Below, in pieces: positions 1 to 46,646 of a stretch of 46,646 nt of DNA (positions within the stretch are counted from its first letter, which is position 1; each line of letters starts with the position of its first letter). Position numbers and translations under genes: made by a program. The DNA lies in contig WREQ01000007.1 in NCBI GenBank assembly GCA_009779255.1, positions 1 to 46,646 on the forward strand, given 5' to 3'. The notes under the pieces are model-generated. The model ran no database searches. It was given only the letters and a program-made list of their open reading frames with translations, and was not told the DNA's origin. The DNA comes from Dehalococcoidia bacterium. Its GTDB lineage: Bacteria; Chloroflexota; Dehalococcoidia; Dehalococcoidales; UBA1222.

Positions 1-352
1 CTGGAGGGAGCGTAGCGACCGAAGGACCTGGAGGCGGGGAGCAACCCTCCACCCGCCCCACCGGATGCTTCGTCACTCGCAGGCTCGTTCCTCCAGCATG
101 GATTTACGACCAAGTCCATCCTGGAGGGAGTGCAGCGACCGAAGGATCTAGTGGCAGGGAGTAACCGTCCAACCACCCCACCGGATGCTTCGTCACTCGC
201 AGGCTCGTTCCTCCAGCATGGATTTATGACCAAGTCCATCCTGGAGGGAGCGTAACGACCGAAGGATCTGGTGGTGTGGGGTGCCAGTTACTACTCCCCA
301 CCTCCTCCGGATGCTTCGTCACTCGCAGGCTCGTTCCTCCAGCATGGATTTA
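1..352 (+). repeat. Tandem array of three 120-bp repeat units plus tail
   Basis: Units begin at 1, 121 and 241 with an exact 120-bp period. Each runs from CTGGAGGGAGCG through a variable centre to GGATGCTTCGTCACTCGC and CTCCAGCATGGATTTA. The two ends of a unit are imperfect reverse complements with arms of roughly 40 nt, so each unit can fold into a long hairpin. The last unit passes into a tail (TGCCTGCGGCAAGGTCTC) that recurs after the arrays at 43.0 kb and, inverted, 11.9 kb. The first unit touches the window edge, so the array may be longer. Open frames across it only reflect the period being divisible by three. Confidence 0.9.
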
Positions 353-441
353 CCTGCCTGCGGCAAGGTCTCACTTCCACCAAAGGGAGAAAGCGTTCAG
401 CCTCCGGTTTTCACTATACCCTAATCGCCAGGAGCTAAACC

Positions 442-1917
442 CTACAGCCTCTCCCTGCCCAAGCTTGCCAGGAAATCGGCGTTGGTGCGAGTCTTGCGCA
501 GATGGTCGAGGATGCGTTCAGTAATGTCGTTCGAGCCGCTCTGCGGCGAATCCTGCGAAATCATGGCCACCATGCGGCGCAGCAGCTTGATTTGTTTGGT
601 GGTAGACTCGGAGAGCAGCAGGTCGTCGCGGCGCGTGGATGAGCGGGTGATGTCGATGGACGGGAACACTCCGCGCTCGGCAAGGCGGCGGTCGAGGTGC
701 AGCTCCATGTTGCCGGTACCTTTGAACTCTTCGTAAATCAGGTCGTCCATGCGCGAGCCGGTATCCACCAGACAGGTGGCGATAATAGTCAGCGAACCAC
801 CGTCCTCAATGTTGCGGGCGGCGCCGAAGAACTTCTTGCCAGGGTGCAGCGCCACCGGATCGATACCGCCGGAAAGGGTACGCCCGGAGGGTGGCATGGC
901 CAGATTGTAGGCGCGGGTAAGGCGGGTGATACCATCAAGCAAGATTAAGACGTCCTTGCCGCACTCCACCATGCGCTTGGCCTTTTCGAGCGCCAGCTCC
1001 GCCACACGAGTCTGATTTTCGACCGCCTCGTCGAAGGTGGCGGCGATCACATCGCCCTTGACCGAGCGCTTCATGTCGGTGACTTCCTCGGGGCGCTCGC
1101 CTATAAGGCAGACGATGAGCGATATGTCGTTGTACTTGGTGGTAGCAGCATTGGCGATGGCTTTAAGCAGCATGGTCTTGCCGGACTTGGGCGGGGACAC
1201 GATGAGGCCGCGCTGACCGCGCCCGATGGGGGCGACCAGGTTTATCAGTCGCGTAGAAAGAATATCCGGACGCAGCTCAAGGTCGATCAGGCGGTCGGGG
1301 AAGGTGGGGGTGAGCGAGGAGAAGCTGGGACGGTTGCGCGCCACATCGGGATTTACATCGTTGATGGCCTCCACGCGTAGCAGGCTGAAGTACTTCTCGC
1401 CGATCTTGGCCGGGCGCCCCTGGCCAACCACGAAGTCGCCGGTGCGCAATCCGAAGCGGCGGATTTGCGACTGCGATACATATATATCTGAAGACGATGG
1501 CAGCAGGGTTTCGCGGCGCAGGAAGCCGTAGCCGTCCGGCATGATGTCCAGCACGCCGGAGCAGAAAACATTGCCCTGCATCTTGGCAGAAGCCTGCAAC
1601 AGGCGCATCACGATGTCCTGCTTCTTGAGTCCGGTGACGCCGGAAAGCTCGATTTCCCGCGCAAGCTCCAGCAGCTCCTCGCGACTCTTTTCCTCCAGCA
1701 GCTTCATGTTCAGCGGCTGGCGCGGCGGCTCAGGTGGGGGAAGAGGCTCGGCGCGGGGGACAGAAAGAGGCACTACATCCGCTGGCATGATGGGAAGCAC
1801 CGCCGGTGGTGTCTCGCCAGCGCAGTCTCCACCGTCATGTGGCAGTACGAAAGCTGGCGGCGGGTTCTCTGTCCGCGCAGTTTCGGCAGTTTCGTTGTTC
1901 TGTGGTTGTTCAGTCAT
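442..1917 (-). CDS. rho: Transcription termination factor Rho
   Basis: Rho is the hexameric RNA-dependent ATPase/helicase that terminates transcription. The 491-residue protein starts with a proline- and glutamate-rich extension of about 70 residues. The Rho N-terminal helical domain follows (EEKSREELLELAREI), then the cold-shock RNA-binding domain (GVLDIMPDGYGFLR), then the RecA-like ATPase core with Walker A SPPKSGKT and the hydrophobic strand LILLDG ending in the Walker B Asp. I chose the ATG at 1917 rather than the upstream start at 1950 because GGGAGGAAG lies just before it. It lies 29 bp downstream of the transaldolase gene on the same strand, so the two are probably cotranscribed. The disordered N-terminal extension is longer than in E. 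coli Rho, as in many high-GC and Chloroflexota Rho proteins. Confidence 0.96.
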   Translation of the reverse strand: MTEQPQNNETAETARTENPPPAFVLPHDGGDCAGETPPAVLPIMPADVVPLSVPRAEPLPPPEPPRQPLNMKLLEEKSREELLELAREIELSGVTGLKKQDIVMRLLQASAKMQGNVFCSGVLDIMPDGYGFLRRETLLPSSSDIYVSQSQIRRFGLRTGDFVVGQGRPAKIGEKYFSLLRVEAINDVNPDVARNRPSFSSLTPTFPDRLIDLELRPDILSTRLINLVAPIGRGQRGLIVSPPKSGKTMLLKAIANAATTKYNDISLIVCLIGERPEEVTDMKRSVKGDVIAATFDEAVENQTRVAELALEKAKRMVECGKDVLILLDGITRLTRAYNLAMPPSGRTLSGGIDPVALHPGKKFFGAARNIEDGGSLTIIATCLVDTGSRMDDLIYEEFKGTGNMELHLDRRLAERGVFPSIDITRSSTRRDDLLLSESTTKQIKLLRRMVAMISQDSPQSGSNDITERILDHLRKTRTNADFLASLGRERL

Positions 1918-1946
1918 CTTCTTCCTCCCGGGCCTGCGGCTGTAAA

Positions 1947-2597
1947 TCATTTGCCGGAGACCTTGCGCCAGTCGGCAATAAAACGTGCCTGTCCGGCATC
2001 GGTAAACGGGTGTTTCATCATCTGTTCCAGTACCTTGAATGGCACGGTGGCAATGTCCGCACCGGCTTTGGCCGCCGCAACGCAGTGCAGGGGGTGGCGA
2101 ATGGAGGCGGCGATAAGCTCGGTGTCGAAATCGTATTCCTTATATATATCCATGATGTCTTTGACCAGCGCCATGCCGTCGTGACCGGCGTCGTCAAGCC
2201 GCCCCACGAAGGGGCTGACATAGGCCGCACCAGCGATGGCGGCAAGCAGCGCCTGGTTGGCAGAGAAGCACAGCGTCATGTTAACGTTTACGCCCTCTTT
2301 GGCAAGCTTCGATGTGACTTCGAAGCCATCCGGGGTGCAGGGGATTTTGACCGCCACGTTTTTGTGCCACGAGGCGATATCAGACGCCTGTTTGAGCATT
2401 TCATCGACGCCCTCTGCCGTCACCTCGGCGGAAACCGGGCCGTCCACAATGCCGCAGATTTCCCTGATTACAGCTTTGTAGTCGTGCCGTCCCTCGATGG
2501 CGACCAAGGTGGGGTTGGTGGTGACGCCGGAAACGACGCCCCAAGCCACGCTTTGGCGGATTTGTTCGATGTTAGCGGTGTCTAAAAAGATTCTCAT
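1947..2597 (-). CDS. tal: Transaldolase / fructose-6-phosphate aldolase-like protein
   Basis: A 216-residue protein of the short transaldolase group (FSA/TalC type), cytoplasmic. The group interconverts sugar phosphates in the non-oxidative pentose phosphate pathway or cleaves fructose 6-phosphate. Visible marks are the N-terminal [10 protein letters not shown], the TTNPTL motif near residue 27, the Schiff-base lysine in VAVKIPC (Lys84) and the SPFVGRLDD motif. Length matches the family (about 215). AGAGGACTGAT precedes the ATG. Sequence alone does not separate transaldolase from F6P aldolase activity. It is the first gene of a probable two-gene unit with rho. Confidence 0.93.
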
Positions 2598-2818
2598 ATC
2601 AGTCCTCTGTTATTATTTATCCATTGTCAGTTTTTGGATCGTGAGTTTTCAATTTTAAGCGATAATGTGGTGGGTTTTGAATTTTAAGCTTCCTGTCTCT
2701 TGCACTTGAGAGCTAACGCGATGAGCATACGCCTGACGCCCACAGCAGGACCTCCAGATTTATGACACACCGCCAATTTTCTAAAATCCTGCATTTCTGA
2801 CTACCGCTAACTCAAAAC

Positions 2819-4456
2819 TCATAACGGCAACCATGGTTGCGACCCCTCCCGCAAAATTTCCTTAGCCGCCCCCACGAAGCCCATGAACAACGGGTGCGGA
2901 CGGTTGGGGCGCGAACCGAACTCGGGATGGAACTGGCAGCCCAGCATCCACGGATGATTTTTCAGCTCGCAGATTTCCACCAGCCGACCGTCGGGGGAAA
3001 GGCCGGAATATACCAGTCCGGCGGCGTTCAGACGCTCGCGGTAGTCGTTATTGAATTCAAAGCGGTGACGATGGCGCTCCACAACCACACAGGCGTCATC
3101 GCCGTAAGCCAACGCCGCGATGGTGCCGGGCTGGATATGGCAGGTATAGTTGCCCAGCCGCATGGTGCCACCCATGTCGGCCACGCCGCGCTGCTCCGGT
3201 AGCAGGTCGATGACCGGATGAGACGTGCCCGGGTTAAACTCGGTGGAATTGGGCTGGTCGGAACCTAAGGCAAAGCGGGCAAACTCGATAACCTGTATCT
3301 GCATCCCCAGGCACAGACCAAAATAGGGAATACGGTTTTCACGAGCATAGCGCGCCGCGCTTATCATGCCCTCGATGCCACGGTTGCCGAAGCCACCTGG
3401 CACTACCACCCCCTGCACGTCGCGCAACAGGGTTTCGATATCGCCGTTTTTCTCCAAATCCTCGGACTGCACCCAGCTGATTTCCACACTGCGGCCGTGT
3501 GCCAGCCCGGCGTGACACAGGGATTCGCGCACCGAATAGTAGGCGTCCTCCAGCTCCACGTACTTACCTACCACCGCCACTTTCACCGGCTGATGATAGT
3601 CGATAGGGCAGGCCACCATGCGCTGCCAGTCCTTCAAATCGGGGGGCGCCGACTGCAACCCCAGCCGCTCCACCAGCAGATTGCCGATGCCCTCTTCCTC
3701 CAGCACCAGCGGCACTTGATAGATGCTGTCAACGGTCGTCAGTGGGATGACCGCCTTGCGCTCCACGTCACAGAACTGCGAAAGCTTGTCGCGGATGCCG
3801 TCCGATATCGGGTAGTCGGCGCGGCACACGATGACATCCGGTTGGATGCCCATGCGGCGCAGCTCGTTAACCGAGTGCTGGGTGGGCTTGGTCTTGAGTT
3901 CTTTGGTGGAGCCGATGTATGGCAGCAACGTGACATGAATGTAAAGCACATTGTCGCGCCCAACATCGTTGCGCATCTGGCGGATGGCTTCCAGGAAGGG
4001 CTGCCCCTCAATGTCGCCCACCGTACCGCCCACTTCCACCAGTATCACCTCGGCCTGAGATTTCTGCGCCAGTATGCGGAGACGCTCTTTAATCTCTGTG
4101 GTGACATGGGGAATAACCTGAATGGTGCCTCCCATAAAGTCCCCGCGGCGTTCCTTGGCGATAACCGTGCTATAGATTTGGCCTGAAGTAATGGCAGAGT
4201 CAGCGGTAAGTTCAATGTCTATAAAGCGTTCGTAATTGCCCAAGTCGAGGTCGGTTTCGGCGCCGTCACGGGTGACAAACACCTCGCCGTGCTGATAGGG
4301 GGACATGGTACCGGGGTCAACGTTCAGATAGGGGTCGAGCTTCTGGACGGAGACGGTGAGACCACGGCTCTTGAGCAGGGTGCCGATAGAGGCGACGGTG
4401 ATGCCTTTGCCCACCGAGCTGACCACGCCGCCGGTCACAAAAATGTACTTTGTCAT
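2819..4456 (-). CDS. pyrG: CTP synthase
   Basis: CTP synthase makes CTP from UTP, ATP and glutamine, the last step of de novo pyrimidine nucleotide synthesis. The N-terminal synthetase domain (about residues 1-270) opens with KYIFVTGGVVSSVGKGI. The C-terminal class I glutamine amidotransferase has the nucleophile Cys in YFGLCLGMQ and the HPEF histidine/glutamate. Length is 545 residues from this ATG, normal for the family. An in-frame GTG at 4477 with AGAGG upstream would add seven residues (MPATIMP) and is a real alternative. The gene has its own strong promoter at 4558-4587, giving a leader of about 95 nt. Confidence 0.97.
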   Translation of the reverse strand: MTKYIFVTGGVVSSVGKGITVASIGTLLKSRGLTVSVQKLDPYLNVDPGTMSPYQHGEVFVTRDGAETDLDLGNYERFIDIELTADSAITSGQIYSTVIAKERRGDFMGGTIQVIPHVTTEIKERLRILAQKSQAEVILVEVGGTVGDIEGQPFLEAIRQMRNDVGRDNVLYIHVTLLPYIGSTKELKTKPTQHSVNELRRMGIQPDVIVCRADYPISDGIRDKLSQFCDVERKAVIPLTTVDSIYQVPLVLEEEGIGNLLVERLGLQSAPPDLKDWQRMVACPIDYHQPVKVAVVGKYVELEDAYYSVRESLCHAGLAHGRSVEISWVQSEDLEKNGDIETLLRDVQGVVVPGGFGNRGIEGMISAARYARENRIPYFGLCLGMQIQVIEFARFALGSDQPNSTEFNPGTSHPVIDLLPEQRGVADMGGTMRLGNYTCHIQPGTIAALAYGDDACVVVERHRHRFEFNNDYRERLNAAGLVYSGLSPDGRLVEICELKNHPWMLGCQFHPEFGSRPNRPHPLFMGFVGAAKEILREGSQPWLPL

Positions 4457-4557
4457 AGGCATAATCGTAGCAGGCACATAAAAAGACCTCTGAAAAATTT
4501 TGTCCGGGAAGTTTTAAAGAGTGTCAATTCTGAAACAGAGTGATTGAGGTTTTCTTT

Positions 4558-4587
4558 ATTATAGGCACGCAGAATGTGGTTTGTCAA
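4558..4587 (-). promoter_or_regulatory. pyrG promoter
   Basis: On the minus strand TTGACA (4587-4582) is followed by an 18-bp spacer and TATAAT (4563-4558), a near-perfect sigma-70-type promoter reading toward pyrG. The shared CATACA-type motif ends 5 bp upstream of this -35 box. Confidence 0.85.
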
Positions 4588-4762
4588 CAGGCTGTATAAG
4601 TCCAGCAGATATTGGATTTTTGGGGAGCATATTCCAGCAAATAGAGGCCGCCCTTGAGGGGCGGCACTGTCTGCCGGATGGGATTAACACAGCAGGTAAC
4701 AATGGGCAGAGACGCCAACACTAATACTAATGATGAAATATTTTCTAAACTTCTTTTTTCAT
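4584..4762 (-). pseudogene. Small lipoprotein gene, frameshifted at an A6 run
   Basis: GGGAGGAACTT precedes an ATG at 4762 that reads only MKKEV before a stop. One additional A in the A6 tract (4754-4759) would give MKKRSLENISS followed by a hydrophobic stretch and the lipobox LPIVTC, a convincing lipoprotein signal. The open frame itself can be entered only from a TTG at 4775 that lies inside the Shine-Dalgarno. Its 3' part runs through a GC hairpin and the pyrG regulatory region, so the mature protein is probably lost. It lies 33 bp after another lipoprotein gene on the same strand. Homopolymer sequencing error or transcriptional slippage would be alternatives to true decay. Confidence 0.5.
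4593..4617 (-). promoter_or_regulatory. Shared upstream promoter motif, copy A
   Basis: Reading toward pyrG: CCAATAT, then CTGGACT and TATACA, then 5 bp (gcctg), then the -35 TTGACA. The same arrangement occurs at 11979, about 26010 and 35978. It overlaps the 3' end of the broken lipoprotein frame. The binding protein is unknown. Confidence 0.6.
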
Positions 4763-4795
4763 AAGTTCCTCCCAAAATGTTGTTGAATTAAGACA

Positions 4796-5263
4796 TTAAA
4801 TCCAAGCCGCGTTATTACGATATATATTGTCCTCTTGGCAGCTATGGATTTTTGCTATTTTTTCTAAATTCACTGTTGTTAACAATCCTTGAGTTTGCGC
4901 TTCCGATAAACGATAGAAGGTGCTGTTATTCCAAGCAAGAATGCAGTGGCATGCACAAGGATAGCGGATCTCGAAAATGTCCCACTTTTCTGCCCGAAGA
5001 TGAAAAGTATCTTTAACATGAACCATAACAACAACACTATCGTTAAACGTACCGTAGTAAAAAAGGGAAATATCGCTTATGGTAGTGGCTGGAGTATCTT
5101 GCAGGAAAGTGTTTCTAAAGTCCTGCTTTATTTGAGTTGCTTTTTCTGCGTTAAGCATATTTTCTGTGTTAAGTATTTTCTCCTCCTTATTCCCACACGC
5201 AACCATAGCAATTGATACTAACACAACCAACGAGAGTAAAGCCATCAGTATTAACTTTTTCAT
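4796..5263 (-). CDS. Hypothetical lipoprotein
   Basis: A 155-residue protein starting MKKLILMALLSLVV, with a hydrophobic segment and the lipobox AMVAC at about residue 23, so it is probably exported and lipid-anchored. The mature part begins with a charged GNKEEK stretch. I do not recognise a domain; it has a few cysteines near CACHC and a C-terminal alpha/beta-looking region. The ATG at 5263 is chosen because the signal peptide begins there; the longer frame to 5341 adds nothing recognisable. Base composition is more AT-rich than the neighbouring housekeeping genes, which hints at a recently acquired or fast-evolving gene. Confidence 0.7.
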   Translation of the reverse strand: MKKLILMALLSLVVLVSIAMVACGNKEEKILNTENMLNAEKATQIKQDFRNTFLQDTPATTISDISLFYYGTFNDSVVVMVHVKDTFHLRAEKWDIFEIRYPCACHCILAWNNSTFYRLSEAQTQGLLTTVNLEKIAKIHSCQEDNIYRNNAAWI

Positions 5264-5684
5264 GTCAACATCGCCCTTTTGCTTTCCCCCTAAAAACAAT
5301 AAAGCAACCAGACACCCGTGCCATTGAAACAACACGGACAATACTGGCTGCTGAAGGTTCTCTGCGTTCCTGCTTCTTATTCATCATAAGAAAGCCCGCC
5401 TGCAACACCTCGCTTGTAGAAGATTTTCTAGCGTTTGGCTATATCTACCGAGAGCGTAACATATAAAATAGCGATTGTAAACTCTCCTCTCTATATGAGT
5501 CCACTACCTGTTTGAGCTTATACACTCTGAAAACTTCCCCATCCGGCTCTCCGTCTCTTTATCGTCTGAATTGATAACTGCCAGCTCAAAATTTATAACT
5601 TTTCTTCGCCGAAGACACCCCGCACCGGAAGATAATCAAGAACCCATTATCTAATACTTAGCTGTTAACTATTTTGACTGGGTA
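5264..5684. other. Gene-free, AT-rich interval
   Basis: No convincing gene on either strand. It contains a pair of motif-like halves in opposite orientation (TATATGAGTCCA at about 5493 and TTTGAGCTTATACA at about 5511) resembling the shared promoter motif, but without a good promoter at the usual distance. Confidence 0.5.
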
Positions 5685-5714
5685 TTGACAACAACCATAG
5701 CACTGCCTTACAAT
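5685..5714 (+). promoter_or_regulatory. Promoter of the dnaJ-hspR-clpC operon
   Basis: TTGACA (5685-5690), an 18-bp spacer and TACAAT (5709-5714) lie about 34 bp before the DnaJ-like start. I saw no clear HAIR (HspR) or CIRCE palindrome around it. Confidence 0.7.
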
Positions 5715-5747
5715 GGTAATCCAATACCCTCCATGGGGGTTCGCATT

Positions 5748-6740
5748 ATGGCAAAAGATTTTTACAGCACTCTCGGCGTTCCGCGCACCGCCTCCGACAA
5801 GGACATCAAGACGGCCTACCGCAAGCTGGCGCGTCAGTACCACCCGGACGTCAACCCCGGCAACAAGGAAGCTGAGGAGCGCTTCAAAGAAATCAATCAG
5901 GCCTATGAGGTGCTCTCCGACGCCGGCAAGCGCAAGAAGTACGACCAGTACGGCGAAAACTGGGAGCACGCCGGGCAGTTTGAGCGCGCCCGCCAGAGCG
6001 GCGAAGCTGGCAGCGGCTACGACTTCAGCCAGTTTAACTTCCGTGGCGGCGGCTCCGGCTTCTCCGGCGGCTCTGCCGCCGGCATGGACGATATTTTTGA
6101 GCAGATCTTCGGGAACACGCGCGGCGGACGGGTGCGCCAGCGGCGCGGGCAGGATATCGAACACCCCGTTGAAATCACTCTGGAAGAGGCATTTTCCGGC
6201 ACCGGACGCCGCCTCAGCCTGCAGGGCGAGGAGGTCTGCGTCGCCTGCCACGGCACGGGACACATCCAGAAAAGCGTATGCTCCACCTGTCGCGGTGCCG
6301 GCGCCGTACCCAAACTCAGGCAAATCGAGGTCAGGATACCTCCTGGCGTCCGCACTGGATCAAAGGTGCGCATCGCCGGACAGGGTGGGGCGGGAAGAGG
6401 CGGCGCCAGTGGAGACCTGTACCTCGCGGTCAGCGTCCTGCCTCACACCGGATTTGAGCGCGTTGAAGACGACCTGCAGACAACTGCTGGCGTACCCCTG
6501 ACAACAGCGGTGCTGGGCGGAGCGGTAACGGTACCTACGCTCAAGAGCAGGCTGGAGCTGAAAATCCCCGCTGAGACGCAGAACGGGCGGGTTTTCCGCC
6601 TATCCGGACAGGGCATGCCTCATCTGGGAAAGGACGGCCGGGGAGACCTGCTGGTAAGGATCCATGTGGAACTGCCACAGAAACTCAACACGGCGGAAAA
6701 AGAGCTTTTCGAGACTCTGCGCGACATGCGTGGAGAATAG
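5748..6740 (+). CDS. DnaJ-type co-chaperone with reduced zinc finger
   Basis: A 330-residue DnaJ/CbpA-type Hsp40. The J domain covers about residues 1-68, with the essential HPD in YHPDVNPG. A glycine/phenylalanine-rich linker follows (about 85-115), then a substrate-binding C-terminal half. The cysteine-rich region has only two CXXCXGXG-type repeats (CVACHGTG and CSTCRGAG) instead of the four of classical DnaJ, so at most one zinc site can form. It is therefore intermediate between DnaJ and CbpA. The start [10 protein letters not shown] at 5748 fits the family; the longer frame from 5685 begins inside the promoter. First gene of an operon with hspR and clpC; a role with DnaK in refolding is inferred. 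Confidence 0.92.
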
Positions 6741-6764
6741 ACCACGGGAGGTGAGCCTGGACAT

Positions 6765-7061
6765 ATGACAAAACGCATTGACAACTCCAGCTGCCCGCGT
6801 TACGTAATCAGCGTAGCGGCGGAGATGCTGGGCACGCAGCCCTACACACTGCGCTACTACGAACGGGTGGGCATTATCAAGCCGGCCCGCTCCCAGGGTA
6901 ATCTGCGGCTGTATTCAGATAACGACTTGGCGCTGCTCAGGCGAGTGATGACGCTGATGTACGACTTGGGCGTCAATCTGGCGGGCGTAGAAGTGATTCT
7001 GCGCATGAGCCAGCAGATTGTGACGCTGCAGAACGAATTAAACATATACAGGCAAGGTTAA
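6765..7061 (+). CDS. hspR: MerR-family heat-shock regulator HspR
   Basis: A 98-residue MerR-type DNA-binding protein. The winged helix-turn-helix carries the family signature TLRYYERVGIIKP (about residues 28-40), and a short helical tail (NELNIYRQ) follows. In Actinobacteria HspR represses dnaK/clpB operons, often with DnaK as co-repressor, and it is typically encoded beside dnaJ and clp genes, as here. GGGAGGTGAG lies before the ATG. It lies 24 bp after the DnaJ-like gene and 5 bp before clpC. Autoregulation of the operon is likely, but I could not find its inverted HAIR site. Confidence 0.9.
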   Translation: MTKRIDNSSCPRYVISVAAEMLGTQPYTLRYYERVGIIKPARSQGNLRLYSDNDLALLRRVMTLMYDLGVNLAGVEVILRMSQQIVTLQNELNIYRQG

Positions 7062-7066
7062 AGAGT

Positions 7067-9544
7067 ATGAGACAGGAAAAATTCACTGAACAGGCACAGG
7101 AAGCTCTGTCTACCTCCCAGCAAATGGCGATGCAGTCCAAGCACCCGCAGTGGGATGTAGAGCATATCCTCATGGCGCTCCTCACCCAGGAGAAGGGGCT
7201 GGTGCGCGACCTGGTCAAGGAGCTTGGAGTTGACATCGAGAACCTGCGCGCCGAGGTCAATAACGCGCTGGGAAAATCCCCCCGCGCCGCCTACCAGATT
7301 AACCAGCTTTATCCCACACCGCGCATCAACAACGTGATTATGGCGGCGCAGCAGGAGGCGCAACGCCTCAAGGATGAATTCATCGGCACCGAACACCTGT
7401 TCATCGCCATCGCCACCGAGCCGAAGGGACAGAGCGCCGCCATTCTCAAAAATTTCGGCATCGACCAGGAGAAAATCTACGCCGCCCTGCAAAAAATCCG
7501 CGGCAGCCACCGCGTCACCGACGCCAGCGCCGAGAGCCGCTACCGCTCGCTGGCCAAGTACAGCCGCGACCTGACTGAGATGGCCCGGCAGGGCAAGCTA
7601 GACCCGGTCATCGGGCGCGACGAGGAAATCCGGCGCGTGATGCAGACACTTTCGCGGCGCACCAAGAACAATCCGGTCATCGTGGGCGAAGCTGGCGTGG
7701 GCAAAACCGCCATCGCCGAAGGCGTGGCGCAGCGCATCGCCGACGGTGACGTGCCGGAATCCCTGCTGGGCAGGCGCGTACTGGCGCTAGACATGGGCGC
7801 GTTGGTGGCAGGTTCGAAGTTCCGCGGAGAGTTTGAGGAGCGGCTAAAGGCGGTCATGGACGAGGTGCGTCAGGCACAAGGCGAGGTGATTCTCTTCATC
7901 GACGAAATTCACACCGTGGTCGGGGCTGGCGCGGCAGAAGGCTCTATCGATGCCTCTAACCTGCTTAAGCCGGCGCTGGCGCGCGGCGAGCTGCGGGCCA
8001 TCGGCGCCACCACCTTCGACGAATACCGCAAGTTCATCGAGAAGGATAAGGCTCTTGAGCGCCGCCTGCAGCCGATTTTCGTCAGCGAGCCTTCAATTGA
8101 GGCCAGCATGGAAATATTGAAAGGATTGCGGCCGCGCTACGAGGAGCACCATAAAATCAAAATTTCAGACGAGGCCATCGAGACCGCGGTCAGGCTTTCC
8201 CAACGCTACATCGCCGACCGGCACCTGCCGGACAAGGCGATCGACCTGATTGACGAGGCCGCCAGCAAGATACGGCTGGACAGCGAGAGCGCCCCCGCCG
8301 GCATCAGGCAAATGGCGGACGAACTCAAAAAACTGACCGCCGCCGAGGAAGAGGTTTCGCAGAAGCAGGAGTACGACCGCGCCGCCGAACTCAGAAGTCG
8401 GCGCCTCCAGCTTGAGGCGGATTACAACACAAAGCGCGCCGCATGGCTGGACAGCGAGAAAATCCATTCCGAGGTCACAGGAGATGACATCGCCGCGCTG
8501 GTGGCCAAATGGACCGGCGTGCCAGTAGCACACATGCTGGAAGGCGAAGCCCAGAAGCTGCTGCACATGGAAGCCAGCCTCCACGAACGCCTGATTGGAC
8601 AGGAAGCCGCGGTGCATGCCGTCTGCGACGCCATCCGGCGCGGGCGGGCTGGTCTCAAGGACCCCAAACGTCCCATCGGCAGCTTCATGTTCCTCGGTCC
8701 CACCGGCGTAGGCAAGACCGAACTGGCGCGGGCGCTGGCCTGGTTCCTTTTCGGCGATGAGAGTGCCATGATCCGCCTCGACATGTCCGAGTACCAGGAG
8801 CGGCACACCGTATCGCGCATGGTTGGCGCCCCGCCCGGCTACGTCGGCTTTGACGAGGGCGGACAACTGACGGAGGCGGTGCGCCGCCGCCCCTACAGCG
8901 TGGTTCTGCTGGACGAAATCGAAAAGGCGCATCAGGATGTGTACAACAGCCTGTTACAGGTGATGGACGACGGACGAATGACCGACGGACACGGCCACAC
9001 CGTGGATTTCAAAAATACCATCATCATCATGACCTCCAACGCCGGGGTTGACCTGATAAAGCGCGAATCGGCGCTGGGCTTCGCCACCAGCCGGGATGCA
9101 GGGCAGATCCGCAAGAGTGGTTATGAGCAGATGAAGGAAAAGGTGATGGCCGAGGTGCGCAAGACCTTCCGCCCGGAGTTTATCAACCGCATCGACGACA
9201 TCATCGTCTTCCACGAGCTATCCGAAGATCAGTTGTCACAGATTGTGGGCATGATGATTAGAGACCTGCAAAAGCGGCTGGCGGAACGCAGTCTCACTAT
9301 CGACATCAGCGAGGCCGCCAAGGCATGGCTGGTAAAAGTGGGCTACGACCCGGTCTACGGCGCGCGCCCGTTGCGCCGCGCTATCGAGCAGTATGTTGAA
9401 AGTCCGCTGGCCAATAAACTGCTGGCAGGCGAATTCAAGGAGGGCGACAGCGTGCTGGTGGATGCCTCTGAGGACGGCCTCGCCTTCAGCGCGCCGCCGC
9501 CGGCAAAAAAGCCGCGCCGCCGGGGAGCAGGAGTAACAGGCTGA
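7067..9544 (+). CDS. clpC: ClpC-type AAA+ chaperone/protease ATPase
   Basis: An 825-residue double-AAA+ unfoldase. The N-domain (about 1-145) is followed by NBD1 (Walker A GEAGVGKT near 208), a short middle domain (about 400-460, including [16 protein letters not shown]) and NBD2 (Walker A GPTGVGKT near 545). I call it ClpC rather than ClpB for two reasons. The middle domain is short. The second module contains LGF, resembling the ClpP-docking loop, followed by the ClpC-like stretch [17 protein letters not shown]. Automatic annotation may say ClpB because of the hspR neighbour. The C-terminus is proline/lysine/arginine-rich. It probably feeds ClpP in protein quality control under HspR control. 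Confidence 0.9.
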
Positions 9545-9585
9545 ACAACCCTGATCCGCAGAAAAGCGTAAAATCGCCGGTCCGG

Positions 9586-10185
9586 ATGTGGGAGCGCTGG
9601 GCAGGACTGCTGGCGTTGCTAGTCACCTTCGGGCTGGCGATTCTGCTGGCGCTCAACTGGCGCAGCGTCGAGAGCATCGCCGCCTATGGTTACATAGGCG
9701 GCTTCGCGGCCAGCTTTCTGGGCGGCGGCACTGTATTCGTACCCATACCCATGGCGGCAGTGCAATTCACCCTTGGAGGGTTGCTGCCAGCGCCGCTGGG
9801 GCCGTCCCCGTTGGGACCACTTTATGTAAGCTTGGTGTGCGCCTTGGGCGAGTCGCTGGGGGCAGTCACCATCTATATGGCCGGTGTCAGTGGCTCCAGC
9901 TTCATTCCCCGCCGCAATCAACCGCCCGGGGGCAGGCTGGGACGAATGTATGAATGGCTACTGCGCGTAATGAAGCGCCGTGGAGCGCTGGTGATGTTCT
10001 GCGTATCAGTGATAATGAACCCGTTCTTTGTGCCGGTGACGCTGGCCTTCGCCGCCAACCGGATGGGTATCCGGAAGTATTTCGGACTGGTATTCGCCGG
10101 CAAGCTCGTCAAGGTAACCGCCATAGCCTACGCCGGCTATTACGGCATGCGCGGCATTTTCAACGCCCTGGGGATAGACGTATAA
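9586..10185 (+). CDS. VTT-domain (DedA/SNARE-associated type) membrane protein
   Basis: A 199-residue integral membrane protein with several hydrophobic segments: about residues 7-27, 33-60, 78-100, 130-155 and 165-190. The glycine-rich segment GGFAASFLGGGTVFVP and the arrangement of segments suggest the VTT/DedA superfamily, some members of which act in lipid or envelope homeostasis. This is a family-level assignment only. It follows clpC by 41 bp and may be cotranscribed, but it is not an obvious part of the chaperone system. The last part of its frame overlaps an unused long frame leading into purF. Confidence 0.7.
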   Translation: MWERWAGLLALLVTFGLAILLALNWRSVESIAAYGYIGGFAASFLGGGTVFVPIPMAAVQFTLGGLLPAPLGPSPLGPLYVSLVCALGESLGAVTIYMAGVSGSSFIPRRNQPPGGRLGRMYEWLLRVMKRRGALVMFCVSVIMNPFFVPVTLAFAANRMGIRKYFGLVFAGKLVKVTAIAYAGYYGMRGIFNALGIDV

Positions 10186-10228
10186 AATGTGAAGCAGATG
10201 CGCGTTCCGGCTACCTCGGAGGGCGGTG

Positions 10229-10237
10229 TGCTATAAT
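10229..10237 (+). promoter_or_regulatory. Extended -10 promoter element of purF
   Basis: TGCTATAAT ends 13 nt before the ATG at 10251. No convincing -35 is visible; the TG extension may compensate. If used, it excludes the ATG at 10236, which lies inside the box. Confidence 0.5.
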
Positions 10238-10250
10238 GGACTGCGTAGCA

Positions 10251-11699
10251 ATGAGCGATTTACATGAAGCCTGCGGTGTTTTCGGGATTTACGCCCCCAA
10301 CGAAGACACCGCGCGACTCACTTACTTTGCGCTTTTCGCCCTGCAACACCGCGGGCAGGAAAGCGCCGGCATAGCCACATCCGACGGCAACCGCATCCAG
10401 GTATTCGCCCGCATGGGACTTGTTTCACAGATTTTCGACGAACAATCCCTTTCCCAGCTTACCGGTCATATCGCCATCGGCCATAACCGCTACTCCACCA
10501 CCGGCTCGTCACGTGTCTGCAACGCCCAGCCGCTGGTGGTCAGCGAAGGAGACAACTTCGTCGCCGTAGCCCACAACGGCAATATCACCAACGCCGAAGC
10601 TCTGGAAAAGGAGCTGGCAGACAAAGGCTACCAGTTCAGCAGTAGCACCGATTCTGAGGTCATCGCCCGTTCACTGCTGGCCTCAACCGGCGAAGACTGG
10701 GTGACGCGCATCCGACAGGTCATGCGCCGCCTGCAAGGCGCCTACTCGTTGGTGGTAATGACCAAAGACACCTTGTTCGGTGTGCGCGACCCTCTGGGAG
10801 TGCGCCCGCTGTGTATAGGCAAACTGAGCGACGGCTCATGGGTGCTGGCATCGGAAAGTTGCGCGCTGGATCACATCGGCGCCGCTTTTGTGCGTGAGGT
10901 GGAGCCGGGCGAGATTGTCGCCATTGACGCCGGAGGATTGCGTAGTTATACCGAACCCTCAGACAAGCACGCCATGTGCATTTTTGAATACATTTACTTC
11001 GCCCGCCCGGACAGCGTAATCAAAGGCAAGCTGCTCTACGATACCCGCCACAACATGGGCGCCGAATTGGCGAAGGAACACCCCGTGGAAGCCGACATGG
11101 TCGTCGGCGTGCCCGATTCAGCAACCCACGCCGCCATTGGCTATGCTGCGCAATCCGGCATCCCGCTAGGCATGGGGCTGGTGCGCAACCGTTACATGGG
11201 ACGCACCTTCATTGAACCCGACCAGCGCATCCGTGACCTGGGAGTCAAGCTCAAATTCAACCCGGTAAGCTCCCTGCTCAAGGACAAACGGGTGGTGCTT
11301 GTCGATGACAGCATAGTGCGCAGCACCACCACACCGCAGGTAATCAGGCTACTGCGCAGGGGCGGCGCCAAGGAAGTTCACATGCGCGTCTGCGCCCCAC
11401 CAATCTGCTTTCCCTGTTTCATGGGGGTAGACATGGCCACCAGACGCGAACTGATTGCCGCGCACAAGACCATCCCCGAGATTCGCGACTACATCGGCGC
11501 CGACTCGCTGGGATACCTCAGCCTCGAAGGGCTAATCAGGGCCGTCGGCCTGTCCCACGACGACTTCTGCCTGGCCTGCTTCACCGGCGACTACCCCATG
11601 CCGGTGCAACTGGAAATGGACAAGCTGGCGCTGGAAAACCTGACCAGCAAGGACTGGCCGCCAATTTCCTTTCAGACCGGCGGCATGCCGCCGGAATAG
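10251..11699 (+). CDS. purF: Amidophosphoribosyltransferase
   Basis: PurF catalyses the first committed step of purine synthesis, forming phosphoribosylamine from PRPP and glutamine. The N-terminal glutamine amidotransferase domain has its catalytic cysteine in ACGVFGIY after a short propeptide (MSDLHEA), normally removed. The phosphoribosyltransferase domain carries VVLVDDSIVRSTT (about residues 348-360). C-terminal cysteines (CAPPICFPC and DDFCLACF) fit the Fe-S-ligated B. subtilis type. Length is 482 residues. The start could also be 10236, which has GGAGGG upstream; I prefer 10251 because the -10 box TATAAT covers the first ATG. The first of three purine genes in the following 5 kb. Confidence 0.95.
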   Translation: MSDLHEACGVFGIYAPNEDTARLTYFALFALQHRGQESAGIATSDGNRIQVFARMGLVSQIFDEQSLSQLTGHIAIGHNRYSTTGSSRVCNAQPLVVSEGDNFVAVAHNGNITNAEALEKELADKGYQFSSSTDSEVIARSLLASTGEDWVTRIRQVMRRLQGAYSLVVMTKDTLFGVRDPLGVRPLCIGKLSDGSWVLASESCALDHIGAAFVREVEPGEIVAIDAGGLRSYTEPSDKHAMCIFEYIYFARPDSVIKGKLLYDTRHNMGAELAKEHPVEADMVVGVPDSATHAAIGYAAQSGIPLGMGLVRNRYMGRTFIEPDQRIRDLGVKLKFNPVSSLLKDKRVVLVDDSIVRSTTTPQVIRLLRRGGAKEVHMRVCAPPICFPCFMGVDMATRRELIAAHKTIPEIRDYIGADSLGYLSLEGLIRAVGLSHDDFCLACFTGDYPMPVQLEMDKLALENLTSKDWPPISFQTGGMPPE

Positions 11700-11744
11700 T
11701 TTTCAAAAGCCATTCCAGCCGGCTTTCGCGCCCCCTGTGTGTCA

Positions 11745-11960
11745 CCTGAATCCATGAATTCGTTCAGAAAGATGCTCCCACACCACCTCCCAGCTGGATT
11801 CCGGCTCGGAGGCCGAGATGATATTTTCCTTGTTGTCATTGCGGGGCTTACCTCGAACACTTCTCCATTTGGCAAAAGGGAGACCTTGCCCACAGGCAAG
11901 TAAATCCATGCTGGAGGAACGAGCTTGCGAATGACGAAGCATCCAGTGGGGCGGTGGATT
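11745..11960 (-). repeat. Degenerate inverted copy of the composite repeat
   Basis: Read on the minus strand, 11960-11907 has GGATGCTTCGTCATTCGC and CTCCAGCATGGATTTA, the right half of the 120-bp unit. The conserved tail follows (TTGCCTGTGGGCAAGGTCTC), then a further tail like that at 43.05 kb (CGCAATGACAACAAGG, later GAATCCAGCTGGGAGG). Only half a unit is present. It fills most of the purF-12080 interval, which has no gene. Confidence 0.75.
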
Positions 11961-11978
11961 AGCAATTGTCCCCTACAA

Positions 11979-12003
11979 GTCCAATATGTTCTGGACTCAT
12001 ACA
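11979..12003 (+). promoter_or_regulatory. Shared upstream promoter motif, copy B
   Basis: GTCCAATATG and TTCTGGACTCATACA end exactly 5 bp (atcca) before the -35 TTGAAA of the next promoter, matching copy A in sequence and spacing. Confidence 0.6.
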
Positions 12004-12008
12004 ATCCA

Positions 12009-12038
12009 TTGAAAAAACGCCTCACAGGGTGTTATAAT
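12009..12038 (+). promoter_or_regulatory. Promoter of the 67-residue membrane protein gene
   Basis: TTGAAA (12009-12014), an 18-bp spacer and TATAAT (12033-12038). The start codon is 42 nt further on with a strong Shine-Dalgarno. Confidence 0.8.
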
Positions 12039-12079
12039 TCAGCATCGCAATTAAGGCCTGATTTTAAGGAGGGAAACTG

Positions 12080-12283
12080 ATGGGATACTTTCGCATACTG
12101 GCCGCCATCCCCGGATTTTTTCTTAGCTCCTGGTTCCTGATGCTGTTGTGGGGAGTGATTGCCGATCGGCTGAACTTGGGAGTTACGCTTAGTTATGTAA
12201 ACGCCATGCTGGTAAACATCACCCTATGGCTGGCAATAGCGCCGCTGGCAGCTGTCGGCAGCAAAAGGGGCTGCTCTGGTTAA
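12080..12283 (+). CDS. Small two-helix membrane protein
   Basis: A 67-residue protein with two predicted membrane helices (about residues 5-28 and 38-59) and a short basic tail. AAGGAGGGAAACTG before the ATG and the strong promoter upstream support a real gene. I recognise no family. It lies 69 bp before the likely purM start in the same frame, so the two are probably cotranscribed from the promoter at 12009. That would place purM under the shared motif as well. Confidence 0.7.
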   Translation: MGYFRILAAIPGFFLSSWFLMLLWGVIADRLNLGVTLSYVNAMLVNITLWLAIAPLAAVGSKRGCSG

Positions 12284-12352
12284 TACCGGCGCAAGGCGTT
12301 TGAGGTTCCAGGTTATGTATGTCCGGTCATCTCACGCATTAACGGAGGCTCT

Positions 12353-13366
12353 CTGAACAACGACAAATACGCCGCGGCGGGCGTCAGCATTGCTGCCGCA
12401 GATTCAGTCAAAAAAGAAATCGGCAGACTGGCAAAAGCCAGCTTCATTCAGGGCGTGCTGGCCGGCCCTGGGCTTTTTGGCGGGCTGTTTGAATTGGGCA
12501 AGGGCTATAAAAACCCTGTCCTGGTCTCCAGCATGGACGGTGTTGGCACCAAGCTCAAACTAGCCGTAGCACTGAACAGCTATGACTCCGTTGGCATGGA
12601 CATTGTCAACCACTCGGTCAATGACATTCTGACCACCGGCGCCGTGCCGCTGTTCTTCTTGGACTACATTGCCATGGGCAAACTCGCCACTGACAAAGTA
12701 TGTGACATTGTCAATGGCTTATCGGCAGCCTGTCAGGAGAGCGGTTGCGCCCTTATCGGCGGCGAAACAGCGGAAATGCCTGGGCTGTATACGGGAGAGG
12801 ACTTTGACCTGGCCGGCACTATCGTCGGGATAGTGGAAAAGGACGCCATCATCAGCGGGCGGGACATTACCCCAGGCGATGTTCTGCTGGGACTCGCCTC
12901 GACCGGCCTGCACACTAACGGCTACTCCCTCGCCCGCAGGGTTCTCGGCGAAAGCCGTGAGGACCTCGACCGGTTCGAGCCGTCTCTGGGGCAAACCGTA
13001 GGGCAGGCGCTGATGGCGGTACACCGCTCCTATCTCAGGGAACTGCAGCCGCTTTTGCCGCTGGTCAAGGGGTTAGTGCATATCACCGGCGGTGGGTTTG
13101 AAGGCAACGTGCCACGCATCATGCCCGAAGGCACCGCCGCCCGCTTTGACACCAGCGCGTGGGCAGTTTCACCCATCTTCAAACTGCTACAGGAGCGCGG
13201 CAATATCGACCGCGACGAGATGTACAGGGTGTTCAATATGGGCATCGGCATGGTGATTATCGCCGCGCCAGACAGGGCGGCGCAGATTGTAAAAGCCCTG
13301 CCGGAGGCCAAGGACATCGGCAGAATAATCAGGCAAAACGGCGAACAGAGGGTAATGCTGGATTAA
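12353..13366 (+). CDS. purM: Phosphoribosylformylglycinamidine cyclo-ligase
   Basis: PurM (AIR synthetase) converts FGAM to AIR in purine synthesis. The protein shows the family segments KYAAAGVSI, VSSMDGVGTKLKLA, GGETAEMPG and HITGGGFEGNVPR. No ATG, GTG or TTG lies at the family start. The first is a GTG at 12455, which would remove about 34 conserved residues. I therefore place the start at a CTG (12353) preceded by GGAGG (12344-12348) with a 4-nt gap, giving 337 residues, close to the usual 340-350. The frame continues upstream without another start to the TAA of the preceding gene. Either a rare CTG start is used or an ATG has been lost. Confidence 0.93.
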   Translation: MNNDKYAAAGVSIAAADSVKKEIGRLAKASFIQGVLAGPGLFGGLFELGKGYKNPVLVSSMDGVGTKLKLAVALNSYDSVGMDIVNHSVNDILTTGAVPLFFLDYIAMGKLATDKVCDIVNGLSAACQESGCALIGGETAEMPGLYTGEDFDLAGTIVGIVEKDAIISGRDITPGDVLLGLASTGLHTNGYSLARRVLGESREDLDRFEPSLGQTVGQALMAVHRSYLRELQPLLPLVKGLVHITGGGFEGNVPRIMPEGTAARFDTSAWAVSPIFKLLQERGNIDRDEMYRVFNMGIGMVIIAAPDRAAQIVKALPEAKDIGRIIRQNGEQRVMLD

Positions 13367-13421
13367 AACCGGACAAAACCCCTTTTCGATATTTCAAAAC
13401 TGTTTTGTTCAGGAGGTTTTC

Positions 13422-14957
13422 ATGAGAGCTATCATCAGCGTTTCTGACAAAAGCGGCGTCACCGATTTCGCCCGTGAGCTGGCGGAGCTGGGCTTTGAGG
13501 TCTTCAGCACCGGCGGGACCAAGAAATCGCTGGCCGAGTCAGGCGTTCCCGTCCGCAGCATTTCCGACATAACCGGCTTCCCTGAGATACTGGACGGGCG
13601 TGTCAAGACCCTGCACCCCATGGTGCACGGCGGTCTGCTGGCACGCCGCGATCTGCCTTCCCACATGGAGGAGCTGAAAAAAAACGTCATCACCCCCATT
13701 GATCTGGTGGCGGTCAACCTGTACCCCTTTGTCCAGACCGTGTCAAAGGCCGGTGTAACGCTGACGGAAGCGCTGGAAAATATTGATATCGGCGGGCCTA
13801 CCATGATCCGCGCCTCGGCCAAGAATTTCCCAAGCGTGATAGTTGTGGTTGACCCGGCGGATTACGAACTAGTACTGTCCAAACTCAAGAGTGGCGGCCT
13901 TGACATCACCGAACGCAAAAGACTGGCACAGAAAGCCTTCCAGCACGTGGCCATATACGACACCGCCATTTCGCAATATCTGCGGCAGGACCAACCGGGC
14001 TTCCCCGAGGAAGTAACCATCGCCCTGAAAAAGCGTTACGACCTGCGCTACGGCGAGAACCCGCACCAAAAAGCGGCTTTCTATTCCGAACTCAATGTCG
14101 TCAGGAGTGACAGCGGCATCACTTGGGCCAAACAGCTGTGGGGCAAGGAACTCTCCTTCAACAATATCCTGGATGCCGAGGCGGCCTGGTCCACCGCGGC
14201 GGACTTCCCCGATCCCACCGTAGCTGTGGTCAAACACACCAACCCCTGTGGACTGGCCAGCCATGACGACGTAGACGAGGCTTACCGCCGAGCCTTTGCC
14301 GGCGACCCGGTCTCTGCCTTCGGCGGCATCGTGGCCTGCAACCGCAGCATAACCCTCAAAATGGCGCAGGAGATGTCTGCCACCTTCTACGAAATCGCCA
14401 TTGCCCCCGGCTTCGACGAGGATGCTCTGGAGGAACTCAAGAAAAAGAAAAATCTGCGCATCCTGCTGGTGGACAGCGACTGCGTGACCGGGGCGCGTGA
14501 ATACCTTGACTACCGCAGGGTTCGTGGCGGCATGCTGGTGCAGGATGCGGACACGCTTGACGAGAATGTGCTGAAGCTCCAGACGGTCACAAAACGCGCC
14601 CCAACCCCCGCTGAAATTGATGACCTGAAATTCGCATGGCGCGCCGTCAAGCATATCAAAAGCAATGCCATCGTACTGGTGAAGGACAAGACACTGCTGG
14701 GGATGGGCTGCGGTCAGCCTAACCGCGTGGTGAGCGTCTTCCTTGCCAAGAACAAAGCCGGCGACAAGGCAAAAGGCTCCATCATGGCATCAGACGCCAT
14801 GTTCCCCTTTTCCGACAGCGTGGAACAGGCAGCCGAGGGCGGAATCAGCGCCATTATCCAACCCGGAGGCTCCATCAGGGACGAGGACTCCATCAAGGCT
14901 GCCGACGAACACAACATCGCCATGGTCTTCACCGGCATCCGCCACTTCCTGCACTAA
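13422..14957 (+). CDS. purH: Bifunctional AICAR transformylase / IMP cyclohydrolase
   Basis: PurH catalyses the last two steps to IMP. The N-terminal IMP cyclohydrolase domain (MGS-like, about 1-150) begins AIISVSDKSGVTDFA and has STGGT and GRVKTLHPMVHGG. The C-terminal AICAR transformylase carries KHTNPCG with the catalytic Lys-His near residue 270. Length of 511 residues is standard. CAGGAGGTTTTC precedes the ATG. It follows purM by 55 bp and ends in a strong terminator, so the purM-purH unit ends here. Confidence 0.97.
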   Translation: MRAIISVSDKSGVTDFARELAELGFEVFSTGGTKKSLAESGVPVRSISDITGFPEILDGRVKTLHPMVHGGLLARRDLPSHMEELKKNVITPIDLVAVNLYPFVQTVSKAGVTLTEALENIDIGGPTMIRASAKNFPSVIVVVDPADYELVLSKLKSGGLDITERKRLAQKAFQHVAIYDTAISQYLRQDQPGFPEEVTIALKKRYDLRYGENPHQKAAFYSELNVVRSDSGITWAKQLWGKELSFNNILDAEAAWSTAADFPDPTVAVVKHTNPCGLASHDDVDEAYRRAFAGDPVSAFGGIVACNRSITLKMAQEMSATFYEIAIAPGFDEDALEELKKKKNLRILLVDSDCVTGAREYLDYRRVRGGMLVQDADTLDENVLKLQTVTKRAPTPAEIDDLKFAWRAVKHIKSNAIVLVKDKTLLGMGCGQPNRVVSVFLAKNKAGDKAKGSIMASDAMFPFSDSVEQAAEGGISAIIQPGGSIRDEDSIKAADEHNIAMVFTGIRHFLH

Positions 14958-14973
14958 TACAGCGCGACCTGAC

Positions 14974-15010
14974 AAAAAGCCCCCTCAAAACCATAACGAG
15001 GGGGCTTTTT
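14974..15010 (+). terminator. Rho-independent terminator after purH
   Basis: Perfect stem: AAAAAGCCCCCTC pairs with GAGGGGGCTTTTT across an 11-nt loop and ends in a T run. Confidence 0.93.
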
Positions 15011-15174
15011 ATTGCGTACATGGACACCATTGACAGCGCCTCCAAAATATCGGCTCGTCGGAACTCTTGACCGCCGCTCTGCCACCGCCACAGTCACTTT
15101 ATCAGCTTGTGGCGGAACCCAAAAACCACCATGGCATGCCGTAAAGCGGCACGAACCCGGCCGATAAAAAGCAT

Positions 15175-15203
15175 TTGTCAACGCCATATCAATGCTCTAG
15201 AAT
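15175..15203 (+). promoter_or_regulatory. Promoter of the zinc-finger gene at 15228
   Basis: TTGTCA (15175-15180), a 17-bp spacer and TAGAAT (15198-15203), 24 nt before the start. Confidence 0.75.
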
Positions 15204-15227
15204 AATACCAGACCAGGAGGCACTTCA

Positions 15228-15485
15228 ATGCAGGAAAAGAGTTTCGACGAGGTAGTCAACGAATATAACCGCCGCAAGATTGAGGGCATGGGAAAATTTC
15301 GCGACGGCCGCTGGGTGAAATGTTCCATGTGCGGTGGCGCGCAATCCATAACCTGCGACAAATGCAGCGGCACCGGAATCGCGCCTGAACGAGGCAACAT
15401 GATTTGTCCTGTATGCGGTGGCAGAAAAAAAATGACCTGCCGCAACCCCCAGTGCCGCGCCGGCTCGGTGTGGGTCACCGACTGA
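15228..15485 (+). CDS. Small DnaJ-like zinc-finger protein
   Basis: An 85-residue protein. A charged N-terminal helix (about 1-30) is followed by four cysteine pairs: CSMCGG, CDKCSGTG, CPVCGG and CRNPQC. This pattern resembles the zinc-binding cysteine-rich domain of DnaJ without a J domain. CAGGAGGCACTTCA precedes the ATG and a good promoter lies upstream. Its last 11 bp overlap the 3' end of tilS on the opposite strand. Function unknown; a protein- or RNA-binding zinc domain is the most that can be said. Confidence 0.8.
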   Translation: MQEKSFDEVVNEYNRRKIEGMGKFRDGRWVKCSMCGGAQSITCDKCSGTGIAPERGNMICPVCGGRKKMTCRNPQCRAGSVWVTD

Positions 15486-16893
15486 TTGGAGCAAACTCCA
15501 ACCTCAGCACACGCCGCGTCTGCCTCGTCACCTTGAAACGCTCGTCCAAGCGATATCCAGCCAGCCATGCGATGTCTGCCCCGGCCACAACCACCGGTAT
15601 GTTCTTTCTCCACACCCGCGGAATACGGGCGTCATTCATAAACTGTGCCAGTTTCTTGCTGCCGCCCAGCCCCAACGGCTGAAAGCGATCCCCTCTCCTC
15701 CACGACCTGACCATAAGCGCCGCGCCAGTCCTGTAAAGATCCATGAAAGCCACCCACGGATTGCCACCATTTTCGTCCCGCGACTTTACCAGCACCGTTT
15801 CCACCCGCCAGCCCGGAATCAGCGTCACCCCAGGCACCGCCAGCGGATACTCTCCTGAAAGCGGCAGATACGAATCATTCGGCGCCCCGGCGGCTCCCAA
15901 CCAGCAGGTAGTATGGTCCGAGGCGAAAACCAGCCCGCGCGGCAGGTCAATGCTGCGCCCGGCCGGACCGCCCAGAATGTCCAGCATGTCTTCGATGTGG
16001 ACGTACTCAATATCGACAAGACCGCCCGGCAGTTTTTCGAAGCATGTTCGTAACAGGTGGCGCTTGAGGACGGGATGAACACTTGACATGGCTTTCCTGT
16101 CCAGGGAGACCACACCGTTTTCCACGCTACCAGCCACGCGCCACAACGCCGCCGCCGCTTCGTCGAAATAATCCAGCTCCACGACGGCGGCCTCAGACAG
16201 TCGCCGCAGGCTATCGCTGAAACCTGGGGTACAACTCTCCAGCAGCGGCATCAACTCCAGACGCACCCTGTTACGTAGCATCGCGGTATCCAGATTGGAG
16301 GCGTCCTGCCGCACACCCAAGCGATGAGCGCGACAATAGTCCCGTGTTTCTTTATGTGTTATGTCAAGCATCGGGCGCGCAATACGTATATCTTTTCCCC
16401 CGAAAACCAAATCCGTCACCGACCTCAGCCCCACCAGACCACGCAGACCACTGCCGCGCAGGATATGCATCAGAATGGTCTCCACATGGTCACTGCGGGT
16501 ATGTCCGGTGACAACCAGCGAAGCTCCCGCCTCCCCAGCTACTTCTGCCAGAAATGTATAGCGCGCCTCGCGCGCCGCTGCTTCCAGCGTCAGCTTGCGG
16601 CGTTTTTGCAGGGCTTTGACATCAGCCTTCCCCGACACGAAAGGCAGTCCCATCCGCACCGCCAGTTTGGCAACGTACCGCGCGTCAGTAGTGGACGCCA
16701 CCCCTCGCAGGCCATGATCAAAATGCGCCACGCACAGCGACAACGAAAACTCCTCTCTGAGGCTGTTCAGAAGATGCAACAAACACACCGAATCCGGCCC
16801 GCCGGAAACAGCGACCACCAGCTTAGCGCCGGCAAGCCGCTGATCCCGCAGGAATCGGCGCACGCACGGCTGTAAATCCACAGGCATTGGCAT
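15475..16893 (-). CDS. tilS: tRNA(Ile)-lysidine synthase
   Basis: TilS modifies C34 of the AUA-reading tRNA-Ile to lysidine using ATP and lysine. The N-terminal PP-loop ATPase has SGGPDS near residue 30, HFDHGLRG and the conserved TGHTRSDHVETILM. Linker and C-terminal substrate-recognition domains follow, including RSWRRGDRFQPLGLGGSKKLAQ. Length is 472 residues, normal. It has a -10 box 6 nt before the ATG, so a leaderless message is likely. Convergent with the zinc-finger gene, overlapping it by 11 bp. Confidence 0.94.
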   Translation of the reverse strand: MPMPVDLQPCVRRFLRDQRLAGAKLVVAVSGGPDSVCLLHLLNSLREEFSLSLCVAHFDHGLRGVASTTDARYVAKLAVRMGLPFVSGKADVKALQKRRKLTLEAAAREARYTFLAEVAGEAGASLVVTGHTRSDHVETILMHILRGSGLRGLVGLRSVTDLVFGGKDIRIARPMLDITHKETRDYCRAHRLGVRQDASNLDTAMLRNRVRLELMPLLESCTPGFSDSLRRLSEAAVVELDYFDEAAAALWRVAGSVENGVVSLDRKAMSSVHPVLKRHLLRTCFEKLPGGLVDIEYVHIEDMLDILGGPAGRSIDLPRGLVFASDHTTCWLGAAGAPNDSYLPLSGEYPLAVPGVTLIPGWRVETVLVKSRDENGGNPWVAFMDLYRTGAALMVRSWRRGDRFQPLGLGGSKKLAQFMNDARIPRVWRKNIPVVVAGADIAWLAGYRLDERFKVTRQTRRVLRLEFAPISR

Positions 16894-16899
16894 GGCTCA

Positions 16900-16908
16900 A
16901 TTATAGCA
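16900..16908 (-). promoter_or_regulatory. Extended -10 element of tilS
   Basis: On the minus strand TGCTATAAT ends 6 nt before the ATG at 16893, leaving no room for a Shine-Dalgarno. The -35 region is weak. Confidence 0.6.
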
Positions 16909-17062
16909 GGAGGGCGGAATTGTCAGTGAAAGTTCCGTTAGTATAACCTGAGCATTGGCTATGCGGCTGATGTTTCCTGTATACCAGAAATTCAGCCGCA
17001 ACGGCAGTACCCGAAAGTTGACAAACGGAATCCGCAGAAGTGGCGGGCAGGCAACGAAGAGT

Positions 17063-17704
17063 CTACCCCGCCTGCAGGATCAACCGGGTGCGCCGTATGG
17101 ACAACGGTTCAGTAAGCCCCAGCGCCCGCGTCACCTGTTCCGGACGCCCGGCACCGGTGCTGTCGCAACACAGCTTCATGCCAATGACCGCCTCCCCGCC
17201 GTCCGCGCGAATAACCCATAGCCCATCGACAAGCCGGCGCAAATCATAGCGCTTGACACCGGTATCGCGCTGATGCTGCCACGGCAGGCTTTGCACCGCC
17301 AGCATCCTGTCAAGGCTGGACTGAAGCATTTCGCCGCCGGGAGAGGCCACCGTCACCGCGTACTCGGCGAAGCGCACCTGCGCCTGTAGCGACGGTACTT
17401 CCAGCGGTATGGCCAACGTCTGGACAATTTCCAACCCACGGGGGAGTTCAGGCGAAACCGCTTGGCTGAAAGCCACACCAGCCATCGGATTGACAGTATA
17501 GACATCCATCAGTTCGGCTTCGCCGGTCACACCCAGCGCCAGCGGAGCCGCCAGCGACAGCTTCGGATGGGGATTGAAACCCTCAGAAAAGGCCAGCTTC
17601 ACGCCAGCGCGGCGCAAAGCCCGATGCCATACTCGTATCAGATCGAGATGCGAGACGAATTTCAGCTCCGCGCCGCGCTTAAAGCGGATCCTTAGCCTGT
17701 TCAT
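17063..17704 (-). CDS. Radical SAM-linked protein (TIGR03936 / DUF2344)
   Basis: A 213-residue cytoplasmic protein matching my knowledge of the TIGR03936/DUF2344 family: RIRFKRGAELKFVSHLDLIR at the N-terminus, then AFSEGFNPHPKLSLAAPLALG. The family is usually linked to, or fused with, a B12-binding radical SAM protein and is found near rng/obg-type genes; its function is not established. No radical SAM gene is visible here. The start at 17704 (ATG) lies inside the end of the CNNM gene, a 26-bp overlap that implies translational coupling. GTG 17716 is an alternative start. Confidence 0.85.
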   Translation of the reverse strand: MNRLRIRFKRGAELKFVSHLDLIRVWHRALRRAGVKLAFSEGFNPHPKLSLAAPLALGVTGEAELMDVYTVNPMAGVAFSQAVSPELPRGLEIVQTLAIPLEVPSLQAQVRFAEYAVTVASPGGEMLQSSLDRMLAVQSLPWQHQRDTGVKRYDLRRLVDGLWVIRADGGEAVIGMKLCCDSTGAGRPEQVTRALGLTEPLSIRRTRLILQAG

Positions 17705-18965
17705 CTCTCTTCTCACGCAGTATGAGCACTTCCTCGATTTTCAGTCCCTTCATACGGGTAACGGTAATCTTGAGGTCGCGGTGGCGGATATACTGCCCCT
17801 CTCTGGGGATGCGACCCAGCACTTGCAGCACAAAACCAGCCACCGTTTCGTAGTCACCCTCTGGCAGTTTCAGCCCCATTTCGGAGTTGGCTTGATCAAC
17901 ACGCATGCCACCATCCACCTGGAAGGTATGCTCATTTATAGGTGCATACTCCTTTTCAGCCACAGACAGTTCGTCACCCACCGGACCGAATATTTCCTCC
18001 ATCAGCCGGCTCAGTGAAACTACCCCGGCGGTGCCGCCGTACTCGTCTACTACGACCGCCATGTGATAATTCCTGTCACGCATCTCCTGGAATAGGTCCG
18101 CGATGCGCTTGCTCTCGGGAGCAAAATAGGCCGGGCGCACCAGGTCATCAACGGAACTTGCCTGCGACAGGTTGTCGCGCGAAAGCGCCATAAGAACATC
18201 CTTGATAGCCAAGATTCCCACAATATTGTCCATGTTATCTTCGTAGACGGGATAGCGTGACTTGGGCGTTTCGGCATAGATAGCAAGGAACTGGGTGACA
18301 GTCGTACCCCTAGGCACGCTCACCACCTCAGGACGCGGCACCAGAATTTCACGCACGGCGCGGTCACCGAAATCAAAAACGTTGTGCAAAAGCTTGGCTT
18401 CGTTCTGCTCCACCGTGCCTTCGTTATGACCTACGGTTATCATGCTCTCAATGTCCTCGGGACGCACCAGCGAGGTATGCTCTGTCTTGCCACCCACCAT
18501 ACGGCTGAAAGCATTGGAAATCCAGCCCAGCACGACCACCACCGGACGCAGCAGCCAGGTCACGAACAGCGTAGGCCCGGCAAACAGCACCGCCAGACGC
18601 GCACGATGGCGCACAGCAAAAGTCTTTGGGGTGGCCTCGCCAAATACCAGCAACAGGAATGTCATGATCAGAGTGGCGTACACCAAACCCTGCTGCTCGC
18701 CCCAGAAGGACACCGCCATCATCGCACCAAGAGTGGTGGCTACCACAGAAGTCAGACTCTGACCGGTCAATATGGTGGAAAGCAGGCGCTCCGGTTTTTC
18801 CAGTAGCTTGGCAACGCCCTGCGCCCCACGCACTTTGTTGTCCAGCATGTTCTGCAGGCGGTATTTTTCGAGCGAAACGTAAGCAGTTTCGGCGCTGTTG
18901 AAGAAGGCATACAACACCAGGCTCACCACTAGGATAACCAAGTATATGGCCTGAGCGGCGAACAT
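17679..18965 (-). CDS. CNNM/CorC-type transporter-associated protein (hemolysin C family)
   Basis: A 428-residue membrane protein. The N-terminal CNNM/DUF21 domain (about 1-185) has three to four helices and the characteristic FFNSAETAYVSLEKYR and FGEATPKTFAVRH. A pair of CBS domains follows (about 200-330; DNIVGILAIKDVL and AVVVDEYGGTAGVVSL). It ends in a CorC/HlyC C-terminal domain (about 345-425; FQVDGGMRVDQAN). Relatives are implicated in Mg2+/Co2+ homeostasis. AGGAGAGGTACGTT precedes the ATG. Operon with the downstream DUF2344 gene. Confidence 0.92.
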   Translation of the reverse strand: MFAAQAIYLVILVVSLVLYAFFNSAETAYVSLEKYRLQNMLDNKVRGAQGVAKLLEKPERLLSTILTGQSLTSVVATTLGAMMAVSFWGEQQGLVYATLIMTFLLLVFGEATPKTFAVRHRARLAVLFAGPTLFVTWLLRPVVVVLGWISNAFSRMVGGKTEHTSLVRPEDIESMITVGHNEGTVEQNEAKLLHNVFDFGDRAVREILVPRPEVVSVPRGTTVTQFLAIYAETPKSRYPVYEDNMDNIVGILAIKDVLMALSRDNLSQASSVDDLVRPAYFAPESKRIADLFQEMRDRNYHMAVVVDEYGGTAGVVSLSRLMEEIFGPVGDELSVAEKEYAPINEHTFQVDGGMRVDQANSEMGLKLPEGDYETVAGFVLQVLGRIPREGQYIRHRDLKITVTRMKGLKIEEVLILREKRDEQAKDPL

Positions 18966-19129
18966 AACGTACCTCTCCTATGTGGACAGAGTAAGGAATA
19001 AACCGTGATTTCACCTCATGATAACATCGGCTACGGGGGGTGTCAAAGCCGGAATACGAAAAAACAGGCCGAATCCGGAACTCAACACTGTTTTCAAGAC
19101 GACAGTGCAGCAGAATGATTGATATTATG

Positions 19130-19336
19130 TTATCTGTTCATGCGGCTGCGGATGACGAGAACAATCAGCCAGCACACCAGTAGCACCAGTACCGCCAGCA
19201 GCACGACCATCGGCCATGAATCAAGCGCCTTGTCCCAGCCGATGATATCTCCAATGCGGATAATCATAAAAGCGATGACCGCCGCCATTATGACCAGCAA
19301 CAGAATTACAGCCGCGATTTTTCGTGCTATGGACAT
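19130..19336 (-). CDS. Small membrane protein
   Basis: A 68-residue protein with two long hydrophobic segments (about residues 8-28 and 40-62) separated by a short loop (GWDKALDSWP) and ending in a basic RSRMNR tail. No recognised family. It lies between the divergent CNNM and tsaD genes. TATAAT is visible at 19411-19416 on the minus strand, about 75 nt upstream, but no clear Shine-Dalgarno precedes the ATG. Moderate confidence that it is translated. Confidence 0.55.
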   Translation of the reverse strand: MSIARKIAAVILLLVIMAAVIAFMIIRIGDIIGWDKALDSWPMVVLLAVLVLLVCWLIVLVIRSRMNR

Positions 19337-19528
19337 ACCGCAACATGCTAGCACGCGGGCGGTTTACGGTCAAACAACCACCTGCCGACAATTCCTTCCC
19401 GCTTCCTGCACATTATAGAGTCCCGTCCGCCCTGTGAAGATGAAAAATGGCAGGATCACGATTTCTTTCCCTCAACAAGGGGTGTTGGACGAGGATGTCT
19501 TACCGCTGAAGCTGAAAGCCGGCTGCTG

Positions 19529-19537
19529 TGTTATAAT
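19529..19537 (+). promoter_or_regulatory. Extended -10 element of tsaD
   Basis: TGTTATAAT ends 9 nt before the ATG at 19547, leaving no space for a Shine-Dalgarno, so a leaderless or nearly leaderless transcript is likely. Confidence 0.6.
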
Positions 19538-19546
19538 TTTGCGGTC

Positions 19547-20524
19547 ATGAAGATACTGGGCATCGAAAGCTCCTGCGATGAAACAGCCGCCGCCGTGGTT
19601 GAGAACGGCCGCCGCATCCTTTCAAGCGAAGTAGCGTCACAAGTGGAGATTCATGCCCGCTACGGCGGCGTGGTGCCGGAGGTGGCCTCGCGGCAGCATT
19701 TGCTCGCCATCGTACCAGTAATCCGGCAAGCCATGACCAAAGCCTTGACAGACTGGAAGGACATTGATGCCGTTGCCGTCACTAACGGGCCGGGGCTGGC
19801 CGGCTCGCTGCTTGTAGGGGTGAGCGCCGCCAAGGCGGTCGCCATGGCGCGCGGCATCAGGCTGATAGCGGTGAACCATCTTGAAGCACACATCTACGCC
19901 AACTGGCTGGGAGAAGCAGAGCCGGTATTTCCACTGCTATGCCTGATAGTTTCAGGTGGACACACCGACCTGGTGCTGATGCGCGGCCACGGCGATTACA
20001 CCCTGCTTGGAAGAACGCTCGACGACGCCGCTGGCGAAGCCTTTGACAAGGCTTCCCGTATCCTGGGATTGGGCTACCCTGGCGGGCCGGCTATCGACAG
20101 GGCGGCGTTATCCGGCGAACCAGTCATCAACCTGCCGCGCGCGTTGCTGCCCGGCACACATAATTTCAGCTTCAGCGGCGTCAAGACCGCCGTCTACCGC
20201 ATGGTTGAAGAGGGCAAAATTGACAATGTCAACGATGCCGCCGCCAGCTTCCGTCAGGCGGTGGTAAGCGTACTGGTGGACAAGACAATTGATGCCGCAG
20301 TTGAATGCGGAGCAAGACAAATCCTGCTCTCCGGCGGAGTAGCCGCCAACCGCCTGTTGCGGGAGCAGTTAAGACAACAATCGCCGGTTCCGGTACTTAT
20401 TCCGGAGCCATCGCTGTGTACCGACAACGCCGCTATGACCGCCGCCTGCGGCTATTTTCACGCCATTGCCGGACGCTTCAGCTGTCCTGACATGGATGTA
20501 ATACCGGGATTAAGATTATTTTAG
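19547..20524 (+). CDS. tsaD: tRNA N6-threonylcarbamoyladenosine transferase TsaD
   Basis: TsaD transfers the threonylcarbamoyl group to A37 of ANN-decoding tRNAs, working with TsaB/TsaE/TsaC. The 325-residue ASKHA-fold protein has the N-terminal [16 protein letters not shown], the metal-binding HLEAH (about 107-111), SGGHTDL and the C-terminal [12 protein letters not shown] with CTDNAAM. Length is typical. The start is fixed by the family N-terminus. It ends about 95 bp before the groES promoter and is transcribed separately. Confidence 0.97.
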
Positions 20525-20617
20525 CAGGATTTCAGCATATTGAAAGAGATTTTGCGCGTTTTTGCCGTTGTTCTTTGTCTGAGCCTGTTTCATTGCCATC
20601 CGCTTAGTATTAATGAC

Positions 20618-20646
20618 TTGCGGGAATAGTCAACTTCGGATATTAT
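20618..20646 (+). promoter_or_regulatory. groES-groEL promoter
   Basis: TTGCGG (20618-20623), a 17-bp spacer and TATTAT (20641-20646), with a CIRCE-like operator just downstream. Confidence 0.7.
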
Positions 20647-20651
20647 ATCTG

Positions 20652-20678
20652 TTAGCAGTCTCCCCCAGAGATTGCTAA
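20652..20678 (+). promoter_or_regulatory. CIRCE-like HrcA operator
   Basis: TTAGCAGTC, nine bases, GATTGCTAA. This matches the CIRCE arrangement (TTAGCACTC-N9-GAGTGCTAA) with one change in each arm. It overlaps the expected transcription start of groES. HrcA itself is not in the window. The operon would thus be under HrcA, whereas the clp operon carries HspR. Confidence 0.88.
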
Positions 20679-20721
20679 AATATTCAAGACTACATCAGCG
20701 AAAGGACAAGGAGGTACAGGC

Positions 20722-22663
<1,942 letters not shown>

Positions 22664-22695
22664 AGCCCAGCTCTGGACAATCACTGGACAAAACA

Positions 22696-22731
22696 AGAAG
22701 CCCTCGACATCTGTCGAGGGCTTCTCTTTAT
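22696..22731 (+). terminator. Terminator after groEL
   Basis: AGAAGCCCTCGACA pairs perfectly with TGTCGAGGGCTTCT across a 2-nt loop (tightening to a normal tetraloop if the closing pair opens), followed by CTTTAT. Confidence 0.92.
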
Positions 22732-23058
22732 ATCAGAATAGCAATATGATTATCTTTCACTATTAAATTATCTGCGAATATTCCTGATTATACTTTTCAC
22801 TTTGTGATAGACAAGCGTTTTCTTCTTGAGTATTTTTTCATCAATGGCTGATTGTTAAAATTCGGCTTGTCAATGACCATTCGGATATTAACCATGTTTT
22901 TGAAAAATGAAATCCGTGGATAGCTGGGGAAATCGGCAAGTCAGCGAATTTTTTGTGCGGTTCTTTCTTAGATGCAAAAATGTTTTTATCTCCACCCCTG
23001 ACAATACCGATTCTATCGCACATACTGTATATAGTGTTATTGCGGAAAGAGGCGCACG
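22732..23058. other. Gene-free AT-rich interval
   Basis: No supported gene, RNA or repeat. Composition is clearly more AT-rich than the flanking chaperonin genes and continues into the decayed cassette that follows, suggesting that the acquired segment begins here. Confidence 0.5.
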
Positions 23059-23393
23059 ATGAAGATTATCGTATCAAACCGCTCCGGTGTCCCTATATAC
23101 AAACAGATAAAGGAGCAAGTCAAGGCATCAATCTTCTCAGGGGAATGAAAGAAGACGCCGTATTACCATCTATCCGACAGCTTGCGCGGGATTTGAAAAT
23201 CAGCGTTATCACGACAACGCGGGCTTACAGTGACCTTGAACAAGAGGGCTTCATTGCGAATGTGCATGGCAAAGGCTGTTTTGTCCTTCCGCACAATTCA
23301 GAGCTGGCAAGGGAGAATGCATTGCATAAAGCGGATAACGGGTTGAGCGCCGTGATCGCAGCTGCGAAAACAGAAGATATTTCAAAAGATTAA
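23059..23393 (+). pseudogene. GntR-family (YtrA-type) regulator, frameshifted
   Basis: The ATG at 23059 reads MKIIVSNRSGVPIYKQIKEQ and continues to about FSGE, where a TGA occurs at about 23146. The correct continuation, MKEDAVLPSIRQLARDLKIS, then TTTRAYSDLEQEGF, is in another frame. One lost base near 23145 joins them. Together they form the winged helix-turn-helix of YtrA-type GntR regulators. The C-terminal dimerisation tail is short and stops at DISKD. Such regulators normally sit in front of ABC transporter genes, as the next remnant shows. Confidence 0.8.
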
Positions 23394-23414
23394 ATCTGTT
23401 ATGGGAGACGGAAT

Positions 23415-23772
23415 ATGAATAATATCTTAGAGGTACGCAGACTGCGCAAAAGCTATCCCACATTCACATTGAACGACGTAAGCTTTGATGTGCCAAGCGG
23501 ATACATCATGGGTTTCATCGGGACTAACGGTGCGGGCAAGACGACCACGATCAAGCTAAGGCAAAATTTTTGTCTATTGTTCCATTCGCCGCTATCATGG
23601 CGGGGTATTTCGTTATATTATCGCTGGGAGACATAGTTTACGGCTGGATGGTTTCCTCACGGCGATATTTGAGAGCGGACTGGCGATTCCTATCGCGGCT
23701 GCAATGCTGATATTCTTCGTGTTCGTTTCATACCGTCTGTCGGTGTCGTTCTATAAAAAACGTGAATTTTAG
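23415..23772 (+). pseudogene. ABC transporter remnant: ATPase start joined to permease end
   Basis: The first 50 codons are a normal ABC ATPase N-terminus (LEVRRLRKSYP, Walker A GTNGAGKTTTIK). The sequence then jumps at about 23560 into the C-terminal end of an ABC-2 type permease, readable in two frames as FAAIMAGYFVILSLGDIVYG and, after another shift, AAAMLIFFVFVSYRLSV with SFYKKREF and a stop. A large internal deletion has removed the rest of both genes. Clear pseudogene. Confidence 0.8.
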
Positions 23773-23786
23773 ACCGAGTTATTCAC

Positions 23787-23900
23787 ATGCACATTCTTTT
23801 TACCGAGGACGACAGGATCATAACGTCGGGCATCGTCTACGCCTTACAGTCGGAAGGTTAAGAGGTAACACGCTGCGCAGACGCCAATAGCGCTCCGTGA
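23787..23900 (+). pseudogene. Response-regulator receiver domain remnant
   Basis: MHILFTEDDRIITSGIVYAL is the start of a receiver domain with the acidic pair EDD. A TAA interrupts at codon 25 where a tyrosine codon is expected (EG-stop-EVTRCADANS). The homology ends after about 37 codons. Lying just after an ABC permease end, it suggests an ancestral GntR/ABC/two-component resistance cassette of Firmicutes style. Confidence 0.7.
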
Positions 23901-23967
23901 ACACCTAATAGAACAAATTTCCCGCTAACAGCTTGCCCCTTTATCTTTACATAATCAGCGCCAACTC

Positions 23968-25233
23968 TCAGTCTGCCACCAGTTTTCTCAGCTTGTCCCC
24001 GTCCTGTTTCGGCCCCACCACCGCCAGCCGCATGTTATCCGGAGCTATCAATTCCGCCGCCAGCTTCCTGATGTCAGCGGCAGTCACGGCATCCACCTGC
24101 GCGATAACTTCGTCAACAGTGAGAATTTCGCCGCGGTTAATCTCCTGGCTACCTTGCCAGGCCGCCACATTGCGGCTGTCCTCGAGCCTGAGCATCAGAT
24201 GCCCCTTAATCATCTCCTTGGCCTTGGACAGTTCCGCCGCAGCAAGTTTTTCGGTTTTAAAACGCATCAGCTGATGAATAATGGCTTCCAGCGCCAGTTC
24301 CGACTTGGCGGTGTCCACCCCGGCATAGACCACCAGCGAACCAGTATCAGCCAGGTGGTCCACATAGCTCTGTATGCTATAGGCCAGCCCCAGTTTGTCA
24401 CGAACCTCCGCGAACAAACGGCTGGACATACCCTCGCCCAGTATAACGTTAATCATGTCCAGAGTGAACCGCCGCGGGTCGGAATTGGACAACCCGGGAA
24501 GCCCCAGACAAAGGTGCGTCTGTTCGATGTCGCGCTTCTCGATTTTCACCCTTTTCGCCGGCTTTGCTTTGTAGGCCTTGAAACCCGGACGCTGTCCATT
24601 CCCTGTCCAGCCTCCCAGATATTTCCCTACCGCCTTCACGGCATCGGTGTGTTTGATATTGCCCGCGATGGAAACAACGGTGTTAGCCGGCAGATAATGT
24701 CCGGCGACAAAGTCCAGCAGGTCGCCGCGCGAAATACCGGAAACGCTCTTTCGGGTGCCGGCAATATCGCGCCCCAGCGGCGAGCCGGGCCACAACAGCT
24801 GCTCGGCAATCAGCCCAACCTTGGTAGAGGGGGTGTCGTAGCACATGTTGATTTCTTCGATGATGACCGTGCGTTCTTTTTCCACGTCGTCCGTATCAAA
24901 TTTGGAATTGAGCAGCATATCGCACAGCACGTCCAGCGCCAATTCAAAATGCGGCCGGGCGATTTTACACCAATAAACCGTGCTCTCCCGATCGGTGGCG
25001 CCGTTCAGAATGCCGCCGACACCCTCAATGGCTTCAGAGATATCGCAGGATGTAGGACGGGTGGACGTGCCACGAAACAGCATGTGTTCGATAAAGTGCG
25101 AAATACCGGCAATCCGGCTGCCTTCGTAGCGTGAACCCACTCCCAGCAGGATACAGATGGACACCGAGCGGGTTTGCGGCATGGTTTCCGAAATAACGCG
25201 CAGACCGTTGGGAAGCACACTTTTCTGATACAA
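23968..25233 (-). CDS. M16-family zinc metallopeptidase (processing peptidase-like)
   Basis: A protein of about 421 residues with the inverted zinc motif HFIEH (about residues 46-50) and the third ligand glutamate in ERTVIIEEINM (about 120), typical of single-chain M16B peptidases such as PqqL/YmxG-type proteins. The second half has the inactive homologous domain, including GLAYSIQSYVDH, whose R/Y-type residues help bind substrate. I chose TTG 25233 because GAAGG lies 6 nt upstream. TTG 25251 would add six residues but sits at the transcription start predicted from the promoter at 25258-25287. Substrate unknown. Confidence 0.9.
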   Translation of the reverse strand: MYQKSVLPNGLRVISETMPQTRSVSICILLGVGSRYEGSRIAGISHFIEHMLFRGTSTRPTSCDISEAIEGVGGILNGATDRESTVYWCKIARPHFELALDVLCDMLLNSKFDTDDVEKERTVIIEEINMCYDTPSTKVGLIAEQLLWPGSPLGRDIAGTRKSVSGISRGDLLDFVAGHYLPANTVVSIAGNIKHTDAVKAVGKYLGGWTGNGQRPGFKAYKAKPAKRVKIEKRDIEQTHLCLGLPGLSNSDPRRFTLDMINVILGEGMSSRLFAEVRDKLGLAYSIQSYVDHLADTGSLVVYAGVDTAKSELALEAIIHQLMRFKTEKLAAAELSKAKEMIKGHLMLRLEDSRNVAAWQGSQEINRGEILTVDEVIAQVDAVTAADIRKLAAELIAPDNMRLAVVGPKQDGDKLRKLVAD

Positions 25234-25257
25234 ATATACACCTTCTTTCAATCAATT

Positions 25258-25287
25258 ATTCTAGATTCACCGCATGGGAAGTGTCAA
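25258..25287 (-). promoter_or_regulatory. Promoter of the M16 peptidase gene
   Basis: On the minus strand TTGACA (25287-25282), an 18-bp spacer and TAGAAT (25263-25258). Confidence 0.8.
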
Positions 25288-25500
25288 TTCGTCCCGGTAT
25301 GGAAAGCACCAGGCGCCCACCGTATTCGTTCTGCCCCTAGCAGCGGCAGCAAAAACAACGCCATGAAACCTGCGCGGCGAAGCAGTCTCCCCCGCACCGT
25401 ATTTACTCTTGACATGAAGCGCATCAGCCGATAGAATATCCCTTGTCGTGGATTGGGATGGCTGTCCCTTTTAACAATTTATGCTATCATGGATTGAGCT

Positions 25501-25576
25501 AGGAGTGTAGCTCAGTTGGTAGAGCAGCGGTCTCCAAAACCGCCGGTCGAGGGTTCGAGTCCTTCCACTCCTGCCA
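25501..25576 (+). tRNA. tRNA-Trp (CCA anticodon)
   Basis: Acceptor arm AGGAGTG pairs with CACTCCT. The D arm has AGCTCAGTTGGTAGAGC, the anticodon loop reads TCTCCAAAA with CCA, and the T loop is GGTTCGAGTCC. The 3' CCA is encoded. First of a four-tRNA cluster. Confidence 0.96.
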
Positions 25577-25578
25577 GC

Positions 25579-25666
25579 GCCGAGATGGTGGAATGGCAGA
25601 CACGCTAGCTTGAGGGGCTAGTGAACTTTATCGTTCGTGAGAGTTCAAATCTCTCTCTCGGCACCA
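25579..25666 (+). tRNA. tRNA-Leu (GAG anticodon)
   Basis: Acceptor GCCGAGA pairs with TCTCGGC. The anticodon stem CTAGC/GCTAG encloses TTGAGGG. A long variable arm is present as expected for leucine tRNAs. CCA is encoded. It begins two bases after tRNA-Trp. Confidence 0.95.
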
Positions 25667-25682
25667 ATAGGTTCTATAACAG

Positions 25683-25757
<75 letters not shown>

Positions 25758-25779
25758 CTTTTTTTAACCCGCCTGATAT

Positions 25780-25850
25780 GGCGACGTCGCCAAGTGGCAA
25801 GGCAGGGGTCTGCAAAACCCCCATCAGCGGTTCGAATCCGCTCGTCGCCT
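25780..25850 (+). tRNA. tRNA-Cys (GCA anticodon)
   Basis: Acceptor GGCGACG pairs with CGTCGCC, discriminator T as required for cysteine. Anticodon loop TCTGCAAAA with GCA. Unlike the other tRNAs in the cluster the 3' CCA is not encoded, so a CCA-adding enzyme is needed. A T run follows. Confidence 0.95.
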
Positions 25851-25994
25851 TTTAGTTTCGCGCCGCGGCTGACTTCGTTCCGTTTTTTCTGCGCTTCATC
25901 CCGTCAATACCCGCGCAACATCAAAGACTGTCATCGTTGAGTAAAATCATCTCTCACATCAACACATCCGGAGAGCATAGCGGCAATTTAAGCC

Positions 25995-26048
25995 AGTGTA
26001 TAAGTTCAAACAGATATTGGATCATACAAGATATTGAACTCATACACT
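25995..26048. repeat. Inverted repeat carrying shared promoter motif halves
   Basis: AGTGTATAAGTTC (25995-26007) pairs with GAACTCATACACT (26036-26048) with one mismatch around a 28-base centre. The centre contains AGATATTG twice. The arms resemble the end of the shared motif, so two copies may face each other here. It overlaps the promoter of the next gene. Confidence 0.6.
26010..26028 (+). promoter_or_regulatory. Shared upstream promoter motif, copy C
   Basis: AGATATTGGATCATACA ends at 26028, exactly 5 bp (agata) before the -35 TTGAAC. Upstream it is preceded by GTTCAAAC, as is copy D. It lacks one base in the TGGACTCA part relative to copies A and B. Confidence 0.5.
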
Positions 26049-26063
26049 TTGAGGTAGTATACT
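26034..26063 (+). promoter_or_regulatory. Promoter of the 26147 membrane protein gene
   Basis: TTGAAC (26034-26039), an 18-bp spacer and TATACT (26058-26063). Confidence 0.65.
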
Positions 26064-26146
26064 GGAAAAGAAAGTCGTGAACGCTGTTTCATGGAGCTTA
26101 TTGCGGTTGTATACGCCTACAAAGATGAGGTGATCAAAATGAAAAA

Positions 26147-26359
26147 ATGATTTTTGGCGGGATGCTAATGGTGTCAGGCACGCTAGGCGCAGCAGCAGCA
26201 ATATTATCATTCGGTGTATTGGCAATGAATACTGGGCTTGCGTCTTTTTCGCAAGCGTTGTCTTGGTACGGACTAATGCCAGTTTTTGTAGCATTCATCA
26301 TCATTGGAGTTGCAGGATTTCTGCTTGGAATATGGGGCGTGATTGAAAAAGATAAATAG
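26147..26359 (+). CDS. Small two-helix membrane protein
   Basis: A 70-residue protein with two hydrophobic segments (about residues 2-30 and 40-63) ending in GVIEKDK; no known family. The ribosome-binding sequence GAGGTG is spaced for an ATG at 26139 that reads only MKK before a TGA, and that TGA overlaps the ATG at 26147. Either this three-codon leader is translated and the ribosome restarts at the overlapping ATG, or an A is missing from the A6 run (26142-26147). With the extra A the protein would begin MKKMIFGGML. The same A6 arrangement is seen in the lipoprotein gene at 4762. Confidence 0.6.
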   Translation: MIFGGMLMVSGTLGAAAAILSFGVLAMNTGLASFSQALSWYGLMPVFVAFIIIGVAGFLLGIWGVIEKDK

Positions 26360-26646
26360 CTTAGGAGCACGCCTTGTCGCCCTTGCTCGTAAAAGTCGGG
26401 CGTCGCTCATGGATTCTTGATCGGGCAACCGTATGCAAACTTGTTAATCAAGTGTCAGTTCATAAATATAACGATAAGTGTGTTATCCAGACTCAGACAG
26501 TACAATCAAGTACAACCTCGCATGGTGTATAAACTCAAACCAGACTCTGCCAACCACGAAAAGACAACTTATCGGATGTCTCTTAGTGGTATAGCGGAGA
26601 CTCCAAAGTTGAAGGCATGTTGATTAAACAGTAAAATACATTCTAT
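26360..26646. other. Interval without supported gene
   Basis: Short frames here lack ribosome-binding sites and family likeness. A fragment at about 26523 (GTGTATAAACTCAAACC) resembles the shared motif in reverse but has no promoter beside it. Confidence 0.4.
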
Positions 26647-26731
26647 GCCGGGGTGGCGGAATAGGCAGACGCAGAGGACTTAAAATCCTCCGGAGAAATC
26701 CTTGTGGGTTCGACCCCCTCCCCCGGCACCA
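26647..26731 (+). tRNA. tRNA-Leu (TAA anticodon)
   Basis: Acceptor GCCGGGG pairs with CCCCGGC. Anticodon stem GAGGA/TCCTC encloses CTTAAAA. A class II variable arm is present. CCA is encoded. Confidence 0.96.
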
Positions 26732-26766
26732 ACAGACAACCTGAAGCCGCACAACACAAAATGCGG

Positions 26767-27183
26767 CTATTTTTTTGCGAAGAGGCGCCTCCACCATGGC
26801 AGATGAGCCGCCCCAGCCTCTTTTGGGGCTTCCAGCAGCTTCACCTGCCCTTCTAAGGCGCGAATGCGCTCGGCGGCGGCGCCGAGCTGTGCCGCCAGCG
26901 CCAGATTTTTCTCCTGCAACTCCCGAATAATGTCCATGCTTTCGGCGACATGCAGAGAAGTCGCTTTGTCAACGGCCGTCCTATCCAGCGCGCGTTCTTT
27001 TTCACTTTCAGCAACGCCGTCCAGCTGTGAAGGCAGTGACAATATACGGTACTCATCGCCGAAACTGCCTTTGACCAGTTCGGCCTTCAGCTTGCCGGAT
27101 TTGATATGGCGCCTGATAGTGCGCGTGCAGACATTGAGCTTCTGGGCTGCTTCATTGACGCTGTAAGTTGTCGGTTCCGTCAT
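26767..27183 (-). CDS. Helix-turn-helix regulator with C-terminal coiled coil
   Basis: A 138-residue protein. The N-terminal excisionase/MerR-like helix-turn-helix (about 5-50) reads TYSVNEAAQKLNVCTRTIRR followed by HIKSGKLKAELV. A long predicted coiled coil (about 88-120; IIRELQEKNLALAAQL) and a tryptophan/arginine-rich end (PWWRRLFAKK) follow. This layout resembles small DNA-binding proteins of plasmid-partition or phage type. The ATG at 27183 lies 9 nt after a -10 box, hence probably leaderless. It lies downstream of an unknown accessory gene and is flanked upstream by repeated GACA/TGTC motifs that may be its operator. Confidence 0.75.
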   Translation of the reverse strand: MTEPTTYSVNEAAQKLNVCTRTIRRHIKSGKLKAELVKGSFGDEYRILSLPSQLDGVAESEKERALDRTAVDKATSLHVAESMDIIRELQEKNLALAAQLGAAAERIRALEGQVKLLEAPKEAGAAHLPWWRRLFAKK

Positions 27184-27192
27184 AATGCGGAC

Positions 27193-27221
27193 AGTGTACA
27201 ATCTTTGACAGGGATTGTCAA
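27193..27221 (-). promoter_or_regulatory. Promoter of the HTH/coiled-coil gene
   Basis: On the minus strand TTGACA (27221-27216), a 17-bp spacer and TACACT (27198-27193), 9 nt before the start. Confidence 0.8.
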
Positions 27222-27292
27222 TGGACAAAAGACCATCAGCTCAGTTATAACTCAGTCACACAGACAATGTCTAGACAAAAGAGTTGACAAAA
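27204..27292. promoter_or_regulatory. Cluster of GACA/TGTC motifs, possible operator
   Basis: Within 90 bp there are TTTGACA, ATTGTCA, TGGACAAAAGA, CAGACAATGTCTAGACA, a second GACAAAAGA and GTTGACA. Two near-identical GGACAAAAGA/AGACAAAAGA direct repeats lie about 45 bp apart. They overlap and extend upstream of the -35 box of the HTH gene, consistent with cooperative self-repression. Confidence 0.4.
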
Positions 27293-27294
27293 AC

Positions 27295-28320
27295 CTACTC
27301 TTCTTCCACGGCGCGCCTGGCGGCAAGGCGGCGGATGTCCACACCTACGGCGGGCGACATCGGCAACTGTAGCGTCACTCCCGGTTGGCGCTGCAGGTAA
27401 GAGCTGGTATAACTGGTGGGATAGGAATAGACAACCTGCACCTTGGGATGCTCCAGGCAGAACAGGAACACCCCCACCGTTTGCGGCTTGGTGCCGAACG
27501 GTCCGATAACCACGTTGAAGGTATCGCGGACTTCATGATAAATACTTTCCAGCGCATTCCTTACGCCGTAGGGATCATCCGGAGGCACGTCACGCACCTC
27601 TACGCCCTCCTGCTGGAGCAGAAGGGCATTGTTCTTCCTGGCATACTCCAGATAGTCCATCTGCCCGTCGCGGGGAGGATTGCTGATGAGCGCGATGGTA
27701 CGCGCCGGGTTGAAGTGCTTCCACACCGACAGCGAGCGGTCCGGCTCGAACCCCAGCAGCAGCACCAACAGCGTCTGTTTTTCCATAGAAATCGTACCAA
27801 AGAAATTTGACACCGTGGTTATCTGCTCCACGCCGCGGGTGAGTTTAGTCGTAGTATAGGACTGGGTAGTATGAATAATGCGCGGGATGCCCATGTTCTG
27901 TTCGGCAACGATAAAATACAGCAGCTGTAGCAGGTAAATCTTGGTGAAGCCGCTGATGTCTATGGTAATAAACGGCTCGTCGGCATCCTTGGGTTTGCAC
28001 CTGGTCCAGATATTTTTAAGCTGGTTGATGGCCTCCGCCGGGTTGTCGCGCTGACAACGGATGATATACACGCCCTCGGCAGTATGACGGGTCAGGTGCG
28101 CCTGGAGTTTGGAAAGGTTGGCATCGACTTCCTTGCCGTAAAAGGGGTCTTCAATGACGAACACGATACTGTAGCGTACGCGGAATCCAGAGGCAAAACA
28201 CAGCGCGCCGGAAACACTCCGGTCTTCAAAACTGGAGCAACAGATGAAGAGATCGTCTGCTCCATACTCATTCAGCCGGGGAAGCTTATCGACGACAACC
28301 GGCTCACCGTAGGCTTTCAT
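27295..28320 (-). CDS. Uncharacterised protein, possible Rossmann-like (CARF-like) sensor
   Basis: A 341-residue protein that I cannot assign. It has no signal peptide or membrane segment. The N-terminal half contains LFICCSSFEDRS (about 23-34) and a conserved-looking ITIDISGFTKIYLLQLLYFI (about 116-135). The C-terminal half contains LLVLLLGFEPDRS and VVIGPFGTKPQTVGVFLFCL. The GPFGTKPQ and ISGFTK segments sit where CARF-type nucleotide-sensor proteins carry their TGGTK-like loop, so two tandem Rossmann-like folds are plausible, but this is inference. GGGAGCG lies 8 nt before the ATG at 28320. Paired with an HTH/coiled-coil gene 115 bp downstream. Confidence 0.75.
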   Translation of the reverse strand: MKAYGEPVVVDKLPRLNEYGADDLFICCSSFEDRSVSGALCFASGFRVRYSIVFVIEDPFYGKEVDANLSKLQAHLTRHTAEGVYIIRCQRDNPAEAINQLKNIWTRCKPKDADEPFITIDISGFTKIYLLQLLYFIVAEQNMGIPRIIHTTQSYTTTKLTRGVEQITTVSNFFGTISMEKQTLLVLLLGFEPDRSLSVWKHFNPARTIALISNPPRDGQMDYLEYARKNNALLLQQEGVEVRDVPPDDPYGVRNALESIYHEVRDTFNVVIGPFGTKPQTVGVFLFCLEHPKVQVVYSYPTSYTSSYLQRQPGVTLQLPMSPAVGVDIRRLAARRAVEEE

Positions 28321-28488
28321 CTCGCGCTCCCTTAATGCGGGCACCAGCGCCGCGCAATGCCAATATAGACGGAGCGGCAAAGAATGTCAAACCGCCGAGT
28401 TGGAAACATTCAGAGATCAACTATTGGCAGTTAGCTTCCTCCCCTCTCCTCATGTCGTTCCGGCCCCAAAACTCATCAACTCATAATC

Positions 28489-28935
28489 CTACACAGGCTG
28501 ATTTGAGAGCACTTCGAGTACGCGGTAAAAAGTTGCCATGTCGTCACGGGTAATTTTGCCATCAAGGCGTTTTTCTGTTTCATGCATTTGCGCCTTCTTC
28601 TTTTTGGCAAAGTCGAGGCCTTTTGGGCTTAAAATGATTTTTATGCCGCGTGTCTGGCCTTTGTTTTTTCCGTCGCGTTCGACGAAGCCTTTGCCTTCGA
28701 GATCGGCGATTACGCGCGAAACCAAGCCTTTTGTAATGCCGCCCATCGTGCTTAATTCTTGAATCGTGTAGCCGCAGTCGTCGCGGATTATCGGGAAGAG
28801 CACGCGCGTCTGCGCCGGCGTAATTTCCTCATTTTGAAGACGCAGCTGAATACGCTCGGCGAGTCGAATCGTCTTTTTAAGCTGCATGATAATTTCATCT
28901 GGAGACGGAGGCAGGGTTTTCGCTGTGCTTTTCAT
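28489..28935 (-). CDS. MarR-family transcriptional regulator
   Basis: A 148-residue winged helix-turn-helix protein. The recognition region is YTIQELSTMGGITKGLVSRV (about 56-75), followed by the wing KNKGQTRGIKIILSPKG, with dimerisation helices at both ends, as in MarR. It is the last gene of an ABC exporter operon; its ATG overlaps the end of the permease gene by 4 bp. It most likely represses the operon from the two palindromes at 30660-30715 and responds to a transported compound. Confidence 0.9.
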   Translation of the reverse strand: MKSTAKTLPPSPDEIIMQLKKTIRLAERIQLRLQNEEITPAQTRVLFPIIRDDCGYTIQELSTMGGITKGLVSRVIADLEGKGFVERDGKNKGQTRGIKIILSPKGLDFAKKKKAQMHETEKRLDGKITRDDMATFYRVLEVLSNQPV

Positions 28936-29705
28936 AACGGCAAATCCTTTTTGAGAAATTTGTTTATCCCAGCAATATAGAGTGCCATGGCAATCGCAAA
29001 CATCGCGATAAAGGCGCCGGCGAAGCTTCCGCCGCTTACAACCGCGGCGGTGTCGAAGAGGGTGTTTAATGAGAAGTACTTCAAAAAGCCCAGGCCGTCG
29101 AGCGAGGAAAGCGAGTTCAGCACGAAAAAGGCAACTGGCAGTCCGGCGCCAATCATGAGCGCCTGCCCGCTTTTATCAAACCAGCAACTTGCAGCAAAGC
29201 AGATCCCGCTGACCGCGAGGCCGTACAGCGTAAATCCTGAAATCAGCAGCCAGAATTTGCCGTAATCCAGGCCTACGCCCATGAGCGCGCTCATCCCGGA
29301 TGCCACCAAACCGATCGTCACGCACATCGTGACAAGCGACACGATATAAAACAGAGCCTTTGAAAAAATGACCTGCCGGCGCGTAACCGGCGTATTGAGC
29401 GTGAAGCTCATCGTGCCGCGGTCGACTTCGTTCACAACCAGCTTGTTGCCGGTGGCGATTGCGTAAATCAGCATCAGAATAATTCCCATCATGCCGAAAA
29501 TCATGTTGCGGTACATCTCGAGCATGGTGACGTTGCCCATGCCACCCGGCCTGCCTTGGCCAGCTGCGCCGCCGCTGTCTATCATCCCCGGCATCACAGC
29601 GGTCATCACCACCACGAAAAAGCACACGACGCCGGTCATTATCATCCACAACCCCCGGTTGTTGCGGAAACTTTGTTTAAGCTCGGATTTAGACAGCAGC
29701 TTCAT
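28932..29705 (-). CDS. ABC-2 type transporter permease
   Basis: A 257-residue membrane protein with about six hydrophobic segments (for example 20-42, 68-92, 115-140, 148-172, 182-205 and 228-250). Between the first two is a glycine-rich external loop (GGAAGQGRPGGMGN). The cytoplasmic segment EVDRGTMSFTLNTPVTRRQV is the typical ABC-2/NatB-type coupling region. The start at 29705 is chosen because AGAGG lies 9 nt upstream; ATG 29714 is too close to it. It overlaps the ATPase gene by 17 bp. Forms an exporter with that ATPase; substrate unknown. Confidence 0.88.
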   Translation of the reverse strand: MKLLSKSELKQSFRNNRGLWMIMTGVVCFFVVVMTAVMPGMIDSGGAAGQGRPGGMGNVTMLEMYRNMIFGMMGIILMLIYAIATGNKLVVNEVDRGTMSFTLNTPVTRRQVIFSKALFYIVSLVTMCVTIGLVASGMSALMGVGLDYGKFWLLISGFTLYGLAVSGICFAASCWFDKSGQALMIGAGLPVAFFVLNSLSSLDGLGFLKYFSLNTLFDTAAVVSGGSFAGAFIAMFAIAMALYIAGINKFLKKDLPL

Positions 29706-30639
29706 TTTTATCATCCTCTTTGTAATAGTTCATGAAGTATTTTTCCAGTGTGAACTTGATCTCGCTCATGTATTCGACATTGCGTTTGTGAATTTCGGCG
29801 ATTACCACGTCCCACTCGGCGTTGTTTATGAGAACGTTGACGCGGTTTTTTTCAAACTTTTCCCCGGTGATTCTGAATTTGAGTTTTGCGAAGCTTTCCG
29901 CCTGCTCTTTTGTTTTAAAGCGGATTTCATATTCCTTGTCTTTGTTGTGTTTGATTTCGTTCATTCCGATTTGCGCGATGATTTTACCCTGTTTGATGAT
30001 TGCGACGCGGTCGCAGGTTTTTTCGACTTCGTCGAACATGTGGCTGCTCATCAAAATCGTTTTGCCTTTTGTTTTTTCGCGCGCGACAAGCTGGCAGAAT
30101 CTGTCTTGCATCAGGGGATCCAGCCCGCTGGTCGGCTCGTCCAGAATAATCGTGTCGGCGTCGTGCATGAAGGCGATTACCAGCGCGGTTTTCTGTTTCA
30201 TACCCTTGCTCATCCGTTTAAGTTCGCCGTGCGGTTTGAGTTGAAAGTATTCGCACAGATCCTGCGCGGGTTTCAAATCACTCATGCCGCGTCTCTCCGC
30301 AATCTGTTTGATAAACTGCCAACCGGTCATGTTGTCGGGAAAGGCGATTTCACCGGCAAGGTAGCCGAGGCGTTCTTGCACCTTTTCCGGATGTTTCCAG
30401 CAGTCTAATCCCAGAATTTCCGTTGCGCCGCTCTGAGGCCTGCTGAACCCCAGCAAGTGCCGGATGGTAGTGGTCTTACCCGCGCCGTTCGGTCCCAGAA
30501 AGCCAAAAATCTCGCCTTTTTTAACGTTGAAGCTGATGTCAAAAACGCCACGGTTCTGCCCGTAATCCTTAGTCAGGTTTTTTACTCTGATGATTTCTTC
30601 GTCAAATGTTCCCGCAATTTTGTCCGTTTTTTCTCTCAT
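29689..30639 (-). CDS. ABC transporter ATP-binding protein
   Basis: A 316-residue exporter ATPase: Walker A GPNGAGKTTTIR (about 49-60), signature region RMSKGMKQK (a degenerate LSGGQ, as in many drug/lantibiotic exporters), Walker B TIILDEPTSGLDP and the switch histidine in MSSHMFDEVE. A C-terminal region of about 80 residues follows. First gene of a three-gene unit (ATPase, permease, MarR regulator) with overlapping coding ends. The promoter and two operators lie directly upstream. GAAGGTGAGCC precedes the ATG. Confidence 0.93.
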   Translation of the reverse strand: MREKTDKIAGTFDEEIIRVKNLTKDYGQNRGVFDISFNVKKGEIFGFLGPNGAGKTTTIRHLLGFSRPQSGATEILGLDCWKHPEKVQERLGYLAGEIAFPDNMTGWQFIKQIAERRGMSDLKPAQDLCEYFQLKPHGELKRMSKGMKQKTALVIAFMHDADTIILDEPTSGLDPLMQDRFCQLVAREKTKGKTILMSSHMFDEVEKTCDRVAIIKQGKIIAQIGMNEIKHNKDKEYEIRFKTKEQAESFAKLKFRITGEKFEKNRVNVLINNAEWDVVIAEIHKRNVEYMSEIKFTLEKYFMNYYKEDDKNEAAV

Positions 30640-30659
30640 GGCTCACCTTCACAGATTAA

Positions 30660-30715
30660 GTTTACATGTAAACCTTAGCGCTTATTCTAGCCGTATAAAG
30701 TTTACTTGTCAACTT
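30660..30715 (-). promoter_or_regulatory. Promoter and two MarR-type operators of the ABC operon
   Basis: Minus-strand promoter: TTGACA (30712-30707), a 17-bp spacer and TAGAAT (30689-30684). A perfect palindrome GTTTACATGTAAAC (30660-30673) lies at the start of transcription. A related imperfect one, AAGTTTACTTGTCAACTT (30698-30715), covers the -35. Their centres are 40 bp apart, close to four helical turns. This is the classical arrangement for autorepression by the operon's MarR protein. Confidence 0.8.
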
Positions 30716-31077
30716 ACCGTGGTATAAGCGAAGAGTTGCGTATCATAGCTGGTACAAACTACCTGTGCGAACCGGAATCCAGCGGTATCGTCAGGTTTGT
30801 ACCCCTCTCTCAATCTCTCCCGCAAGTGGAGAGCTGCACAAACTTGCGGCGGGAGATGGCGCACCTCTCCTTCGATGGGAGAGGGCAGGGTGAGTATGAA
30901 ACCTTTGGATGGAGAAACAAGCCCGCAATGACACGATGAAGAATCCAGCGTCCAGCGGTATCGTCAGGTTTGTACCCCTCTCTCAATCTCTCCCGCAGGG
31001 GGAGAGCTGCACGACCGAGTACAAACCAGGGACATCGGTAACAGAACAGACCGGACACATCGGTTACAATGCGGAAA
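30716..31077. repeat. Gene-free interval with a 58-bp direct repeat
   Basis: A block starting AGCGGTATCGTCAGGTTTGT and ending GGAGAGCTGCAC occurs at 30781-30838 and again at 30954-31011 with only a few changes in the middle (CGCAAGTGG against CGCAGGGGG). The first copy also forms a hairpin with downstream sequence (TCTCCCGCAAGT at 30816 with ACTTGCGGCGGGAGA at 30842). A CCCGCAATGACA segment at about 30931 resembles the tail of the composite repeat family. No gene seen. Confidence 0.8.
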
Positions 31078-31110
31078 ATAAAAGAGACTCTGCGTACAGA
31101 GCCTCTTTTA
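31078..31110 (-). terminator. Terminator of the DUF5679 gene
   Basis: On the minus strand TAAAAGAGGCTCTGT and GCAGAGTCTCTTTTA form a stem with one mismatch, followed by TTTTCC. Symmetric enough to act in both directions. Confidence 0.85.
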
Positions 31111-31133
31111 TTCACAGACAAGTCTAATACTGG

Positions 31134-31277
31134 TTACTTGCCGATCTTGAAGACCTTGGTACCACAGGTGGGGCAAGTGCCCTGGGTGGCGGGACGACCA
31201 TTCTTCAAGACGATGGATTTGGGATTCTTGATCTCTTTCTTCTCGCGGCATTTTACACAATAACCCTGAGTAGACAT
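31134..31277 (-). CDS. Small zinc-ribbon protein (DUF5679 type)
   Basis: A 47-residue protein: MSTQGYCVKCREKKEI, then NPKSIVLKNGRPATQGTCP, then TCGTKVFKIGK. Two CXXC pairs (CVKC and CPTC) make one zinc ribbon. It matches my memory of DUF5679, a family of tiny ribbon proteins frequent in Chloroflexota and Actinobacteria, function unknown. GGAGGTGTTTCA precedes the ATG and a good terminator follows. It was too short for ordinary ORF length limits, but the signals around it are strong. Confidence 0.88.
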   Translation of the reverse strand: MSTQGYCVKCREKKEIKNPKSIVLKNGRPATQGTCPTCGTKVFKIGK

Positions 31278-31538
31278 TGAAACACCTCCTTATGGCTAAT
31301 TTGTAGCTAGGATAGATCATTGGAGACACGCTTGTCAATAGTTTTGAGTCAAATTTACGAATTTACGAAAATTTTTCAAAACTTTTCCGGCCGGCTCGAC
31401 ATGGATCCTAAATAAGCGACTGCTATTACAACCCCTTGAATTTGCAGAAGATATCGTTTACTATCTGAATGACAGTTGGTGTTCCAATGCGGCACAGCAT
31501 GAGAATATCGTCTAAACGTTACAGTGAGGGTATTTAGT
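31278..31538. other. Divergent intergenic region
   Basis: AT-rich region between the divergent DUF5679 and cytochrome genes. I see no clear matched promoter or operator. Confidence 0.4.
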
Positions 31539-33200
31539 ATGAATCGCTCTGTTCATTCTTTAAAGTTTATCCTGTACGCATCAGCCGCACTGATGCTGGT
31601 ACTGGCCGGCTCCTGCAATACCGGCACGCCCGATGACCGCGGAGACTCTCTGGTACAATTCACCACCAGCCTTTTCGCCGGCTCCGGTGATTGCGCCGCC
31701 TGCCATACCAATCTCCAAAACACCGCCGGCGCCGACATCTCCATGGACACCCAATGGCGCTCAACCATCATGGCCAACGCCGCCCGCGACCCGTATTTCC
31801 TGGCTACAGTCGCCTCGGAAGCCGCCAACCTGCCGGAGCTGGCTGGTGCCATTGAAGAGACCTGCGCTACCTGCCACATGCCTATGGCGCTCACCCAGGC
31901 AAAGGTTGATGGCACATCGACCAACATGATGGGTAATGGCTTTCTGAATGCCTCAAATCCGCTCCACAAGGCCGCCATGGACGGCACTTCGTGTACGCTA
32001 TGCCATCAGATACAGGCCGCAGGACTGGGCACGGCTGAAACCTTCGGCGGCGAATACAAAATTGATACCTCAAAATCCGCCCCCGACCGCGTAATCTACG
32101 GTCCTTACGCCAACCCGCTTACCGACACCATGCAACAGGCAGTGGGCTTCACTCCGGTACAGGGCGCTCATATGAGCGAAGCCGCGTTATGCGCCCCCTG
32201 CCATACCGTTTATACCCCCATAATAGATGCATCCGGCAACATCACCGGCCTTTTCCCGGAGCAGGTTCCATACCTTGAATGGAAGGCCTCCGCTTTTGGC
32301 TCCAATCCCAATCCGGCACAGCAGGCTCCCTGCCAGTCTTGCCATATGCTTCCCGCTGGCTCTGGCGCTATAGCAAACGAGCCCTCCACACTCCAGTCGC
32401 GTAATTCTGTCTCCAGGCACTCTGTAGTCGGCGGCAACAGTATTATCCTTGACATAATGAGTGAAAACGTTGAGCAGCTGGGACTGACTGCCTCAGCCGA
32501 GCAGCTAGCTGCCACTGCTCAGCTTGCAAAAGATCAAATTGGCGGGCGGGCCGGTAACATATCGATAATCGACAGCTCTATCGAAAATGGCCTGTTGTCA
32601 GTAACACTTTCCGTAGTCAATCAGACCGGACACAAGTTCCCCACCGGATTCCCTTCCCGCCGCGTCTGGATACACTTCACCGTTACCGACAGCACCGGCA
32701 GAGTAGTTTTCGAATCCGGCAAACCCAACGCCGACGGCAGCATCACTGGCAATGACGCCGATGCCAGCAACAACGCCTTTGAGCCACACTACGACATCAT
32801 CACCTCGCCGGAACAGGTGCAGATTTACGAAGCCATCATGGCCGACACCACCGGTAAAATCGCTTACAACATCCTCAAAGGCGCGTCCTATCTCAAAGAC
32901 AACCGCCTGCTTCCCATCGGTTTTGACAAGAACAACGTTGTCCCTGACGCCGCCGTCCACGGGGATGCCCTGACCGATGCCAACTTTGTCGGCGGAAGCG
33001 ACCAGGTAACCTATCAGGTGAGTCTTAGCGGGAACGGGCCCTACACCGTCAAGGCCGAACTGCTGTACCAGACGATTTCGTACCAGTTTGCGAGGGCCTT
33101 CGTCGGCGACAGCCAGCTGATAAAGGACTTTATCGACTACTACCAGGCCGCCGACAAGCGCCCGTTGCTGGTATCCACCGTTTCGAAAACCTTAGACTAG
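31539..33200 (+). CDS. Five-heme c-type cytochrome lipoprotein
   Basis: A 553-residue exported electron-transfer protein. The N-terminal signal ends in the lipobox LAGSC (Cys26), so it is probably anchored outside the cytoplasmic membrane. Five heme-binding CXXCH motifs are visible: CAACH (52-56), CATCH (109-113), CTLCH (152-156), CAPCH (about 210) and CQSCH (about 265). The C-terminal half has no heme site and contains NQTGHKFPTGFPSRR, a segment I know from other multiheme cytochromes. The start at 31539 is chosen because GAGGG lies 9 nt upstream. It stands alone between a terminator and divergent gene. Redox partner unknown; respiratory or extracellular electron transfer is inferred. Confidence 0.88.
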   Translation: MNRSVHSLKFILYASAALMLVLAGSCNTGTPDDRGDSLVQFTTSLFAGSGDCAACHTNLQNTAGADISMDTQWRSTIMANAARDPYFLATVASEAANLPELAGAIEETCATCHMPMALTQAKVDGTSTNMMGNGFLNASNPLHKAAMDGTSCTLCHQIQAAGLGTAETFGGEYKIDTSKSAPDRVIYGPYANPLTDTMQQAVGFTPVQGAHMSEAALCAPCHTVYTPIIDASGNITGLFPEQVPYLEWKASAFGSNPNPAQQAPCQSCHMLPAGSGAIANEPSTLQSRNSVSRHSVVGGNSIILDIMSENVEQLGLTASAEQLAATAQLAKDQIGGRAGNISIIDSSIENGLLSVTLSVVNQTGHKFPTGFPSRRVWIHFTVTDSTGRVVFESGKPNADGSITGNDADASNNAFEPHYDIITSPEQVQIYEAIMADTTGKIAYNILKGASYLKDNRLLPIGFDKNNVVPDAAVHGDALTDANFVGGSDQVTYQVSLSGNGPYTVKAELLYQTISYQFARAFVGDSQLIKDFIDYYQAADKRPLLVSTVSKTLD

Positions 33201-33213
33201 GAAGTACGAGAAT

Positions 33214-33256
33214 CCCCCTCACTCTGCGGAAACACATAGAGTGAGGGGGACGTTTT
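33214..33256 (+). terminator. Terminator after the cytochrome gene
   Basis: CCCCCTCACTCT pairs perfectly with AGAGTGAGGGGG across a 12-nt loop, followed by ACGTTTTAC. Confidence 0.85.
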
Positions 33257-33347
33257 ACTTGCGCCTTTCGCGAAGAAGCCGCTCTCTGCCGGAAGGTCTG
33301 TATCAACAGGAGAAAAACAATTAAAGCGGCGCCGGTCGGGACGCGCT

Positions 33348-33376
33348 TTGACGGCGAAGCCAAAATCCGCTAACAT
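33348..33376 (+). promoter_or_regulatory. Promoter of the GGCT-like gene
   Basis: TTGACG (33348-33353), a 17-bp spacer and TAACAT (33371-33376). It places transcription start after the ATG at 33377 and so favours the GTG start at 33404. Confidence 0.6.
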
Positions 33377-33403
33377 ATGAGCTTTGGGAAAGGACCCTGC
33401 TGC

Positions 33404-33799
33404 GTGTATTATTTTGCCTTCGCTTCAAACCTTAGCCGCAAGCAGATGGCGGAGCGGGCGCCGCAGGCTAGAGCGCGCTTCAGCGCCGTACTTCCCAACT
33501 ACAAGTTGGTATTTGCGGGCTGGTCACGTTCTTGGAACGGTGCCGTGGCCAGTATCCGGCAGTCCCGCGGGGATCGTGTGCTGGGCGGCGTATATGAATT
33601 GTCTGAGCAGGACATGGAAAAGCTCGCCCGCTACGAGGGTGACGGATATAGCGTCACCAGGGTTGTGGTCTTCCCCGACACCGGTGCCGCGCTGGAAGCG
33701 GTAACGTTAGTGCAAAAGGGGCAAAAAGACGAGGGCAAACCGTCACCGGAATATCTGGCGGTAATAAAACAGGGATACAATGACTGGGGATTAATCTGA
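33404..33799 (+). CDS. Gamma-glutamylcyclotransferase-like (GGCT/AIG2 fold) protein
   Basis: A 131-residue protein with the GGCT-like start YYFAFASNLSRKQM (YxxYGSN-like substrate loop), GGVYELSEQDMEKL where the catalytic acid normally lies, and the conserved YEGDGY followed by a beta strand. Family members convert gamma-glutamyl amino acids or amines to 5-oxoproline; the actual substrate cannot be told. I chose GTG 33404, with AAAGGA 9 nt upstream; ATG 33377 would lie at or before the transcription start. It is 37 bp before the L25 gene and may be cotranscribed with it. Confidence 0.85.
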   Translation: MYYFAFASNLSRKQMAERAPQARARFSAVLPNYKLVFAGWSRSWNGAVASIRQSRGDRVLGGVYELSEQDMEKLARYEGDGYSVTRVVVFPDTGAALEAVTLVQKGQKDEGKPSPEYLAVIKQGYNDWGLI

Positions 33800-33836
33800 T
33801 TCCCCGACAATAAGCAAGTATCGGAGGCAGGCTTAA

Positions 33837-34454
33837 ATGGCTGAAGCAGCTTTGAAAGCACAAAAGAGAGAGATTCTTGGAAAAAAGACGCGCTTCCTGC
33901 GCCGCCAGGGACAGACACCGGCCCATCTTTTCGGGAATGGCATTGATTCGCTGGCGTTGCAGTGCGACACCGCTGAGATTCGGAGTATGATCGCCCGCAA
34001 GGGCACTACCCGCCTGCTATCAATCATGGTAGCCGGCGAAACGGAATCCCGCAACGTCTTCATTCGCGAGATTCAGCGCAACGTCATCACTGGCGAGCTG
34101 GTGCATGTAGATCTGTACCAAGTCAATAAATCCGAAAAGATTCGCGTGAACCTGCCCATCGTCTTCAAAGGCACCGCTCCCGCCCTGAAGACAAAAAACA
34201 ACATTATTGAGCAGATCCTCAACGAGCTTGATGTCGAAAGCCTGCCGGACAATCTGCCTCCGCAGATCGAGGTCGACCTAAGCGTGCTGGCCGAAGTCGG
34301 CCAGGCGATTTCCGTACGCGATCTCATCATCGGCGACGGCGTCACCGTCATGGCACTGCCCGACCAGCTGGTAGTCAAGATCAGCCAGGTCGCTGAAGAG
34401 AGAGGAACGGGCACCACGGCATCCACCAGCGAAGGTAAAACCGACAAGAAGTAG
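33837..34454 (+). CDS. rplY: 50S ribosomal protein L25/general stress protein Ctc
   Basis: A 205-residue two-domain L25 of the Ctc type. The N-terminal 5S-rRNA-binding domain (about 1-95) has LKAQKREILGKKTRFLRRQG and HVDLYQVNKSEKI. The C-terminal TL5-type beta domain (about 100-190) includes LPDNLPPQIEVDLSVL. An acidic/threonine-rich tail ends in lysines. CGGAGGCAGGCTTAA precedes the ATG. Followed by a terminator. Confidence 0.95.
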   Translation: MAEAALKAQKREILGKKTRFLRRQGQTPAHLFGNGIDSLALQCDTAEIRSMIARKGTTRLLSIMVAGETESRNVFIREIQRNVITGELVHVDLYQVNKSEKIRVNLPIVFKGTAPALKTKNNIIEQILNELDVESLPDNLPPQIEVDLSVLAEVGQAISVRDLIIGDGVTVMALPDQLVVKISQVAEERGTGTTASTSEGKTDKK

Positions 34455-34475
34455 CCTATCGCTTGTTCTGGCTCA

Positions 34476-34512
34476 CGAGAGGATGGACTTGAATCCGTCC
34501 TCTCGTTTTTTT
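34476..34512 (+). terminator. Terminator after rplY
   Basis: CGAGAGGATGGA pairs with TCCGTCCTCTCG (one G-T pair) across a 6-nt loop, followed by seven T. Confidence 0.92.
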
Positions 34513-34513
34513 A

Positions 34514-34522
34514 TGCTATAAT
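34514..34522 (+). promoter_or_regulatory. Extended -10 element of the amidohydrolase gene
   Basis: TGCTATAAT, starting just after the T run of the rplY terminator, ends 6 nt before the GTG start, so the transcript would be leaderless. Confidence 0.55.
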
Positions 34523-34528
34523 CCGCGC

Positions 34529-35368
34529 GTGATAATTGACGCTCACACCCATATTTTTCCCCCGCAGATTATAGCCGACCGACGACGCTGGCTCGAACTC
34601 GATGCCGGGTTTGCGACACTTTACGAAAGCCCATCGGCCAGGATGGTCAGTGCGGAGGATCTCATTGAGAGTATGGACAATGCTAGTATTGACATGTCCA
34701 TAGCATGCGGCTTCGCATGGTCTCATGCGGAATTATGCCGTGAGTCCAACGATTACATCATGGAATCTGTTGCGCGCTATCCGGAACGCCTTATCGGACT
34801 GGCCGTAATCAAGCCTGAAGATGGCAGGGACTCTATCGACGAACTTGAGCGCTGCCTTAGGGGTGGCCTGCGCGGACTGGGGGAGCTGAGACCGCACCCC
34901 ACCACCATTGACATTGCCTTTGACAATATCTGGACACCGATTGTAAAAACGCTGGCTGAACATCGCTCGGTTTGCCTTTTCCACGCCTCCGAGCCGGTAG
35001 GGCACGCCTATCCCGGCAAAGAAGTCATCACTCCCGAAGTTTTATACCCGTTCATCGCCCGCCACCCGAAACTCCGTGTTTTGCTGGCGCACTGGGGCGG
35101 CGGCATGCCGTTTTACGGCCTGATGCCGGAGGTCAAAAAGGTTCTATCCAATACATGGTTCGACAGCGCTGCTTCATCCTATCTTTACGACGCCACCATT
35201 TACCGCCAGGTGGCCGACCTAATGGGAGAGGACAGAATTCTGTTCGGCAGCGACTACCCGCTGATGCCACAATCCAGGGCATTAGCCGAAATCAGGAGAC
35301 TTTCCCTTAAAACGACAGCGGAGGCTGCCATCCTCGGTGGCAATGCCGCCGGGTTGTTCGGGTTGTAA
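34529..35368 (+). CDS. Amidohydrolase-related (ACMSD-like) metal-dependent hydrolase
   Basis: A 279-residue TIM-barrel protein of the amidohydrolase-2 family (PF04909). The metal-binding start IIDAHTHIF, LLAHWGGGMPFY and the terminal GSDYPL aspartate are the expected ligands and catalytic acid. Family members hydrolyse or decarboxylate many ring compounds; the substrate cannot be deduced. It starts with GTG, 6 nt after a TATAAT. Its TAA stop overlaps the ATG of thpR by one base, so the two are translationally coupled. Confidence 0.88.
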   Translation: MIIDAHTHIFPPQIIADRRRWLELDAGFATLYESPSARMVSAEDLIESMDNASIDMSIACGFAWSHAELCRESNDYIMESVARYPERLIGLAVIKPEDGRDSIDELERCLRGGLRGLGELRPHPTTIDIAFDNIWTPIVKTLAEHRSVCLFHASEPVGHAYPGKEVITPEVLYPFIARHPKLRVLLAHWGGGMPFYGLMPEVKKVLSNTWFDSAASSYLYDATIYRQVADLMGEDRILFGSDYPLMPQSRALAEIRRLSLKTTAEAAILGGNAAGLFGL

Positions 35369-35958
35369 TGGTCACCCCGGAAACAGCTCGCCTTTTCATC
35401 GTCGCAGAATTGCCGACTGCCGCCATGGAGGAACTGGCAAAACTGCAGGCGCAGCTCAAGAAGGCCTCGGCGAATCGCGCCGCCCGTTGGGTATCGCCTG
35501 ACAACATCCACCTGACCATCAGCTTCTTGGATGAAGTGGTTTTGTCAAGGATTGACAGCGTCAAAAATGCTATTAGACTGACTGCTGGCGAATTCTCATT
35601 TATTGATCTGACGCTCAAAGGCATCGGCGCTTTCCCAAATTTTTTGCAGCCTCGTGTGCTGTGGGCGGGACTGGGCGGGGATATCACCAAACTCGCCGCA
35701 CTGCAAAAACACCTCGAAGCGAGGTTGTCGCAGGCCGGATTCATTTCAGAGAAGCGCGCCTTCCGGCCGCACCTGACGCTGGCACGGCTACACAACGAAT
35801 CCATTCCCAATGACAAACGCCGCCTGGAAGCGTCAGCCGGAAAAGCCACTTTTACCGCTCAGACGTTTTCCGTCACCTCCATCAGCCTGATGCAGAGCCG
35901 GCTTACCCCCTCCGTGCCGATATACACCCGCCTGTTTTCAACTTCCCTGCGCGCCTGA
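35368..35958 (+). CDS. thpR: RNA 2',3'-cyclic phosphodiesterase (ThpR/LigT)
   Basis: A 196-residue 2H phosphoesterase. The two catalytic HXT motifs are HLTI (about 50) and HLTL (about 135), in a pseudo-symmetric fold beginning RLFIVAELP. The family hydrolyses 2',3'-cyclic phosphate at RNA ends and was first described as a 2'-5' RNA ligase. Length is usual. The ATG shares its A with the stop codon of the amidohydrolase gene. Confidence 0.93.
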   Translation: MVTPETARLFIVAELPTAAMEELAKLQAQLKKASANRAARWVSPDNIHLTISFLDEVVLSRIDSVKNAIRLTAGEFSFIDLTLKGIGAFPNFLQPRVLWAGLGGDITKLAALQKHLEARLSQAGFISEKRAFRPHLTLARLHNESIPNDKRRLEASAGKATFTAQTFSVTSISLMQSRLTPSVPIYTRLFSTSLRA

Positions 35959-35977
35959 TTTAAAAATGCCCCAGGCG

Positions 35978-36006
35978 GTTCAAACCGTATGTACTGGACT
36001 CACACA
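35978..36006 (+). promoter_or_regulatory. Shared upstream promoter motif, copy D
   Basis: GTTCAAACCG, then TATGTACTGG and ACTCACACA, ends exactly 5 bp (caata) before the -35 TTGCCA. It matches copy B in TGT-CTGGACTCA and copy C in the upstream GTTCAAAC. Confidence 0.6.
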
Positions 36007-36011
36007 CAATA

Positions 36012-36040
36012 TTGCCAACCTTTCGCCCGTATTGTATACT
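36012..36040 (+). promoter_or_regulatory. Promoter of the zinc-ribbon gene at 36073
   Basis: TTGCCA (36012-36017), a 17-bp spacer and TATACT (36035-36040), 32 nt before the start codon. Confidence 0.75.
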
Positions 36041-36072
36041 TGCCAAAAATCACGGCTGGGAGGTGGTTTATC

Positions 36073-36303
36073 ATGGAACAATGCGCTATACCCAAATGCC
36101 AGAAATGCCACGCGGGCGACTTGGTTCCCCTTTCCGATTTTGGCGGACAGGGCGCGCCTATTCAGTACAAAGCCTGGGTTTGCACGAGTCCTGAATGCGG
36201 CTATAACATCAAAATCAGAAACGGTGATATATACATCAACGAACCGATAATGAACGGCGCCAATAGTAGCCGTGTGCGCCAGAACAGCATGACCCAGTCA
36301 TAG
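36073..36303 (+). CDS. Small zinc-ribbon protein
   Basis: A 76-residue protein with CAIPKCQKC near the start and VCTSPECGYNIKI further on, forming a likely four-cysteine zinc ribbon. The remainder (NEPIMNGANSS) is hydrophilic. GGGAGGTGGTTTATC precedes the ATG. No named family recognised. It is one of four genes behind the shared motif. The next gene, comF, begins 19 bp later and could be cotranscribed. Confidence 0.75.
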   Translation: MEQCAIPKCQKCHAGDLVPLSDFGGQGAPIQYKAWVCTSPECGYNIKIRNGDIYINEPIMNGANSSRVRQNSMTQS

Positions 36304-36322
36304 CTGACGTGCGTGGAACACC

Positions 36323-37030
36323 GTGCCTTCATGTATCAAGCAACTGGCGCTTGCCGCTATTGACTTTTTCTTCCCTCAGTTTTGTATCGGATGCGGGAAG
36401 GAGGGGGCTATTATCTGTCCCGCCTGCCTTGGATATCTGCCGGTGCTGAATGGACCTCTATGCCCATGCTGCGGTCTGCCAGTACAAACAGACTCTGTCT
36501 GCCGCGACTGTACAAGGCGGGCTATGGTCATCGACAGCATACGGTCTCCGCTCAGATTCCAAGGGCTGGCACGGGAAGCCATCCACAAGTTGAAATACCA
36601 AAACATCCGAGTGCTGTCAGATCCACTGGCCTCCATCATGGCGCAGTACATTGAGCGCCACCCAGTTCCAGTTGATGTGCTAGTGCCTGTACCAATGCAC
36701 CGGCGCAGACTCAAGGAACGAGGCTACAACCAGTCGGACTTGCTGGCATCTCATCTCGGCCTCCGCCTGGGGCTGCCGATGATTGCCAACACCCTGCAGC
36801 GCGCCCGTCACACCACCCCACTAGCACGCACCACCAGCGTCCTTGAGCGACAACACCTCGTCACAGGAGCTTTTGTCTGCAAAAATGAGAACTTGCGAGG
36901 CAAGCGGGTATTACTGATAGATGATGTCTCCACATCGGGTGCTACACTCAATGCCTGCGCCACGGCGTTGAAAACGGCGGGGGCTATCGAGGTGCGGGGA
37001 CTCACCGTTGCCAGGGAAGTGCTGCAGTAA
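36323..37030 (+). CDS. comF: ComF-family amidophosphoribosyltransferase-like protein
   Basis: A 235-residue protein with an N-terminal zinc finger (CIGCG, CPACL, CPCC and CRDC within residues 21-66) and a C-terminal phosphoribosyltransferase fold with the PRPP loop VLLIDDVSTSGATL (about 195-208). ComF is needed for DNA uptake in competent bacteria and is thought to act with the ComFA helicase. The RERGYNQ-like conserved segment is KERGYNQSDLLA. GTG start at 36323 in MPSCIKQLALAAIDFFFPQF fits the family N-terminus. Other competence genes are not in view. Confidence 0.92.
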   Translation: MPSCIKQLALAAIDFFFPQFCIGCGKEGAIICPACLGYLPVLNGPLCPCCGLPVQTDSVCRDCTRRAMVIDSIRSPLRFQGLAREAIHKLKYQNIRVLSDPLASIMAQYIERHPVPVDVLVPVPMHRRRLKERGYNQSDLLASHLGLRLGLPMIANTLQRARHTTPLARTTSVLERQHLVTGAFVCKNENLRGKRVLLIDDVSTSGATLNACATALKTAGAIEVRGLTVAREVLQ

Positions 37031-37409
37031 AGGCAGGTACGACCTGACAAGAACCGGGGCGAAATGAATAACCGGCTGGCTACCCCCACACCAAAGACCA
37101 CGGTTGAAGGAGCGCCGGATGTCTGTAAAAGCGGCGACGTTGGCAGTGGGAAACGCAAATCCTTCAGGTAATCAAACCCTGCCACAGGGTACTTGTCGCC
37201 AGCTGAGGGCGGAGTGTCACTCAAAAAGATGTCTGATACAAGGGCTTTCTGCGGTCATGAGTTGACCGAGAAAGCTTTTTTGTCTGGAAATTAGTCGGAG
37301 CGGTCGCCCACGCTGCTTCAGCTGTCATCGTCACAAGAAATGCACACCCCCTTGCGGCTTAATCGGGTAATCGTAAAAAGGTTCTGGCAATCGTTAAAAA
37401 GTTTCTTTT
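37031..37409. other. Interval without a gene
   Basis: Apart from the terminator at 37244 I see no supported gene, RNA or repeat here. Confidence 0.4.
37244..37281 (+). terminator. Terminator downstream of comF
   Basis: GCTTTCTGCGGTC pairs with GACCGAGAAAGC (one bulge) across a short loop and is followed by TTTTTT. It is 210 bp after comF. Confidence 0.8.
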
Positions 37410-37556
37410 TCACTCTACGTTTTGCAATCTGAACGCCTGCTCGATAACCGCCATCCCATCGTCAAGCATATCCAAGCTGTCCAGGCCAACCTCAACGTCG
37501 CCATTGCCCCATCTGCCCATGCCGGTAATGTCCTTGCATATTCCCTTGGGATCAAT
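37410..37556 (-). pseudogene. C-terminal remnant of a DUF5655 protein
   Basis: The minus strand reads IDPKGICKDITGMGRWGNGD, then VEVGLDSLDMLDDGMAVIEQ and AFRLQNVE before a stop. This is the conserved end of DUF5655 proteins as I remember them (DPKG..DVTG.GRWGNGD.EV.L.S...LD..M.LI). An in-frame TAA precedes it and no N-terminal part is found, so the gene was truncated next to radC. DUF5655 proteins often occur in accessory regions. Confidence 0.7.
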
Positions 37557-37561
37557 TTAAG

Positions 37562-38305
37562 TCAAACCGGCCTGCGTTTGATTCCTTCGGTTTCCACTTC
37601 GTACTGCGCTATCAGCCCACATTCGGCAAAGGAATAATGCGCGCGATCCCCAATGATAATATGGTCAAGCACCCTCAGTCCCATAACGCCGGCTGCCATC
37701 ACTAATTCACGGGTAACAGCTTTGTCATCCCGGCTGGGGGAATAGTTGCCCGATGGGTGGTTATGGGCGAAAATTAATGCGGCAGCTTTATGCCGGAGCG
37801 CCGCCTCTATTACCTCGCGGGCAAACACCGGGCTGGCATTGACCGTGCCTTCCGAGATGGTTTCCTCTGCCAACAGCTCATTCTGGCTGTTGAGAAACAG
37901 TGCCTTGCACATTTCCTTCTTGAGACCGCCCATGGATGTGTACAGGTATTCCATGGCGGCGCCCTGTGAGCCAAGCACCGGCTTCTTGACGGCTTTCAGC
38001 CTGAGATATTCGACTCCAACCTCGCGCGCGAAACGGATGCCGAACGAATTAACAGCCCCGATGCCATTGATATCTTCAAGCTCCTCGGGGGAAGCATCAA
38101 GCACACCGCGCAGGTCTTTAAATCGCTCAAGAGCGTCCTTGGCCATCTGCTTGCAGTCCCGACGCGGCTGTCCCAGCGTCAAAAGCAGCTCCACGATTTC
38201 GTAATCGTTAAGCGCGACCAGCCCCCCACGCATAAAACGCTCCCGCAGACGCCCGCGATGCCCTTCTCGGTCTTTATCCACCTGTGATTGTTCTTCTGCG
38301 TCCAT
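37562..38305 (-). CDS. radC: RadC-family JAB/MPN domain protein
   Basis: A 247-residue protein: a helix-hairpin-helix-like N-terminal region (about 1-105; EELEDINGIGAVNSFGIRF) and a JAB/MPN metalloprotease-like domain with the JAMM motif HNHPSGNYSPSRDD (about 175-188) and a preceding conserved glutamate (SEGTVNASPV). The biochemical role of RadC is unsettled despite its DNA-repair name. It starts 3 bp after dnaE on the same strand and is surely cotranscribed with it. Confidence 0.93.
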   Translation of the reverse strand: MDAEEQSQVDKDREGHRGRLRERFMRGGLVALNDYEIVELLLTLGQPRRDCKQMAKDALERFKDLRGVLDASPEELEDINGIGAVNSFGIRFAREVGVEYLRLKAVKKPVLGSQGAAMEYLYTSMGGLKKEMCKALFLNSQNELLAEETISEGTVNASPVFAREVIEAALRHKAAALIFAHNHPSGNYSPSRDDKAVTRELVMAAGVMGLRVLDHIIIGDRAHYSFAECGLIAQYEVETEGIKRRPV

Positions 38306-38308
38306 TGA

Positions 38309-41300
38309 CTAAGCCCTTAGCGCCTCTGTCCCGATGTCTTCATCCCCAATGACGGCCGCCAGCCTGCGGCGCAGCTCTTCGCTGAACGCCACGCGCACCT
38401 GCCCCATTTTGAGCCTGAAAATTTTGGTGCCATTGTTCACCGTCAGATTGACTTCGTCGTCGCCGGGATATTCCTGCAAAACGGCCATAACGGCGTGCAA
38501 CCGGTCGATGTCCGCCTGCTGGTCTGCGGTTTGCCGCAAAGTAATATTGAGGCGCTGCCGCCCGGCGGGTTTTTCCTCCCGCGCACGGGGTGACGGCGCG
38601 GCTATGCGCTGCGTCTGCGCCGCATCTTTTTTAAAGGGTTCCAAGTCGTACCTCCACACTTTATCACACACGATTTGCATCTGGTCGGCGCGCTCTCTCA
38701 CCCTGCCTTCGACCAGAAGAATACTGCCCTCGCTCCATAATTCCTTCGTCTTGGAATAAACGCGCGACCACACCATAACCTCGACGCGGCCGTCAAGGTC
38801 TTCCAGCACGGCACTGACTGAGGTATGTCCGTCACGCGTCAGCATGGTATGCAGCGACGACACCATACCAGCCACCCGCACCACCTGCCCCTCCATCTCG
38901 GCGTCTATCTGGCCGCACAGAGCGCAGCCATCAGCCGCCACCCGATTCATGAACGGACTGAAAGGATGTTCCGAAAGATACACCCCCGTGAGTTCCTTTT
39001 CCCACTCCAGCTTCTCGCTGGTGGTAGCGACGGAAGCCGCCATCTCCAGAGAAACAGCAGGCACATCCACAGCCGTCCCCCACAGATCAAACATGGTGGA
39101 CTGTCCGCTACTTTTGAGTTTCTGGCGCTGCGCCGCCATATCCAGCAACCGCCCGATATTGAACAGCAGTGTGCCGCGCTCACCGAGAGAATCTAGAGCG
39201 CCGGCCTTTATCAGGCTTTCCAGCACACGGCGATTGACCAGTGCCATGTCGGCACGCTGACATAAATCCTCTACCGACTTGAATTCGCCGCTTCGTCCGC
39301 GCTCTTCGATTATGGGTTCGACAGCCGCCAGCCCCACGTTCTTTATGGAGGACAACCCGAAGCGGATAGCCAAGCACCCGTCAGGCAGCTTCTCAATGGC
39401 AAAATTGGACTGACTGCGGTTGATGTCGGGAGGCAGTACTTCTATCTTGAGCCTCCGGGACTCACCAATCGCCACCGCCACTTTATCGGCGTTGCCCCAA
39501 TATGCCACCAGCAACGCCGTGATGTATTCCTCCGGAAAATTAGCCTTCAGCCAAGCTGTCTGATAGGCAATCAGGGCATAGCTGGTAGCGTGCGCTTTGT
39601 TGAAAGCATATCCGGCAAATGGTTCGATGAGATGGTAAACTTCTTCTGCCAAATGCGCGGGATAGCCCCGTTCGGCAGCGCCGTCCAGGAAGTGCTGCCG
39701 CTCTTTTTCCATGACCTCGGCTTTCTTCTTGCCCATGGCCTTACGAAAAATGTCCGCCTTGCCCAGCGAATAGCCGCCGATGGCGCGCACGATGAACAGC
39801 ACCTGCTCTTGGTAAACGATAACGCCATAGGTTTCTGCCAGATACTGCTCAAGTGACGGATGCGGGTAAGTAATAGTCTCATCCCCATGCTTGGAGCGAA
39901 TGAAGCGCGGTATCTGCTCCATGGGGCCGGGGCGGTAGAGCGCCACCATGGCGGCGATGTCCGAGAAGACCGTAGGCTTGAGTTCTTTGATATGGCGCCG
40001 CATCCCCGAGCCTTCCAGTTGGAAAACACCGGTGGTATCCCCGCGCGAAAGCAGCGTATATGTCTTGGGGTCATCAAGTGGGATTGTTTTGAGATCAATA
40101 TCAATACCGCGTGTATCGCGGATGATTACTCTGGCCCGCGCCAGAATGGTAAGGTTGGCCAGTCCCAAAAAGTCCATCTTGAGCAGGCCAATGCGCGCAA
40201 TGTCCTCCATGGGGAACTGCGTCATCATCAGTTCGCTGTCGCCCTTGCTGATTTTTTGCAGCGGGGTATAGTTGGTCAGCACCTCTTTGGAGATGACCAC
40301 TCCGGCGGCATGCGTGCTGGCATGACGCGCCACCCCCTCGACACGCCTGGCGTTGTCGACAAGGTTGCGTACGCTGGTATCTTCGTTGTAGAGGTTCCTG
40401 AATTCCGCGTTTTCCTCCATGGCGCGCTCCAGCGTCATGTTCACCGCAAACGGCACCAGACGCGCCACGCGGTCCACATCAGAGTAGCTCATGCCCAGCG
40501 CCCGACCGACATCGCGCAGGGCAGCGCGCGCTCCCAGTGTGCCGAATGTTATGATCTGCGCCACATGGTCGGCGCCATACTTGTTGGAAACATAAGTAAT
40601 GACTTCCTCACGACGGGTGTCCTCGAAATCGAGGTCGATGTCCGGCATCTCGCGCCGCTCAACGTTGAGGAAGCGCTCGAATACCAGCTTGTGCTCCAGC
40701 GGGTCAATCTCGGTAATCCCCAGGCAGTGCAGCACGATGCTGGAAGCCGCAGAACCGCGCACGTTGAACAGAATGTTTTTTTCGCGTACGAAACGGATGA
40801 TGTCCCACACCACCAGGAAGTAATTGGCAAACTGCGTCTTTTTTATAACATCCAGTTCATATTCTAAACGCTCGACGGCTTCCTTCGGAGAACCAGGGTA
40901 AAAGCCGGGCAAGCCCTGATAGCACAAGTCGGTCAGATACTCCTCGGGGGTCTTTCCCGAAGGGCGTCCGATTTCGGGCAGGTGCATGCGCCCGAACTCA
41001 AGCTCAAGATTGCACATATCGGCGATGATCTGCGTATTTTCAATGGCCTCAGGAATATCGGCATAAAGCGCCGCCATTTCCTCGGAGGATTTGAGGTAAA
41101 AATAGGCGCCAGCCATTTTCAAGCGTTTTTCGTCATGAATAGACGCGCCGGTGCCGACACACAGCAGAATATCGTGCGCCGAAGCATCGTCCTCGCCGAT
41201 ATAATGCACGTCGTTGGTGGCTACCAAAGGAATGTCCAGCTCCCGCGATATCGTCAGCAGCTCTTGATTGACGCGCTCCAGTTCTGCAATCGGCTGTCGC

Positions 41301-41812
41301 TGAATCTCAATGTAGAAATTCTCAAAGGTCTGCTGGTACCAGCGCGCGGTCTCACGCGCATCTTCCAGCCGCCCGGACAGCACCAGACTGGATACCTCCC
41401 CGGCAATACAGGCGGAAAGCGCCACCAGCCCGTCGCTGTACTGCTGAAGCAGTTCGTGGTCCACCCGCGGCTTGTAATAGTAACCTTCAAGATTGGCTCT
41501 GGTAACCAGTTGTATCAGGTTATGCCAGCCCTGCTGATTCCTGGCCAACAGGACAACATGGTGATTGCTCTTGTCATCTGCGGTACGGCTGGCGCGGTTC
41601 CCGGAGGCAACGTACAGCTCGCACCCCAGAATGGGTTTGATGCCGGCGTCTTTAGCCGCCTGATAGAATTGCACGGCGCCATGCAAAGCCCCATGGTCGG
41701 TGATGGCCAGCGCCGTCATGCCCAGCTCCTTGGCGCGCGCTATCAGCGGTCGGATACGGCACATGCCGTCAAGCAGACTGTATTCGGTATGCACGTGCAG
41801 ATGCGTGAACAT
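38309..41812 (-). CDS. dnaE: DNA polymerase III alpha subunit
   Basis: The 1167-residue replicative polymerase. The N-terminal PHP domain (about 1-270) starts FTHLHVHTEYSLLDG and continues ITDHGALHGA. The catalytic palm has the metal-binding aspartates in PDIDLDFED. The fingers region includes YQEQVLFIVRAIGGYSLGKA, with an HhH region and the C-terminal OB domain (VVRVAGMVSSLHTML) after residue 950. CCGGAGACGTC precedes the ATG, and TATAAT (minus strand 41844-41839) lies 26 nt upstream. Length is typical for DnaE1. Confidence 0.97.
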   Translation of the reverse strand: MFTHLHVHTEYSLLDGMCRIRPLIARAKELGMTALAITDHGALHGAVQFYQAAKDAGIKPILGCELYVASGNRASRTADDKSNHHVVLLARNQQGWHNLIQLVTRANLEGYYYKPRVDHELLQQYSDGLVALSACIAGEVSSLVLSGRLEDARETARWYQQTFENFYIEIQRQPIAELERVNQELLTISRELDIPLVATNDVHYIGEDDASAHDILLCVGTGASIHDEKRLKMAGAYFYLKSSEEMAALYADIPEAIENTQIIADMCNLELEFGRMHLPEIGRPSGKTPEEYLTDLCYQGLPGFYPGSPKEAVERLEYELDVIKKTQFANYFLVVWDIIRFVREKNILFNVRGSAASSIVLHCLGITEIDPLEHKLVFERFLNVERREMPDIDLDFEDTRREEVITYVSNKYGADHVAQIITFGTLGARAALRDVGRALGMSYSDVDRVARLVPFAVNMTLERAMEENAEFRNLYNEDTSVRNLVDNARRVEGVARHASTHAAGVVISKEVLTNYTPLQKISKGDSELMMTQFPMEDIARIGLLKMDFLGLANLTILARARVIIRDTRGIDIDLKTIPLDDPKTYTLLSRGDTTGVFQLEGSGMRRHIKELKPTVFSDIAAMVALYRPGPMEQIPRFIRSKHGDETITYPHPSLEQYLAETYGVIVYQEQVLFIVRAIGGYSLGKADIFRKAMGKKKAEVMEKERQHFLDGAAERGYPAHLAEEVYHLIEPFAGYAFNKAHATSYALIAYQTAWLKANFPEEYITALLVAYWGNADKVAVAIGESRRLKIEVLPPDINRSQSNFAIEKLPDGCLAIRFGLSSIKNVGLAAVEPIIEERGRSGEFKSVEDLCQRADMALVNRRVLESLIKAGALDSLGERGTLLFNIGRLLDMAAQRQKLKSSGQSTMFDLWGTAVDVPAVSLEMAASVATTSEKLEWEKELTGVYLSEHPFSPFMNRVAADGCALCGQIDAEMEGQVVRVAGMVSSLHTMLTRDGHTSVSAVLEDLDGRVEVMVWSRVYSKTKELWSEGSILLVEGRVRERADQMQIVCDKVWRYDLEPFKKDAAQTQRIAAPSPRAREEKPAGRQRLNITLRQTADQQADIDRLHAVMAVLQEYPGDDEVNLTVNNGTKIFRLKMGQVRVAFSEELRRRLAAVIGDEDIGTEALRA

Positions 41813-41914
41813 GACGTCTCCGGGGAAAAATTCGCGTAATTATAACACATCCGCGGCTGTCACGGAGAATGGGAGCAAGGCATTTTCATGCACAAAAACG
41901 CCTGTTTACAGGCG

Positions 41915-42541
41915 CTACGCGGCGGCACGTTTCTGATGGGACGCCACCAGCGCCACCAGAGCGGCAGCCATCACCTGCTCCAGATACGGCATGACGCGGA
42001 GTACATCCGCCCCCGCCAATTCCTTCTTGCGCAAAACGTCCGCGATAATGCCGCTTACGGGATCGCGGTGGGCGATGAAAGCCTGTACGGCGTCAGTCAG
42101 CGGCACCCCTTCCGCAGCCAGCAGCATGCCGAACTCGCCCCCCACCAACCCCGCCTGCTCCAGCACCTGCGACTGCTTTTGCGGCTCTGCCGCAAAGCTC
42201 ATCATAAGGTCCAGAATCTGCCGCCCCAGCGCCGCAAGACGCTTTTTACTGGCATCCGGCATTCCACCATACCACTCCGCTGCGCTCAGAAAAGAAATGT
42301 CGATTTCGCGGTGGGCATCGGCGGTGCGCTCCAGTTCACCCACCAAATCCTTGACCCTCAGAAGATTGGCGCGGGAAACCAGAAATCGCTTGATCTCACT
42401 CGGAGAATAGCGGCGATGACCGCCGGGTGTAATAAAGGCCTTTATGGAACCGTCGTCTGTCCATTGACGAAGGGTTGCCTCGCTCACGCCAAGCAGGCGG
42501 GAGGCTTCGCTTATGCCGACCAGTGTCCTGGGTTTTACCAT
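41915..42541 (-). CDS. MerR/excisionase-type regulator with C-terminal helical domain
   Basis: A 208-residue protein. The N-terminal MerR-like helix-turn-helix (about 6-50) reads GISEASRLLGVSEATLRQWT followed by GGHRRYSPSEI, as in BldC/SoxR-type DNA-binding proteins. A helical C-terminal domain (about 60-200) includes EFGMLLAAEGVPLTDAVQAF and ends MAAALVALVASHQ. This pairing is familiar from regulators of unknown signal in Chloroflexota and Actinobacteria. ATG 42541 is chosen: the promoter (TTGAAA, 17 bp, TATATT) ends 13 nt before it, and upstream codons overlap that promoter. Target genes unknown. Confidence 0.82.
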   Translation of the reverse strand: MVKPRTLVGISEASRLLGVSEATLRQWTDDGSIKAFITPGGHRRYSPSEIKRFLVSRANLLRVKDLVGELERTADAHREIDISFLSAAEWYGGMPDASKKRLAALGRQILDLMMSFAAEPQKQSQVLEQAGLVGGEFGMLLAAEGVPLTDAVQAFIAHRDPVSGIIADVLRKKELAGADVLRVMPYLEQVMAAALVALVASHQKRAAA

Positions 42542-42554
42542 CTCAACCGCCCAC

Positions 42555-42583
42555 AATATAACCCAGCGCCGCCGCAATTTCAA
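42555..42583 (-). promoter_or_regulatory. Promoter of the MerR-like regulator
   Basis: On the minus strand TTGAAA (42583-42578), a 17-bp spacer and TATATT (42560-42555), 13 nt before the start. No Shine-Dalgarno is present. Confidence 0.7.
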
Positions 42584-42593
42584 GAATGTGTGC

Positions 42594-43110
42594 TTGTTCA
42601 GGTGGTTGGGGATACAAGGCCGAAAGTAATCAGTTTTCAGTGGTCAGTTTTCAGTTTCGTACAAGTCCATCCTGGAGGGAGCGTAGCGACCGAAGGATCT
42701 GGTGGCGGGGAGCAACCCATCCACCTTCCCACCGGATGCTTCGTCACTCGCAAGCTCGTTCCTCCAGCATGGATTTATGACCAAGTCCATCCTGGAGGGA
42801 GCGCAGCGACCGAAGGATCTGGAGGCTGGGAGTAACCATCCGCCACCCCGCCGGATGCTTCGTCACTCGCAGGCTCGTTCCTCCAGCATGGATTTACGAG
42901 CAAGTCCATCCTGGAGGGAGCGCAGCGACCGAAGGATCTGGTGGCGAGGGAGACGTAACCATCCACCACCCCACCGGATGCTTCGTCACTCGCAAGCTCG
43001 CTCCTCCAGCATGGATTTACTTGCCTGTGGGCAAGATCTCCCTTTCTACCAAAGTGAGAGGTCAGTCCCTCAATGACACAACGGAGAGAATATCATTCCG
43101 GCTTCCGGTC
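42594..43110 (+). repeat. Complete composite repeat: head, three 120-bp units, tail
   Basis: The head (42594-42655) contains TTGTTCAGGTG, ACAAGGCCGAAAGTAATC and AGTTTTCAGTGGTCAG. Three units follow from about 42661, 42781 and 42901. The tail starts ACTTGCCTGTGGGCAAG at about 43018 and continues CTCAATGACACAACGG and ATTCCGGCTTCCGG. The head recurs inverted at 46.2 kb. This is the best-preserved copy in the window. It fills most of the space between the MerR-like regulator and the serpin gene. Confidence 0.88.
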
Positions 43111-43192
43111 TGGATTCCGACGGAAGCCGGAATGGCGCTGCCTACAATGACTGACTAGAGCATCGGCTACAATTGCCATAAGTTGGGGGGGA

Positions 43193-44485
43193 CTATGCCA
43201 CCGGATTCATCACGCGACCGACGAACAAAATGCTGCCGGTGGGTATATCGCGGATAAGAAAGATGAAGGGACGATCGGCGTTGAAGGTCACCTGGTTCAC
43301 CTGAACGCTGGTGGCGTTTATAATCACGCCGCTGGCGGCGGCGGCTTCAGTTCCCGTTTCATCCACCTTCACGAAGGCCTTGTGCACCACATCGGCGATA
43401 TACAACTCTTTTGTGCCAGTTATGCCGGAGAAATCGGCACTATCACTGAAGGCTTGCCGCATCCCCATGCTCTCCAGCGCCTGTTTCAGGCCAAAGGATG
43501 AGTCAAAGGAAAACTTCGGCAGGGACAGGTTCACCGTCATGTTTTCCAGTGCGGCAACGGCGCCATTGACCATGGACATATCCAGACTATCCTCAAAAGC
43601 CTTGAAATTCCCCGCGCCAGGCAACAGCACCAGCATAGCAATCTCCCCGCCTTCATAAGGCAGTTCCACAGCCTGCCAGCCATTGCCTTCGGCATACTTG
43701 AAGCTCCCGCTCTGGCGCATCATGAGCGCACTGACCTGCGTGTCGTCAAGCAGGGTGAAAACCCCGTCTCCGGTCAGTTCCTTAGTAAAAGGAGTCTCCC
43801 ATGAGGCATTGAAGTAAATGGCGTTGGTCAGCACGAGCTTGGTAAGCTCTGTAATCGCGCCCTGTGGAATCAGGTCCTTTATCCTGCCGTTGGTGTTATC
43901 CTCAATATACTGGTTGATGGTCTGGCGCGCCGCTTCGGCGTCGTTTTCAAAGTCGAGGATGCGCAGGCCCGCGCCGTAATTTTCCGCCAAGGTATCCAGA
44001 TATCCGGCCAGAAACTGGAAGTTCTGCTGCCCCCAGACGTCATTGACCACGTCCAGCGCGAAGCCATCGCTGTAATCCGTAACCTCGCCGCGTTTGTCTA
44101 TCTCCAGCGCCAGATAGTTGAAAGCGGCGTGCAGAGCCTGCGGAGAGAGCGTGAAATGCATGACGTCCGACATCTCAGAGGCCGTTTTGCCTTTCGCGCC
44201 GGCGTAAGCCATGGCCAGCGCCAGCGACAGGCTGTAAGGTGAGTAGAAGAGGTTGCCGTCGTTGCCATCCTTGAGCGTTTGGTAGAGGTCGAGGGCAAAG
44301 GCGCTATTTCCGGTCACCAGTTTGCCAAGGTTGTTGGAGGAAACATTGGGGGAAGTGTTGCGCAGTTTATCTGATTTGACATAATTGCCGACAGCTGGAA
44401 TCAGGACCGCCGGAGTCGAACATGCCGTCAGCGCCAGACTCAGCCCGACGGCGGCAAATCCAAACAATGCTTTTTTCATTTTCAT
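43193..44485 (-). CDS. Serpin-family lipoprotein
   Basis: A 430-residue protein with a lipoprotein signal (lipobox ALTAC near residue 22) followed by a full serpin domain. Serpin marks are NLFYSPYSLSLALAMAYAGA, VLTNAIYFNASWETPF and the C-terminal DRPFIFLIRDIPTGSILFVG. The reactive-centre hinge GTEAAAASGV has the small residues required for loop insertion, so an inhibitory serpin is likely. By alignment to alpha-1-antitrypsin the cleaved bond falls at or next to Thr-Ser in INATSVQV. GAGGT before the ATG at 44485 supports this start. It is probably surface-exposed and protects against extracellular serine or cysteine proteases. Confidence 0.93.
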   Translation of the reverse strand: MKMKKALFGFAAVGLSLALTACSTPAVLIPAVGNYVKSDKLRNTSPNVSSNNLGKLVTGNSAFALDLYQTLKDGNDGNLFYSPYSLSLALAMAYAGAKGKTASEMSDVMHFTLSPQALHAAFNYLALEIDKRGEVTDYSDGFALDVVNDVWGQQNFQFLAGYLDTLAENYGAGLRILDFENDAEAARQTINQYIEDNTNGRIKDLIPQGAITELTKLVLTNAIYFNASWETPFTKELTGDGVFTLLDDTQVSALMMRQSGSFKYAEGNGWQAVELPYEGGEIAMLVLLPGAGNFKAFEDSLDMSMVNGAVAALENMTVNLSLPKFSFDSSFGLKQALESMGMRQAFSDSADFSGITGTKELYIADVVHKAFVKVDETGTEAAAASGVIINATSVQVNQVTFNADRPFIFLIRDIPTGSILFVGRVMNPVA

Positions 44486-44656
44486 ATGGAATACCTCGCT
44501 TTCACCGTTTATAACGCAGGAGGGGCGCAATAGTTAGCAAGAACCAACCCACCGATAACTTCGCAGACTTGCCGTTTTACACTCTGCAAGTTGACCGAGC
44601 CGCATTTTTCCACATTGCTGACGCTCCTGCCAATATTGGATGAAGAGGGGAGGGAA

Positions 44657-44732
44657 TGGTGGGCGGCATAGGATTCGAACCTATGACCCTCTGCGTGTAA
44701 AGCAGATGCTCTAACCGCTGAGCTAGCCGCCC
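44657..44732 (-). tRNA. tRNA-Val (TAC anticodon)
   Basis: On the minus strand acceptor GGGCGGC pairs with GCCGCCC. Anticodon stem TCTGC/GCAGA encloses TTTACAC. D arm GCTCAGCGGTTAGAGC. Discriminator A with encoded CCA. Confidence 0.95.
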
Positions 44733-44865
44733 GTGAGGAGACTGACCGCCTATTTTAGCCTTTCTGGGTTACGCTTGCAAAAATCTTCCCATTGCCGGGG
44801 TACAACGGCCTGTATGTACAGCACAGGGCGAAGACCAACAGACAGATATTCTCCGTGAATGATGT

Positions 44866-45471
44866 TTACACCGTACCCGCCAGCTCCCGTGCACACCCGA
44901 GGTCTTCAAGCGTGTTGATGTTGAAAAAAGAAAGCCGCCGCGGGTCGATAGCATCTATTGCAGCCTCTCCAAGATAGATCGTTCTGACCTGCGGATATAT
45001 GGCGCGGATGCCATCTTCAGTAGACAATCCTGAGAGCAACGGCAGACAGCGCCGCGAATAAATCGCGTGCAGGGGATGTAGTTCGAATTCCAGCGCCATA
45101 GAGCGCAGCCTAGGCACAAGCACGTCATAATCACGGGGCAGCGAGAGCATATATTCTATCAGTCCGCTATTCAGAAACGGCATGTCACAGGCCACGGCAA
45201 AGGCATGTTCGGTGCCAGAGGCGCTCAGTCCGGAATACAGTCCCCGCACCGGGCCGGCTCCCACAGCCATGTCAAGAACCAGCCGGACACCCAGCGGCAA
45301 ATCGCGCGGCTCGTCAGAAACCACCAGTACTTCAGCACAAAGCGGCGCTAGCTTTGTCACCAGCGATTCAAGGATTGTGCGTGTCCCGTCCAGCTTCAGA
45401 CCACACTTGTCCACCCCCAGACGGGAACTCCTCCCTCCGGCCAGAATGACGGCGGTGACGTCAGGTGGCAT
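44866..45471 (-). CDS. mobA: Molybdenum cofactor guanylyltransferase MobA
   Basis: A 201-residue nucleotidyltransferase that attaches GMP to molybdopterin to make the bis-MGD cofactor of DMSO-reductase-type enzymes. The GTP-binding start is AVILAGGRSSRLGVDK. GPVRGLYSGL and VACDMPFLNSGLI (metal-binding Asp) follow, and the C-terminus is FFNINTLEDL. The ATG at 45471 matches the family N-terminus. It implies Mo/W-bis-MGD enzymes elsewhere in the genome. Located between tRNA genes and inside the repeat-flanked segment. Confidence 0.93.
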   Translation of the reverse strand: MPPDVTAVILAGGRSSRLGVDKCGLKLDGTRTILESLVTKLAPLCAEVLVVSDEPRDLPLGVRLVLDMAVGAGPVRGLYSGLSASGTEHAFAVACDMPFLNSGLIEYMLSLPRDYDVLVPRLRSMALEFELHPLHAIYSRRCLPLLSGLSTEDGIRAIYPQVRTIYLGEAAIDAIDPRRLSFFNINTLEDLGCARELAGTV

Positions 45472-45560
45472 GCAATGCTCCGATTTGATAGAAAACGCCT
45501 CTCGCGAGAATAAGAACCCTGCCAAAGACCAAAGGTGTCAACGGGCAGGGTATTTGATAA

Positions 45561-45637
45561 TGGCGCGCTTGGCGGGGCTCGAACCCACGACCTTAGCCTC
45601 CGCAGGGCTACGCTCTATCCAACTGAGCTACAAGCGC
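45561..45637 (-). tRNA. tRNA-Arg (GCG anticodon)
   Basis: On the minus strand acceptor GCGCTTG pairs with CAAGCGC. D arm GCTCAGTTGGATAGAGC. Anticodon stem TAGCC/GGCTA encloses CTGCGGA, giving GCG. T arm GTGGGTTCGAGCCCCGC. Discriminator G with encoded CCA. C35 is the arginine identity base. Most bacteria use ACG (inosine) for these codons. Confidence 0.9.
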
Positions 45638-45640
45638 CGA

Positions 45641-45726
45641 TGGTGCCGAAGGAGAGATTTGAACTCTCACACCCTTTCGAGTACTACGCCCTGAACGTAG
45701 CGCGTCTGCCATTCCGCCACTTCGGC
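45641..45726 (-). tRNA. tRNA-Leu (CAG anticodon)
   Basis: On the minus strand acceptor GCCGAAG pairs with CTTCGGC, except for the last pair at the edge. Anticodon stem CTACG/CGTAG encloses TTCAGGG. A long variable arm is present. CCA is encoded. Three bases upstream of tRNA-Arg in the same orientation. Confidence 0.95.
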
Positions 45727-45931
45727 GATAACACCATTCAGAGATTATAATGGCGGGGGCTGAAGGTGTCAAAAGACAAGACTGCCGGCGCGCCAACAGG
45801 CCGGAAAATGGTGTCCGTACCGGTCGAATGCATTCAGATAGATTGGGGATACATGAAAGACGAGTTATGAGCCTTGCGTGAAGAGTTTTGAGTAATGTCA
45901 CTCGCGGCTTGCCCCACAATCCAGAACAGTC

Positions 45932-46240
45932 ATAAATCCATGCTAGAGGAACGAGCCTGCGAGTGACGAAGCATCCGGAGGAGGTGGTGGATGGTTACTC
46001 CTCACCTCCAGATCCTTCGGTCGCTGCACTCCCTCCAGGATGGACTTGGTCATAAATCCATGCTGGAGGAGAGAGCCTGCGAGTGACGAAGCATCTGGTG
46101 GGGTGGTGGGTGATTGCCCCCTGCCACCAGATCCTTCGGTCGTTACACTCCCTCCAGGATGGACTTGTACAGGACTCATAACTGACCACTGAAAACTGAT
46201 TACTTTCGGCCTTGTGTCACTAATCACCTGAACAAGTACA
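45932..46240 (-). repeat. Inverted composite repeat: head and two 120-bp units
   Basis: Read on the minus strand, the head (46235-46180; TTGTTCAGGTG, ACAAGGCCGAAAGTAATC, AGTTTTCAGTGGTCAG) precedes two units (46170-46051 and 46050-45932). The tail module is missing or unrecognisable. The order and sequence match the copy at 42.6 kb but in opposite orientation. Confidence 0.88.
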
Positions 46241-46245
46241 CCAGT

Positions 46246-46274
46246 TTGACCACACCACCGGCAGGGCATAAAAT
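46246..46274 (+). promoter_or_regulatory. Promoter of the FmdB-type gene
   Basis: TTGACC (46246-46251), a 17-bp spacer and TAAAAT (46269-46274), 18 nt before the start. Confidence 0.7.
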
Positions 46275-46292
46275 TACAGGGGAGAGAAAACC

Positions 46293-46526
46293 ATGCCCAT
46301 CTACGAATACGTTTGTCCTGACTGTAAAACCAAATTCGAGCAAATGCGCCCGATGAGCCAGTCTGATGCATCCGCTGACTGCATCAAATGCGGCGTTTCT
46401 TCCCCGCGCACACTGTCACGCTTCGCCTGCCTCGCCAAAGACGACACCGGCTATACCGCCCCACTTGGAGGAGGCGGGTGCAGCGGCTGCACCTCCGGTT
46501 CATGTGGCAGCTGCGGCGCGGGCTGA
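46293..46526 (+). CDS. FmdB-family zinc-ribbon protein
   Basis: A 77-residue protein with the classical FmdB/CxxC_CxxC_SSSS start MPIYEYVCPDCKTKFE, a second pair CIKCG at about 36-40, and a glycine/cysteine-rich tail (GGGGCSGCTSGSCGSCGAG). The family is named for a putative regulator of formamide/acetamide metabolism, but its function is not established. GGGAGAG lies before the ATG and a clear promoter upstream. After it (46527-46646) no feature is visible before the window ends. Confidence 0.92.
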   Translation: MPIYEYVCPDCKTKFEQMRPMSQSDASADCIKCGVSSPRTLSRFACLAKDDTGYTAPLGGGGCSGCTSGSCGSCGAG

Positions 46527-46646
46527 CGCCTTCTTGCCTCTTTTCTTTCGGATAGGAACCATGACTCTTACAAGGTAATTCCTGTTATCCCCCATGCAGA
46601 TTTCATTAAGCGGATATTCTTCATAAAAATCACCGCAGATTTCGTA

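Follow-up and report, generated by a model that had tools for sequence, protein, structure and literature searches.

A predicted tandem-CARF protein encoded by a constrained core gene in many lineages of one Dehalococcoidia order

Introduction

CARF domains are known mostly as receptors of antiviral alarm signals. Their signature after strand 4 is [DN]x[ST]xxx[RK], which includes a basic residue, and fusions of CARF proteins to wHTH domains are common (PMC4012209). Can1 is a monomer with two CARF domains (PMC6981274), and tRNA fragments that end in a cyclic phosphate are bound by the CARF domain of RtcR (PMC7790460). Stand-alone CARF proteins with no effector include the known ring nucleases Crn1/Sso2081 (PMC10018336).

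Here we describe two neighbouring genes on a 46.6-kb contig (46,646 nt, referred to as the window) of a Dehalococcoidia genome that is 77% complete and comprises 60 contigs with 1.14 Mb in all. The initial annotation saw in them a possible undescribed, self-regulated accessory module, perhaps for defence, in which a possible CARF-like sensor is paired with an HTH protein. Both open reading frames lie on the minus strand where it had placed them, and the sequences that it quoted (ICCSSFEDRS, ISGFTK, GPFGTKPQ and the WWRR end) are all correct:

27295..28320, minus strand: predicted tandem-CARF gene (ATG start, 341 residues), with ICCSSFEDRS, ISGFTK and GPFGTKPQ
26767..27183, minus strand: gene of an HTH_17/excisionase-like DNA-binding protein (ATG start, 138 residues), with a predicted coiled coil and the ending WWRRLFAKK

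Results

Family and predicted structure of the 341-residue protein

The larger protein belongs to a family that is already catalogued, as CARF6, in PADLOC, and to this extent it cannot be called undescribed. Model PDLC01911 matches it over the full length (positions 1–322 of the 325-position model, 2e-160), and the same full-length CARF6 match was obtained with all 33 orthologues tested against the PADLOC profiles. The classification of CARF proteins by Makarova et al. 2020 is presumably where the family originates. PADLOC models of Csx1 and of further CARF proteins match less strongly and are weak when taken alone. The only Pfam match is the Card1 CARF domain, below the threshold (0.035), and no sequence relative of the CARF profile was found in the PDB. 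An effector domain was not recognised in Pfam and NCBIfam searches. A Can1-like nuclease was rejected as an identity of the protein, as its 341 residues contain only two CARF-like domains and no nuclease family of Pfam or NCBIfam.

An AlphaFold2 model of moderate quality (pLDDT 78.5, pTM 0.81) was calculated from 22 fairly similar sequences, comprising that of the window and related ones, while folding from the single sequence was of no use (pLDDT 36). The predicted model has a Rossmann-like CARF fold with two domains that probably face each other. Its features are as follows, with nucleotide coordinates derived from residue numbers:

Residues ~22–154: N-terminal CARF domain (N-domain) of the predicted model
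Residues ~181–320: C-terminal CARF domain (C-domain) of the predicted model
28219..28233, minus strand: N-domain loop after strand 1, SFEDR (residues 30–34; F31, E32 and R34 invariant)
27940..27960, minus strand: N-domain loop after strand 4, DISGFTK (residues 121–127; signature in 33/33)
27736..27753, minus strand: C-domain loop after strand 1, GFEPDR (residues 190–195)
27481..27504, minus strand: C-domain loop after strand 4, GPFGTKPQ (residues 273–280; K278 invariant)

The structure prediction and fold search that had been proposed for this protein placed CARF chains at the top. The best match in VIA-align was Can1 (PDB 6sce), with a Z-score of 13.7 over 233 residues across both halves at 3.7 Å, and the C-domain of the predicted model matched the CARF domains of Csm6, Can2, Cam1, Card1, Csa3 and Crn1 (Z 9–13). 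A viral fold search gave no match.

The CARF signature is present in the N-domain as DISGFTK in each of the 33 aligned orthologues; in the C-domain segment GPFGTK the lysine is kept while the full signature is absent. The four loops that follow strands 1 and 4, delimited by the strands of the predicted model, are enriched in invariant residues (15 of 26 positions, P = 7e-5), and the residues at their ligand positions are among the most conserved in the protein. The resemblance of SFEDR to GFEPDR and of GFTK to FGTK was judged by eye only, and a duplication recognisable from the sequences of the two halves was rejected (hhalign probability <1%). The profiles, the motif and the predicted fold back the initial guess of a CARF-like sensor, in which ISGFTK and GPFGTKPQ were said to be placed like ligand loops; both follow strand 4 of a predicted CARF domain. 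From the predicted fold and signature we infer a pocket that would bind a ligand.

Distribution and evolution of the CARF gene

Relatives of the window in public records are Dehalococcoidia/Dehalococcoidales metagenome-assembled genomes. The CARF gene is present in all ten genomes of the window's family and in 57 of the 151 genomes of the order, as a single copy in each; it is thus core within families and missing or lost in others. Outside the order it was not found in a 400-genome sample of the phylum, and searches of plasmids, phages and viral contigs gave no relatives.

At many loci the gene stands beside those of a GGCT-like protein, ribosomal protein L25 (rplY), an amidohydrolase, a LigT/ThpR-type phosphoesterase and ComF. 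The LigT/ThpR 2'-5' RNA ligase-like phosphoesterase is encoded at 35368–35958 of the window and lies in the syntenic block of the CARF gene in many relatives. Its nearness is suggestive, yet it is one of several syntenic genes and provides no evidence of a link. In this genome, inserted genes of a MarR regulator, an ABC-2 permease and an ATPase (28489–30639) separate the CARF gene from the GGCT/rplY block; in several other families, ABC genes are found inside this block. The window also encodes a 558-residue protein with multihaem cytochrome-like matches (MtrC/MtrF, cytochrome c7; 31524–33200). Eight further window proteins had no match in PADLOC.

The mean identity of the CARF protein is 0.71, like that of TsaD (0.70) and above those of L25 (rplY), ThpR and ComF. 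The dN/dS ratio is 0.01–0.06 where dS could be estimated, with dS near saturation in most pairs. In the protein tree, each taxonomic family with at least two rows forms one group. This strong purifying constraint, the family-wise tree and the housekeeping synteny indicate a vertically inherited gene and not a gene of defence islands. The CARF gene is a constrained, vertically inherited core chromosomal gene in many lineages of one Dehalococcoidia order. The terms "accessory" and "defence-related" are not supported for it; the neighbourhood seen in other genomes, where the initial annotation had proposed to look for defence genes, is a conserved housekeeping one.

Search for signal-making enzymes

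The order was searched for Cas10, SMODS and DAC proteins, with positive controls found in each search, and for GGDEF proteins. Cas10 (PF22335) scored above the cut-off in 3 of 151 genomes, none of them the window's genome or a member of its family. It overlaps with CARF6 only in genome G054, where the weak match coincides with a GGDEF domain. The SMODS cyclase (PF18144) was found in 2 of 151 genomes and in none of the window's family, and diadenylate cyclase (DAC) in 0 of 151. GGDEF is common in the order and was undetected in the window's genome (G000) and in G003, G007 and G009, all of which carry the CARF gene. The Cas10, SMODS and DAC negatives recur in relatives of 91–97% completeness, although absence from a single incomplete genome is weak evidence. 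An ancillary protein of type III CRISPR was rejected on the absence of Cas10 from the window's genome and family, and a CBASS effector on the distribution of PF18144, as far as SMODS cyclases represent CBASS.

A single frameshift interrupts the CARF gene at G122:C1:1888298-1889265 (L102), and another does so at G127:C1:2023528-2024495 (L103). In each case one G is apparently missing from a short G run, at different places in the two genes, which are otherwise intact. G122 and G127 are the only genomes of the 151 with a SMODS cyclase, and decay of the CARF gene in genomes with a CBASS cyclase was considered; it was not upheld, since single missing Gs at different places suggest sequencing error. 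The frameshifts are probably such errors and possibly early decay.

The HTH gene and its linkage to the CARF gene

The 138-residue protein contains an HTH_17 domain (PF12728, 7e-8, above the cut-off), and the excisionase model TIGR01764 falls just under its cut-off. Its coiled coil was judged from the sequence. A strong, near full-length match to the HTH gene was found in 40 of 151 genomes. In the window, the HTH gene is closely followed downstream by five tRNA genes (Trp, Leu, Gly, Cys, Leu; 25501–26731) on the opposite strand. The regulatory features around the two genes are:

27184..27294, no strand: intergenic GACA/TGTC cluster of 8 copies, of which the outer ones are peculiar to the window's genome
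27190..27221, minus strand: predicted HTH promoter/operator, TTGACA-N17-TACACT-GTC, with 9 nt from the -10 box to the ATG
28362..28390, minus strand: predicted CARF gene promoter, TTGACA, 17 nt, TATATT, with a leader of 35–40 nt

The density of the cluster, remarked on in the initial annotation, is real: the 8 copies compare with 2.3 expected from dinucleotide shuffles, of which 1 in 1000 reaches 8, and no other 111-nt stretch of the window has more. The -35/-10 pair ending 9 nt before the ATG fits a nearly leaderless mRNA, close to what had been claimed. In this promoter the -35 half and the downstream half, GTC(AA), form a TTGACA/TGTCAA inverted repeat, and the layout TTGACA-N16/17-TATACACT(T)GTCAA just before the ATG recurs in most HTH orthologues. 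The operator is nearly unique in each genome; in a regulon search, 9 of 12 matches were the HTH promoter itself. Such a conserved half-site past the -10 box, paired with the one in the -35 box, would fit autorepression by the HTH protein. Boxes similar to those of the CARF promoter precede most CARF orthologues, and the CARF promoter has no TGTCAA operator. Self-regulation is thus plausible for the HTH gene, and the separate promoters, with an operator only at the HTH gene, indicate two loosely linked transcription units.

Among the 40 HTH-bearing genomes, 35 have the CARF gene (Fisher P = 3e-14, overstated because the genomes are related). Five genomes have the HTH gene only, and 22 of the 57 CARF genomes have no HTH match, some perhaps through incomplete assembly; all sampled CARF-bearing genomes of families f16, f36 and f37 are among those with no match. 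The HTH gene usually shares the strand of the CARF gene and lies downstream of it (at a distance of 1.6 to 6 kb in family f8), and in some genomes the two are in opposite orientation or on different contigs. Divergent GGCT-like and rplY neighbours are linked to the CARF gene about as often as the HTH gene. The genes are not an obligate pair; of the initial interpretation as a whole, the CARF assignment stands and HTH self-regulation is plausible, while the accessory, defence-related, undescribed two-gene module is not supported.

Discussion

We favour, with moderate confidence, a stand-alone core tandem-CARF sensor of a nucleotide or RNA-end ligand, the HTH gene being separate. Two CARF domains probably face each other in one chain, as in Can1, and would enclose a single central pocket, with the SFEDR/DISGFTK and GFEPDR/GPFGTK loops as its lining. 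The protein would most likely sense or process a nucleotide or an RNA end that arises in ordinary metabolism or under stress; cyclic oligoadenylate made by Cas10 or by a CBASS cyclase is most likely not its ligand. Since no effector domain was recognised, the protein would have to rely on a partner protein or else cleave its ligand. The HTH gene would be a separate transcription unit, probably repressing itself through the conserved TTGACA/TGTCAA operator over its own promoter.

The fold and the motif are those of cyclic oligoadenylate (cOA) sensors, and one could imagine that the protein belongs to an unrecognised antiphage system, as a ring nuclease or a sensor of cyclic oligonucleotides that degrades or sequesters the signal against self-harm, the cyclase having diverged or being encoded elsewhere in the genome. 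The filing of CARF6 among defence proteins, the two genomes with a SMODS cyclase and the effector-less ring nucleases Crn1/Sso2081 (PMC10018336) agree with this. However, a gene under strong purifying selection, inherited vertically and placed in housekeeping synteny is unlike defence genes, and the single Cas10/CARF6 overlap coincides with a GGDEF domain, so that we regard an antiphage role as unlikely. A working pair, in which the ligand-bound CARF protein alters the HTH protein and the latter controls both genes, seems somewhat less likely again. It would account for the 35 of 40 HTH genomes with a CARF gene, for the adjacency or nearness of the two, usually on the same strand, in most shared genomes, and it has a parallel in the frequent wHTH fusions of CARF proteins (PMC4012209). 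Against it are the 22 of 57 CARF genomes with no HTH match, including three families as sampled, the five with HTH only, the GGCT-like and rplY neighbours, linked about as frequently, the separate promoters with no operator at the CARF gene, and the unlinked or oppositely oriented genes of some genomes. A structural or scaffolding Rossmann-like protein that has lost nucleotide binding is the least probable of these: the departure of GPFGTK from the strict signature and the lack of a PDB sequence relative would suit it, but the loop residues at ligand positions are among the most conserved.

The interest of the stand-alone sensor lies in a core, constrained CARF gene with no recognised cyclase. 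Encoded by a slowly evolving gene in many genomes with no recognised synthase of its expected signal, the protein probably senses another nucleotide or an RNA fragment during normal cell life, and a CARF protein evolving as slowly as TsaD suggests that the fold has an older or a separate use. Tentatively, and with more doubt than for the sensor itself, we propose housekeeping CARF signalling in Dehalococcoidia, in which a constrained core protein reads an endogenous nucleotide or RNA-end signal independently of a CRISPR or CBASS cyclase. The order appears to include cultured organohalide-respiring bacteria, so existing transcript and protein data could be re-read.

Comparison with known systems

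The N-terminal domain of the HTH protein is like the HTH_17/MerR-like domains of phage excisionases, phage Gp37 and RacA. In contrast to excisionases and RacA, it has a conserved C-terminal predicted coiled coil and WWRR tail, and no adjacent integrase was seen. PADLOC CARF6 shares the full-length profile with the larger protein, and its model is silent on function; CARF6 is filed among defence proteins, whereas the genes described here lie outside defence loci and a cyclase partner was undetected. Csa3, a CARF-wHTH transcription factor whose CARF domain matches the C-domain (Z about 9), likewise links a sensor with DNA binding, but here the DNA-binding protein is encoded by a separate gene that has its own promoter and is often absent. 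The closest structural likeness is to Can1 of Thermus thermophilus, with its CARF pair in one chain. At 12% identity to Can1, the 341-residue protein has no nuclease or nuclease-like domain and is found with no type III CRISPR, and by this comparison it would correspond to the sensor part alone. RtcR, likened by description, is a divergent CARF protein with AAA+ and HTH in one chain, unlike the 341-residue protein; it exemplifies CARF regulation outside type III CRISPR, and its binding of tRNA fragments is a precedent for an RNA-end ligand other than cOA (PMC7790460).
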